Below, piece by piece: positions 1 through 40,439 of a stretch of 40,439 nt of DNA. The notes under the pieces are model-generated. The model worked only from the letters and a program-made list of their open reading frames with translations. It ran no database searches and was not told the origin of the DNA. The translations under genes and the position numbers were made by a program. The DNA is from Candidatus Pacearchaeota archaeon (GTDB taxonomy: Archaea > Nanobdellota > Nanobdellia > Pacearchaeales > GW2011-AR1). The stretch spans positions 1-40,439 of the forward strand of contig JAFCEO010000011.1 of the NCBI GenBank assembly GCA_017609085.1, written 5' to 3'. Numbering within the stretch: the first letter of the stretch is position 1; every line of letters begins with the position of its first letter.

Positions 1-424
1 TGCTTTGTAAATTTGCTCTCTTTCTTCCCACGCAGTGTCAGGATTAAACTCTATTCCAAGTGTTGTTGCTAACATTGTGGCAGCTAAATCTTCTGCATAC
101 TCTCCTGATTTTTTGGCCGTTTCTCCGAAAGCATGATGTTCTGAAAGATATCCATATTGGTTTTCGTCTTTAGGAATAGCCACACCAATAGATGCAGAGA
201 TTAATCTACTTGGTTCGTCCGTTTCATTTTTTGACATAACACAGAATGTCACTTGCCCTGGCTTTAAAAGTTTCAATCCTTCTTCTCTTGAAATTATTTT
301 ACAATTAGGAGGAAGAATAGAAGAAACATGAACCTGCATTTCTCAAAGCAAGTTCGAAACTCGCCAACTTATCTCTATGAATTCCTATACCTTTTGTTAA
401 AAATACTTTTTTTGGAATAAACAT
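1..424 (-). pseudogene. pdaD: Pyruvoyl-dependent arginine decarboxylase, frameshifted and running off the left edge
   Basis: Family: makes agmatine from arginine for polyamine synthesis; the proenzyme self-cleaves between two serines to create the pyruvoyl group. From the ATG at 424 one frame gives [20 protein letters not shown] and continues to ALRNAG, the normal N-terminus. The rest is in another frame from about 339: [14 protein letters not shown], which holds the Ser-Ser cleavage site, then [22 protein letters not shown] as in family members. Between ALRNAG and VHVSS the family normally has about seven residues (similar to IEKFNLV), so about 20 bases, not a multiple of three, appear to be missing near 333-338. 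The second frame could restart at the ATG at 339, two to four residues before the cleavage site, which would lose most of the beta chain. It is either a genuine pseudogene or an assembly deletion. The gene continues past base 1. Confidence 0.8.
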
Positions 425-507
425 GCCTTTTTTAAAGATTTTTCATTTTTAAAATTTTTTAGTCTAAAATTTTATAAAGAAGTTCGTCTAATCTTTTTTA
501 TAAAAAA

Positions 508-1271
508 ATGGAAAAAGAGGATTTTTTAAAGAAACTCGAAATAGAACTTAAAATAAGAAAGAATTCAGATTATACAATTCGTAATTATCTTTATTTCAAT
601 AAAAAACTTCTCGATTTTTTGAACAAAAAACCAGAAGATATAACTCAAAACGATATCAAAATGTTCATGGCCTATTTTCTTTCAAATAAGTCTTCTTCTT
701 CAAGTATCTTGGCCCTCGCCGCAATAAGATTCGCATTTTCTTCTATCCTTAATTTTGATCCTACTTCTGGAATAAAAAGGCCAAAAAAAGAAAAAAAACT
801 TCCAGAAGTTTTAACAAAAGATGAAGTTTTGAAGCTAATAGAAGCAGCTGATACAAAAAAATCTAAATTGATTCTAAGTTTGATTTACGCCGCAGGTCTT
901 CGTGTTAGCGAATTAACAAATTTAAAAAAGTCTGACTTAAACTTTCAAGAGCTTACAGGTTATGTCAGGAAAGCAAAAGGAAAAAAAGACAGAATTTTTA
1001 ATATTCCTTCTTATCTTATTAAAGATATATTCAAAAAATTGTTCAAAGAGCTGCAAAAAAAGCAGGAATTCAGAAATCTGTCCATTGCCATACTTTAAGA
1101 CATTCTTTCGCAACACATCTTCTAGAAAATGGTATTGATATAAGAAAAATCCAGGTTCTACTCGGACACGAAAATATTGCTACGACTGAAATATATACCC
1201 ACATTTCAACAGAAGAATTAAAGAAAATAAAAAGTCCATTGGATAGTTTAATGGATAAAAACAAAAAATAA
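508..1271 (+). pseudogene. xerA: XerA-like tyrosine recombinase, internal deletion and frameshift
   Basis: Family: archaeal XerA resolves chromosome dimers at dif; relatives are mobile-element integrases. Frame 1 (508 to about 1030) encodes the N-terminal SAM-like DNA-binding domain and the start of the catalytic domain, with the first arginine in AAGLRVSELTNL and a lysine in KGKKDR. The remaining catalytic residues are in another frame from about 1029 to 1271: [12 protein letters not shown] (H-x-x-R), [15 protein letters not shown] (H and the tyrosine nucleophile). The frames meet at IKDI / [14 protein letters not shown]. Homologues have some 20-30 more residues between these, so a stretch not divisible by three seems deleted at about 1026-1030. 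Frame 1 alone ends at 1098 and lacks the active-site tyrosine. The start ATG follows a TATA-like TTTTTTATAAAA. Broken gene or assembly collapse. Confidence 0.8.
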
Positions 1272-1324
1272 GATTTCAAAAGATATAAAAACATATTTTT
1301 ATTTGTTATTAAAAAGAGGGAAAA

Positions 1325-2011
1325 ATGAATGAGACTGCTATGAGCTTCGAGAATCTTTTAGAGAATATGATAGTCAATCCCTATGTTTCTTTTTTAAATT
1401 CTCTTCCTGAAAGTCACAGATTAGTTTTAAATATCTCTATGTATCTATTTCTTATATCTATCTATTCTATTTTCGTATTCGAATTTTATAGATTATTGGC
1501 AAAGAAAAATATTTTAAGATTAAATCTGAGTAGGTATAATACTTCTACACACCCTACTCTAAAAAAATTGATAGCCACTCTTTTATTCCTTTTGGAGTAT
1601 ATTATAATCCTTCCGATATTTGTATTTTTTTGGTTTACAGTTTTATCTTTTTTACTTTTACTTTTGTCTAAAGATCAGCCTGTTAATCAAATCCTTTTAA
1701 TATCAGCCGCAGTTGTTGGAGCAGTAAGGGTGACTTCTTATTTTAGAGAAGATTTATCCCGCGATTTAGCAAAAATGTTTCCTTTTGCTGTTTTAACAAT
1801 ATTCCTATTGAGTCCAAACTTTCTCGAGTTCGCTTCTGTACTCAGAAAATTATCACAGATTCCTTATTTCATTAACCACATATTTTTTTATTTGGTTTTT
1901 GTTACTTTTTCAGAAATTGTCATAAGACTTCTTTATACTTTAGTTTTCTTTTTCAAAAGACCTGAAGAACAATCAGTAGAAGAGTTGGAAGAAGCGATGA
2001 AAGAAGAATAG
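1325..2011 (+). CDS. Multi-pass membrane protein of unknown function
   Basis: Not recognised. The 228-residue product has about five or six hydrophobic segments (roughly residues 35-60, 85-112, 122-138, 150-170 and 185-212), connecting loops rich in Arg/Lys, and an acidic C-terminal tail (EEQSVEELEEAMKEE). This is typical of a small integral membrane protein with a cytoplasmic tail. An AGAGGG purine run 5-10 bases before the ATG may act as a ribosome binding site. It sits between the broken recombinase and a Cas4-like gene, and the context gives no clear role. Confidence 0.65.
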   Translation: MNETAMSFENLLENMIVNPYVSFLNSLPESHRLVLNISMYLFLISIYSIFVFEFYRLLAKKNILRLNLSRYNTSTHPTLKKLIATLLFLLEYIIILPIFVFFWFTVLSFLLLLLSKDQPVNQILLISAAVVGAVRVTSYFREDLSRDLAKMFPFAVLTIFLLSPNFLEFASVLRKLSQIPYFINHIFFYLVFVTFSEIVIRLLYTLVFFFKRPEEQSVEELEEAMKEE

Positions 2012-2052
2012 TAAACAGTTAAGTTTATATAAATAGGGAAAATAAGAGGGGT

Positions 2053-2721
2053 ATGGTGGATTTTAATAAATTAATAGATGCATATTTAGCCAGAGAATCT
2101 TACTGTAAAAAAATTGGAAGATATTACCCAAGTGAAATAGGGAGTTGTTTAAGAAAGATATGGTATTCTTATAAGAAGCCAAAACCTACAGATACAGAAC
2201 TCATAAGGATTTTTGAAGCGGGCAACATGCTACACACTTTTATTACAGAAGTAATAAAAAGCGAAAAAAATCCCGAAGTTAAACTTCTTCAATCAGAGAT
2301 GCCAGTAAAGTTTCAAGAAAAAGATTTCATTATTTCTGGAAGAGTGGATAATTTAATTTTAGTAGAAATTGAAAATAAAAAAGTGTTAGTAGAAATTAAA
2401 TCTTGTAAATATCTTCCTACTGATTTTAAAAAAGAACACGCTATGCAATTACAACTTTATATGCATTTTACAGGAATATATAATGGAATTCTTTTATACA
2501 TTCAAAAAGATAATCTACAGACAACTTGTTTTGATATAATCTATAACCCGGAAGAGGTGAGAGAAATTTTGAAAAGATTTCATTCTTTGCATCTCTTTTT
2601 GGTAAATGATAAAATTCCTGAAGCTGAAGCGAAACTCGACCCCGACAAAGTGTGGATGTGTGAGAAATGTCCTTGGAAAGATGAATGCGAAAATGATAAA
2701 GAATTAAATAAAATGTATTAA
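2053..2721 (+). CDS. Cas4-like PD-(D/E)XK exonuclease with cysteine cluster
   Basis: Resembles the Cas4/RecB-type nuclease family (Fe-S cluster plus PD-(D/E)XK core). YYPSEIGSCLRKIWY is the N-terminal helix with the first cluster cysteine. ISGRVDNLILVE supplies the metal-binding aspartate, VLVEIKSCK the E-x-K motif, and HAMQLQLYMHF the QxxxY-like motif IV. CEKCPWKDEC near the C-terminus supplies the last three cysteines. The length (222) fits a stand-alone Cas4. No CRISPR repeats or cas1/cas2 occur in the window, so a DNA repair or element-linked role is as likely as CRISPR adaptation. TATA-like GTTTATATAAAT lies about 25 bases upstream, and GAGGGG touches the ATG. Confidence 0.8.
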   Translation: MVDFNKLIDAYLARESYCKKIGRYYPSEIGSCLRKIWYSYKKPKPTDTELIRIFEAGNMLHTFITEVIKSEKNPEVKLLQSEMPVKFQEKDFIISGRVDNLILVEIENKKVLVEIKSCKYLPTDFKKEHAMQLQLYMHFTGIYNGILLYIQKDNLQTTCFDIIYNPEEVREILKRFHSLHLFLVNDKIPEAEAKLDPDKVWMCEKCPWKDECENDKELNKMY

Positions 2722-2730
2722 AAGGTAAAT

Positions 2731-3138
2731 TTATCTGTAACTCTTCTGTCTTTTTCTTCTCGCTTTGCTGTCTCCTGGTTTGTAAGTTTCTTTTCTTCTT
2801 GTGTCTGCAACTAAAATGTTCTTATCGTAAGCATGAAATTTCTTTTTCAATTCTCCCGATTTTGTGAATTTAATTAACCCTCTCGCAATAGCAAGTCTCG
2901 CTGCCTCTATTTGGCTTTTTTGTCCTCCTCCTTTGACTTCGACTTTTATATCAAAATTAAAATTTCCCAAAACTTCTTTCGCTATTTCAATAGGTTCTTG
3001 TATCATTAATTTTTCAAAGTAAGGGAGATGATGATGTGGTTTTTTGTTAACTCTTACTACTCCACTCCCAGCTTTAATTAAAGCTTTAGCTATCGCAGTC
3101 TTTCTTTTTCCTGATACCATGATTTGTTTTTCTTTCAT
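2731..3138 (-). CDS. rps9: 30S ribosomal protein uS9
   Basis: Small-subunit protein whose C-terminal tail reaches the P-site tRNA. Recognised from SGKRKTAIAKALIKAGSG, VEVKGGGQKSQIEAARLAIAR and the C-terminal DSKARRKRQKSYR with the invariant -KxR end. I chose the ATG at 3138 (MKEKQIMVSG); an in-frame TTG at 3150 would overlap the uL13 stop and is less likely. It is the last gene of the ribosomal block. In many archaea rpoN follows uS9 directly; here rpoN is about 9 kb away at 11950. Confidence 0.97.
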   Translation of the reverse strand: MKEKQIMVSGKRKTAIAKALIKAGSGVVRVNKKPHHHLPYFEKLMIQEPIEIAKEVLGNFNFDIKVEVKGGGQKSQIEAARLAIARGLIKFTKSGELKKKFHAYDKNILVADTRRKETYKPGDSKARRKRQKSYR

Positions 3139-3146
3139 TTTTCTCT

Positions 3147-3551
3147 TCAAATTTTTTTCGAAAGCTCTTCTATTCTTATATAATTAACTGTTTTTTCTTC
3201 TCCAAATTTTATTGCTTTTTTATCTTTATATTCTTCAGGAACTCCTTTATAACATAATATTCTCTTGAATGCTTCTCTACCTCTCCCTCTTCTAAAATCT
3301 GGCAACATGCCTCTTATTGCTCTTTTAACTATTCTTTCTGGCTGTTTTGGATAATATGGTCCTTTCTCACTACTTCCTCTCTTCCTCTTTTTTTGATAAT
3401 TTTCTATTGTAAATTTTTTTCTTCCAGTAATTATTGCTTTTTCTGAGTTTAAAACTATAATTTTTTTTCCGAGTAAAGCCTGCTTTGCTACATAACTTGC
3501 AAGTCTGCCAAGGGCAGTATTAGAAGCATCTATAATGACTTCCTTTTCCAT
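3147..3551 (-). CDS. rpl13: 50S ribosomal protein uL13
   Basis: Large-subunit assembly protein. Start IIDASNTALGRLASYVAKQALLGKK is the typical N-terminus, followed by VLNSEKAIITGRK and RGMLPDFRRGRGREAFKR. At 134 residues it has archaeal length. It lies two bases after eL18 and just before uS9 in the conserved archaeal order eL18-uL13-uS9. Confidence 0.97.
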   Translation of the reverse strand: MEKEVIIDASNTALGRLASYVAKQALLGKKIIVLNSEKAIITGRKKFTIENYQKKRKRGSSEKGPYYPKQPERIVKRAIRGMLPDFRRGRGREAFKRILCYKGVPEEYKDKKAIKFGEEKTVNYIRIEELSKKI

Positions 3552-3552
3552 T

Positions 3553-3915
3553 TTATTTCAAAATTTTTCCTTCTAATTTTTTATTTTTTTCTAATTCTTT
3601 TTTTATGCTTAAAACTTCGCATTTTGCATTTTTTAACTTTTCTTTAGCAGTCGAAGAAAAATCTAAGGCTATGATTTTAATTTTTTTATCTATATTTCCT
3701 TGTCCGAGAACTTTTCCAGGAACAATTATTGCTTCATTTTCCTTTGCTTCTTTGCTAATTTCTTCCAAATTCTTTTTTATTCTCTTCCTCGTTGGAAGAG
3801 AAAGCAATTTTGCAATTTCTAATAATCCTTTCTTCTTAGCCAACAATATAGTTTCAACTAATTTCGAGTTTGTTTTTCTTTTTATTCTTTTATTTATCTT
3901 TGTTTTGCTTATCAT
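3553..3915 (-). CDS. rpl18e: 50S ribosomal protein eL18
   Basis: Archaeal/eukaryotic large-subunit protein. Diagnostic stretches are LPTRKRIKKNLEEISK (family: basic helix) and AIIVPGKVLGQGNIDKKIKI, followed by the ALDFSSTAKEKLKNAKCEV segment. 120 residues is normal for archaea. A tRNA-Leu gene separates it from rpoD upstream. Confidence 0.95.
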   Translation of the reverse strand: MISKTKINKRIKRKTNSKLVETILLAKKKGLLEIAKLLSLPTRKRIKKNLEEISKEAKENEAIIVPGKVLGQGNIDKKIKIIALDFSSTAKEKLKNAKCEVLSIKKELEKNKKLEGKILK

Positions 3916-3939
3916 CTTTAAGTTGTAAAATTTTTATTA

Positions 3940-4038
3940 TGCGGAGAGAAGGATTCGAACCTTCGCAGGCACTAAGCCGCATGGGTTCTAAATTTTGATT
4001 CCTTAACCATGCCCGTTTGTCCACTCCGGCATCTCCGC
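3940..4038 (-). tRNA. tRNA-Leu (UAA), intron-containing
   Basis: Acceptor stem GCGGAGA/TCTCCGC, T-arm GAAGG-TTCGAAT-CCTTC and a long variable arm (GGC-TTAGT-GCC) make a type II tRNA. The anticodon stem reads GCATG/CATGC with loop GTTAAG, giving anticodon TAA. An insert of about 17 bases (starting GAATCAAAATTTAG) follows position 37, the canonical archaeal intron site. Discriminator A; no encoded CCA. Shifting the stem by one base would give anticodon AAG, which archaea do not normally use, so UAA is preferred. It sits on the same strand inside the ribosomal protein block. Confidence 0.88.
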
Positions 4039-4076
4039 GCAATTTATTTAATGCGCGAAACTTTTAAAGTTTATTG

Positions 4077-4841
4077 TTACTTTATTTTTTTACTTAATTC
4101 TTTTAAATTTTCATTCAACTGTCCAATAGATTTAATAAAAATCTCTTCTGCTTTTATCTGGCCCCAAGATTCTATAAAGAAAATTATATTCTCATCTTTT
4201 TCTACTTTGATAGCCTCTTTACCATGCTCTTTGCAAACTTCAACACACGCTTCACATAAATCGCATTTATAAATCTCTTTGAGCTCTGCTTTCCCTCCTT
4301 CAACAGACAAAACTTTTTGAGGGCAAGCCTCTACACATTTTTTACAATTATCACAATTCTTGTTTATTATAATTTTAGCTAAATTTCTATAATAAACCAA
4401 ACCCGGAGAAAATTTGCTGTGCTCTATTCCTTTTCCAAGTCTTGCTCTTGCCACCAACTCTAATTCTTGACCTTTTTCTAAAATGACTATAGGGATTTTA
4501 TCATAAACGACTTTCGCTTTTCCTTCTAAATCTTTTGAGTAAACTGTTAAGGGTCCTTTAATTTTAATTTTTAAATCAACCGAACATTTACTACAACCTT
4601 TTCCTTTACAAGAGCATTTTTCTCTTTCTGTAAATGTCTTTTCCGTAACTAAAGGAATTAATCCTAATCTATGGGCTAAAATTTCATCATATAATGCAGA
4701 ATCATTTTTAAAAAACTCTACTTCGTCTATTGCTAAAATTGGAATCTCTAATACGCTTCTTCTTATCGCATTGGCTAAAGTTTCAGACATATCTGTAACA
4801 AAGCTTACTTTCTCTTCATTTTTTGAGATTATTTTTATCAT
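4077..4841 (-). CDS. rpoD: DNA-directed RNA polymerase subunit D with ferredoxin-like domain
   Basis: Assembly subunit equivalent to eukaryotic Rpb3. N-terminal dimerisation part: SFVTDMSETLANAIRRSVLEIP and YDEILAHRLGLIPL. A CSCKGKGCSKC cluster follows at about residues 77-87. The central ferredoxin-like insert carries two full cysteine sets, CDNCKKCVEACP and CDLCEACVEVCKEHG, enough for two [4Fe-4S] clusters. The C-terminus FFIESWGQIKAEEIF rejoins the dimerisation domain. Many archaea keep one or no cluster, so this is the cluster-rich form. Position between uS11 and eL18 is the usual archaeal order, here interrupted by a tRNA. Confidence 0.97.
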   Translation of the reverse strand: MIKIISKNEEKVSFVTDMSETLANAIRRSVLEIPILAIDEVEFFKNDSALYDEILAHRLGLIPLVTEKTFTEREKCSCKGKGCSKCSVDLKIKIKGPLTVYSKDLEGKAKVVYDKIPIVILEKGQELELVARARLGKGIEHSKFSPGLVYYRNLAKIIINKNCDNCKKCVEACPQKVLSVEGGKAELKEIYKCDLCEACVEVCKEHGKEAIKVEKDENIIFFIESWGQIKAEEIFIKSIGQLNENLKELSKKIK

Positions 4842-4866
4842 CTTAATTTAAATAAATTTTATATTT

Positions 4867-5286
4867 TTAAACTCTTCTACCTCTCTTTCCGCCTTTCGGT
4901 TTAGGACCTCCTCTAGGAATTCTTGTCGTATCTGCAATGCTTATTATTTTTAACCCTTCTCTCGATAAACTTTTTACAGCCGCATGAGCTCCTGGACCAG
5001 GAGCAGGATTGCCTGTTTTTGCTCTGATTCTTACATATAATGAGTTTATATTGTGTTCTTTTGCCTTTTCAGCAGCCTGTTTTGCCACAAACATCGCAAT
5101 TGTAGGATTGGCTTTTAACCTATCATGTTTCGTGACCATTCCTCCAGAAATTCTCGCAATAGTGTTTCCTGCCATATCTGTTATATGTAAAATTGTATTA
5201 TTAAAGGAAGTATAAATATGTGCAATTCCCATTCTATCTTTCTTTTCTTTCTTCTCTCCTTTATTCTCTTGTTTTTCTTTAGGCAT
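4867..5286 (-). CDS. rps11: 30S ribosomal protein uS11
   Basis: Platform protein of the small subunit. GIAHIYTSFNNTILHITDMAG, RIRAKTGNPAPGPGAHAAVK and the C-terminal IPRGGPKPKGGKRGRRV are the archaeal signatures. The N-terminus has a Lys/Glu-rich extension of about 18 residues. Its start overlaps the end of uS4 by 8 bases, which suggests translational coupling. Confidence 0.97.
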   Translation of the reverse strand: MPKEKQENKGEKKEKKDRMGIAHIYTSFNNTILHITDMAGNTIARISGGMVTKHDRLKANPTIAMFVAKQAAEKAKEHNINSLYVRIRAKTGNPAPGPGAHAAVKSLSREGLKIISIADTTRIPRGGPKPKGGKRGRRV

Positions 5287-5800
5287 TCTTCTCTCCTTTA
5301 TCTTCTATAACCTCTTCAACTTTTTTTTCAATAGGTTCTTCTTTTAATTTAGATTTTTTTATTAAACTTATTTTATCTTCTTCATCTATTTTAACGAGAT
5401 AAGAGGGTTTATTTACAATTTTTCCATTTATGGCTATATGTTTATGAACGATGAGTTGTCTTGCATGTTTCGGTGTAGAGGCTAATTTTTTTCTTACCAC
5501 TACACTTTGTAATCTTCTTTTAAGGTAATCTTCTTTATTTAATGCCAAAATATCAGCAATGCTTTCAACTGCAAAACCTTGTTTTTTCAATTTCTCTATA
5601 AAAATTTTTTTATTTTCTTCAGATTTCGTCAATAAAGATTTCGCTCGTTTTCTTATTTTATCTATTCTAGCTTCTGCTTTCCATATTTCTCTCTTGTTTT
5701 TTAAGCCATATTTTTTGACCAAATTATTTTCTTCTTCTATTCTTTCTCTACTAAAAATTCTTTTTGGCTTTTTATATTTCTTACGTTTTCTCTTCGGCAT
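5279..5800 (-). CDS. rps4: 30S ribosomal protein uS4
   Basis: Primary 16S-binding protein. An S4 RNA-binding domain is visible at about residues 102-150 (RRLQSVVVRKKLASTPKHAR, then HKHIAINGKIVNKPSYLV). The basic start PKRKRKKYKKPKR and the charged C-terminal tail fit archaeal uS4. Operon position is between uS13 (one base upstream) and uS11 (8-base overlap). Confidence 0.97.
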   Translation of the reverse strand: MPKRKRKKYKKPKRIFSRERIEEENNLVKKYGLKNKREIWKAEARIDKIRKRAKSLLTKSEENKKIFIEKLKKQGFAVESIADILALNKEDYLKRRLQSVVVRKKLASTPKHARQLIVHKHIAINGKIVNKPSYLVKIDEEDKISLIKKSKLKEEPIEKKVEEVIEDKGEKNA

Positions 5801-5801
5801 T

Positions 5802-6275
5802 TTAACCTTTCTTTCCTATTTTAGATTTTTTTAAAACTCCTACAGACTTTCCTTTCTGTCTGAAGTGGCTTTTTGTTCTTTGTCCACGAACAGGTTGCCC
5901 TAAATCATGTCTTAGGCCTCTATAAGACCTTATTTTTTTCAATCTTTTTATGTCAAATTCTTTTCTTAATTCTAAATCAGAACCCAATAAATGCACGTCT
6001 TTCCCTGTTTCGAAATCTCTTCTCCTATTTAATAAGAAAGAAGGCAGTTCAGGATTTTTGATGAAATTTTCAATTTTTTTAATCTCTTCTTCGTTTAGCG
6101 AGGAAATTTTTCTTTTTTTGTCTAATCTCAACTTATTGCATATTGCGTTTGAAAGACTCCACGAAACTCCTTTTATTTTGGTTAAACCTGTATAGATCTG
6201 TTTTCTCCCGTCTATATCAGTCTGCATTACTCTAACTATTCTTACTTCTTCTTGATTCTTCTTTTCTTCTTCCAT
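5802..6275 (-). CDS. rps13: 30S ribosomal protein uS13
   Basis: Head protein contacting tRNA and uL5. VMQTDIDGRKQIYTGLTKIKGV, SFLLNRRRDFETGKDVHLLG and the end RSYRGLRHDLGQPVRGQRTK are diagnostic. I placed the start at the ATG at 6275 (MEEEKKNQEE); an in-frame GTG at 6293 would add six residues and cannot be excluded. First gene of the uS13-uS4-uS11-rpoD group. Confidence 0.96.
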   Translation of the reverse strand: MEEEKKNQEEVRIVRVMQTDIDGRKQIYTGLTKIKGVSWSLSNAICNKLRLDKKRKISSLNEEEIKKIENFIKNPELPSFLLNRRRDFETGKDVHLLGSDLELRKEFDIKRLKKIRSYRGLRHDLGQPVRGQRTKSHFRQKGKSVGVLKKSKIGKKG

Positions 6276-6347
6276 CTTTCCTTTATTTAACACTTTAATA
6301 CAATCCTTTTTAAAGGTTGTCTTTTTTAAATTTTTTTAGAAGACTCC

Positions 6348-6887
6348 TCATTTAATAAACAAATTGTGCCTTTCTATATTTTCCAATTCTTGCAATAATC
6401 TTTTCTCTACAGCTTTTTTAGGGTCTGGCAAATTAGGGATTCTTCTTTTTAGGTCATCAAAACTTTTAAACGGTTCTTTTTTTCTCTCCTCCAGTATGGC
6501 CATCATGTGTTTTTTTCCAAAACCAGGCAACAATTCTAGTTGGTGGAGTCTTGTGTTTATGGCTTCTGCCTCATTAAAAAAATCAACAAATCTTTTTTCT
6601 TGTTTCTCTACTACTTCTTTAATAAACTCTTGAAGTTGCAATTTCGCTGTTTCTGTTAATTTTTCGCGCGGCAATCTTCCTAGAATATAATATATTTTGT
6701 CTCTTTTCCCTTTACCAATATATACTTTTTCTTTTAGTTCTAATTTCACACCTCTTCGCGGAACAAGTTGTAATAGGGTAAAATTGTTTAGGCCTATAGC
6801 TTGAGCTATAGGAATCATCTTCTTTTCTAATGGATAGCCGTAAGGCAAGTAATCTAATACAATTGCATATTCTTCTTTGTCTTCCAT
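6348..6887 (-). CDS. DUF655 family protein (helix-hairpin-helix)
   Basis: Archaeal family of unknown exact function, usually encoded after rpoF, as here. The N-terminal part (AIVLDYLPYGYP, LVPRRGVKLELKEKVYIGKG) resembles an S1/OB-like RNA-binding region. The C-terminal half has a helix-hairpin-helix (LELLPGFGKKHMMAILEERK, then PFKSFDDLKRRIPNLPDPKK), suggesting nucleic-acid binding. Two bases separate it from rpoF. A translation or rRNA-processing role is inferred from neighbours only. Confidence 0.88.
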   Translation of the reverse strand: MEDKEEYAIVLDYLPYGYPLEKKMIPIAQAIGLNNFTLLQLVPRRGVKLELKEKVYIGKGKRDKIYYILGRLPREKLTETAKLQLQEFIKEVVEKQEKRFVDFFNEAEAINTRLHQLELLPGFGKKHMMAILEERKKEPFKSFDDLKRRIPNLPDPKKAVEKRLLQELENIERHNLFIK

Positions 6888-6889
6888 TT

Positions 6890-7198
6890 TTATTTGTATT
6901 TTTTGACAACTTCAAGTATTTTGTTGGTTTCATCTTCGTCTAAACTCGTATCTACGAATATCTTGTTTAAATCAGATGAATCTTCTGGCATAATGTCAAT
7001 TATCTTAGCAATATGCTCTTCTTTTAATTTCAATAAGTCAAGTTCCTTTAATTCTTTTTTTAACTGTTCTGCTTTTTCTGGAGTTATTTTTAAAAATTTT
7101 TTAATAAAATCCTCTGCCTGTTTCTTTTTATCCCCTTCTAAACTTTCAAGTATTTTTTTAACTTCCGCCATATTTAGGGGTTGCATATTCTTTATCAT
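6890..7198 (-). CDS. rpoF: RNA polymerase subunit F (Rpb4-like)
   Basis: Pairs with RpoE to form the polymerase stalk. The 102-residue protein starts MIKNMQPLNMAEVKKILE (family: short strand then HRDC-like helices). ITPEKAEQLKKELKELDLLKLKEEHIAKIIDIMPED and LDEDETNKILEVVKKY are the typical RpoF helices. The arrangement eL21-rpoF-DUF655 is conserved in archaea and supports the call. Confidence 0.92.
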   Translation of the reverse strand: MIKNMQPLNMAEVKKILESLEGDKKKQAEDFIKKFLKITPEKAEQLKKELKELDLLKLKEEHIAKIIDIMPEDSSDLNKIFVDTSLDEDETNKILEVVKKYK

Positions 7199-7214
7199 TT
7201 TTTACAATTATTAA

Positions 7215-7469
7215 TTAAGAGTTTACTCTTTTTAAATGGACAGGATGGATTATAAATTTTTTGTCCGCTTTCCCTGTTTTAACCTTGATAATGTAGCAGT
7301 TTCCTCTTTTTCCTTCAACTTCTCCTGTTCTCCCCTGTATTGATTTGGGAAATCCTGCTTTAACAGACAAATCTCTTACAATACTTACTTTATCTCCTTC
7401 TTTCAAATTTTGGAAATACCTACTTAATTTTATCTTTCCTTTCTCTCTGATCCTTTTTCTCTTCAACAT
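7215..7469 (-). CDS. rpl21e: 50S ribosomal protein eL21
   Basis: KRKRIREKGKIKLSRYFQ, LKEGDKVSIVRDLSVKAGFP and FIIHPVHLKR are the archaeal eL21 signatures, including the SH3-like barrel start. The length of 84 is slightly short for archaea (about 95). It lies between the hibernation-factor-like gene and rpoF on the same strand. Confidence 0.95.
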   Translation of the reverse strand: MLKRKRIREKGKIKLSRYFQNLKEGDKVSIVRDLSVKAGFPKSIQGRTGEVEGKRGNCYIIKVKTGKADKKFIIHPVHLKRVNS

Positions 7470-7476
7470 TTTAACA

Positions 7477-7824
7477 TTATTTTTTATGTTCTGCTTGATT
7501 TTTTATTTTATTTAAAGCTTCTGATATTGCCGCATAAAGGTTTCTATCTGTTATGCTGGCCGTTAATATTCTTTTATTTGTTACAACATCAACTACTATT
7601 TCGTGTAAAAATGATTTAGCTTTTTTTGTTTTTTTAAGTGTTATTTTTATACTTTGATATTTTATTTGTTCTTTAATTTTTTTAACACGGTTTCTGATTA
7701 TTTTTCTTACCACAGCCATCTCGCTAGGCTCAAGAGAAAACCCTATTAGAGTAATGTCCTCTCCTAACTTCGTTTCATTTTCTTCTCTGCTGCTAGGGTC
7801 TTTCCCCTTAGCCTCTACTCTCAT
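7477..7824 (-). CDS. Ribosome hibernation factor (HPF/RaiA)-like protein
   Basis: Not a named archaeal family to me, but the pattern matches the bacterial HPF/RaiA fold. It has a first helix SEMAVVRKIIRNRVKKIKEQI, three strands (SIKITLKKTK, FLHEIVVDVVTNKR, ILTASITDRN) and a final helix DRNLYAAISEALNKIKNQ. The last stretch closely resembles the bacterial D-x-Y-A-A-I-D...KLE-Q signature. The 25-residue N-terminal stretch is polar and perhaps disordered. It heads the eL21-rpoF-DUF655 operon, with a TATA-like ATTTATAAAATA about 25 bases before the ATG, so the transcript is probably leaderless. Function as a ribosome-dormancy factor is inferred from fold and context. Confidence 0.6.
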   Translation of the reverse strand: MRVEAKGKDPSSREENETKLGEDITLIGFSLEPSEMAVVRKIIRNRVKKIKEQIKYQSIKITLKKTKKAKSFLHEIVVDVVTNKRILTASITDRNLYAAISEALNKIKNQAEHKK

Positions 7825-7838
7825 AAATATAACAAAAA

Positions 7839-7888
7839 AAGATATTTTATAAATATATTGTTTTATCTCTTTTTAGATAAATTTATAA
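7839..7888. promoter_or_regulatory. Divergent promoter region, two TATA-like boxes
   Basis: Between divergent starts at 7824 (minus) and 7911 (plus). For the minus gene, a TATA-like run (ATTTATAAAATA on that strand) lies around 7843-7855. For the plus ABC operon, AAATTTATAA lies around 7878-7887, 24-30 bases before its ATG. Both spacings would put transcription starts at or near the ATGs. Confidence 0.55.
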
Positions 7889-7910
7889 CAGTTCTTCTTC
7901 TAGGTATCTT

Positions 7911-8600
7911 ATGGATGAGATAATTAAAATAGAGAATGTTTCAAAAATTTATAAGACAGGAACAACAAAAGTCGAAGCTGTTCGAAAACTTAATTTGAGT
8001 GTCAAAAAAGGAGAGTTTATTGCGATTATGGGTCCTTCTGGAAGTGGAAAATCAACAAGTATGAATCTTATTGGAAGTTTAGATTTGCCAACTGAAGGGA
8101 AAATTTTTCTTGATGGGAAGGATATCTCTCATTTAAACGAAAGCGCTTTGTCCCAAATAAGAGGGAAAAAAATCGGTTTTATATTCCAGCAATTTAACCT
8201 TATTCCTAACCTTACTGCAAAAGAAAATGTCGCTCTCCCAATGCTTTTTCAAGGAATAAGCTCTAAAAAAAGAGAAAAAAGAGCATCAGAACTTCTTAAA
8301 ATGCTTGGACTCAAAGAGAGAATGAACTCTTATCCTAATCAACTTTCTGGAGGCGAACAGCAAAGAGTTGCTATTGCCAGGGCGCTTGCTAATGACCCTG
8401 AAGTTATTTTAGCTGACGAACCTACAGGAAATCTCGATTCAAAAAATGGAAAAATTGTTTTGGATTTTTTGAAAAGTCTAAATAAAAAAGGGAAAACAAT
8501 TATTCTTGTTACTCACGACCAAAATTTAGCCAAATACGCTGAAAAAATCTTCTGGTTGAGAGATGGAAAAATAGAGAAAGTGACATCGAATAAAAAATGA
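7911..8600 (+). CDS. ABC transporter ATP-binding protein (MacB/LolD type)
   Basis: ATPase of an FtsX/MacB-type mechanotransmission or export system. Walker A GPSGSGKS (about residue 43), Q-loop IFQQFNL, signature [14 protein letters not shown], Walker [14 protein letters not shown] and H-loop ILVTHDQ are all intact. The 229-residue length is standard for LolD-like proteins. It overlaps the first permease gene by four bases (ATGA), so the three genes form one operon. Substrate is unknown. Confidence 0.95.
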
Positions 8601-9814
8601 TACTTGACTATCTAATCCTATCTTTTAAAAATCTTAAAAGAAGAGGCGTTAGAAGCTGGTTAACTCTTCTTGGGATTTTTATAGGAATCACTCTTGTAGT
8701 TTCTCTCGTTAGTTTGGGGAACAGTTTACAGTTGGCAGTAATGTCTCAGTTTGGAGTAAGTTCAACACAAGTCATAACTGTTCAGGCAGGAGGTGTTGGC
8801 TATACACCTCCTGGAAGCGGTGTTGTAAAATATCTTACTTCAGAGGATGCCAGAGAGATAGAAAAACTCGATTTAGTGGAAGTGGCTATTCCAAGAAACA
8901 TAGAAACAGTGAAGCTACAATTTAATAGAAAAACAAGACTTGTAGCAGCAGCTTCAATTCCAGAAGGAGAAAAAAGAAAATATATTTATCAGCTTCTTGA
9001 TCTAACTGCAGAAAAAGGAAGACTTCTTGAAAAAGAAGATTCAAAAAAAATTATTCTTGGATATAATTTTTTTGATAAAGATAAAAATGGTTTCGATAAA
9101 AAGATTGTTCCTGGAAAAAGCGTCTTAATAAATGGTCGTAAATTTAAAGTTGTAGGAATTATCGAAAAAAAAGGTAGCTTTATTCTCGATAATGTTATAT
9201 GTGTAGGGGATGATGATTTAAAGGAATTAGCAGGTTATGGAGATGAAGTCGATTTGATAGTAGTTAAAGTTAAAGACAAAGATTTAATGAATAAAGCCAA
9301 AGATGAGATAGAAAATTTACTGAGAAAAAGAAGAGATGTTAAAAAAGGAGAAGAAGACTTTACTGTTCAGACTCCTCAATCTCTTCTCGAAACTGTTAAC
9401 AAAGTTCTTGGAGGTGTTAATGTATTCGTCATTATCCTAGCTTCTATTTCAATTGTTGTAGGAGCTATCGGAATTGCAAATACTATGACAACTTCAATTC
9501 TTGAAAGAAAAAGGGAAATAGGGATTATGAAAGCGATTGGAGCGAGAAACAAAGACATTTTTTTACAATTTTTCATTGAAGCAGGTATTCTAGGATTAAT
9601 CGGAGGGGTTTTTGGAGCTATTGCTGGAACAATTCTTGGCTATTTTGGAGCCATGGAACTGAACAAACTAATGAATATTTTTGCAAGGCCAGAAATCAGT
9701 TTTTCGCTTCTTTTTTTAGCTATTATGTCAAGTTTTTTTATAGGAAGCATTGCAGGAGTAATTCCTGCTATGAGGGCTGCTAAACAAAATCCTGTGGAAT
9801 GTTTAAGGGGTTAA
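8597..9814 (+). CDS. MacB/FtsX-like ABC permease
   Basis: Four-helix permease: one N-terminal membrane helix (LLGIFIGITLVVSLVSLG), a large extracytoplasmic MacB periplasmic-core-like domain (about residues 50-255), then three C-terminal helices of the FtsX domain (about 277-400). The domain contains the conserved TTSILERKREIGIMKAIGA loop and ends VIPAMRAAKQNPVECLRG. At 405 residues it has typical length. The next permease gene starts two bases later. Confidence 0.93.
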   Translation: MILDYLILSFKNLKRRGVRSWLTLLGIFIGITLVVSLVSLGNSLQLAVMSQFGVSSTQVITVQAGGVGYTPPGSGVVKYLTSEDAREIEKLDLVEVAIPRNIETVKLQFNRKTRLVAAASIPEGEKRKYIYQLLDLTAEKGRLLEKEDSKKIILGYNFFDKDKNGFDKKIVPGKSVLINGRKFKVVGIIEKKGSFILDNVICVGDDDLKELAGYGDEVDLIVVKVKDKDLMNKAKDEIENLLRKRRDVKKGEEDFTVQTPQSLLETVNKVLGGVNVFVIILASISIVVGAIGIANTMTTSILERKREIGIMKAIGARNKDIFLQFFIEAGILGLIGGVFGAIAGTILGYFGAMELNKLMNIFARPEISFSLLFLAIMSSFFIGSIAGVIPAMRAAKQNPVECLRG

Positions 9815-9815
9815 A

Positions 9816-11021
9816 ATGATCGGTAAAGAAATTGTGCTTTACTCATTAAGAAATATTTGGAAAAGAAGAGCAAGAAGTTTTTTAACTATTCTCTCAATCT
9901 TTATAGGAATAACAACTATTTTTGTTTTAGTTAGTTTTGGATTAGGTTTATATTTTTATGTTAATGAGCTGACTACAAGCTCTTCTGCAGACAAAGTGCT
10001 TATTCAACCAAAAGGACTTTCTCCAGCAGGACTAGATACTACTTTCAAACTTACAGACGACGATTTAAGAGCAGTAAAAAGAGCGGCAGGTGTTTATGAT
10101 GCGACAGGGATTTACCTTAAACCAGCAGAAGTAAAACAAGGAGGAAAACTAAAATATGTTTTTTTAATCTCCTACGACCCGAAGAAGCCATTAATTATGG
10201 AGCTTTCCAATATAGGAATAGTTAAAGGAAAAGAATTAAAAAAAGGCGATGAGGGGAAGGTTGTTTTGGGTTATTCTTATATGTTTCCTGGAAGAATTTT
10301 TCCTAGACCCTTTTATTTAAATGATTTGATTGAAGTCCAAGGAAAAAAGTTAAAAGTTATTGGCTTTTTTGGAGAAGTTGGAAATCCTCAAGACGATTCT
10401 CAAATTTATATAATAAATGATTTTATTGATGAGTTATACCCAGGAAATAATACTTATAATTGGATAATTGCAAAAGTCGATATTGGCAATATAGAAACAG
10501 TGATCGAGAATATTGAAAAGAGTTTAAGAAAAAGCAGGAACTTGGAAAAAGGAGAAGAGGATTTTTTTGTTCAATCCTTTAATGATTTAATTGAAACTTA
10601 CTCCCAAATTTTAAATGTTATTATAGGTTTTGTTATTTTGATTGCTTTTATTTCAGTTGTTGTTTCTGCAATTAATACTTCAAATACAATGATTACAAGT
10701 GTTCTTGAGAGAGTAAGGGAAATTGGAGTGATTAAGTCAATTGGAGCAAAAAATTCCGACGTATTCAAACTATTCCTGTTCGAGTCAGGATTTTTAGGCT
10801 TTGTTGGAGGTCTTATTGGAGTAGATTTTGGACTTTTTTTGACATGGATAGCAAAAATTATCCTTAAAAATTTAGGTTATGGATTTTTAGCCCCTCATTA
10901 CTCTCCTTCCTTATTCCTTGGATGTATTTTATTTGCCACGTTAACTGGAGCAGTTTCAGGAGTCGTTCCAGCAATTCGCGCTTCAAAAATTAAACCAGCT
11001 AATGCCTTAAGATACGAATAA
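9816..11021 (+). CDS. Second MacB/FtsX-like ABC permease
   Basis: Paralogue of the preceding permease with the same plan: N-terminal helix (FLTILSIFIGITTIFVLVSFG), extracytoplasmic core, and three C-terminal helices with MITSVLERVREIGVIKSIGAK and the ending VVPAIRASKIKPANALRYE. The two permeases probably form a heterodimer served by the upstream ATPase. Possible roles are lipoprotein or peptide export, or envelope signalling; the substrate cannot be read from sequence. Confidence 0.93.
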   Translation: MIGKEIVLYSLRNIWKRRARSFLTILSIFIGITTIFVLVSFGLGLYFYVNELTTSSSADKVLIQPKGLSPAGLDTTFKLTDDDLRAVKRAAGVYDATGIYLKPAEVKQGGKLKYVFLISYDPKKPLIMELSNIGIVKGKELKKGDEGKVVLGYSYMFPGRIFPRPFYLNDLIEVQGKKLKVIGFFGEVGNPQDDSQIYIINDFIDELYPGNNTYNWIIAKVDIGNIETVIENIEKSLRKSRNLEKGEEDFFVQSFNDLIETYSQILNVIIGFVILIAFISVVVSAINTSNTMITSVLERVREIGVIKSIGAKNSDVFKLFLFESGFLGFVGGLIGVDFGLFLTWIAKIILKNLGYGFLAPHYSPSLFLGCILFATLTGAVSGVVPAIRASKIKPANALRYE

Positions 11022-11849
11022 TTACTCTTTCTTTCTCTTCTTTCTTCTATAAATCCAGTATACCCCAACAATCACAATACCAACAATAAAATATACCTGC
11101 CATGGAATTTTTTTTGTTTCTTCTTTTTCTTCAAAAGATTCGCTTGAAAATTCGAGAACTTTTGTCAATATTCTTCTTTTTCCAATACTGTCTGTATAAA
11201 AAATTTTAACTTGAAAAGTTCCATCTTTTGGAATAGCTTTAAATTCAGCAGAAGAATACTCATTCGAATCTAAATCTCCCACAATATATCTTCGCGCCCC
11301 CTTTATTGTTATATTCTCTTGGGAAGGAATATCGAGAGCTACGGCCTCCACATCATTTTTTCCTATATTCAATACCTCTATAGTCATTTCTTTTGTTTCT
11401 TTATTATAATTTTTAACAAACATTTCAAAATCTGCTTTTACTTCTTCTACTGTCAAATTGAATTCTTTTATAAAATAAAATTTTTTCTTAGGAGAGAATT
11501 TTACTCTAATTGGATTTTCTCCATCAAGAGCATCTTCATCAACTCGAACTTTAAAAGGGAATTGAGCATAACTTAAAAAACGATTGACATATGTTCCTCC
11601 CTTTATTTCATATTTTGTTTGAGAATCAGGATCAAATTTTAAAGGATAATCAGGAAGAAGTTCAAAGTACAAATTTTCACACTTTGGATTCTCTATTCCT
11701 GTAACCTGAAAAACAATTTTTACATATTCTCCAGGAATTGCAGGATAAGGGTCTTGATTAATAAGAAATACATCTAAATCACACTCTTCTGCCTCAACTA
11801 AACTGCTTATTAAACAAAAAACTATTAAGAAAATCACTACTTTTTTCAT
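11022..11849 (-). CDS. Secreted, C-terminally membrane-anchored protein
   Basis: A signal peptide is clear (MKKVVIFLIVFCLISSLVEA followed by EE). The middle has beta-rich segments of the type in archaeal envelope proteins with S-layer/CARDB-like domains (PYPAIPGEYVKIVFQVTGI, ... TIEVLNIGKNDVEAVALDIP, ... DLDSNEYSSAEFKAIP). The C-terminus has a membrane helix (YFIVGIVIVGVYWIYRR) and a KKRKKE stop-transfer tail. Convergent with the ABC operon (no bases between the stops). An envelope role is likely; the exact family is not recognised. A TATA-like box sits about 20 bases before the ATG. Confidence 0.8.
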   Translation of the reverse strand: MKKVVIFLIVFCLISSLVEAEECDLDVFLINQDPYPAIPGEYVKIVFQVTGIENPKCENLYFELLPDYPLKFDPDSQTKYEIKGGTYVNRFLSYAQFPFKVRVDEDALDGENPIRVKFSPKKKFYFIKEFNLTVEEVKADFEMFVKNYNKETKEMTIEVLNIGKNDVEAVALDIPSQENITIKGARRYIVGDLDSNEYSSAEFKAIPKDGTFQVKIFYTDSIGKRRILTKVLEFSSESFEEKEETKKIPWQVYFIVGIVIVGVYWIYRRKKRKKE

Positions 11850-11949
11850 ATTACTTTCAAGAAAACCTAGTTTAAAAGTTTATCTGAATTGCCACAGTTA
11901 AACATCATTCAATAAAAACTTTTATAAACCTTTTTTGTAGTAGTTTTAT

Positions 11950-12147
11950 ATGATAATTCCAGTTAGATGTTTTTCATGTGGAAAGCCAATCGGGCATTTA
12001 TATGAAGAATTTAAGAAACGAGTAGAAACAGGAGAAAACAAAAAAAAAGTACTTGATGAACTAGGTTTAGAAAGATATTGCTGTAGAGCAATATTTTTAG
12101 GACATGTTGACTTACTCCCTTTAACAAGTAAATTTAAGAAATTCTAA
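11950..12147 (+). CDS. rpoN: RNA polymerase subunit N (Rpb10)
   Basis: Zinc-bundle subunit: [20 protein letters not shown] has the first C-x2-C, and [18 protein letters not shown] the vicinal cysteines. 65 residues is normal. TATA-like ACTTTTATAAACC lies about 22 bases before the ATG, so the gene has its own, probably leaderless, promoter. It is separated from the ribosomal block where it usually sits behind uS9. Confidence 0.97.
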
Positions 12148-12182
12148 TTTTGAAATTTTTTTAAAATTATCTTTTTATAAAT

Positions 12183-12443
12183 TCATTTTAATTTCCATCT
12201 AAAGATAGAGCCACAAATCTTACATTTTACAGTTTTTTTCCCATTTTTAATTCTTATTTTTGCATTTTGAGGGAATACAGAAAAACATTTTTTACAAAAT
12301 TTTTTTCTTAAGCTTCCTAATTTGATGTTGTGATGCATTGCTAGTCTTTTAATTTTCTTAATTTCTTTAGGTTTTTTGTTTTTAATGTCAGAGAAAAACT
12401 TTTTAATTTCAAACAAAGCTTCTTTTTTTCTTAGTTTTTTCAT
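12183..12443 (-). CDS. rnp4: Ribonuclease P protein component 4 (Rpp21)
   Basis: Zinc-ribbon subunit that pairs with Rpp29 in RNase P. An N-terminal helical part (IKRLAMHHNIKLGSLRKKFC) is followed by the ribbon: FCKKCFSVFPQNAKIRI and KTVKCKICGSIFRW, two C-x2-C pairs. 86 residues is short but complete. The next gene on this strand downstream would be beyond the convergent rpoN. Confidence 0.88.
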   Translation of the reverse strand: MKKLRKKEALFEIKKFFSDIKNKKPKEIKKIKRLAMHHNIKLGSLRKKFCKKCFSVFPQNAKIRIKNGKKTVKCKICGSIFRWKLK

Positions 12444-12552
12444 ATTATTCTAACTTACCTTATTTAATCTTTCTAAACTCTTACAATTTATTAGAATTAT
12501 TAGTTATTTATAGTTTTTCTCTTTATGCACTTAGAATACCTTAAAAATAAAA

Positions 12553-12666
<114 letters not shown>

Positions 12667-12700
12667 AAAAAGCAAGAGAATCTGACTTTTTTAAATTTTA

Positions 12701-13176
12701 CTAAAATCGAAATCGCAGTACATCCGGAAGACCAAAAGTGGAAAACGAATCATCTAAATCATTGATATAAGGATTATAACCATTAATTTTTAACTCTTGC
12801 TGTATCACCTTGACCTGTCGCCTTCTCCAATAATGGATTCTTCCTAAAAGTCTTGTTCTGTTTATAAGTTTATGCCTGTATTCTCTTCTCCATTTATATT
12901 GCTTCTCTTTGGCTAATTGCCTGTAAATCTTCTTTTTAGCTAGAATTTTCTCTTTATTCTCTTCATAATATCTTCTGCTATATTCTCTGCATTTCTCAAT
13001 ATTTTTTAATCTCCATTTCTTAGCAATTTCTCTTGCTCTTAATTTTCTTTCTTCAGGACTTAATTTTGGTCTTTTTCTTCGCTTAAACTCCAAATTATGT
13101 TTATCTATCTCTCTTCTATGCTTATTCCATATCTGGAAATCTCTATTTTCTATATGCAGTTTGGACAGGAGGACAT
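12701..13176 (-). pseudogene. Small basic protein, probably frameshifted at its start
   Basis: Function not recognised. The main frame gives a very basic helical protein with REYSRRYYEENKEKILAKKK-type text, a pattern seen in small phage and mobile-element proteins with N-terminal zinc knuckles. Its only starts are non-ATG (TTG at 13093). An ATG at 13176, one base after the stop of the metalloprotease gene, begins MSSCPNC in another frame and stops after eight codons. Reading from that CPNC into the frame containing IENRDFQIWNKHRREIDKH would give one continuous protein. So the natural start is probably at 13176 with a frameshift near 13150-13156. It would be the last gene of the island operon. 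Confidence 0.5.
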
Positions 13177-13177
13177 T

Positions 13178-14287
13178 TTACTCTTCACCTTCCTTTTGTT
13201 TTATAGTTCTTATTACAGTGTCTATTTGTTGTTGGGTTAAGAAAGAAGATTTGTAAAAGATTTTATGTTTATCATTCATCAAATTTTCTTTGTAAATATT
13301 TTTAGGATGGATCAACCCTAAAATATGTCCAATTTCATGAGCCAAATCCCATCCAGTTAAATCTCTTATACACATTTTATTTCTCGACAAACATAACCTT
13401 TCTTGTTGAAATATTGCAAAAGAATGGCCACATAAACTTCCTCTTCCAGAATTTCCTTCACCCTTAACATAGATAATACTCATATTTGAGTTATTATCAG
13501 TAATTCTATTGATTATATGCATATACATTTCACATGCACCATCTTCTTTAGTTACATTATTATACAAAAAACTTCTTTCTTTATCTGTTAAATTAATTTG
13601 AACATTATGAATCTCTTTAGCTAAGACATGGATATTGTATTCGCCCCAGATATCATTAGCTATAGAAATGTAATTCAATAGCTCTTCATTATTTATTTCA
13701 TTATTAACTATATAAAAATCAACCTCTACTTCCAAAGGCTCATTATTTACTCCTTTAATTCCCAAAGGATATGAAATATAAATCATTAAAGGAATAATGA
13801 TTAAAGATGTAATAAATAAAAACAAAGCAACAGTATTAAGATGATCTTTAGGTAGTTTCTTAAAAATGTATAAGATAAAAATTATAGCAGAGGAGAACAA
13901 CAACGATAAAACTACGAGTAAAGGATGCAATAATTTAAACGAATTTAACAAAAGAGTAATAAAAACAAAAAAGATAATTGATAGAATAAATAGATAAGAC
14001 TTAATTAACAAAGGTAGATTAAAATTCTGGATGTTTATATTCTTTAGAAATCTTTTAAGAAACTGTATAAACTTTTTATTCCAATCATATTTTTTTCCTA
14101 ACCAAACAAAGAAAGTATAGACAGAAATAAGTAATAAACCTCCTATGAAGATATAAACAGCAGAATGCAAACCACTATTAATCTTTAATCTGTAATACAA
14201 GACTATACCTGCAACTATACCTATAATTAAATTATCCCAGTATTTTTTAAACAAATCGCTAAAAGTCATCTTGTTCTTTCTCCCCAT
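13178..14287 (-). CDS. Five-pass membrane metzincin-type metalloprotease
   Basis: Predicted zinc protease. Five hydrophobic segments occupy about residues 17-33, 42-64, 93-115, 120-143 and 150-174. A soluble domain follows with HEIGHILGLIH (H317, E318, H321, G324, H327), the HExxHxxGxxH zinc site of metzincins, and a downstream NLMND with the Met-turn methionine (M337). Positive residues cluster at the N-terminus and in the loops after segments 2 and 4, predicting an inside N-terminus and the protease domain outside the cell. Several cysteines (C252, C286, C299, C306) could form disulfides, as expected outside. It overlaps the upstream nuclease gene by 22 bases. Relation to archaemetzincin or pappalysin families is not settled. 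Confidence 0.78.
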   Translation of the reverse strand: MGRKNKMTFSDLFKKYWDNLIIGIVAGIVLYYRLKINSGLHSAVYIFIGGLLLISVYTFFVWLGKKYDWNKKFIQFLKRFLKNINIQNFNLPLLIKSYLFILSIIFFVFITLLLNSFKLLHPLLVVLSLLFSSAIIFILYIFKKLPKDHLNTVALFLFITSLIIIPLMIYISYPLGIKGVNNEPLEVEVDFYIVNNEINNEELLNYISIANDIWGEYNIHVLAKEIHNVQINLTDKERSFLYNNVTKEDGACEMYMHIINRITDNNSNMSIIYVKGEGNSGRGSLCGHSFAIFQQERLCLSRNKMCIRDLTGWDLAHEIGHILGLIHPKNIYKENLMNDKHKIFYKSSFLTQQQIDTVIRTIKQKEGEE

Positions 14288-14940
14288 TTACAAAACTCAC
14301 AATCTTCACTAGGTTTTGGAGCCTCTTTCAATTGTAAAATTTTTATTGCTTTTTTGAATAACTTTTCTCCTTCACTTGGATTTGTTTTAATTTTAACAAG
14401 CTTGGTATCAAATATAACTTCTCCTGTTTCTGTAACACAATTTGGATAATAAAACAATAAGTAGGTATAATCTTCAGTTTGATATCCATTTTCTCTTAGT
14501 AAGAAATTATAAAGATCCATCTGTGCCTGGTAATGCCCATGAGTGTCCTCTTTTAATGGATACCCTCTTGTTTTATAATCAAGAACAATTAATTTCCTGC
14601 CTTTTACTAAAACATTATCTATAGCACCATGTAAAATAATACCAGATTTCTTATCTATTACTTCTAGACCCTTCCGATTATTTCTCCAGATTTTTAATTT
14701 TTCTTTATCATTAAATAATTTACAACCATCTCTGGCACATTCTTCTTCTCTTAATTCTGGGGGCAACTCTCCTCTTTCCATAAACCTATCAAAATGCTCT
14801 TTTAGAATTCTATCCATCCCTGCCGGCAAGGATGGAAATGGACCATCTGGTCTCTTTATCTTTTTAACAATAGAGAGCCAAAAACACCTAGGGCATTCTA
14901 GCATTAGGTTTATGCTTGATGGGGAAAGTTTGTATGTCAT
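14266..14940 (-). CDS. Cas4/RecB-like PD-(D/E)XK nuclease
   Basis: KLSPSSINLMLECPRCFWLS is the Cas4-type N-terminus with a cysteine pair. LHGAIDNVLVKGRKLIVLDYKTRG carries the metal-binding aspartate and the D-x-K catalytic motif. HYQAQMDLYNFLL is the Q-containing motif IV, and CEFCKWGERTR the C-terminal cysteines. 224 residues suit a stand-alone nuclease with a possible Fe-S cluster. It lies four bases after the PLD-SNF2 helicase gene and overlaps the protease gene, so helicase and nuclease are made together and may act on the same DNA ends. Confidence 0.82.
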   Translation of the reverse strand: MTYKLSPSSINLMLECPRCFWLSIVKKIKRPDGPFPSLPAGMDRILKEHFDRFMERGELPPELREEECARDGCKLFNDKEKLKIWRNNRKGLEVIDKKSGIILHGAIDNVLVKGRKLIVLDYKTRGYPLKEDTHGHYQAQMDLYNFLLRENGYQTEDYTYLLFYYPNCVTETGEVIFDTKLVKIKTNPSEGEKLFKKAIKILQLKEAPKPSEDCEFCKWGERTR

Positions 14941-14944
14941 CTTA

Positions 14945-17900
14945 TCATGAAATAAAGTCTATTGTTACCAACCGTAATTTTGATTTGTCAAATGGTTCTA
15001 CAATAGTTTTCTTAAATGTACCTTTTTTCATTAAGAAGTTGCTTAAGTTTTCTATCATCTTTTTCCAGTCACTATCCTTTTTATATTGTCTCCATATCTT
15101 TCTTAATATTTGTAATCGTTTTTTAGTTAGGGGTATTTTCAATAGTTTATCATAACAAACATCCCAAACTTTTTGTATAGAATCATCTTCTGGAAATTCT
15201 TCTAGATAGATTTCAATTTCTTTTTCAATGGTTTCAGCAATTTTTTTAATAAAAGTGGTACTTCTTGATTTACTATATTCTTTAATTTTTGTATCCCTTT
15301 GACTAGAAAATATTTCATTATAATTTCTTTCTATATCTTCAACTATTATTTTATTGACTTCATATATTTTCTCAAAAAAATTAGGTATAACTCTTTCTTT
15401 ATTTGGTTTGCACGATATAAAGTCAATTATCTCGGTTTTGTTAGTGATTATTGATCCTGTGTTTACATCATACAGATACCAGAAATGGAAGTCATTACCA
15501 TATTTATAATAAAAGAATATGCCAGAGATTTTGCCTTTTTTTAATCCACTATAAACTCCGTGAGGTATTTTTTCTAATTCATCTAAGGCTTTCTTCTTCA
15601 AAAAGTCTTTTAATGGCTGATAGAATTTCTCTCCACCACCAAAAACATCCTGTTCTAATTCTGCAAATACTTTGGGGTCTTTTCCTTTAATTTTTCTGAT
15701 AATTCCAAAGACTTTAGGATGTATTTCCTCTCCTAAAATAGTCTGGTCTAAACCTACTGATTTGTCAATATCTATAATTTTATTCTGTAGGATTTCAACT
15801 AATTTTAACAATTCTTCTAATTCATCTTCTGGAAAGAAGTTGTAGACAAATATTTTTTTATAAGGAGAGCCAATTCTATCTATTCTTCCTGCTCTCTGAA
15901 TCATTCTTGTCGGATTCCAATGTAGATCATAATTAATTAAATATTTAGCTGTTTGAAGATTTTGCCCCTCAGATAAAACATCTGTACTCATTAGGATATC
16001 AATTTCTTTTTTGAAGAATTTTTCTACAATTTTCTCTCTTTGTTGTGGGCTTTTACTTGTTAAACCAGAACTTGAAATTGCCCCAATTTTAAGTTTTGAG
16101 AACCTCTTATCTTTTATTATTTCATTGTAAATGTAATTCAAAGTATCTGCATAATAAGTAAATAGGACAATCTGGCCATCTTCTGATAATTTCAATAACT
16201 TTTCCTTTAGAACTTTTAATTTTGCATCATCTTTTGCTTTAATTGTTTTTACTTTTTCGAGAATTTTGCTTAGTAGTTTAATGTCTTTGTCTATGTCTCT
16301 AAATAATTCATTTGTGTTATAGCTCTTTAGATCAAATTTCTCCAACACATCCCTTAAATCTTCTTCGTCTATTTCTTCATCAGCACTCATTAAATATTTG
16401 AAAAATGTTTGTTTTGTGAGGAGTTTTCCTGATTTTAAGTATGATTTCAGTTTCTTTAGAAAATTTATATGATTTGAAACACTTTTTCTGAAAGCATAAA
16501 CACTGCTCTCTAATCTTTTAAGTAGAATTGTTCTGAAAATTCCACCAATAGCAATCATACGGCCCAATGCAAGTCTTTCTTCTTCTGTTTTTAGTCCTTC
16601 TTTTCTATATTCTAATATCTTATAATAAGCCATTGTTAGTTTTTCTGTGATAGTGTCTGAAATTTCCTTATACATTCCTTTGTAAACCTTATCTAATTCG
16701 TAGTTTATATTTTCCAAAACTCTTTTTGGGAAGATTATTTTTTGTTCTTTTGTCTCTCCATTAGGAAGTTCAATAAGAATATAGGCATCTGGATAATTTT
16801 CAACAATATAGTCTCTTGTTCTTCTTATTGAGATTTCATTTAGTAAGTCATTTAGCAGCGAAGGATTATCTTTTGCCTGCTTAAAGAACTTAAACAAATC
16901 TGGTATATTTTCTTTAATAAACGCTTTTCTATCCATAAGCATTAATAACATTATTTGCCAATATAAATCCCAAGGGGTATTATTTATTGGGGTAGCAGTT
17001 AAGAAAAGCATGTAAGGTTTTTTACCTTTCCTTGCGATATGGTCATTAACTAAAGTAAAGAAATTTTCCCATCTATTTGATAATGGGTTCCTGAAATTAT
17101 GACTTTCATCGACAACTATTAATTCAACATTATCAAATCTCCCACCAAGTGCTTTTTTTGCTTTTTCTAGAAAATTTTGGGAGGCAAGATCTTCTTGGGA
17201 TAGTATATTCTCTTTTACATCTATTTTTTTTAATTCTCTTCTCCACATTTCTCTTAATTGGGCAGGACAAATAACAAGAATATTCTTTCTTTCATAATAT
17301 CCTATTTTTTCAAGAATCTTTTTTGCAATCCATGTTTTTCCTAATCCAACAGAATCTGCAACAATGCAACCTTTATATTTCTTTAATCTAGTCCAGATTC
17401 TTGCAATAGCATCTTCTTGAAATTCAGCAAGGTTTACTTTTGTTTCTGGAAGACCTTTTGGTTTTTCCTCTTTTTGTTCTTCTTTTATGTCTTCCTTCTG
17501 CAGTTCGTATAGAGTTTTAATATAAATTTCATAAGGCATGTATTCTTTGCTTCCAAATCTCGAATGTTCTAAAATGTCTATTAATTCATCCTTGAAATCT
17601 CTTGATTCTGACCAGAATTTTTCAAACCATTCTCTTTTTGTATATTCTGCCTGAGACCTTAAATGCCAGGTATTTAGTTCGCCATATCTTGTTAATCCAG
17701 CAGAAGTAAAGTTGGACGAACCAATAACAATCCTGTCGTCAAATATGTATGCCTTCCCGTGAAGAAATTTTTCAAACAATCTGATTTCAACATTTTTCCT
17801 TTTTAAGAATTTAATAAATAGCTTTATTGTTTCATCTTGTTCTTTTGTTAAATCTAGACCCTCAATTTCTTTTCTTATTTCCTGTAAAAGAAAATCTCCA

Positions 17901-18118
17901 AGTGTCTTTTCATTCTGGATTTCTGGAGCTTTGCCAAGGAGAAGCCTAAATCTTTTTACACCATTTAAGTTATCTTTAATCATAGCAAAAGCTTGGATAT
18001 TAAAGAAAGCAGTTGCTATATCAAGGTACGTATTTGGGTTTTCTTTTAATGTTTCATTCAAAAAACTAACTAACTTATTTCCTTCGCTGTTGTCTATGAT
18101 TTCTTTTGGTATGGGCAT
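14945..18118 (-). CDS. PLD-SNF2 helicase fusion protein
   Basis: 1057-residue DNA-dependent ATPase. Residues about 1-180 form a phospholipase D-like domain with one HKD motif (H120-G-K122, then D127/D128, and GSSNFTSAGL). A charged linker (about 205-225) leads to an SNF2-type helicase core: Walker A ADSVGLGKTW (254-263), DESH box (337-340), LTATPINNTP, then the second RecA lobe with LFTYYADTL, STDVLSEGQNLQ and motif VI QRAGRIDRIG (741-750). A helical C-terminal part (about 760-1057) is unassigned. Single-HKD proteins normally dimerise for nuclease activity. PLD plus SNF2 partners occur in restriction-like and DISARM-like defence loci, but the usual DISARM companions (DrmA, DrmB) are not here. 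Starts one base after the HEPN gene. Confidence 0.9.
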   Translation of the reverse strand: MPIPKEIIDNSEGNKLVSFLNETLKENPNTYLDIATAFFNIQAFAMIKDNLNGVKRFRLLLGKAPEIQNEKTLGDFLLQEIRKEIEGLDLTKEQDETIKLFIKFLKRKNVEIRLFEKFLHGKAYIFDDRIVIGSSNFTSAGLTRYGELNTWHLRSQAEYTKREWFEKFWSESRDFKDELIDILEHSRFGSKEYMPYEIYIKTLYELQKEDIKEEQKEEKPKGLPETKVNLAEFQEDAIARIWTRLKKYKGCIVADSVGLGKTWIAKKILEKIGYYERKNILVICPAQLREMWRRELKKIDVKENILSQEDLASQNFLEKAKKALGGRFDNVELIVVDESHNFRNPLSNRWENFFTLVNDHIARKGKKPYMLFLTATPINNTPWDLYWQIMLLMLMDRKAFIKENIPDLFKFFKQAKDNPSLLNDLLNEISIRRTRDYIVENYPDAYILIELPNGETKEQKIIFPKRVLENINYELDKVYKGMYKEISDTITEKLTMAYYKILEYRKEGLKTEEERLALGRMIAIGGIFRTILLKRLESSVYAFRKSVSNHINFLKKLKSYLKSGKLLTKQTFFKYLMSADEEIDEEDLRDVLEKFDLKSYNTNELFRDIDKDIKLLSKILEKVKTIKAKDDAKLKVLKEKLLKLSEDGQIVLFTYYADTLNYIYNEIIKDKRFSKLKIGAISSSGLTSKSPQQREKIVEKFFKKEIDILMSTDVLSEGQNLQTAKYLINYDLHWNPTRMIQRAGRIDRIGSPYKKIFVYNFFPEDELEELLKLVEILQNKIIDIDKSVGLDQTILGEEIHPKVFGIIRKIKGKDPKVFAELEQDVFGGGEKFYQPLKDFLKKKALDELEKIPHGVYSGLKKGKISGIFFYYKYGNDFHFWYLYDVNTGSIITNKTEIIDFISCKPNKERVIPNFFEKIYEVNKIIVEDIERNYNEIFSSQRDTKIKEYSKSRSTTFIKKIAETIEKEIEIYLEEFPEDDSIQKVWDVCYDKLLKIPLTKKRLQILRKIWRQYKKDSDWKKMIENLSNFLMKKGTFKKTIVEPFDKSKLRLVTIDFIS

Positions 18119-18119
18119 T

Positions 18120-18647
18120 TTAATCCTCCAATAGTTTACTTATTTGAAGTATAAACTCTCTGGCTCTCTCTAATGATGTTTTCACTTTTGAAATTTTAAT
18201 TGTTTCGGGAGTGTCATATTGAATAAAGCTTCTCTTCTTTCTTTCATAATCAAAATACTCAATCAATTCTTCTGATTTCATACTGGCTAAAGCTTCATCT
18301 CTTATGTTTTCATAACTTTCTATTAGTGATTTTTTGATTTTTGTTCTTGCAAAAACAATCAAAGCATCAGCTGTTACTTTATGGGAAATTTTTGAACCAA
18401 CTTTGTATCCTAATTTATACAGAAGAGCGTTTGCAAGATAAAACATTGAATAATATGAGGTTACAATTATCCACAAGCTTGATTTTTTATTTTTATATAG
18501 AAAATTAGCTACATTTAGACTTTCTTGGGCATTGTTTTTTAAAATATTAAATACATTTGGAATAAATTCGGTTTTAGTTAATAATCCCTCATTTAAGTAA
18601 GATCTTACATTTGTTTCAGCTTCTTTTATTCTTTTTTCATTCAACAT
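18120..18647 (-). CDS. HEPN domain protein (UPF0332/COG1895-like), MNT partner
   Basis: 175-residue all-helical protein. Recognised by the central WIIVTSYYSMFYLANALLYK helix and the late KKRSFIQYDTPET segment, the R-x4-Y form found in COG1895-type HEPN proteins instead of R-x4-H. HEPN/MNT pairs are common toxin-antitoxin modules; the absence of the His makes RNase activity uncertain. It overlaps the MNT gene by 11 bases and is followed after one base by the helicase gene, so it may be a structural or regulatory partner of the helicase and not a free toxin. Confidence 0.8.
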   Translation of the reverse strand: MLNEKRIKEAETNVRSYLNEGLLTKTEFIPNVFNILKNNAQESLNVANFLYKNKKSSLWIIVTSYYSMFYLANALLYKLGYKVGSKISHKVTADALIVFARTKIKKSLIESYENIRDEALASMKSEELIEYFDYERKKRSFIQYDTPETIKISKVKTSLERAREFILQISKLLED

Positions 18648-19212
18648 TTTCTATCATCCTGTAATAATCCTCTATTCCTATTAAAATTATGTTATTTTTA
18701 ACTGCTTCGGAAACAACATTAAATTCTTTTGTTTTAAGCATTAGCATAAAGTCTTCAAATTTAGTAAAAGTTGGATGGATTTTTAAAGGAAATAAATCTA
18801 AAATTTCTTGAATCTGATGCTCTCTTTTTTCTTCACAAACAATAAGTAAATCAATATCTGAGTGTTTTGTTGCCCTTCCTTTAGCATAAGAGCCAAACAA
18901 AAGAGCAATAAAAGGAAAATCTAACTCAAAAAGTCTTTTGTAAAGCACTTTAAAATCTTTATTTTTTTTGAACAAGTCGTGTCTTCTTTCATATTCTGCT
19001 TCAAAAACCTTTTTATCAAATTTGTTTGTAAATTTGCATACTTTTGTATTGCCTGTTTTTGTTGTCTTCACAAGTCCCTCTTTCTCAAGAGATTGGATTT
19101 TTTCATAAGCGATTCTATAATTAATATTTGTTCTTTCAGCTATCTTTTTGATAGTAAAGACTTCCTCCTTCTTGCTCAGCAACAGCTTGAGTATTTTTAT
19201 TTCAGCTTTCAT
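18637..19212 (-). CDS. Winged-helix plus MNT nucleotidyltransferase fusion
   Basis: First gene of the helicase operon. Residues about 1-65 are a winged helix-turn-helix (VFTIKKIAERTNINYRIAYEKIQSLEKEGLV). Residues about 95-185 are a minimal nucleotidyltransferase with LLFGSYAKGRATKHSDIDLL, keeping the G-S and D-x-D metal motif. MNT antitoxins can AMPylate their HEPN partner (known for MntA-HepT). The fused DNA-binding domain suggests that it represses its own promoter, where two perfect 16-bp repeats are present. Confidence 0.87.
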   Translation of the reverse strand: MKAEIKILKLLLSKKEEVFTIKKIAERTNINYRIAYEKIQSLEKEGLVKTTKTGNTKVCKFTNKFDKKVFEAEYERRHDLFKKNKDFKVLYKRLFELDFPFIALLFGSYAKGRATKHSDIDLLIVCEEKREHQIQEILDLFPLKIHPTFTKFEDFMLMLKTKEFNVVSEAVKNNIILIGIEDYYRMIENVE

Positions 19213-19230
19213 ATTCTTAGTATATTACCA

Positions 19231-19267
19231 AATAGTATTATTACTTATTGTAATAGTATTATTACTT
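19231..19267. promoter_or_regulatory. Candidate operator: two identical 16-bp repeats, 21 bp apart
   Basis: AATAGTATTATTACTT occurs at 19231-19246 and again at 19252-19267, start to start 21 bp, that is two DNA turns. The second copy fills the space between the TATA box (19271-19279, minus strand) and the expected transcription start near 19250; the first lies just after it. A bound protein would block transcription of the MNT-HEPN-helicase operon. The N-terminal winged helix of the MNT protein is the obvious candidate ligand. Confidence 0.6.
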
Positions 19268-19270
19268 CTG

Positions 19271-19287
19271 TTATATAAATATTTCGG
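19271..19287 (-). promoter_or_regulatory. BRE/TATA promoter of the MNT-HEPN-helicase operon
   Basis: On the minus strand the sequence reads CCGAAATATTTATATAA: a BRE-like purine-rich CCGAAA directly followed by a good archaeal TATA box. The expected start is about 25 bases downstream, near 19250, leaving a leader of about 38 bases before the ATG at 19212. It lies about 200 bases downstream of the end of the upstream operon, so the two island operons can be expressed separately. Confidence 0.6.
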
Positions 19288-19304
19288 TTTGGTTTTATCA
19301 GAAA

Positions 19305-19346
19305 ACTATCAAACATATTGATAGTAAAATGATAGTAATTGATAGT
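19305..19346. repeat. TGATAGT iterons with one inverted copy
   Basis: TGATAGT occurs at 19319, 19330 and 19340 (steps of 11 and 10 bp, one helical turn), and its inverse ACTATCA at 19305-19311. The array lies 20-60 bp upstream of the operon's BRE. This phasing is typical of an upstream activator or repressor array, distinct in sequence from the 16-bp repeats over the start site. The rest of the 19213-19483 gap holds only a small hairpin (ATATCT-TTTT-AGATAT, about 19408-19423). Confidence 0.45.
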
Positions 19347-19483
19347 TATGATTAGTAGTGACCGAGATAACTTTAAGTTTTTGTTCTGGGAGGGGTATTT
19401 TATCTTATATCTTTTTAGATATGAAAATAAATCTGGAGATTATATCTGAAAAAACAAGGTTAACCTTTTCATGTTTATCCTCA

Positions 19484-20320
19484 TTATTTTTTTAATTCCT
19501 CAAGATCTTTTTTAACTTTTCTTCTGGCTTTTGGATTTGATTTTATCTTAGATTTCAATTTAGCGAAGAGACCGTATTCACTCCTAATAACAACAAATAA
19601 GAATAGCATTAACTCATAAACTTTATTAACAAAAAAAGAAATGTCTCTCGCTTTTTTGTTTTTCTTTCCTACGAGAACATGCTCTTCATTTATTATGTAA
19701 TTCAGATGAGCAATGTCATTTCTTAATTGATAATCGATATATTCTTCAAATTTTTTCCTAAATTTAGTACCTTTTGATTTGTCTAATACTCCAACCGAAA
19801 TCAAAAAATCATAAAGAGTCAATTTTAAACCTTTTTCTATTTTTTCTCTTATATCCTTATTATACTTTTTAGCAAAATTTCCCAAATCTTTAATTGCTTC
19901 ATCAAGATATTTGCTAATTAACTCATAAATTTGAAGATAAAGGTTTAGCACGATCCAATAACCCAAATATTTATTCTCTTTATTCCAGTTTTCGATGGCT
20001 GCGTATAAGATAGAGAAGCTATTTAATGAGTGGCTAACAAATAATTCTATCTCCTGATAATCTTGCCGAGATGTTTTTCTTTTTTTTAGAATATTTTCAC
20101 TGTATACAATCTCCAAAAATTCATTGAATGCTTTCTTTAATAATTTATAATTATCATCATTACCTATTCTTTTTCCATTAAAAAGTGTGTCTTCAAGAAA
20201 TTTTTGAAAATAATTTCCTTCAAACATCTTAGATACATCAAAATCTCTGATATTGTTTAAATAACTCCCTTTTTCTTTAATCTCTCTATATTTTTCTTTA
20301 AGTTTTTCTTTGTCTATCAT
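19484..20320 (-). CDS. HEPN-like protein with R-N-D-I-A-H motif
   Basis: 278 residues, mostly helical, no family recognised. At residues 200-205 it has RNDIAH in the context YIDYQLRNDIAHLNY, the classic R-N-x3-H arrangement of catalytic HEPN ribonucleases. Earlier helices (YWIVLNLYLQIYELISKYLD) fit a HEPN-type bundle. The C-terminus is Lys/Arg-rich. Last gene of the methyltransferase operon; its start overlaps the preceding gene by 23 bases. Candidate RNase effector. Confidence 0.6.
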   Translation of the reverse strand: MIDKEKLKEKYREIKEKGSYLNNIRDFDVSKMFEGNYFQKFLEDTLFNGKRIGNDDNYKLLKKAFNEFLEIVYSENILKKRKTSRQDYQEIELFVSHSLNSFSILYAAIENWNKENKYLGYWIVLNLYLQIYELISKYLDEAIKDLGNFAKKYNKDIREKIEKGLKLTLYDFLISVGVLDKSKGTKFRKKFEEYIDYQLRNDIAHLNYIINEEHVLVGKKNKKARDISFFVNKVYELMLFLFVVIRSEYGLFAKLKSKIKSNPKARRKVKKDLEELKK

Positions 20321-21029
20321 TTTTATTAAGGATTAATGTTATATTTTCTTTAATTACTTTAAAAGCAATCTCCAATAACAAATTAATATTGATCCCTTTA
20401 ATTCCTAAATCTATATTAGAACTTATTTTGGATAATATATTTGTTTCGAAATCAAAAGTTGTTAACCAATGGGTGAAAGGCGATCTGAATTTATCATAAA
20501 CCTTATCTATAAATTTTTTAAAATTTTTTTCTATATCCTTTTTCTTTCTTAATTTAATAGGCGTCCAAGAATTTCTGCCTATATTCTTATAGGAATAACA
20601 AGCAAAAGTTGGAAAGGTTCTATGATAGGATTCCAAAATAATTTGCTTGAATCCGTACCTGCTACCATAAATTTTTTTATATTGTTTGTATAACTTATCT
20701 AACCTTTTCTCTGATATTCTTTTATTTGAAAGTTTTCTTTCTTCTTTTAACCATTGATAAAAATCTATATATTTATCATACCTTTTTTTATTTGCAATGC
20801 TCTCAATAATTGAACAAAGTAAAAGAAGTGCAATTTCATATTCTTTTTTTCTTAATTCTAAAATAGCTCTTTTAAAGAAATATAACTCTGGATATTTTTT
20901 ATTTAAGTTTGTATAACTTAGTGATTTTTCTTTTAATAACTTCTTAAATTCTTTATTTATTCTTTCTCGAATATGCTTTTTTCTCATCTTCTCAAACTTC
21001 TCGCCTTCTCTATCCTTTGTTTTCTTCAT
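20298..21029 (-). CDS. HEPN-like protein with R-S-P-F-T-H motif
   Basis: Basic, helical protein of about 243 residues, family not recognised. DKFRSPFTHWL holds R184-x4-H189, and EIALLLLCSIIESIANKKRYD resembles the helix preceding the active site in Apea-type HEPN proteins. I chose the ATG at 21029; the longer frame begins with TTG at 21035. Overlaps both neighbours (PD-(D/E)XK-like gene upstream, second HEPN-like gene downstream), so the three are translationally coupled. Confidence 0.55.
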   Translation of the reverse strand: MKKTKDREGEKFEKMRKKHIRERINKEFKKLLKEKSLSYTNLNKKYPELYFFKRAILELRKKEYEIALLLLCSIIESIANKKRYDKYIDFYQWLKEERKLSNKRISEKRLDKLYKQYKKIYGSRYGFKQIILESYHRTFPTFACYSYKNIGRNSWTPIKLRKKKDIEKNFKKFIDKVYDKFRSPFTHWLTTFDFETNILSKISSNIDLGIKGININLLLEIAFKVIKENITLILNKNDRQRKT

Positions 21030-21822
21030 TATCAAAATTCTTTTTTAAAAATTCATCAAAATAATCTAATTTAATGATATCTACGATTATTTGCTTTGAG
21101 AATAAAGGCAGTATCTTATCTCTTTGCATTAGATCCAATGTTGTTGGCTCATCTAATTCTCTTTCTACTAAAAAACTTATATGATTTGCTTCTTCAATTT
21201 TTATTTTGTCTTCCTCTACTTTTGCTTCGAATAAACCCCCATCAAAAACGATTAAAGGATAATAAAAGAATGGAACTTTTAAGATAAACTTATTTGATTC
21301 GACAAAATCTATAATTTGATTAATATAGAAATATAAAGCAGTTATTACTTGATTTGTAGCCATGTAAATTTCTTTACTTTGCTTTTTATCTGGATTCTTC
21401 AATCCGACAATAGAATAACTCGAAAGTTTTTTGTTGTAATAGTAATGTTTTTGAAAAAGATTCTTGTTTTTTATCCAATCATAAATTTTGCCTTTTGTCG
21501 TTTCAGCTATATTTAATGTGTAAACACTTTTATTTAATTTATTTTGAGTAAAAAATATCCATGGGTGAGAATGATTTTTCTTACATTCAATTAATAAAAT
21601 ATCTTTACCTTTTATAAAACTTGAATCTCTTTCTGCATATATATCTAATTCTCTATAATCTTTAATTCCTTTATCAAAATATCTTGGAGCATTTTTTATA
21701 AACCAACCATTTTTAATAAGAGTATTAGAGACTTTGATACTAACAGGATGACCGCTGTTTTCTATAAATTTTTTTAGTTTGTTTTCATTTATTGGCATTT
21801 TATTAAATTCATTTCTCCTCAT
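21010..21822 (-). CDS. PD-(D/E)XK-like restriction-endonuclease-fold protein
   Basis: 270 residues. KDYRELDIYAE followed by KDILLIECKKNHSHPW gives E58, D60, E79 and K81, the arrangement of a PD-(D/E)XK active site. The first residues (KLKKFIENSGHPVSIKVSNTLIKNGW) resemble the helix that precedes this core in Mrr-like enzymes. The C-terminal half is unassigned. Starts one base after the stop of the target-recognition gene (TAAaATG). It may be the cleaving subunit of the split modification enzyme, or a separate effector. Confidence 0.65.
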   Translation of the reverse strand: MRRNEFNKMPINENKLKKFIENSGHPVSIKVSNTLIKNGWFIKNAPRYFDKGIKDYRELDIYAERDSSFIKGKDILLIECKKNHSHPWIFFTQNKLNKSVYTLNIAETTKGKIYDWIKNKNLFQKHYYYNKKLSSYSIVGLKNPDKKQSKEIYMATNQVITALYFYINQIIDFVESNKFILKVPFFYYPLIVFDGGLFEAKVEEDKIKIEEANHISFLVERELDEPTTLDLMQRDKILPLFSKQIIVDIIKLDYFDEFLKKNFDNEENKG

Positions 21823-21823
21823 T

Positions 21824-22663
21824 TTATTTCCCTTTCAAACTCCTCGCCTTCTCTATCCTTTGTTTTACTAACTCAGCCACAGCCCAATAAACCTCTTTCC
21901 TCTTTTCTTTAGTCAAACCAAGCTCATCAAAAATAATTTTATCAAGCTCTGCTCTGTCAGGAAGAGGCTTTGGTTCTTGCTCTCTAATTGGTTTTGATGG
22001 GTCAAGGCCGAGTTCTTCGAAGATTGGTTTTATTTCTCTTCTTGAGATTTTGTTAAATACATTCAATATTTTTTTAACTTGTTTAGCAGAAGTTATATTT
22101 AAAAGAGGAAAATTTATCATATCTATCCTAACTAATCTTATCGCACCACCACCCAATCCCCTCCTTCCTAATACTTCAATAAAAAAATAAGATAAAGAAG
22201 AGTTTAATATAGCACAATATAAAATATCATCTTTCGGATTTTTTGCATCTAATCCATAAAAATTATGTTCAAATGGGAGGTTGTCTACATTATAATGGCA
22301 AATATGTTTATCTCCTCTTAAATCAACCCATAGAAGTTTTGATTTTCTAATTTGAAAGGGAATCCTCTTTATTTTTATAATACTCTTCGCATCCTTACTA
22401 GAAAGTAAAATTTTATTTACCTCTCGAGGACTCTTAAAGACTAATGAATAATTATCTTTATCAAAATTTTTCTCTCTTTTTTTATAATATTTTGAATTGT
22501 TCCCTGTGATAATGCCAGCTTTTACTTTAATAACATCACTTAACTTAACTAATTTTGTGGAACCCTTCTCCAAAATCGTAAAAAAAATATCAGGAGCTCT
22601 CAGGAATTTTCCGCCCCACTTGTTGCCTGCGTATTTGCCCCTTCTAAATTTTTCGGGAATCAT
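21824..22663 (-). CDS. Target-recognition half of a split type IIG-like DNA methyltransferase
   Basis: About 279 residues. KYAGNKWGGKFLRAPDIFFT, VKAGIITGNNSKYY and GRRGLGGGAIRLVRIDMINFP are characteristic of the C-terminal specificity region of COG1002/TaqI_C-type enzymes. It has no methyltransferase motifs. These sit in the gene ending at 24068, and in intact homologues both are one polypeptide. I start it at the ATG at 22663, whose ATGA overlaps the stop of the COG2865 gene; a longer TTG start exists at 22678. The C-terminal helices (DKIIFDELGLTKEKRKEVYWAVAELVKQR) are also usual for the family. Confidence 0.82.
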   Translation of the reverse strand: MIPEKFRRGKYAGNKWGGKFLRAPDIFFTILEKGSTKLVKLSDVIKVKAGIITGNNSKYYKKREKNFDKDNYSLVFKSPREVNKILLSSKDAKSIIKIKRIPFQIRKSKLLWVDLRGDKHICHYNVDNLPFEHNFYGLDAKNPKDDILYCAILNSSLSYFFIEVLGRRGLGGGAIRLVRIDMINFPLLNITSAKQVKKILNVFNKISRREIKPIFEELGLDPSKPIREQEPKPLPDRAELDKIIFDELGLTKEKRKEVYWAVAELVKQRIEKARSLKGK

Positions 22664-24087
22664 TTTAACACCTTCCAATATCCGCCTTTGTCTGGACCGA
22701 CTCTTTTCAATATACCTAAAGATTTTAATTTAGCAATGTTCTTATCAATTGCAGTTTCACTTATTCTTAAAATCTTAGACATCTCTCTTTTAGTAATGTT
22801 TGGCTTTTCAAAAACAATCAAGAGTATCTTTATTTGGCTTTCTACCAACTTACTACCAACCTTTTCTACCAACTTACTACCAACTTTCTTAGAAAGCATA
22901 TTCAGTAATCTTTCTCTTGGAGTTTTTAATTTCTCTCTTAATAATCTTAAAATTTCTTCTGTTTTTTCTGGGAACTTTTCTGGGAACTTTGTTTTTCTTT
23001 TGAAAACAACCCTGAACCAGTCAGAAGTAATTTCAAATTTTACATCAGGAACCAACCTCTTAATCCTCTTGATTCCAGAGCCAACTTTTTCTATATACCC
23101 CAACCTATGAACCAAATCAAACAATATGGGGTTTCTTGCGACACTTACATTTCCAAGCTCTTTTTCATCAAACAATAATCTCCCGGGATTTGATATCTCC
23201 AGCCTGTCAGGATAAATATCAACCTGAACTCTTCCCTGAATGAAATAGTCCCTATGCACCATTGCATTAATTAAAGATTCCCTTAATGCTTCTTCAGGAA
23301 TCTCTAAATTTTCCTCTCTTTTTATCCCTTTAATCTCAATGTTCTTACTCAAAAATATAAGAATATACTTCATAACATTCTCGTAATTGCTGACAAAATC
23401 ATCATAGAATTCCTTGATGTCCATAACATCCGCCTTGTCAGGAGTTCTGTACAGAACAGCGGCAACTCCGCCGTTTAGGAAAAATTTCTTTAAATTTCTG
23501 CAAAAAAATAACACTCCTGCATTGTTTAATTTGCCATTCGTAATAAGATTCAGATTTTTTAATATATGCTCTCTGCCCAAATCTTTTGAAATCTTTGCTC
23601 TTTCAATGAACAATTCAAAGGTGTTTTCATTAAAATCCTCTTCAAACTTAAAGTCATTATTTGCTTTTTTGTCAAATATTATTAGATCTTCCCTCTGGAA
23701 GAAATCTCTAAGCTCCTCCCTATTCAATAAAACAGAACTTGCTCCCTGTCTTATGTAGCAATGTCCATTAACAAAATAAGGCTTATCCTTTCCTTCTGAA
23801 ACAAACACAATCACTAAATTATCTATCTGTTCAATTTTTACATTTAAAGAGGGTTCCATGTTTTTAGCAATGTCTTGTATCTTTGATTTGTCCCTGTTAG
23901 AGAGATTATATCCTTTAATAATTCCATTATCTTTAACACCTAAAATTATTTTGCCACCAGAAGAATTAGTAAATGCACATATATCTTTTCCTATAGAAGA
24001 GGATAATGACTCTTTAAACTCCAATGTATATCCTTCCCCTGTTTCAATTAATTCTAATAACTCTTTCTTATCCATATTCCCAACCAT
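22660..24087 (-). CDS. AlbA_2 / ATPase regulator of the COG2865 type, inserted in the methyltransferase
   Basis: 475 residues: an AlbA_2 (Schlafen-AlbA-like) domain (about 10-135: GYTLEFKESLSSSIGKDICAF, GGKIILGVKDNG), a histidine-kinase-like ATPase domain (about 255-380: ALRESLINAMVHRDYF, DRLEISNPGRL, VGSGIKRIKRL) and a C-terminal winged helix (about 415-475: ITKREMSKILRISETAIDKN). Such proteins often sit in restriction-modification loci, with proposed regulatory or nucleic-acid roles. The linker has tandem repeats (KFPE x2, KVGSKLVE x2). Its start overlaps the end of the methyltransferase half and its stop overlaps the start of the recognition half. The ATG at 24075 (MDKKELLELIE) is an alternative, more family-like start. 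Confidence 0.88.
   Translation of the reverse strand: MVGNMDKKELLELIETGEGYTLEFKESLSSSIGKDICAFTNSSGGKIILGVKDNGIIKGYNLSNRDKSKIQDIAKNMEPSLNVKIEQIDNLVIVFVSEGKDKPYFVNGHCYIRQGASSVLLNREELRDFFQREDLIIFDKKANNDFKFEEDFNENTFELFIERAKISKDLGREHILKNLNLITNGKLNNAGVLFFCRNLKKFFLNGGVAAVLYRTPDKADVMDIKEFYDDFVSNYENVMKYILIFLSKNIEIKGIKREENLEIPEEALRESLINAMVHRDYFIQGRVQVDIYPDRLEISNPGRLLFDEKELGNVSVARNPILFDLVHRLGYIEKVGSGIKRIKRLVPDVKFEITSDWFRVVFKRKTKFPEKFPEKTEEILRLLREKLKTPRERLLNMLSKKVGSKLVEKVGSKLVESQIKILLIVFEKPNITKREMSKILRISETAIDKNIAKLKSLGILKRVGPDKGGYWKVLK
22841..22888. repeat. 24-bp in-frame tandem repeat in the COG2865 gene
   Basis: TCTACCAACTTACTACCAAC is present at 22841-22860 and 22865-22884 (24-bp period), coding KVGSKLVE twice. 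A second, 12-bp tandem repeat (TCTGGGAACTTT at 22967-22978 and 22979-22990) codes KFPE twice. Both lie between the ATPase and winged-helix domains and keep frame, so copy-number changes would alter only the linker length. Confidence 0.85.
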
Positions 24088-26818
24088 CCTCCAGCAAATC
24101 TTCTTGTAGAATAGGAAAAACCCTATAATCGTCTGTTTTTACAACATTTTTTACTAATTCAGTAATCCCTTCTCCTCTAATTTTGACTTTAACATTTTCA
24201 ATTTCAATAAGGTTTTTAGCATTGATCACTTCTTCAAATGGCTTTTTAAACATGACAAACTTTGCAGTATGGTTTAGCATAGGCCAGTTATTGCTATTTT
24301 CAGAAACTTTTAATCCATGAATTGTTTTTTCTTCTTCAAATTTTGGAGCACCGAAAAGAGCAATAATTGTATTAACATCTGCATGGGCAAAGCTTCTTTT
24401 TGGGTTGTCATAGATTGCTATAATTGGCACATACTTTAGTAAAAACTCCTGCAAATTTTTACCATAACCAACATCAAGCCAAGAGTTAGAAGTAATAAAG
24501 CAGAATGTTCCTTTTTCATTCAATAATCCAAGGCCATGGAAATAGAAGTAGATATAGTAATCACTTTTCTTGTCTATTTTATCAACAACAGGAAAAATAT
24601 TTCTTACAGATTTAATCAATTTTTCTTTGTATTCTCTTCTGTCTTCCAAACTCACTTCTACTTTCAACTTATTTGGTGGGGAAATCATTTCCTGCCTTAC
24701 ATAAGGAGGATTACCAATCACAATATCAAAACCGCCTTTGTCTGCGAAAACTTCGGCAAAGTCAATGTCCCAGACAAATGGTTTCTTCTCAGGATCTTTT
24801 AGAAGTTTTTTGATTTTCTTTAAATTTTCAATTTCTTTTTTATCTTCTTCAATTTGCTTTTCAATTTTCTCTAATTCTTCTTTTTCTTTTTTGATGTTTT
24901 TTGCATTTATATTTATCTGTGTTCCAAATAATCCTGTTTGTCTTTCTTTCTTTTTTTCAGTATTTTCCAAAACCTCAACATCAGTTTCTAAGCTCTCAAT
25001 CCTTTCATCAATGATTTCTTCAAAAAGTCTGATTTCTTCAGCTCTAACTTCTTCAGGGATTTTGAATTTGGCAGTAGGATCATTTATGAAGTATTTTCTT
25101 TTTTCTTGTTTTAAGTTGTCTAGCTTCTTTTTCAGATGAGGCTTCAAATCATTGGTTCTTATGTTAAAACTTATCCCGCCTATCTCCTGCACAAGAGAAT
25201 CTCCAATCCTTAAATTGAGGTTTAAATTAGGAAGCAAAGGATGTTTTCTTAGTTCTTCTTTCTTGAATTCAGTTTCAACAATCAACTGCAGCCACAATCT
25301 TAGTTCTGCTGCATGAATAGCCCAAGGCATTACATCAACACCATAAAGAGAATATTGGATAATTTTGTTTTTCAACTCGAAATCTGTTAAATTCCTTTTT
25401 GTGTGCTTATACACCATCGTATAAAGCTCAGCAAGAACATTCAACAAGCCAACTAAAAATGCACCAGAACCACAAGCAGGATCTACAGCAGATAAGTTAT
25501 CCAAAACCTCTTCTAATCTATACCACAGCTTTTCTTTATCAAACCACTTCTCGATTTTCTCTTTTTCTTCAGGCAAATCAAAAACTAAATGATAAATTCT
25601 TTCTTTTGGAACTTCTGGTAAGTGTTTTGACAAATATTCAACTATTGCCCTTCTGCACATGAAGTCAACTTCAACTCTTGGTGTGTAAAATATACCTAAA
25701 TCATTCCTGTCATATATTTCTTCAGCCACATTTGCTAATGATTCATAAACATAACCAATCATCTGGGGATCTACTGCTACTTCTTGGTCAAGAGGCATGT
25801 CTTCCTTAATTGTGAAGTTGTACTTCTCAAAAAAGTCAAAAACTTTCTGGAACAATTTATCAGTTATTTTTATTTTCAAATCATCTAATTCATTTTGCCT
25901 AAACAAACCACCATTTAAATAAGGAGAGTTGGATATTACTTTTTTGACCTCTTCTGGCAATCCAGTTATTTCACTTGAACGGTTGTTAAATGCCTTGAAG
26001 AAGATTTCCTTTAGCCAGACATCATAAAATGCATCTTCTCTTTTGAAAACGCCTTTTTTCTTATTTTTGTCTTTTTTGTATTCTGTCCAGAACCAGTCCA
26101 TAAATTTGGCATTACCAAGCCAACTTTTCTTTGATATAAAGTAAATAAACATTATTCTGTTTAGAAATTGCAAAGTAAACTCATGAGCTTCTTTTCTAGG
26201 TATTTTCTGCTTGTCTAATTCTTTTCTTAAAGTAAAGAATATGTTTTTGTAATCTTCAAAAAATGCTTCAGTTACCCTTTCAACACTAAATGCTTTGTTC
26301 CATTTTCTCCACACATCACGCCAGGTATTTTCTTTTTCAAAATAGATGTTTGATAAAGTTTCAATAACTGTATAATGTTCTTTTTTATCAATCAGCTCCT
26401 CTTTATTTATTATAAGTTTTGTTAGTTTGAGTTTGTGTTTTCCTGTTTCAACTTTTTCACGTTTTGGGAATACAAAAATTACTTCTGAGTAATCTACTGA
26501 AAAAATTAATAAAAAATGTAAGTATTGCTTATCAAAAGTTGTTGTAACTGACCTAATAAAAGAAGGAGTTAATGTCTTTGCTTCAATCAGGAAAACAGGT
26601 AGTTTTTCATCAAAACTGAGAATAGCATATATCTCTTTAATCCTCTGTACATCTTCTTTTTTGAAATCAAATTCTTCTTTTTTTCTTTTGTATGAGGCAT
26701 CAAATATAATATCGCTAGGATAGTTAAAGAGTTTGAATAAGCCAAAAATATCTTCTGCAGATTTAAGCTTACCAATATATTCTCGTATTTCTCTCTTTAA
26801 TGTAATATTGTTTTTCAT
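24068..26818 (-). CDS. DNA N6-adenine methyltransferase, catalytic half (COG1002/type IIG-like)
   Basis: 916 residues. The N-terminal part has LPVFLIEAKT with D70, E79 and K81, possibly a PD-(D/E)XK nuclease site as in type IIG enzymes. The helical connector (about 160-370) leads to IGYVYESLANV and GIFYTPRVEVDFMCRRA. SAM motif I is VDPACGSGAFLVG (445-457) and catalytic motif IV is NPPY (703-706). A coiled coil covers about 640-675. The protein ends at GWEYG just where homologues enter the target-recognition domain, which is encoded separately 1.4 kb downstream beyond the COG2865 gene. First gene of the upstream island operon; no convincing TATA box directly before it. Confidence 0.88.
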   Translation of the reverse strand: MKNNITLKREIREYIGKLKSAEDIFGLFKLFNYPSDIIFDASYKRKKEEFDFKKEDVQRIKEIYAILSFDEKLPVFLIEAKTLTPSFIRSVTTTFDKQYLHFLLIFSVDYSEVIFVFPKREKVETGKHKLKLTKLIINKEELIDKKEHYTVIETLSNIYFEKENTWRDVWRKWNKAFSVERVTEAFFEDYKNIFFTLRKELDKQKIPRKEAHEFTLQFLNRIMFIYFISKKSWLGNAKFMDWFWTEYKKDKNKKKGVFKREDAFYDVWLKEIFFKAFNNRSSEITGLPEEVKKVISNSPYLNGGLFRQNELDDLKIKITDKLFQKVFDFFEKYNFTIKEDMPLDQEVAVDPQMIGYVYESLANVAEEIYDRNDLGIFYTPRVEVDFMCRRAIVEYLSKHLPEVPKERIYHLVFDLPEEKEKIEKWFDKEKLWYRLEEVLDNLSAVDPACGSGAFLVGLLNVLAELYTMVYKHTKRNLTDFELKNKIIQYSLYGVDVMPWAIHAAELRLWLQLIVETEFKKEELRKHPLLPNLNLNLRIGDSLVQEIGGISFNIRTNDLKPHLKKKLDNLKQEKRKYFINDPTAKFKIPEEVRAEEIRLFEEIIDERIESLETDVEVLENTEKKKERQTGLFGTQININAKNIKKEKEELEKIEKQIEEDKKEIENLKKIKKLLKDPEKKPFVWDIDFAEVFADKGGFDIVIGNPPYVRQEMISPPNKLKVEVSLEDRREYKEKLIKSVRNIFPVVDKIDKKSDYYIYFYFHGLGLLNEKGTFCFITSNSWLDVGYGKNLQEFLLKYVPIIAIYDNPKRSFAHADVNTIIALFGAPKFEEEKTIHGLKVSENSNNWPMLNHTAKFVMFKKPFEEVINAKNLIEIENVKVKIRGEGITELVKNVVKTDDYRVFPILQEDLLEDGWEYG

Positions 26819-27067
26819 TTCCTACTTTTACCAATCTCCTTTGTAGCTTTTTCTGGATTTTTCATTCACAAAGCTTCATCCTTAGCACGGAGTCCGCGAT
26901 GAACCCCATAACAAAAGTAGTAGAAAGAGAACTTAATAAAATTTTTGAATCTGTTAGTGGTAAGTGGGTTAAAATCTACAATACGATAAAATAAAGCCCA
27001 AGACTTCAAACCAAGAACAACTAGCAAAAATTATACACTAAGATTATTTTACTTCTTATTTACTGTA

Positions 27068-27214
27068 ATGCTTTACAATTTGTGGGTTCTTACTAATATT
27101 GTTGTTGGAGTTAAGCTCTATGGCAAAGTTCCTGATAAGCCTTTGATTACTGCTAAAAGGTTTAGTATTATTTTGTATAAGGTTCAGTTGGAAATTTTAG
27201 ACCCGGGAGGATAA
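27068..27214 (+). CDS. Small hypothetical ORF
   Basis: 48 codons from an ATG, with protein-like composition (NIVVGVKLYGKVPDKP, AKRFSIILYKVQ) but no recognised family. It is one of three short plus-strand ORFs in the 26819-27630 stretch, which holds no large gene; the others are 31 codons from 26899 and the holin-like ORF at 27271. Treated as a possible remnant of a mobile element. Confidence 0.3.
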   Translation: MLYNLWVLTNIVVGVKLYGKVPDKPLITAKRFSIILYKVQLEILDPGG

Positions 27215-27270
27215 TTTTTATAAATAATATCATCTTCTACCTCCTTAAAGTAAATATTAGGGAGGTCAAA

Positions 27271-27444
27271 ATGGCTAAATCTATTTTCAGCTCCAAAACC
27301 TTCTGGGTTAATTTAGGTGTAGCAGTAATTCTAGGACTATTTGGTGTAGAAATTGGCGTAGATCCGCAAATGGAGTTGTTTTTAGTAGGGCTAGTAAACA
27401 TAGTTTTAAGGATTGTTACTAAAGAACCTGTTAGGATAAGATAA
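27271..27444 (+). CDS. Small holin-like membrane protein
   Basis: 57 residues: MAKSIFSSKTFWVNLGVAVI, a hydrophobic segment, a short polar turn (EIGVDPQ), a second hydrophobic segment and the end VNIVLRIVTKEPVRIR. The FSSKTFWVN start and VNIVLR-VTKEP end resemble small holin-like proteins of phages and plasmids. A strong GGGAGGT ribosome binding site ends six bases before the ATG, unlike the leaderless pattern of many neighbours, which fits a foreign origin. It lies next to the defence island, so it could be a virus remnant. Confidence 0.55.
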   Translation: MAKSIFSSKTFWVNLGVAVILGLFGVEIGVDPQMELFLVGLVNIVLRIVTKEPVRIR

Positions 27445-27630
27445 ATTCATTTTTCCACTAACTATTAAAATCGTGGTATCTGAGAGATAGAAATTTTGAT
27501 TGAGTAAATTAACAACTTGAAAGTTGATAGTAATTGAAAATATTGATGTTGCAGATGATATTGACAAGATAAATAAAAACTTTATCAATAAAATTTATAA
27601 TCTTTCTCAAATTTTTTATTTTAAATTAAA

Positions 27631-28575
27631 ATGGTGAAAGTAGCTTTAGTTAAGGGAAATTCAAGATATAAAAATATTATTAACTCTATGAATTTAATTA
27701 AACAATATATAGAAAGAACAATAAAAAATAGAAGTAAAATAGTTATCAAGCCAAATTGCGTTTCTGATAGCAATCAAAATGCCTCCACACATCTTGATGC
27801 ACTTAAAGCAGTCCTTGAATTTATTACACAATATACTAATAAAAAAATAACAATTGCAGAAGGTTCTGCTTATCAAACCAAAACAGCATTTAAGAACTTC
27901 AACTATTACTCTTTGAAAGAAAATTATAATCTAAATTTTATAGACTTAAACAGCGATAAATTTGAAGAAATTTCTTGTTATGACAAAAATTTTCGCTCTT
28001 TGAAATTAGGAATAGCAAAAACAATGTTAAATGCAGATTGTATAATCTCCTTAACTTTGCCAAAAACCCATGATTCAGCTATTGCCACTTTTGGAATTAA
28101 AAATGTTGCCGTAGGCTCTCTTATCAAGAAAACCCTTTTTCCGTACAGAATACCTGTCAGATTACTAAGAAAAATTGTTAATAGAGTTGCTTCGATAAGA
28201 AACGATAAAACAAAAATTCATCAAGGACCTAAAGCAATAAATAAAAATATTTTTGAAATCTACAAAAAAATTAAGCCAGACATTTCTATTATAGACGCTT
28301 TTTATGCTATGGAGGGAAATGGCCCCATTGATGGCTCTCTTGTAAAAATGAAACTTGCTATTTCGTCAACAAATGCCCTTGCTGCAGATATGGTTGCATG
28401 CAAACTTATAGGTCTAAATCCTGAAGATGTGGGTTATCTTTACTATTGTATGAAATATGAAAATCTTAAAATGGACGATATAAAAATTCTTGGAAATACA
28501 ACAATTGAAAATGAAAAAAAGAAGTTTAAGCTTCATGTTACTTTTCCAGAACAGATTAAGTGGAAATTAATTTAA
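27631..28575 (+). CDS. DUF362 family protein
   Basis: 314 residues. Recognised from KIVIKPNCVSDSNQNASTHL, SLTLPKTHDSAIATFGIKNV and ALAADMVACKLIGLNPEDVGYL, all typical of DUF362. Many family members have ferredoxin domains; none is present here. The biochemical role is not established, and the neighbours give no hint. No TATA or ribosome binding site is obvious before the ATG except a run of AT bases. Confidence 0.85.
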   Translation: MVKVALVKGNSRYKNIINSMNLIKQYIERTIKNRSKIVIKPNCVSDSNQNASTHLDALKAVLEFITQYTNKKITIAEGSAYQTKTAFKNFNYYSLKENYNLNFIDLNSDKFEEISCYDKNFRSLKLGIAKTMLNADCIISLTLPKTHDSAIATFGIKNVAVGSLIKKTLFPYRIPVRLLRKIVNRVASIRNDKTKIHQGPKAINKNIFEIYKKIKPDISIIDAFYAMEGNGPIDGSLVKMKLAISSTNALAADMVACKLIGLNPEDVGYLYYCMKYENLKMDDIKILGNTTIENEKKKFKLHVTFPEQIKWKLI

Positions 28576-28583
28576 TTTCCCTA

Positions 28584-28601
28584 TACCGAAAATCTTATAT
28601 A
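28584..28601 (+). promoter_or_regulatory. BRE/TATA promoter of a candidate ncRNA
   Basis: ACCGAAAATCTTATATA: a CCGAAA-type BRE followed by a TATA box at about 28594-28601. The expected start, 24-27 bases after the TATA centre, falls at 28622-28625. That is exactly where the paired structure of the downstream RNA begins. No ORF starts there. Confidence 0.65.
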
Positions 28602-28622
28602 CCCTTTTCTCTTGGTTTCTAA

Positions 28623-28691
28623 AAGACAGGAGGAATCAGTGTTTACAGTTTGACACTTCGGTGTCTGCTGTTCGCTGACTTGTTCTGTCTT
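28623..28691 (+). ncRNA. Candidate structured small RNA, family unknown
   Basis: A single long imperfect hairpin. P1 is AAGACAG (28623-28629) with CTGTCTT (28685-28691). A symmetric 6x6 internal loop follows (GAGGAA / CTTGTT). P2 is TCAGTG with CGCTGA (28636-28641 / 28673-28678), P3 ACAG with CTGT, and P4 GACAC-TTCG-GTGTC with a stable UUCG tetraloop. The AT-poor content stands out from its surroundings, and a BRE/TATA box is correctly placed. The 6x6 loop looks like an H/ACA guide pocket, but no ANA box follows P1 and no kink-turn is evident. Independent tRNA-Leu promoter sequence follows. Confidence 0.6.
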
Positions 28692-28753
28692 ATTTCTATT
28701 AAGATTATTTAGATTAACAAGATTTTTATACTCTTTTTCTTATCCTAAACTAA

Positions 28754-28862
28754 GCAGGGGTAGCGAAGTGGTCAAACGCGCGGGACTCAAGAGCTAAATT
28801 GTACAAAATCTTAGAAATCCCGTCTCTTAGTGAGTTCCCAGGTTCGAATCCTGGCCCCTGCA
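28754..28862 (+). tRNA. tRNA-Leu (CAA), intron-containing
   Basis: Acceptor GCAGGGG/CCCCTGC, discriminator A, no CCA. T-arm CCAGG-TTCGAAT-CCTGG and a long variable arm (GTCTCTTAGTGAGTT region) make it type II. The anticodon stem CGGGA/TCCCG encloses CTCAAG, giving anticodon CAA, followed by an insert of about 25 bases after position 37, the canonical intron site. A TATA-like TTTTTATACT lies about 30 bases upstream. Confidence 0.92.
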
Positions 28863-28885
28863 TGAATTTTTAAAATATCCATAAA

Positions 28886-29410
28886 ATGATGAAAAGAAAA
28901 AAAACAGAACAAACATTTCAGAAGATAAAAAGAAAAGCGAGAAGAACTCTTAACAGAAAATTTGAAAAAGAAAAAAGAACTTATGTAGTAGACACTTCTG
29001 CCATTATAAACAAATTTTTACCTAAATTATTTGATAAAGGTTTGAAGGGAAAAATTATTATTCCTAATGCCGTTATGGCAGAACTAGAAAATCTCGCAAA
29101 CAAAGGTAATGAAGCAGGTTTCGTAGGGCTGGAAGAAGTGGCTTCTTTACATCAATTAAAGAAAAAATATTCTTTTTCCCTTACTTTTACAGGCGCAAGA
29201 CCCGAAGAGAAGCATATTAAATATGCCAAATCAGGAGAGATAGATGCTTTAATTCGTGAAATTGCAGAGAAAAATAAAGCCATTCTAATAACAGCTGATT
29301 TGGTACAAGCAAAATCTGCTCAAGCTTATGGTTTAAATGTTTTGTTTTTAAAACCAAGATTTATCAAAAAGAAAAAAAGTTTTTTCTCATTTTTGAAAAG
29401 AAGAAAATAA
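28886..29410 (+). CDS. PIN domain protein
   Basis: 174 residues: a basic N-terminal extension (about 1-30), then a PIN nuclease domain with YVVDTSAIINK (first Asp), PNAVMAELENLA (Glu), KSGEIDALIREIAEKN (acidic pair) and AILITADLVQAKSAQAYG (late Asp), and a very basic tail (KKKKSFFSFLKRRK). It resembles the PIN part of the archaeal PIN-ATPase-KH proteins (COG1855), but the ATPase and KH parts are absent. It may process or bind RNA. Confidence 0.85.
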   Translation: MMKRKKTEQTFQKIKRKARRTLNRKFEKEKRTYVVDTSAIINKFLPKLFDKGLKGKIIIPNAVMAELENLANKGNEAGFVGLEEVASLHQLKKKYSFSLTFTGARPEEKHIKYAKSGEIDALIREIAEKNKAILITADLVQAKSAQAYGLNVLFLKPRFIKKKKSFFSFLKRRK

Positions 29411-29456
29411 TCTCAATTAACATTTCAGGTTTTGCTATAATCTTTAAAAAATTTAA

Positions 29457-29732
29457 TTAACCTAGACTCAAAAACCCTTTCTGTAAAAGTAAAATACCTG
29501 ATATGATAAATAAAAACTTTGGCAAACTTATAAATAAAGCCAGCATCAAAACTATGGCGGCTAAAATATCAAAGCCACTCGCTATACTTTTTGTTATTAC
29601 AAAAGAGCCTTTTGCTAAAAGCACAACTATAAAAAAAATTATAACTCCTTGAGGTATATTAAGTCCAAATGAAAGAGAAAAAATTATAAAAGCAGCTGCT
29701 AAATCAAAAATTCCTAAAATTTTTACCAACAT
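29457..29732 (-). CDS. Small membrane protein, unknown function
   Basis: 91 residues with three or four hydrophobic segments (about 7-22, 28-43, 53-70, 72-88) and very few charges. No family recognised. It is convergent with the PIN gene and has no same-strand partner nearby. Amino-acid composition and intact frame make a real gene likely. Confidence 0.6.
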   Translation of the reverse strand: MLVKILGIFDLAAAFIIFSLSFGLNIPQGVIIFFIVVLLAKGSFVITKSIASGFDILAAIVLMLALFISLPKFLFIISGILLLQKGFLSLG

Positions 29733-29776
29733 AAGGCTTTAATATACACAATATTTTTAAAATTATGTGTTATGAT

Positions 29777-29851
29777 GCCCGAGTAGCTCAGTCTGGATAG
29801 AGCGATTGCCTCCTAAGCAATAGGTCGTAGGTTCAAATCCTACCTCGGGCG
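29777..29851 (+). tRNA. tRNA-Arg (CCU)
   Basis: Acceptor GCCCGAG/CTCGGGC, discriminator G. D-arm GCTC-AGTCTGGATA-GAGC, anticodon stem ATTGC/GCAAT with loop CTCCTAA (anticodon CCT, reads AGG) and T-arm GTAGG-TTCAAAT-CCTAC. No intron, no CCA. 75 bases. Confidence 0.97.
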
Positions 29852-29908
29852 TGACTTTTGAGAAGATAATCGCAAGATTTATTAAACCTCTCTCTATTGA
29901 AAATTTAT

Positions 29909-29979
29909 GCGCGGGTAGTTTAGTGGCAGAATCTCGGCCTTCCAAGCCGATGACCCGGGTTCAAATCCCGGCCCGCGCA
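29909..29979 (+). tRNA. tRNA-Gly (UCC)
   Basis: Acceptor GCGCGGG/CCCGCGC, discriminator A. Anticodon stem TCGGC/GCCGA with loop CTTCCAA (anticodon TCC, reads GGA) and T-arm CCGGG-TTCAAAT-CCCGG. No intron, no CCA. TATA-like ATTTATTAAA lies about 25 bases upstream. secF starts 15 bases after its end. Confidence 0.97.
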
Positions 29980-29994
29980 TTTATTATTCATAAA

Positions 29995-30894
29995 ATGGCA
30001 CAAGAAAAACAAGAAAAAAGGAATTTTAGTAGATGGTATGATAAAAATTACAAACTTCTCTTAATTATTCCTTTTATTCTACTTATAATAAGTTTAGGTT
30101 ATATATTTTATTTCTATTCCCAGCACCATGATATAATAAAAAAAGATATTTCATTAACAGGTGGAACAGCAATAACTATCTATAGCGTAGAAGACATAGA
30201 ATCTTTAAAAAATGAATTAAGTAAAAAACTAGAAGATTTTTCTGTTCGCGAAATTTTTAACTTAAGGACAAGAAAGCAGGAGGCCTTTGTTGTCCAAACT
30301 ACTTCACCCCCAGAAGAAACAAAAAAAATACTTGAAGATTATTTAGGTTATGAGTTAACTGAAGAAAATTCAAGTGTAGAATTTACAGGTTCTTCTCTTA
30401 GCAAGAATTTTTATAAGCAATTAAGATTTGCCATAGTTCTCGCTTTTATTTTTATGGCCTTTGTAGTTTTTATAATATTTAGGACTTTTATTCCTAGTTT
30501 AGCAGTGGTATTTAGTGCATTTTCAGATATTGTTATGACTCTCGCTTTGGTTGATTTTTTGGGATGGAAACTCTCATCTGCAGGAATTGTGGCTTTTTTA
30601 ATGTTAATAGGTTATAGTGTAGACACAGACATCATGTTAACTTCCCGCATGCTTAAAAGAAAAGAAGAAACTGTTAACTCCCGTATTTACTCTGCATTTA
30701 AGACTGGAATAGTTATGACTCTAACTTCTTTAGCTGCGATTATTACAGCTTTGATTATAACTTCAGGATTTTCTGAAATATTAAAGCAAATATTTTCTAT
30801 ATTAGCAATCGGCTTGTCTTTTGATATCTTGAATACTTGGTTGACAAATGCTTCAATATTAAAATTGTATGTTGAAAAAAAAGGAGGCATATAA
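29995..30894 (+). CDS. secF: Protein translocase subunit SecF
   Basis: Membrane partner of SecD assisting Sec-dependent export. 299 residues from the ATG at 29995; longer open frame upstream overlaps tRNA-Gly and is rejected. First membrane helix at about 22-42, an extracytoplasmic domain (KKDISLTGGTAITIYSVEDI), then five C-terminal helices with LVDFLGWKLSSAGIVAFLML and IGYSVDTDIMLTSRMLKR, the SecF signature. Order secF-secD is usual in archaea. Confidence 0.94.
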   Translation: MAQEKQEKRNFSRWYDKNYKLLLIIPFILLIISLGYIFYFYSQHHDIIKKDISLTGGTAITIYSVEDIESLKNELSKKLEDFSVREIFNLRTRKQEAFVVQTTSPPEETKKILEDYLGYELTEENSSVEFTGSSLSKNFYKQLRFAIVLAFIFMAFVVFIIFRTFIPSLAVVFSAFSDIVMTLALVDFLGWKLSSAGIVAFLMLIGYSVDTDIMLTSRMLKRKEETVNSRIYSAFKTGIVMTLTSLAAIITALIITSGFSEILKQIFSILAIGLSFDILNTWLTNASILKLYVEKKGGI

Positions 30895-30895
30895 A

Positions 30896-32398
30896 ATGGG
30901 AAAATTATCTTGGAGAATCTGGTTATTAATCACTGCTCTTTTATTATCACTTTTAGCAATCAGTCCAAGTTTTGAATCAGGTGTTTTGATAAAATCTATT
31001 GAAAAAAATTCAACAGCTTTTGAATCTGGTTTAAGAAGCGGTCAAATAATAAAATCTATTAATGGGCAAAAAATAGAATCAATAGAAGATTTTTCTAAGG
31101 CCTTAGAAGGTTTTCCAACCAAGGAAAAAACAAAGTTAATTATTCAAACAAAAGAACAGGAATATATCTTGTTTACAAATAATACCCCTAAAATTACTGT
31201 AGATAAAATACCTCTTACAAAAATAAAATTAGGGTTAGATTTGTCCGGAGGCTCAAGAGCCTTAGTCAAGCCAGAAATTAAATTATCTTCTAATGAAATT
31301 AACGATTTGATAGCTGTTACAAGCGAAAGATTAAATGTTTATGGTTTAACAGACATTATAATAAGGCCTGTTTCAGATTTAGCAGGAAATAATTATATGC
31401 TAGTTGAAATTGCAGGAGCAACTCCTTCAGAACTCAAGGAACTTATTTCAAAACAAGGAAAATTTGAGGCAAAAATAGGAAATAAAACTGTTTTTGTTGG
31501 AGGAAAGAAAGATATAACTTCTGTTTGCAGAAACGATGCTTCTTGTTCGGGTATCGAAAGTTGCTTTTCAGTTCAAGGAGGACATGCCTGTAGATTCAGA
31601 TTTGTTATTTACCTTAGCGAAGAAGCCGCAAAAAAACATGCAGAAATAACAAAAAGTTTAGGAGTTAATATAACTGACCCAAGATATTTAGATAGAAAAT
31701 TAAATTTATATTTAGATGACAAATTAGTAGATTCCCTATTTATCTCCAAAGATTTGAAAGGGAGAGAAGCAACACAAATTTCAATTCAGGGTTCTGGTAT
31801 TGGAAAAACAAGACAAGAAGCTTTAGAAAATGCAAAACAAAATATGCATAAACTACAGACAATTCTAATAACTGGCTCTTTACCTTATAAACTAGAAATT
31901 GTTAAACTTGATACAATCTCTCCTCTTTTAGGAGAAAAATTTCTTTACTCAATTTTTTTAGCAGGATTATCTGCCATTTTTGCAGTAGCTTTTATTGTTT
32001 TTGTAAGATATAGAAAAATTAAAGTTTCTTTAGCTTTGCTTTTCACTTCTTTTTCAGAAGTGCTAATTATTTTGGGAATTGCTTCTTTTATTCATTGGAA
32101 TTTAGATTTACCAAGCATAGCAGGAATACTTGCAGTTATAGGAACCGGTGTAGACCAACAGATAGTCATTTTAGACGAATCAAGAACAAAAAAATTAAGT
32201 ATAAAAGAAAGACTAAAAAGAGCTTTGTTTATTATAATTTCTGCTTATTTCACCTCTCTTGTGTCACTTTTACCTTTATGGTGGGCAGGAGCTGGCCTCT
32301 TGAAAGGTTTTGCAGTTACAACAATCATTGGAATAACCTCTGCTGTTCTGATAACAAGACCTGCTTTTGCTGATATAATAAAAAGAATCGAAGAATAA
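30896..32398 (+). CDS. secD: Protein translocase subunit SecD with PDZ-like insert
   Basis: 500 residues from the ATG at 30896, eight bases after GGAGG, which lies in the end of secF. After the first membrane helix (about 7-24) comes a PDZ-like domain, about residues 25-95 (GVLIKSIEKNSTAFESGLRS, IIKSINGQKIESIEDFSKAL). The SecD signature LGLDLSGGSRALVKPE follows. A cysteine-containing loop (CRNDASCSGIESCF) lies in the outer domain. The C-terminal helices carry IAGILAVIGTGVDQQIVILDE, the D-motif of RND-type SecD. Confidence 0.95.
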   Translation: MGKLSWRIWLLITALLLSLLAISPSFESGVLIKSIEKNSTAFESGLRSGQIIKSINGQKIESIEDFSKALEGFPTKEKTKLIIQTKEQEYILFTNNTPKITVDKIPLTKIKLGLDLSGGSRALVKPEIKLSSNEINDLIAVTSERLNVYGLTDIIIRPVSDLAGNNYMLVEIAGATPSELKELISKQGKFEAKIGNKTVFVGGKKDITSVCRNDASCSGIESCFSVQGGHACRFRFVIYLSEEAAKKHAEITKSLGVNITDPRYLDRKLNLYLDDKLVDSLFISKDLKGREATQISIQGSGIGKTRQEALENAKQNMHKLQTILITGSLPYKLEIVKLDTISPLLGEKFLYSIFLAGLSAIFAVAFIVFVRYRKIKVSLALLFTSFSEVLIILGIASFIHWNLDLPSIAGILAVIGTGVDQQIVILDESRTKKLSIKERLKRALFIIISAYFTSLVSLLPLWWAGAGLLKGFAVTTIIGITSAVLITRPAFADIIKRIEE

Positions 32399-32482
32399 AC
32401 CACTAAACAACCTATTCTTAATTTAAAAATATTTTAATTTACATAAATATTTATAAATTAACAAATCATAGATACTTAAAAA

Positions 32483-33202
32483 ATGAAAGCAATAATAATG
32501 GCAGGTGGTTTTGCAAAAAGACTTGGCTTAGAAAACAAGTCTAAATGTTTAATAGAAGTAGGAGGAAAACCGATAATAGATTATACTATAGACAAGTTAA
32601 ATGAAATTCCTGAACTGGACGAAGTAATTGTAATAACTAACGATGTATTTTATAATGATTTTGTTAAATGGGCTAAAAATAAAGAAAATGTTAGAGTCGT
32701 TAGTGATGGAGGGACCTCTGAAGAATCAAAGAAAGGAGCACTAACATCATTTTTAGATTTTTTAGATAAGGAAAATATAGATGATGATATTTTTTGGGCA
32801 GGAGCGGACAACTTTTTTCTGTTTTCCTTGAAAAAAGCTTATGATGTCTTTAAAAATGAAGATAAGAATTTGGCTATCTTTTATGATATAAATGACAAAG
32901 AAAAAGCAAAAAATTTTGGAGCAGCTTTAGTCGAGAATAATATTATTGTGGACTTTGAAGAAAAACCCTCCTTGCCTAAATCTACAATAATCTCTGCCTG
33001 TATGTATTTTATTAAAAAAGATACTCTCCCTTTAGTAAAAGAATTAAGAAAAAGCGAGAAAGATAGAGATAATATGGGTATTGTCATCTCACAATTATGT
33101 AAAAAAGTTCCTGTTTATGCATACATAGTAGCGGAAGGAAATATTGATATAGGTTCAAAAGAAGCTTTAGAAAGAGCTAAACAAGAAGCTTTAAAACTCT
33201 GA
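32483..33202 (+). CDS. Sugar-phosphate nucleotidyltransferase (RmlA-like)
   Basis: 239 residues. IIMAGGFAKRLGLENKSKC is the NTP-binding start (usual GxGxR-like loop plus Lys), VGGKPIIDYTIDKL follows, FWAGADNFFLFSL carries the metal-binding Asp, and VDFEEKPSLPKST is the substrate-side signature. With RmlB- and DegT-like genes nearby it could make dTDP-glucose, but GDP- or UDP-sugar products cannot be excluded. TATA-like ATATTTATAAAT lies about 30 bases before the ATG. Confidence 0.87.
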   Translation: MKAIIMAGGFAKRLGLENKSKCLIEVGGKPIIDYTIDKLNEIPELDEVIVITNDVFYNDFVKWAKNKENVRVVSDGGTSEESKKGALTSFLDFLDKENIDDDIFWAGADNFFLFSLKKAYDVFKNEDKNLAIFYDINDKEKAKNFGAALVENNIIVDFEEKPSLPKSTIISACMYFIKKDTLPLVKELRKSEKDRDNMGIVISQLCKKVPVYAYIVAEGNIDIGSKEALERAKQEALKL

Positions 33203-33263
33203 ATTCTCAATATGTATTTAATCATACGAAACCTTTTTAAACAATCAAGATAGATAGACTAAA

Positions 33264-34091
33264 ATGGAAACCAACTATGATAATGCAAGAAGCTCTAAAT
33301 ATGGAAAAGAAATCTCCTTTTTGCTCGAAACAGAAATCCCTTTTACACCAACCCAAGTAACAATGAAAGCAATTTCCTCAACATTCAGCATGTCGGAAGA
33401 GTTAGCCGAAGAGGTGAGGAGGAAATGGGAAGAAAAGGGATGGGGGCCTGATGGAATGAAATGGAGATATGAAGGCTATAAAATTTCTCAGGATAATGGA
33501 CTAGAACTATTTGTAAGTCCCATAATGTATAGTTGGCATAATATTTTAAGGGACAAAAAGGGCATGCCATATGATTTTTATCCAACCCCTCTTACTGTAA
33601 ATTCGATTCAAGAAACACTGGATGAAAAAATAGCTATCGCTGTTCGCGGGAAAAAATCTGATCAAAGAGGTCTTTGCTTTTTGGGTTCAGGTTTTATAGA
33701 CAGACTGGCTGGCGATGCAATAGGAACCTCTCTTCTTTATACACCCTTTGATGCGGCTAATCAAGAATGTTCTGAAGAAACATCTTATGATGTTCCTGTA
33801 GCAGAGAGTGGATTTGACATACAAAACGCAACAATGCTTGGGCTAGTTCGCGGGAGTAATACTGATGTGGCAACAATTATTCATGTACCTTTAAATGTTT
33901 CTAGCGATAAAGTTCATTTGAGGGCTGAAAATGGAGAACATGACGATTTATTTTTTCTTTCAACAGATGAAAGCTCCCTTATCAATTTTCTTGAGAAGAA
34001 AGGTGTAGAGAATGCAAGGGCGGCGGACCATCTTTTAGGAGGAATTGAACTTTATCTTATACACAGATATCATAAAAATACTTTAAAATAA
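33264..34091 (+). CDS. Nudix-like hydrolase, divergent
   Basis: 275 residues. FDAANQECSEETSYDVP resembles the core of a Nudix box (R-E-x2-E-E), but the usual Arg is replaced by Gln and the preceding glycine is displaced by a longer insert (GSGFIDRLAGDAIGTSLLYT). Divergence makes catalysis uncertain. The surrounding beta-strand text (ELFVSPIMYSW, IAIAVRGKK, TIIHVPLNV) fits a Nudix fold. CTTTTTAAAC about 27 bases before the ATG suggests a leaderless transcript. Confidence 0.5.
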   Translation: METNYDNARSSKYGKEISFLLETEIPFTPTQVTMKAISSTFSMSEELAEEVRRKWEEKGWGPDGMKWRYEGYKISQDNGLELFVSPIMYSWHNILRDKKGMPYDFYPTPLTVNSIQETLDEKIAIAVRGKKSDQRGLCFLGSGFIDRLAGDAIGTSLLYTPFDAANQECSEETSYDVPVAESGFDIQNATMLGLVRGSNTDVATIIHVPLNVSSDKVHLRAENGEHDDLFFLSTDESSLINFLEKKGVENARAADHLLGGIELYLIHRYHKNTLK

Positions 34092-34248
34092 ACTTATTTC
34101 TAAATCCTCTCTATTTCATTAAAACCTCCTTTAAATTAGATACAATTAAAGATCATAATCTTTAGTTCTCCTTGCTTTGAAGAAATTAAAATTCATTAAT
34201 CTTTCCAGAAATAGAATAATTTATAAATCTTTATTTATTCGTATTTCT

Positions 34249-35112
34249 ATGGAACCTTTAGTATCAGCTGTTATCCCTACATACAACGAAGAAAAAGATG
34301 TTGCGAGATGTATAGAAAGTTTGTCTAAACAATCATATAAGAATATGGAGATAGTGTTTGTTGATAGTTCAACAGATAAAACTTATGACGTAATTAAAGA
34401 GTTCCAAAAAAAGAACTTACTTAACATCAAAGTTTTTAAACAACCTCTTTCAGGAACTGGAAGGGCGAGGAATTTTGGCGTTAAAAAAGCAAAAGGGAAA
34501 ATTATTCTTTTCGTTGATGCTGATATGACTTTTGACAAAGATTATGTTAAAAATCTTATAAAACCGATTTTACAAGATAAGACAGGCAAGATAATCGGGA
34601 CAACGCACGATTATGAGATTGCTGTAAATACAGACAACATATGGAGTGCTATGTGGGGAAAAGTGAGAGTAAGTAAAAAAAATGCAAATAATGTTCCTAT
34701 TTTTAGAGCAATAAGAAAAGATAAATTTCTCGAACTTGGCGGAATAGACCCGAAATACGGATATGCAGATGACCAGACTTTTTGGTTTAAATTTAAAATA
34801 AAGCCAGTAGTTGCAAAGAATACTACATGCTATCATCGAAACCCTTCTTCTTTAAAAGAAACATTTAAACAGGCAAGATGGATTGGCACTTCTTGGAAGG
34901 AAAAATGGAAAATTTTTAAAGTCCCTTTATTGAGCCATGTTCTTGTTCTATTTTTATTTTTAGCACTACCTTTGATAGTTTTCTTTAGAGCCCTCAAAAA
35001 GTCACCAGTAAAAACATCTTTTAAAAACAGATTTAAATTTTATTTTTTTAAGTTTAAAGGATATTTCACAGGATTGGCAAGGGCAGTTTTTCTTAATAAG
35101 ACTTGGCAATAA
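34249..35112 (+). CDS. Family 2 glycosyltransferase
   Basis: About 287 residues. VSAVIPTYNEEKDVARCIESL, GTGRARNFGVKKAKGKIILFVDADM (DAD motif) and YADDQTFWFKFKIK (ED/DDQ-like region) define a GT-A fold of family GT2. A C-terminal hydrophobic segment (LLSHVLVLFLFLALPLIVFF) anchors it to the membrane. I start at the ATG at 34249 because a TATA box (TTTATAAA at about 34220) lies 25 bases upstream and homologues start here; an upstream in-frame ATG at 34177 would include this TATA box. Probably acts on a lipid-linked sugar. Confidence 0.9.
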   Translation: MEPLVSAVIPTYNEEKDVARCIESLSKQSYKNMEIVFVDSSTDKTYDVIKEFQKKNLLNIKVFKQPLSGTGRARNFGVKKAKGKIILFVDADMTFDKDYVKNLIKPILQDKTGKIIGTTHDYEIAVNTDNIWSAMWGKVRVSKKNANNVPIFRAIRKDKFLELGGIDPKYGYADDQTFWFKFKIKPVVAKNTTCYHRNPSSLKETFKQARWIGTSWKEKWKIFKVPLLSHVLVLFLFLALPLIVFFRALKKSPVKTSFKNRFKFYFFKFKGYFTGLARAVFLNKTWQ

Positions 35113-36171
35113 TTACTTTTCTGTCTTCTTTAAATCTAAGTCAAAACACTCATAACCTCTAGCTTCCAATATTCTCCTTACCATTTCCCTGTCCTCTTTA
35201 GATTTGCAAACAAACTGAGCGGCTCCATCTCCTCCGCTTCCCACCCCTTTACCTCCATAAATAAAATCCTGAATCTCTGGAAGAGAAAGAATTTGGTGGA
35301 GTTCTGGAGCCTCTAGTTCTTCAGGGCATGCAGGTTTTAAGTATGTGTCGAATTTTCTTTGTGCTTCTTTCATAAGCTTTCCCAATCTTTCAACATCTCC
35401 TTCTTTTATAGATTCTATTGCTCTTAATACAATATGTTTGTTTATTGGTCCAAGATAGTCATGTATCTGTTTTTCGATATCATTTGTTGGAAAAGGAAAT
35501 CCTCTACTTAAATCTGTAAGAATCTTTACGGTATTTTTCCCTCTTTTTAAGCTAACAGCTATAAGATAAATATCTTCTCCGACTTCTAATTCTTCTACAG
35601 AAATTTTATCCCCATCAAAAATCATTACAACAGGTTTATTGTATGCACAAGCTTGGTCCATCCTTCCGCATCTTGATGGAGTGGTAGTCTCTCCAAAATA
35701 TGCTAAATCCATTATTCTCCTCGGTGTCCAATCAAAACCATACACTTCCTTAAATGCTTTTGCTATTAATACACAAACAGAAGCTGATGAAGAAAGACCC
35801 TTTTTAATCGGTAAAGTAGTTTTGTAATTTTCTATTTCTATACCATTAGTTCGACAATTGTTATGTCCAGCCACTATCTCGTGAGCAACTCCTGCAATAT
35901 AACTAAATAGCTCTCCTTTCTCTGCTTCCTTTATTAATTTAGCCGTGTTTAATTCTGTTTCAAATAATTCGTTAGACAGAGTAGATTTAAATCTAAAAAC
36001 AGGCTCTTGAATTTTCCTCGCTCTTGCATATATTCCCTGATTTGTCGGAGCCACTATTGTAAAACCTTTCTCGATTTCGGGATTCTGCCTTCTGTGACCT
36101 CCTGCCCAATCAGAATGCTCTCCAAAGAGGCAGATTCTTCCCGGAACAAACAACTCTATTTCTTTTTCCAT
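35113..36171 (-). CDS. GHMP-family sugar kinase
   Basis: 352 residues. FVPGRICLFGEHSDWAGG is the galactokinase-like start, TLPIKKGLSSSASVCVLIAK the ATP-binding GLSSSAS loop, and GGKGVGSGGDGAAQF the third GHMP motif. MDQACAY carries the likely catalytic region. The best fit is a galactokinase, glucuronokinase or L-arabinokinase-like enzyme; the substrate cannot be fixed. TATA box (CTTTTTATATAGG, minus strand) about 25 bases upstream. Convergent with the glycosyltransferase gene, no gap. Confidence 0.88.
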   Translation of the reverse strand: MEKEIELFVPGRICLFGEHSDWAGGHRRQNPEIEKGFTIVAPTNQGIYARARKIQEPVFRFKSTLSNELFETELNTAKLIKEAEKGELFSYIAGVAHEIVAGHNNCRTNGIEIENYKTTLPIKKGLSSSASVCVLIAKAFKEVYGFDWTPRRIMDLAYFGETTTPSRCGRMDQACAYNKPVVMIFDGDKISVEELEVGEDIYLIAVSLKRGKNTVKILTDLSRGFPFPTNDIEKQIHDYLGPINKHIVLRAIESIKEGDVERLGKLMKEAQRKFDTYLKPACPEELEAPELHQILSLPEIQDFIYGGKGVGSGGDGAAQFVCKSKEDREMVRRILEARGYECFDLDLKKTEK

Positions 36172-36222
36172 TTTACAAATGTAAATAACCTATATAAAAA
36201 GTTTTGGTATAAAAAGTTTTAG

Positions 36223-37212
36223 TTACTTAAATCTATTAAATCTAGCCTTATCTTTCAGTTTTAGCCACCACTCTTTATTTTTTTTATACCATTTGATTGT
36301 TTCTATTATCCCTTTCTCAAAATTATATACTGGCCACCATCCTAACTCTGTTTTTATTTTTTCTGGATTAATGGCATATTTTCTATCATGTCCTGGTCTG
36401 TCTTTAACAAATTCTATCCTTTCTTCCCCTAAACCAAACTCCTTCAATATTCTTTTTACAACATCTATGTTTTTCTTTTCACATTCCGCTCCGATACAAT
36501 ACCTTTCTCCGAGTTTTCCCTTTTGCAATATGAGATCAACGGCAGAGCTATGGTCGTCTACAAAAATCCAATCCCTAACATATAAGCCATCACCATAGAG
36601 CGGAACTTTCTTGCCTTCTATTAAATTAGTTATACAAAGAGGAATAAATTTTTCTGGAAACTGGTAGGGGCCATAGTTATTTACAGAATTTGACAATGTG
36701 GCTTTAACACTATAAGTATGAAAATAAGCATTTACCAGATGATCTGCAGCAGCTTTACTCGCAGAATAAGGACTTCGAGGATTATAGGGGGAATTTTCAT
36801 TAAATTTTTTTTCGCTATCCAAACGTAAAGCGCCAAAGACTTCGTCCGTAGAAATCTGATGAATTCTCTTTTCGAATTTTCTGGCAGCTTCTAATAAAAC
36901 ATAAGTTCCAAAAACATTTGTTCTTAAAAATTCTGTTGGATCTGCGATACTTCTGTCAACATGTGTCTCTGCAGCAAAATTTACTATTATATCGACATTT
37001 CTAACGAGTTTTTCTACAAGTTCCTTGTCTGTAATGTCGCCTCTTACGAACCTATATCTTTTATCTTGCTCTATCTCTTTCAGATTATCCAAATTTCCCG
37101 AATAAGTAAGTTTGTCAAGATTAATAACTTCACAATCTCGATATTTCTTTAAGAGATATTTAATAAAATTGCTCCCCATAAAACCTGCTCCTCCTGTAAC
37201 TAAATACTTCAT
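36223..37212 (-). CDS. rmlB: dTDP-glucose 4,6-dehydratase
   Basis: 329 residues. NAD-binding VTGGAGFMGSNFIKYLL, LTYSGNLDNLKEIE, FAAETHVDRSIADPTEFLRT, STDEVFGAL, YSASKAAADHLV (catalytic Tyr/Lys) and YGPYQFPEKFIPLCITNLIEG are close matches to the RmlB family. It makes 4-keto-6-deoxy sugar from dTDP-glucose, the substrate for DegT-type aminotransferases such as the divergent neighbour at 37428. Confidence 0.93.
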   Translation of the reverse strand: MKYLVTGGAGFMGSNFIKYLLKKYRDCEVINLDKLTYSGNLDNLKEIEQDKRYRFVRGDITDKELVEKLVRNVDIIVNFAAETHVDRSIADPTEFLRTNVFGTYVLLEAARKFEKRIHQISTDEVFGALRLDSEKKFNENSPYNPRSPYSASKAAADHLVNAYFHTYSVKATLSNSVNNYGPYQFPEKFIPLCITNLIEGKKVPLYGDGLYVRDWIFVDDHSSAVDLILQKGKLGERYCIGAECEKKNIDVVKRILKEFGLGEERIEFVKDRPGHDRKYAINPEKIKTELGWWPVYNFEKGIIETIKWYKKNKEWWLKLKDKARFNRFK

Positions 37213-37427
37213 TTTATTAAAACATCTAAATTTATCCCTATTATGAATCTATTATTTAGTAAGATCTTTTTTATAAAATTTTTTGATAGTTCAACTATTT
37301 TTATTATTTCTTAATTTTTTAATTCAAGAAAACAAAGATGAAAAATCTCTCTATTTTTTACATTTAATTGTCATTCCTAATTACGGGTCAAAAAGATTTT
37401 TAAATATATTAGTTTTTGGGGTTGAAA

Positions 37428-38642
37428 ATGATTCCTGCAGTCAAAAGTGGAAAGCCCGCAATCGAAGGCGGAAAGCCGATAAGAGAAAAAAATAACTTTC
37501 TTGTTTTTGGAGCACCTTACATTGGGGGAGAAGAAATTGAAGAAGTTATTAAGACTTTAAAATCTTGTTGGATAGGTACTGGTCCAAAGGTTTTTAGGTT
37601 TGAAGAGGAGATTAGAAATTATCTAGGAGCAAAATATATAGTCGCTCTTAATTCATGCACTGCAGCACTCCATTTATCCATGATTGCTTTGAATATTGGA
37701 AAAGGAGACGAAGTTATAACAACTCCAATGACTTTTTGTGCAACTGCTAATGCAATTATCCATGCGAGGGCTAAACCTATTTTTGTCGACATAAACAGAT
37801 CTACTCTGAATATAGACCCAAATAAAATAGAAGAAAAAATTACAGAAAAAACTAAAGCTATAATTCCTGTTCATTTTGCAGGAAGACCTTGCGATTTAGA
37901 ATCCCTCATCTCTATAGCAGAAAAGAATAATTTATTCTTAATAGAAGATGCAGCTCACGCTTTAGGTGCAGAATATAATGGGAGAAAAATAGGCAATTTT
38001 GGTCATGTAACATGTTTTAGTTTTTATGTCAATAAGAATATCACTACCGGGGAAGGAGGATTGGTTTCAACAACAAATAGAGATCTTGCTGATAAGATTA
38101 GAATTTTAAGATTGCATGGAATTAGTAAAGATGCATGGAAGAGATTTTCTGATTCAGGTTATAAACACTATTTTGTCGAAGATGCAGGGTTTAAATATAA
38201 TATGACAGACATTCAAGCTTCTCTCGGCATACATCAACTTTCTAGAATAGAAGAATGGCACAAAAGACGGGTTGAGATATGGAAAGAATACGATAATTCT
38301 TTTCAAGATCTTCCTTTACAATTGCCTTTACCAGAAGAACCAAATACAAAACATTCTAGACATCTTTATACAATAATCCTCAAAACAGAAGAATTGACTA
38401 AATCTAGAGATTTTATTCTCCAAGCACTAGAAAAAGAAGGAATTGGTGTCGGAGTTCATTATACAGCCTTGCATTTACATCCTTTTTATAGAAAATTGGG
38501 CTACAAAAAAGGAGATTTTCCAAACGCAGAATACATTGGAGAGAGAACAATTTCTCTTCCTCTTTATCCTAAATTAACTGATGAAGATGTTAAGGATGTC
38601 ATCTCTGCAGTAACTAAAGTGCTAAATTATTATAAAAAATAA
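37428..38642 (+). CDS. DegT/DnrJ/EryC1/StrS family aminotransferase
   Basis: PLP-dependent sugar aminotransferase, 404 residues. ALNSCTAALHLSMIALNI, TTPMTFCATANAIIHARAKP, VHFAGRPCDLESLISIAEK, IEDAAHALGAEYNG and CFSFYVNKNITTGEGGLV (lysine at the PLP site, K in VNKNITTGEGG) are diagnostic. I start at the ATG at 37428, 25 bases after a TATA-like TTTTTAAATATATT; a TTG at 37416 is also in frame. Product probably adds an amino group to the RmlB keto sugar (inferred from neighbourhood). The 215-base gap before it holds the divergent promoters and a small ATAGTT-ACTAT hairpin. Confidence 0.93.
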   Translation: MIPAVKSGKPAIEGGKPIREKNNFLVFGAPYIGGEEIEEVIKTLKSCWIGTGPKVFRFEEEIRNYLGAKYIVALNSCTAALHLSMIALNIGKGDEVITTPMTFCATANAIIHARAKPIFVDINRSTLNIDPNKIEEKITEKTKAIIPVHFAGRPCDLESLISIAEKNNLFLIEDAAHALGAEYNGRKIGNFGHVTCFSFYVNKNITTGEGGLVSTTNRDLADKIRILRLHGISKDAWKRFSDSGYKHYFVEDAGFKYNMTDIQASLGIHQLSRIEEWHKRRVEIWKEYDNSFQDLPLQLPLPEEPNTKHSRHLYTIILKTEELTKSRDFILQALEKEGIGVGVHYTALHLHPFYRKLGYKKGDFPNAEYIGERTISLPLYPKLTDEDVKDVISAVTKVLNYYKK

Positions 38643-38726
38643 TATTAAATTTTATTCAAGTTAAAATATTTGATGTATGTTTTAATTTGAAAAAAGATTT
38701 ATAAAGAAATTCTTTTTTCTTTCACA

Positions 38727-39467
38727 ATGATTAAAAATCCAGACCTCACCATTGTACTTGCATGTTATAATGAGATGGAACATATTAATAAAAGTCTTTC
38801 TGAGTTAATTGATTTTTTAGATTGTACAAAATTTAAATATGAAATAATAATGATTGACGATTGTTCTAAAGACAAAACAGCAGAAGAAATTCCTAAATTA
38901 GCTAAAAAATATCCTCAAATAAGATTTTATCTTCATAAAAAAAATATTGGGAGGGGAGGAACGGTATCAGAAGGAATAAAGTTAGCCAGAGGAAAAATAG
39001 TCGGATTTTTAGATATAGATTTAGAAACTCCTCAATGGTATATATTGCCCGCTTATATATATATTAAAAAAGGATACGACTTAGTTACGGCACATAGAAT
39101 ATATAAATTAAGTATAAGAACTTTAATAAGAGCAATATTAAGTAGAGGATATAATTTTTTAACAAGAATTATGTTAAAAATTCCTTTTCAAGATACAGAA
39201 GCAGGGTTTAAATTTTTTAACAAAGAAAAAATTCTTTCTGTTTTAGAAGAAACAAAAGATAAAGGTTGGTTTTGGGATACAGAAATTATTACAAGAGCTT
39301 ATTATAAAAATTATAAAATAAAGATGCTCCCAACATTATTTATAAGAAAACCTTACAAAACCTCAACTGTAAAATTATTTAGTGATGGTGTAGACTATTT
39401 TAAGAAATTATTAAAATTTAGAAAAGAGATTAAAGCTATTAGAAGAAAGAGAAGCCAGAAAAAATGA
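38727..39467 (+). CDS. Family 2 glycosyltransferase (dolichol-phosphate-mannose synthase-like)
   Basis: 246 residues. LTIVLACYNEMEHINKSLSEL, IIMIDDCSKDKTAE, NIGRGGTVSEGIKLARGKIV and GFLDIDLETPQWY (D-x-D) place it in GT2, near DPM synthase-type proteins. DTEAGFKFF is also typical. No C-terminal membrane anchor. TATA box (ATTTATAAAG) 25 bases before the ATG, leaderless. Overlaps the methyltransferase gene by four bases (ATGA). Confidence 0.9.
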   Translation: MIKNPDLTIVLACYNEMEHINKSLSELIDFLDCTKFKYEIIMIDDCSKDKTAEEIPKLAKKYPQIRFYLHKKNIGRGGTVSEGIKLARGKIVGFLDIDLETPQWYILPAYIYIKKGYDLVTAHRIYKLSIRTLIRAILSRGYNFLTRIMLKIPFQDTEAGFKFFNKEKILSVLEETKDKGWFWDTEIITRAYYKNYKIKMLPTLFIRKPYKTSTVKLFSDGVDYFKKLLKFRKEIKAIRRKRSQKK

Positions 39468-40066
39468 AGAGCCCAATTTACTGGAACACAAGAATTTATG
39501 AGATTATTATGAAGCTTCTTTATGGTAGAACTTATGAGGGAAGATATAAAGCAATAGCAGAAGAAGTAAGAAACTTAGAAGTTCTGGACCTGTATTGCGG
39601 CGATTGTAAATTGGCAGATTTTGTAAAAAATTATAAAGGCGCCGATTTCAATAAAATCTTTATTAAAAGTGCAAAAAAGAGAGGTTTAGATGTGAGCTTG
39701 ATGGATATAACCAAAGAAAAAATACCAGAAAATGAGTGCATTGTAATGCAAGGAAGCCTGTATCAATTTATTCCAAATCACGAAGAAATAATTAAAAGAA
39801 TATTAAAAAGCGCACAAAAGAAAGCAATCATTTCTGAACCTTACATAAACTTAGCTAACTCAAAAAATAGAGTTGTATCTTTGATAGCAAAAATTCTTAC
39901 AAAGACATCTGAACCTTGCGATAAAAGATTTACAAAACAAGAATTAATCAATTTATTTAAAAAATATAATGTTACAAAAATAAAAGACTTAGGTAGAGAT
40001 ATTATGGGTGTTTTTGAAATAAAGTTCAAAAGAGATCGTGAAAAAGGAATATATAAGGAAATTTAA
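39464..40066 (+). CDS. Class I SAM-dependent methyltransferase-like protein
   Basis: 200 residues. VLDLYCGDCKLADFV is motif I of a Rossmann methyltransferase; KKAIISEPYINLAN resembles the later strand with a conserved acidic residue. The N-terminal YEIIMKLLYGRTYEGRYKAIAE is common in small membrane-associated methyltransferases linked to glycosyltransferases. Coupled to the upstream GT2 gene, so it may modify the same sugar or lipid. Confidence 0.8.
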   Translation: MKSPIYWNTRIYEIIMKLLYGRTYEGRYKAIAEEVRNLEVLDLYCGDCKLADFVKNYKGADFNKIFIKSAKKRGLDVSLMDITKEKIPENECIVMQGSLYQFIPNHEEIIKRILKSAQKKAIISEPYINLANSKNRVVSLIAKILTKTSEPCDKRFTKQELINLFKKYNVTKIKDLGRDIMGVFEIKFKRDREKGIYKEI

Positions 40067-40098
40067 TCAAACTTAAATAACGATTTTTTAAATAAAAA

Positions 40099-40439
40099 AT
40101 GAAAAATGAAATATCTTCAAAAAAATTTATAGTATTCACCATTTTACTTTTAATTTTAATAACAATCTTAACTAAATTTTATGGCGTTACTGATGTAGGA
40201 GACTATGCAGATACTGCAAAATTTTTTGCTGGAAGCTACAACGCAAAATTAAGAACAAGCCATTCAGTTCTATATGGTCTGATTCATGCCCCTTTTGTAA
40301 AACTAAATTCTAATTTTTTATTCTTAAAATTAAGCGCGGTTTTGTGGCTTTCCCTGCTTACGATAAGTTTGTATTATATAAGCAATAAAAACAAAAAAAC
40401 TTTATTGCTTTTTATAACAACTCCTATTTTATGGTATAT
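40099..40439 (+). CDS. Membrane protein, probable GT-C glycosyltransferase, truncated by the window end
   Basis: The visible 113 residues start MKNEISSKKFIVFTILLLIL with a membrane helix, then an outer loop DVGDYADTAKFFAGSYNAKL with acidic residues as in GT-C enzymes, a serine/leucine stretch SHSVLYGLIHAPFV and two further membrane segments (FLKLSAVLWLSLLTISLYYI, LLLFITTPILWY). The pattern fits the GT39/PMT-like family that uses lipid-linked sugars. The gene runs off at 40439. Confidence 0.6.
   Translation, partial: MKNEISSKKFIVFTILLLILITILTKFYGVTDVGDYADTAKFFAGSYNAKLRTSHSVLYGLIHAPFVKLNSNFLFLKLSAVLWLSLLTISLYYISNKNKKTLLLFITTPILWY

Follow-up and report, generated by a model that had tools for sequence, protein, structure and literature searches.

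A hairpin RNA gene with a conserved internal loop in one order of Pacearchaeota

In a window of 40,439 nucleotides from a Candidatus Pacearchaeota archaeon (the whole stretch of DNA analysed here, contig JAFCEO010000011.1), a hairpin without annotation stands downstream of a BRE-like element and a TATA box. The locus raises the question of whether it is a gene for a structured RNA and, if so, whether this RNA is a derived H/ACA guide or represents a new family, both of which the original prediction had considered. To our knowledge, few non-coding RNAs are known in DPANN archaea besides rRNA, tRNA, SRP RNA, RNase P RNA and guide RNAs. The DPANN genomes analysed here have sizes of 0.4–1.6 Mb, with little dispensable content; that of the host archaeon has 0.58 Mb.

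The hairpin and its homologues

The hairpin consists of helix P1, a symmetric 6x6 internal loop and helices P2, P3 and P4, the last of which is capped by a UUCG tetraloop (Table 1). The minimum free energy of positions 28623–28691 was −34.6 kcal/mol vs. −15.5 ± 2.9 kcal/mol in dinucleotide shuffles, and it was reached by 0 of 200 of these. The G+C content of the hairpin is 0.45 vs. 0.30 for the window, where 2.6% of the 69-mers are equally GC-rich, and no ORF of at least 40 amino acids in the ORF list of the window overlaps it. Sequence and fold thus confirmed the 69-base hairpin of four helices that had been proposed, as well as its higher G+C content and its lack of an ORF.

Homologues were collected in several ways. 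A DNA search in relatives gave five further matches, one of which (L006 in genome G001) was spurious on reading. Models made from the growing alignment yielded homologues in the family, the order, a class sample and among 40 apparent negatives that were rechecked, and one homologue was added by reading the 5S rRNA loci of genomes without a model match. The accepted family comprises 25 hairpins in 23 genomes, all belonging to one archaeal order (Pacearchaeota); the model matches L084 (G043) and L105 (G081), together with the mentioned L006, were left out of the 23 as unconvincing. Within the order the distribution is patchy, as 20 of 200 genomes scored with the model, and among the 5S loci of 29 further genomes that were read, 28 were without a convincing copy. 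The family is therefore not universal even inside its order, as seen with a search of limited sensitivity. Outside this order no genome scored in the class-wide (378) and phylum-wide (371) samples, in which 11 candidates per genome were scored.

Conservation in the RNA is restricted to helices P1 and P2 and the internal loop between them (GARYAA / CUU(C)GKA). The loop of the main type is GAGUAA / CUUGUA, where the U of GAGUAA is alternatively G or C, and that of a second set, named group 3, is GARYAA-like / CUUCGGA (G007, G014, G142, G152 and G157, with G013 being intermediate). In family f4 the loop is shorter, GGAUA / CCUUU, and P2 has one pair more. The length of P2 varies between 5 and 8 bp, and the apex is also variable: it has one hairpin in the host genome, G069 and group 3, two in G113 and G005, and more in G020, G024 and G029, so that model matches measure from 62 to 114 nt. 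The P3/P4 form is retained in f4, f5 and some f1 relatives, and elsewhere it has been lost or has given way to different hairpins of the UUCG type. Apical hairpin loops are mostly UUCG tetraloops, and the sole conserved unpaired bases sit within a closed helix. The RNA has one copy in the host genome, and tandem pairs of hairpins are present in two genomes, G014 and G105. Both loops of the G105 tandem are GAACAA/CUUCGGA and the sequences of P1 and P2 differ between its hairpins. Since G105 has a 5S locus of the main type yet a loop of group 3, both sets are considered one family.

Double compensatory changes were found in 9 of the 12 core pairs, with 35 double-change cells in 20 aligned homologues, counts that are somewhat inflated because the structure had guided the alignment; the stems are also visible by eye in the unaligned sequences. 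In G005, for instance, A-U has changed to C-G in P1 and to G-C in P2. Paired cells reached 96.6% in the 20 aligned homologues vs. 27–48% in slid controls, and all five covariation measures were above every shuffle (0/500). Compensatory changes in relatives, whose absence would have counted against the original prediction, are thus present; the claim of a structured small RNA lacking annotation has gained comparative evidence, and we regard the existence of an RNA gene under selection as practically certain; almost certainly, the RNA has a cellular job. Selection preserves the sequence of the loop, but in P1 and P2 it acts for pairing rather than sequence, and the apex is free. As judged from these sequence comparisons, the locus appears as an independent, single-copy, non-coding RNA gene that is confined to one Pacearchaeota order as far as searched.

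Table 1. Features of the small RNA locus and tandem copies in two relatives (coordinates are those of the window unless a contig is named)
Feature	Coordinates	Strand	Evidence or remark
BRE-like element CCGAAAAT	28586..28593	+	Sequence; CCGAAA/CCAAAA/CCTAAA-type element 5' of several relatives
TATA box CTTATATA	28594..28601	+	Predicts start at about 28621–28624
Small RNA, 69-nt hairpin	28623..28691	+	Fold z = −6.6; covariance-model matches in 23 genomes
P1 5' strand, AAGACAG	28623..28629	+	Double compensatory changes in 5/6 modelled P1 pairs
Internal loop 5' strand, GAGGAA (family: GARYAA)	28630..28635	+	Kept in the main type and in group 3; no difference between the two G105 tandem copies
P2 5' strand, UCAGUG	28636..28641	+	Double compensatory changes in 4/6 modelled P2 pairs
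Apical part, P3 ACAG/CUGU and P4 GACAC-UUCG-GUGUC	28645..28671	+	Fold
P2 3' strand, CGCUGA	28673..28678	+	Covariation as for P2 5' strand
Internal loop 3' strand, CUUGUU (family: CUU(C)GKA)	28679..28684	+	Conserved
P1 3' strand, CUGUCUU	28685..28691	+	Covariation as for P1 5' strand
T-rich tail TTATTT, probable archaeal terminator	28690..28695	+	T-rich stretch directly 3' of P1 in most homologues
tRNA-Leu (CAA), intron in anticodon loop; neighbour, not part of the RNA	28754..28862	+	Rfam tRNA, 50.5 bits
Tandem RNA copies, G105	L149 6375–6492, same as L122 1340–1457		Loops identical, stems diverged
Tandem RNA copies, G014	L143 1954–2103		Loops identical or nearly so

Promoter, terminator and strand

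A TATA-like box was present from −34 to −28 relative to P1 in all 17 main-type homologues (f4 and G105 counted), vs. 1.8 expected and a maximum of 5 in 300 shuffles, and a loose BRE-like match was found in 12 of the 17. In group 3 the TATA-like box is mostly located at about −36 to −40 from P1. The presence of this box at a matching distance in the 17 main-type relatives supports the view that the 28586–28601 region is a real promoter, and with it the earlier proposal that the RNA has a BRE/TATA promoter of its own. By its position, the predicted promoter would make transcription begin with the first bases of P1, and the end would be the T-rich stretch right after this helix; the full-length transcript probably spans about 28621–28695. 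An additional terminator-like hairpin followed by T6 was observed in G107.

Concerning the strand, the model gave 81 bits on the + strand of the host genome and 18 bits on the − strand. In the 25 hand-parsed cores, 270 of 273 cells were paired when read on the + strand and 243 of 273 when read on the other. Since G-U pairs make the + strand pair better, the RNA is assigned to it, and the opposite strand was rejected.

Genomic setting

In the host genome the RNA is flanked by a co-directional DUF362 gene on one side and the tRNA-Leu gene on the other. Many relatives likewise have a tRNA-Leu downstream, encoded on the strand of the RNA and usually 40–100 nt from it, and beyond it there are tRNA-Arg and tRNA-Gly. 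The 5S rRNA is at most about 1.3 kb away in at least 11 main-type loci, and a gene encoding an Rpr2-like RNase P protein is near the RNA, on the other strand, in many loci. The main-type setting is thus a stable-RNA cluster. In the six genomes of group 3 the RNA is found between a divergent dph2-like gene and, in most of them, aIF5B. The two alternative settings and the varied downstream genes argue for an RNA acting in trans.

Several further observations were made in these regions. The window holds a second tRNA gene at 3940–4038 (−), which by its length possibly has an intron; both this gene and that at 28754–28862 (+) were missed by ARAGORN in bacterial mode and found by Rfam. A short stand-alone PIN-domain protein (window 28886–29410, +) adjoins the RNA and tRNA-Leu, and relatives of this protein are encoded close to the RNA in six other genomes. 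In G012 a LAGLIDADG homing-endonuclease-like ORF (L056:9173–9925, −) is located between the RNA and tRNA-Leu, and LAGLIDADG-like ORFs are also near the RNA in G024, G068 and G069. Finally, the dph2-like neighbour of the group-3 RNA is a stand-alone gene of 96–100 amino acids, kept in six genomes (L143:1570–1866 (−), L146:6444–6734 (+) and four further). In L143 and L146 it matches only the first 60 of the 302 positions of the Diphthamide_syn domain, and beyond its stop the rest of the domain could not be read in these two genomes. The gene possibly represents a split or shrunken Dph2.

Known RNA classes and candidate roles

No match at the RNA in the window was obtained with the 4227 models of Rfam release 15 at gathering threshold, and in the 19 homologous loci screened at E ≤ 5 the RNA was without a match as well. 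The known classes were also considered one by one. Y RNAs, including the bacterial YrlA, are small stem RNAs with a U-rich end, a protein-binding interruption in the basal stem and a variable apex. In outline the small RNA is like them, with its U-rich end, conserved basal-stem interruption and variable apex. However, no TROVE/Ro protein was detected in any of the 23 carriers (the control was positive in Deinobacterium), and no Y RNA match was obtained at the small RNA, so this class was rejected. The SRP and RNase P RNAs are likewise structured RNA genes of the same genomes, and the small RNA is often near the Rpr2-like gene, but both are separate genes in most carriers and were rejected as well. 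Among the 19 carriers tested, archaeal SRP RNA (RF01857, about 260–270 nt) was found in 12 and archaeal RNase P RNA (RF00373) in 15, including the host genome (C11:17166–17571), and the remaining carriers in each count are incomplete assemblies; in the host genome, 88% complete, no convincing SRP RNA was seen. C/D box sRNAs, defined by boxes C (RUGAUGA) and D (CUGA) joined by a short terminal stem, were discarded by direct reading, as there is no UGAUGA in the window's RNA nor a conserved C box in the alignment. A mobile repeat or viral element was also rejected, the RNA being single copy in the host genome and absent from viral contigs with two strict patterns. The resemblance of a G105 loop strand to the neighbouring 5S rRNA (UUAAGCUUCGGAUGUU / UUAAGCUUCCGAUGUU) was seen in one genome only and taken as chance.

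For each known class that was tested, at least one defining feature did not hold, and the RNA family is therefore rated as new, the option left by the original prediction that compensatory changes and the Rfam result uphold; its mechanism may yet prove to be that of a known class. We found no description of a Pacearchaeota RNA of this kind in the literature, in a search covering few subscription journals and preprints. An RNA gene with compensatory changes and with a conserved promoter and internal loop suggests a function so far undescribed in the lineage.

The best explanation, which we hold tentatively and at slightly less than even confidence, is a trans-acting RNA that would serve a small ribonucleoprotein as scaffold or cofactor. 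The P1–internal loop–P2 module would be a putative protein-binding site, in which two helices would present a structured, non-Watson-Crick loop, and the UUCG-capped apical hairpins would be stabilising decoration or secondary platforms. Recognition by a protein is favoured over seed pairing because the conserved unpaired bases are enclosed in a helix and the apical loops are mostly UUCG; the retention of the loop when the hairpin is duplicated also points to a protein reading it. Confidence in this mechanism is restrained by the patchy distribution and by the putative nature of the partner protein. From the neighbouring 5S rRNA, tRNAs, Rpr2-like RNase P protein, Dph2 and aIF5B we weakly infer a job in stable-RNA metabolism or translation, although these neighbours may just be a stable-RNA gene cluster. 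It is conceivable, but rather unlikely, that the RNA forms the core of a lineage-specific ribonucleoprotein not known from other organisms, with a dedicated putative protein that would read the GARYAA/CUU(C)GKA loop and act in translation or stable-RNA maturation in this lineage of very small, probably symbiotic archaea. A core housekeeping ribonucleoprotein fits poorly because the family, as seen with the limited sensitivity of the search, is not universal in its order. The alignment and covariance model give the scaffold proposal a testable object, namely a predicted RNA of about 70 nt whose defined loop would be expected to bind protein.

A trans-acting antisense regulator, pairing with mRNAs through the opened internal loop or the RNA ends, is improbable. 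The stand-alone promoter and U-rich 3' end are as in many regulatory sRNAs, but there is no accessible conserved seed, given that the apical loops are mostly UUCG, the 5' end is taken up by P1 and the conserved loop lies within a helix; in addition, the stem sequences change freely.

The next alternative, which we consider quite improbable, is a derived H/ACA pseudouridylation guide in which the 6x6 loop would be the pocket and Cbf5, Nop10 and L7Ae would be recruited without ANA box and kink-turn. The form of the RNA is similar to that of an archaeal H/ACA RNA, with lower stem, internal loop with strands of 5–7 nt and upper stem, and the tandem hairpins of two genomes recall multi-hairpin H/ACA RNAs. 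In archaeal H/ACA RNAs a distance of 14–16 nt separates the ANA box from the pair that closes the upper stem, and a GA stem of 8–11 bp leads to a K-turn or K-loop (PMC4652768). In contrast, an ANA at 14–16 nt from the P2 closing pair was found in just 2 of 23 homologues, P2 is too short, and no conserved GA/AG pairs with a 3-nt bulge were seen when the alignment was read by eye, so that the absence of ANA box and kink-turn noticed at the outset holds for the family. A bulge-helix-bulge splicing motif or a kink-turn in the loop, sought by hand, fits some genomes only and was rejected as not conserved; the loop of G007 has a kink-turn-like half.

The rRNA target was also sought. The loop is conserved in sequence, yet a bipartite scan of its strands against the 16S and 23S rRNAs of the genomes themselves gave, in the main group, no conserved site beating permuted loops, which were equal or better in 0.99 (LSU) and 0.28 (SSU) of cases. 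The suggested complementarity of GAGGAA/CTTGTT to rRNA was not borne out for the main group. The lowest value of the six group tests, 0.04 (SSU, group 3, two genomes), is regarded as chance given their number. A guide to a conserved rRNA site does not fit, moreover, because position 4 of the loop 5' strand is U, G or C. Nanoarchaeum equitans, a small symbiotic archaeon, has an H/ACA RNA of the ordinary type, in which K-turns and ACA are present (PMC3491384). Genes for Cbf5, Nop10 and L7Ae were found in the host genome, the last two with approximate query sequences, and a crude search of this 88% complete genome found neither Gar1 nor fibrillarin. Because the three proteins are present, a very derived guide is rated only as unlikely; the H/ACA idea of the original prediction is nevertheless not supported.

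A ribosome-associated or split-out piece of rRNA, as suggested by the proximity of 5S rRNA and tRNA genes, is very unlikely: in carriers the 23S matches span the full model (1–2987) with no domain obviously missing, model R3 has no significant match in rRNA, and six genomes carry the RNA between dph2 and aIF5B instead. Equally doubtful is a cis element, either a 5' leader or attenuator of tRNA-Leu or aIF5B or a 3'-UTR hairpin or terminator of the upstream gene. The order of genes in the host genome would allow it, but a TATA box stands between the upstream gene and the hairpin and a T-rich stretch comes directly after P1. Since the genes upstream are often divergent (Rpr2-like, dph2) and those downstream differ in identity and distance, the RNA does not fit a 3' UTR or a leader.

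As a separate observation on the rRNA genes, the 23S matches in L156 (G012), L159 (G069), L161 (G014) and L158 (G152) measure 3.2–3.55 kb vs. about 2.8 kb, which suggests that the 23S genes of several relatives contain introns.
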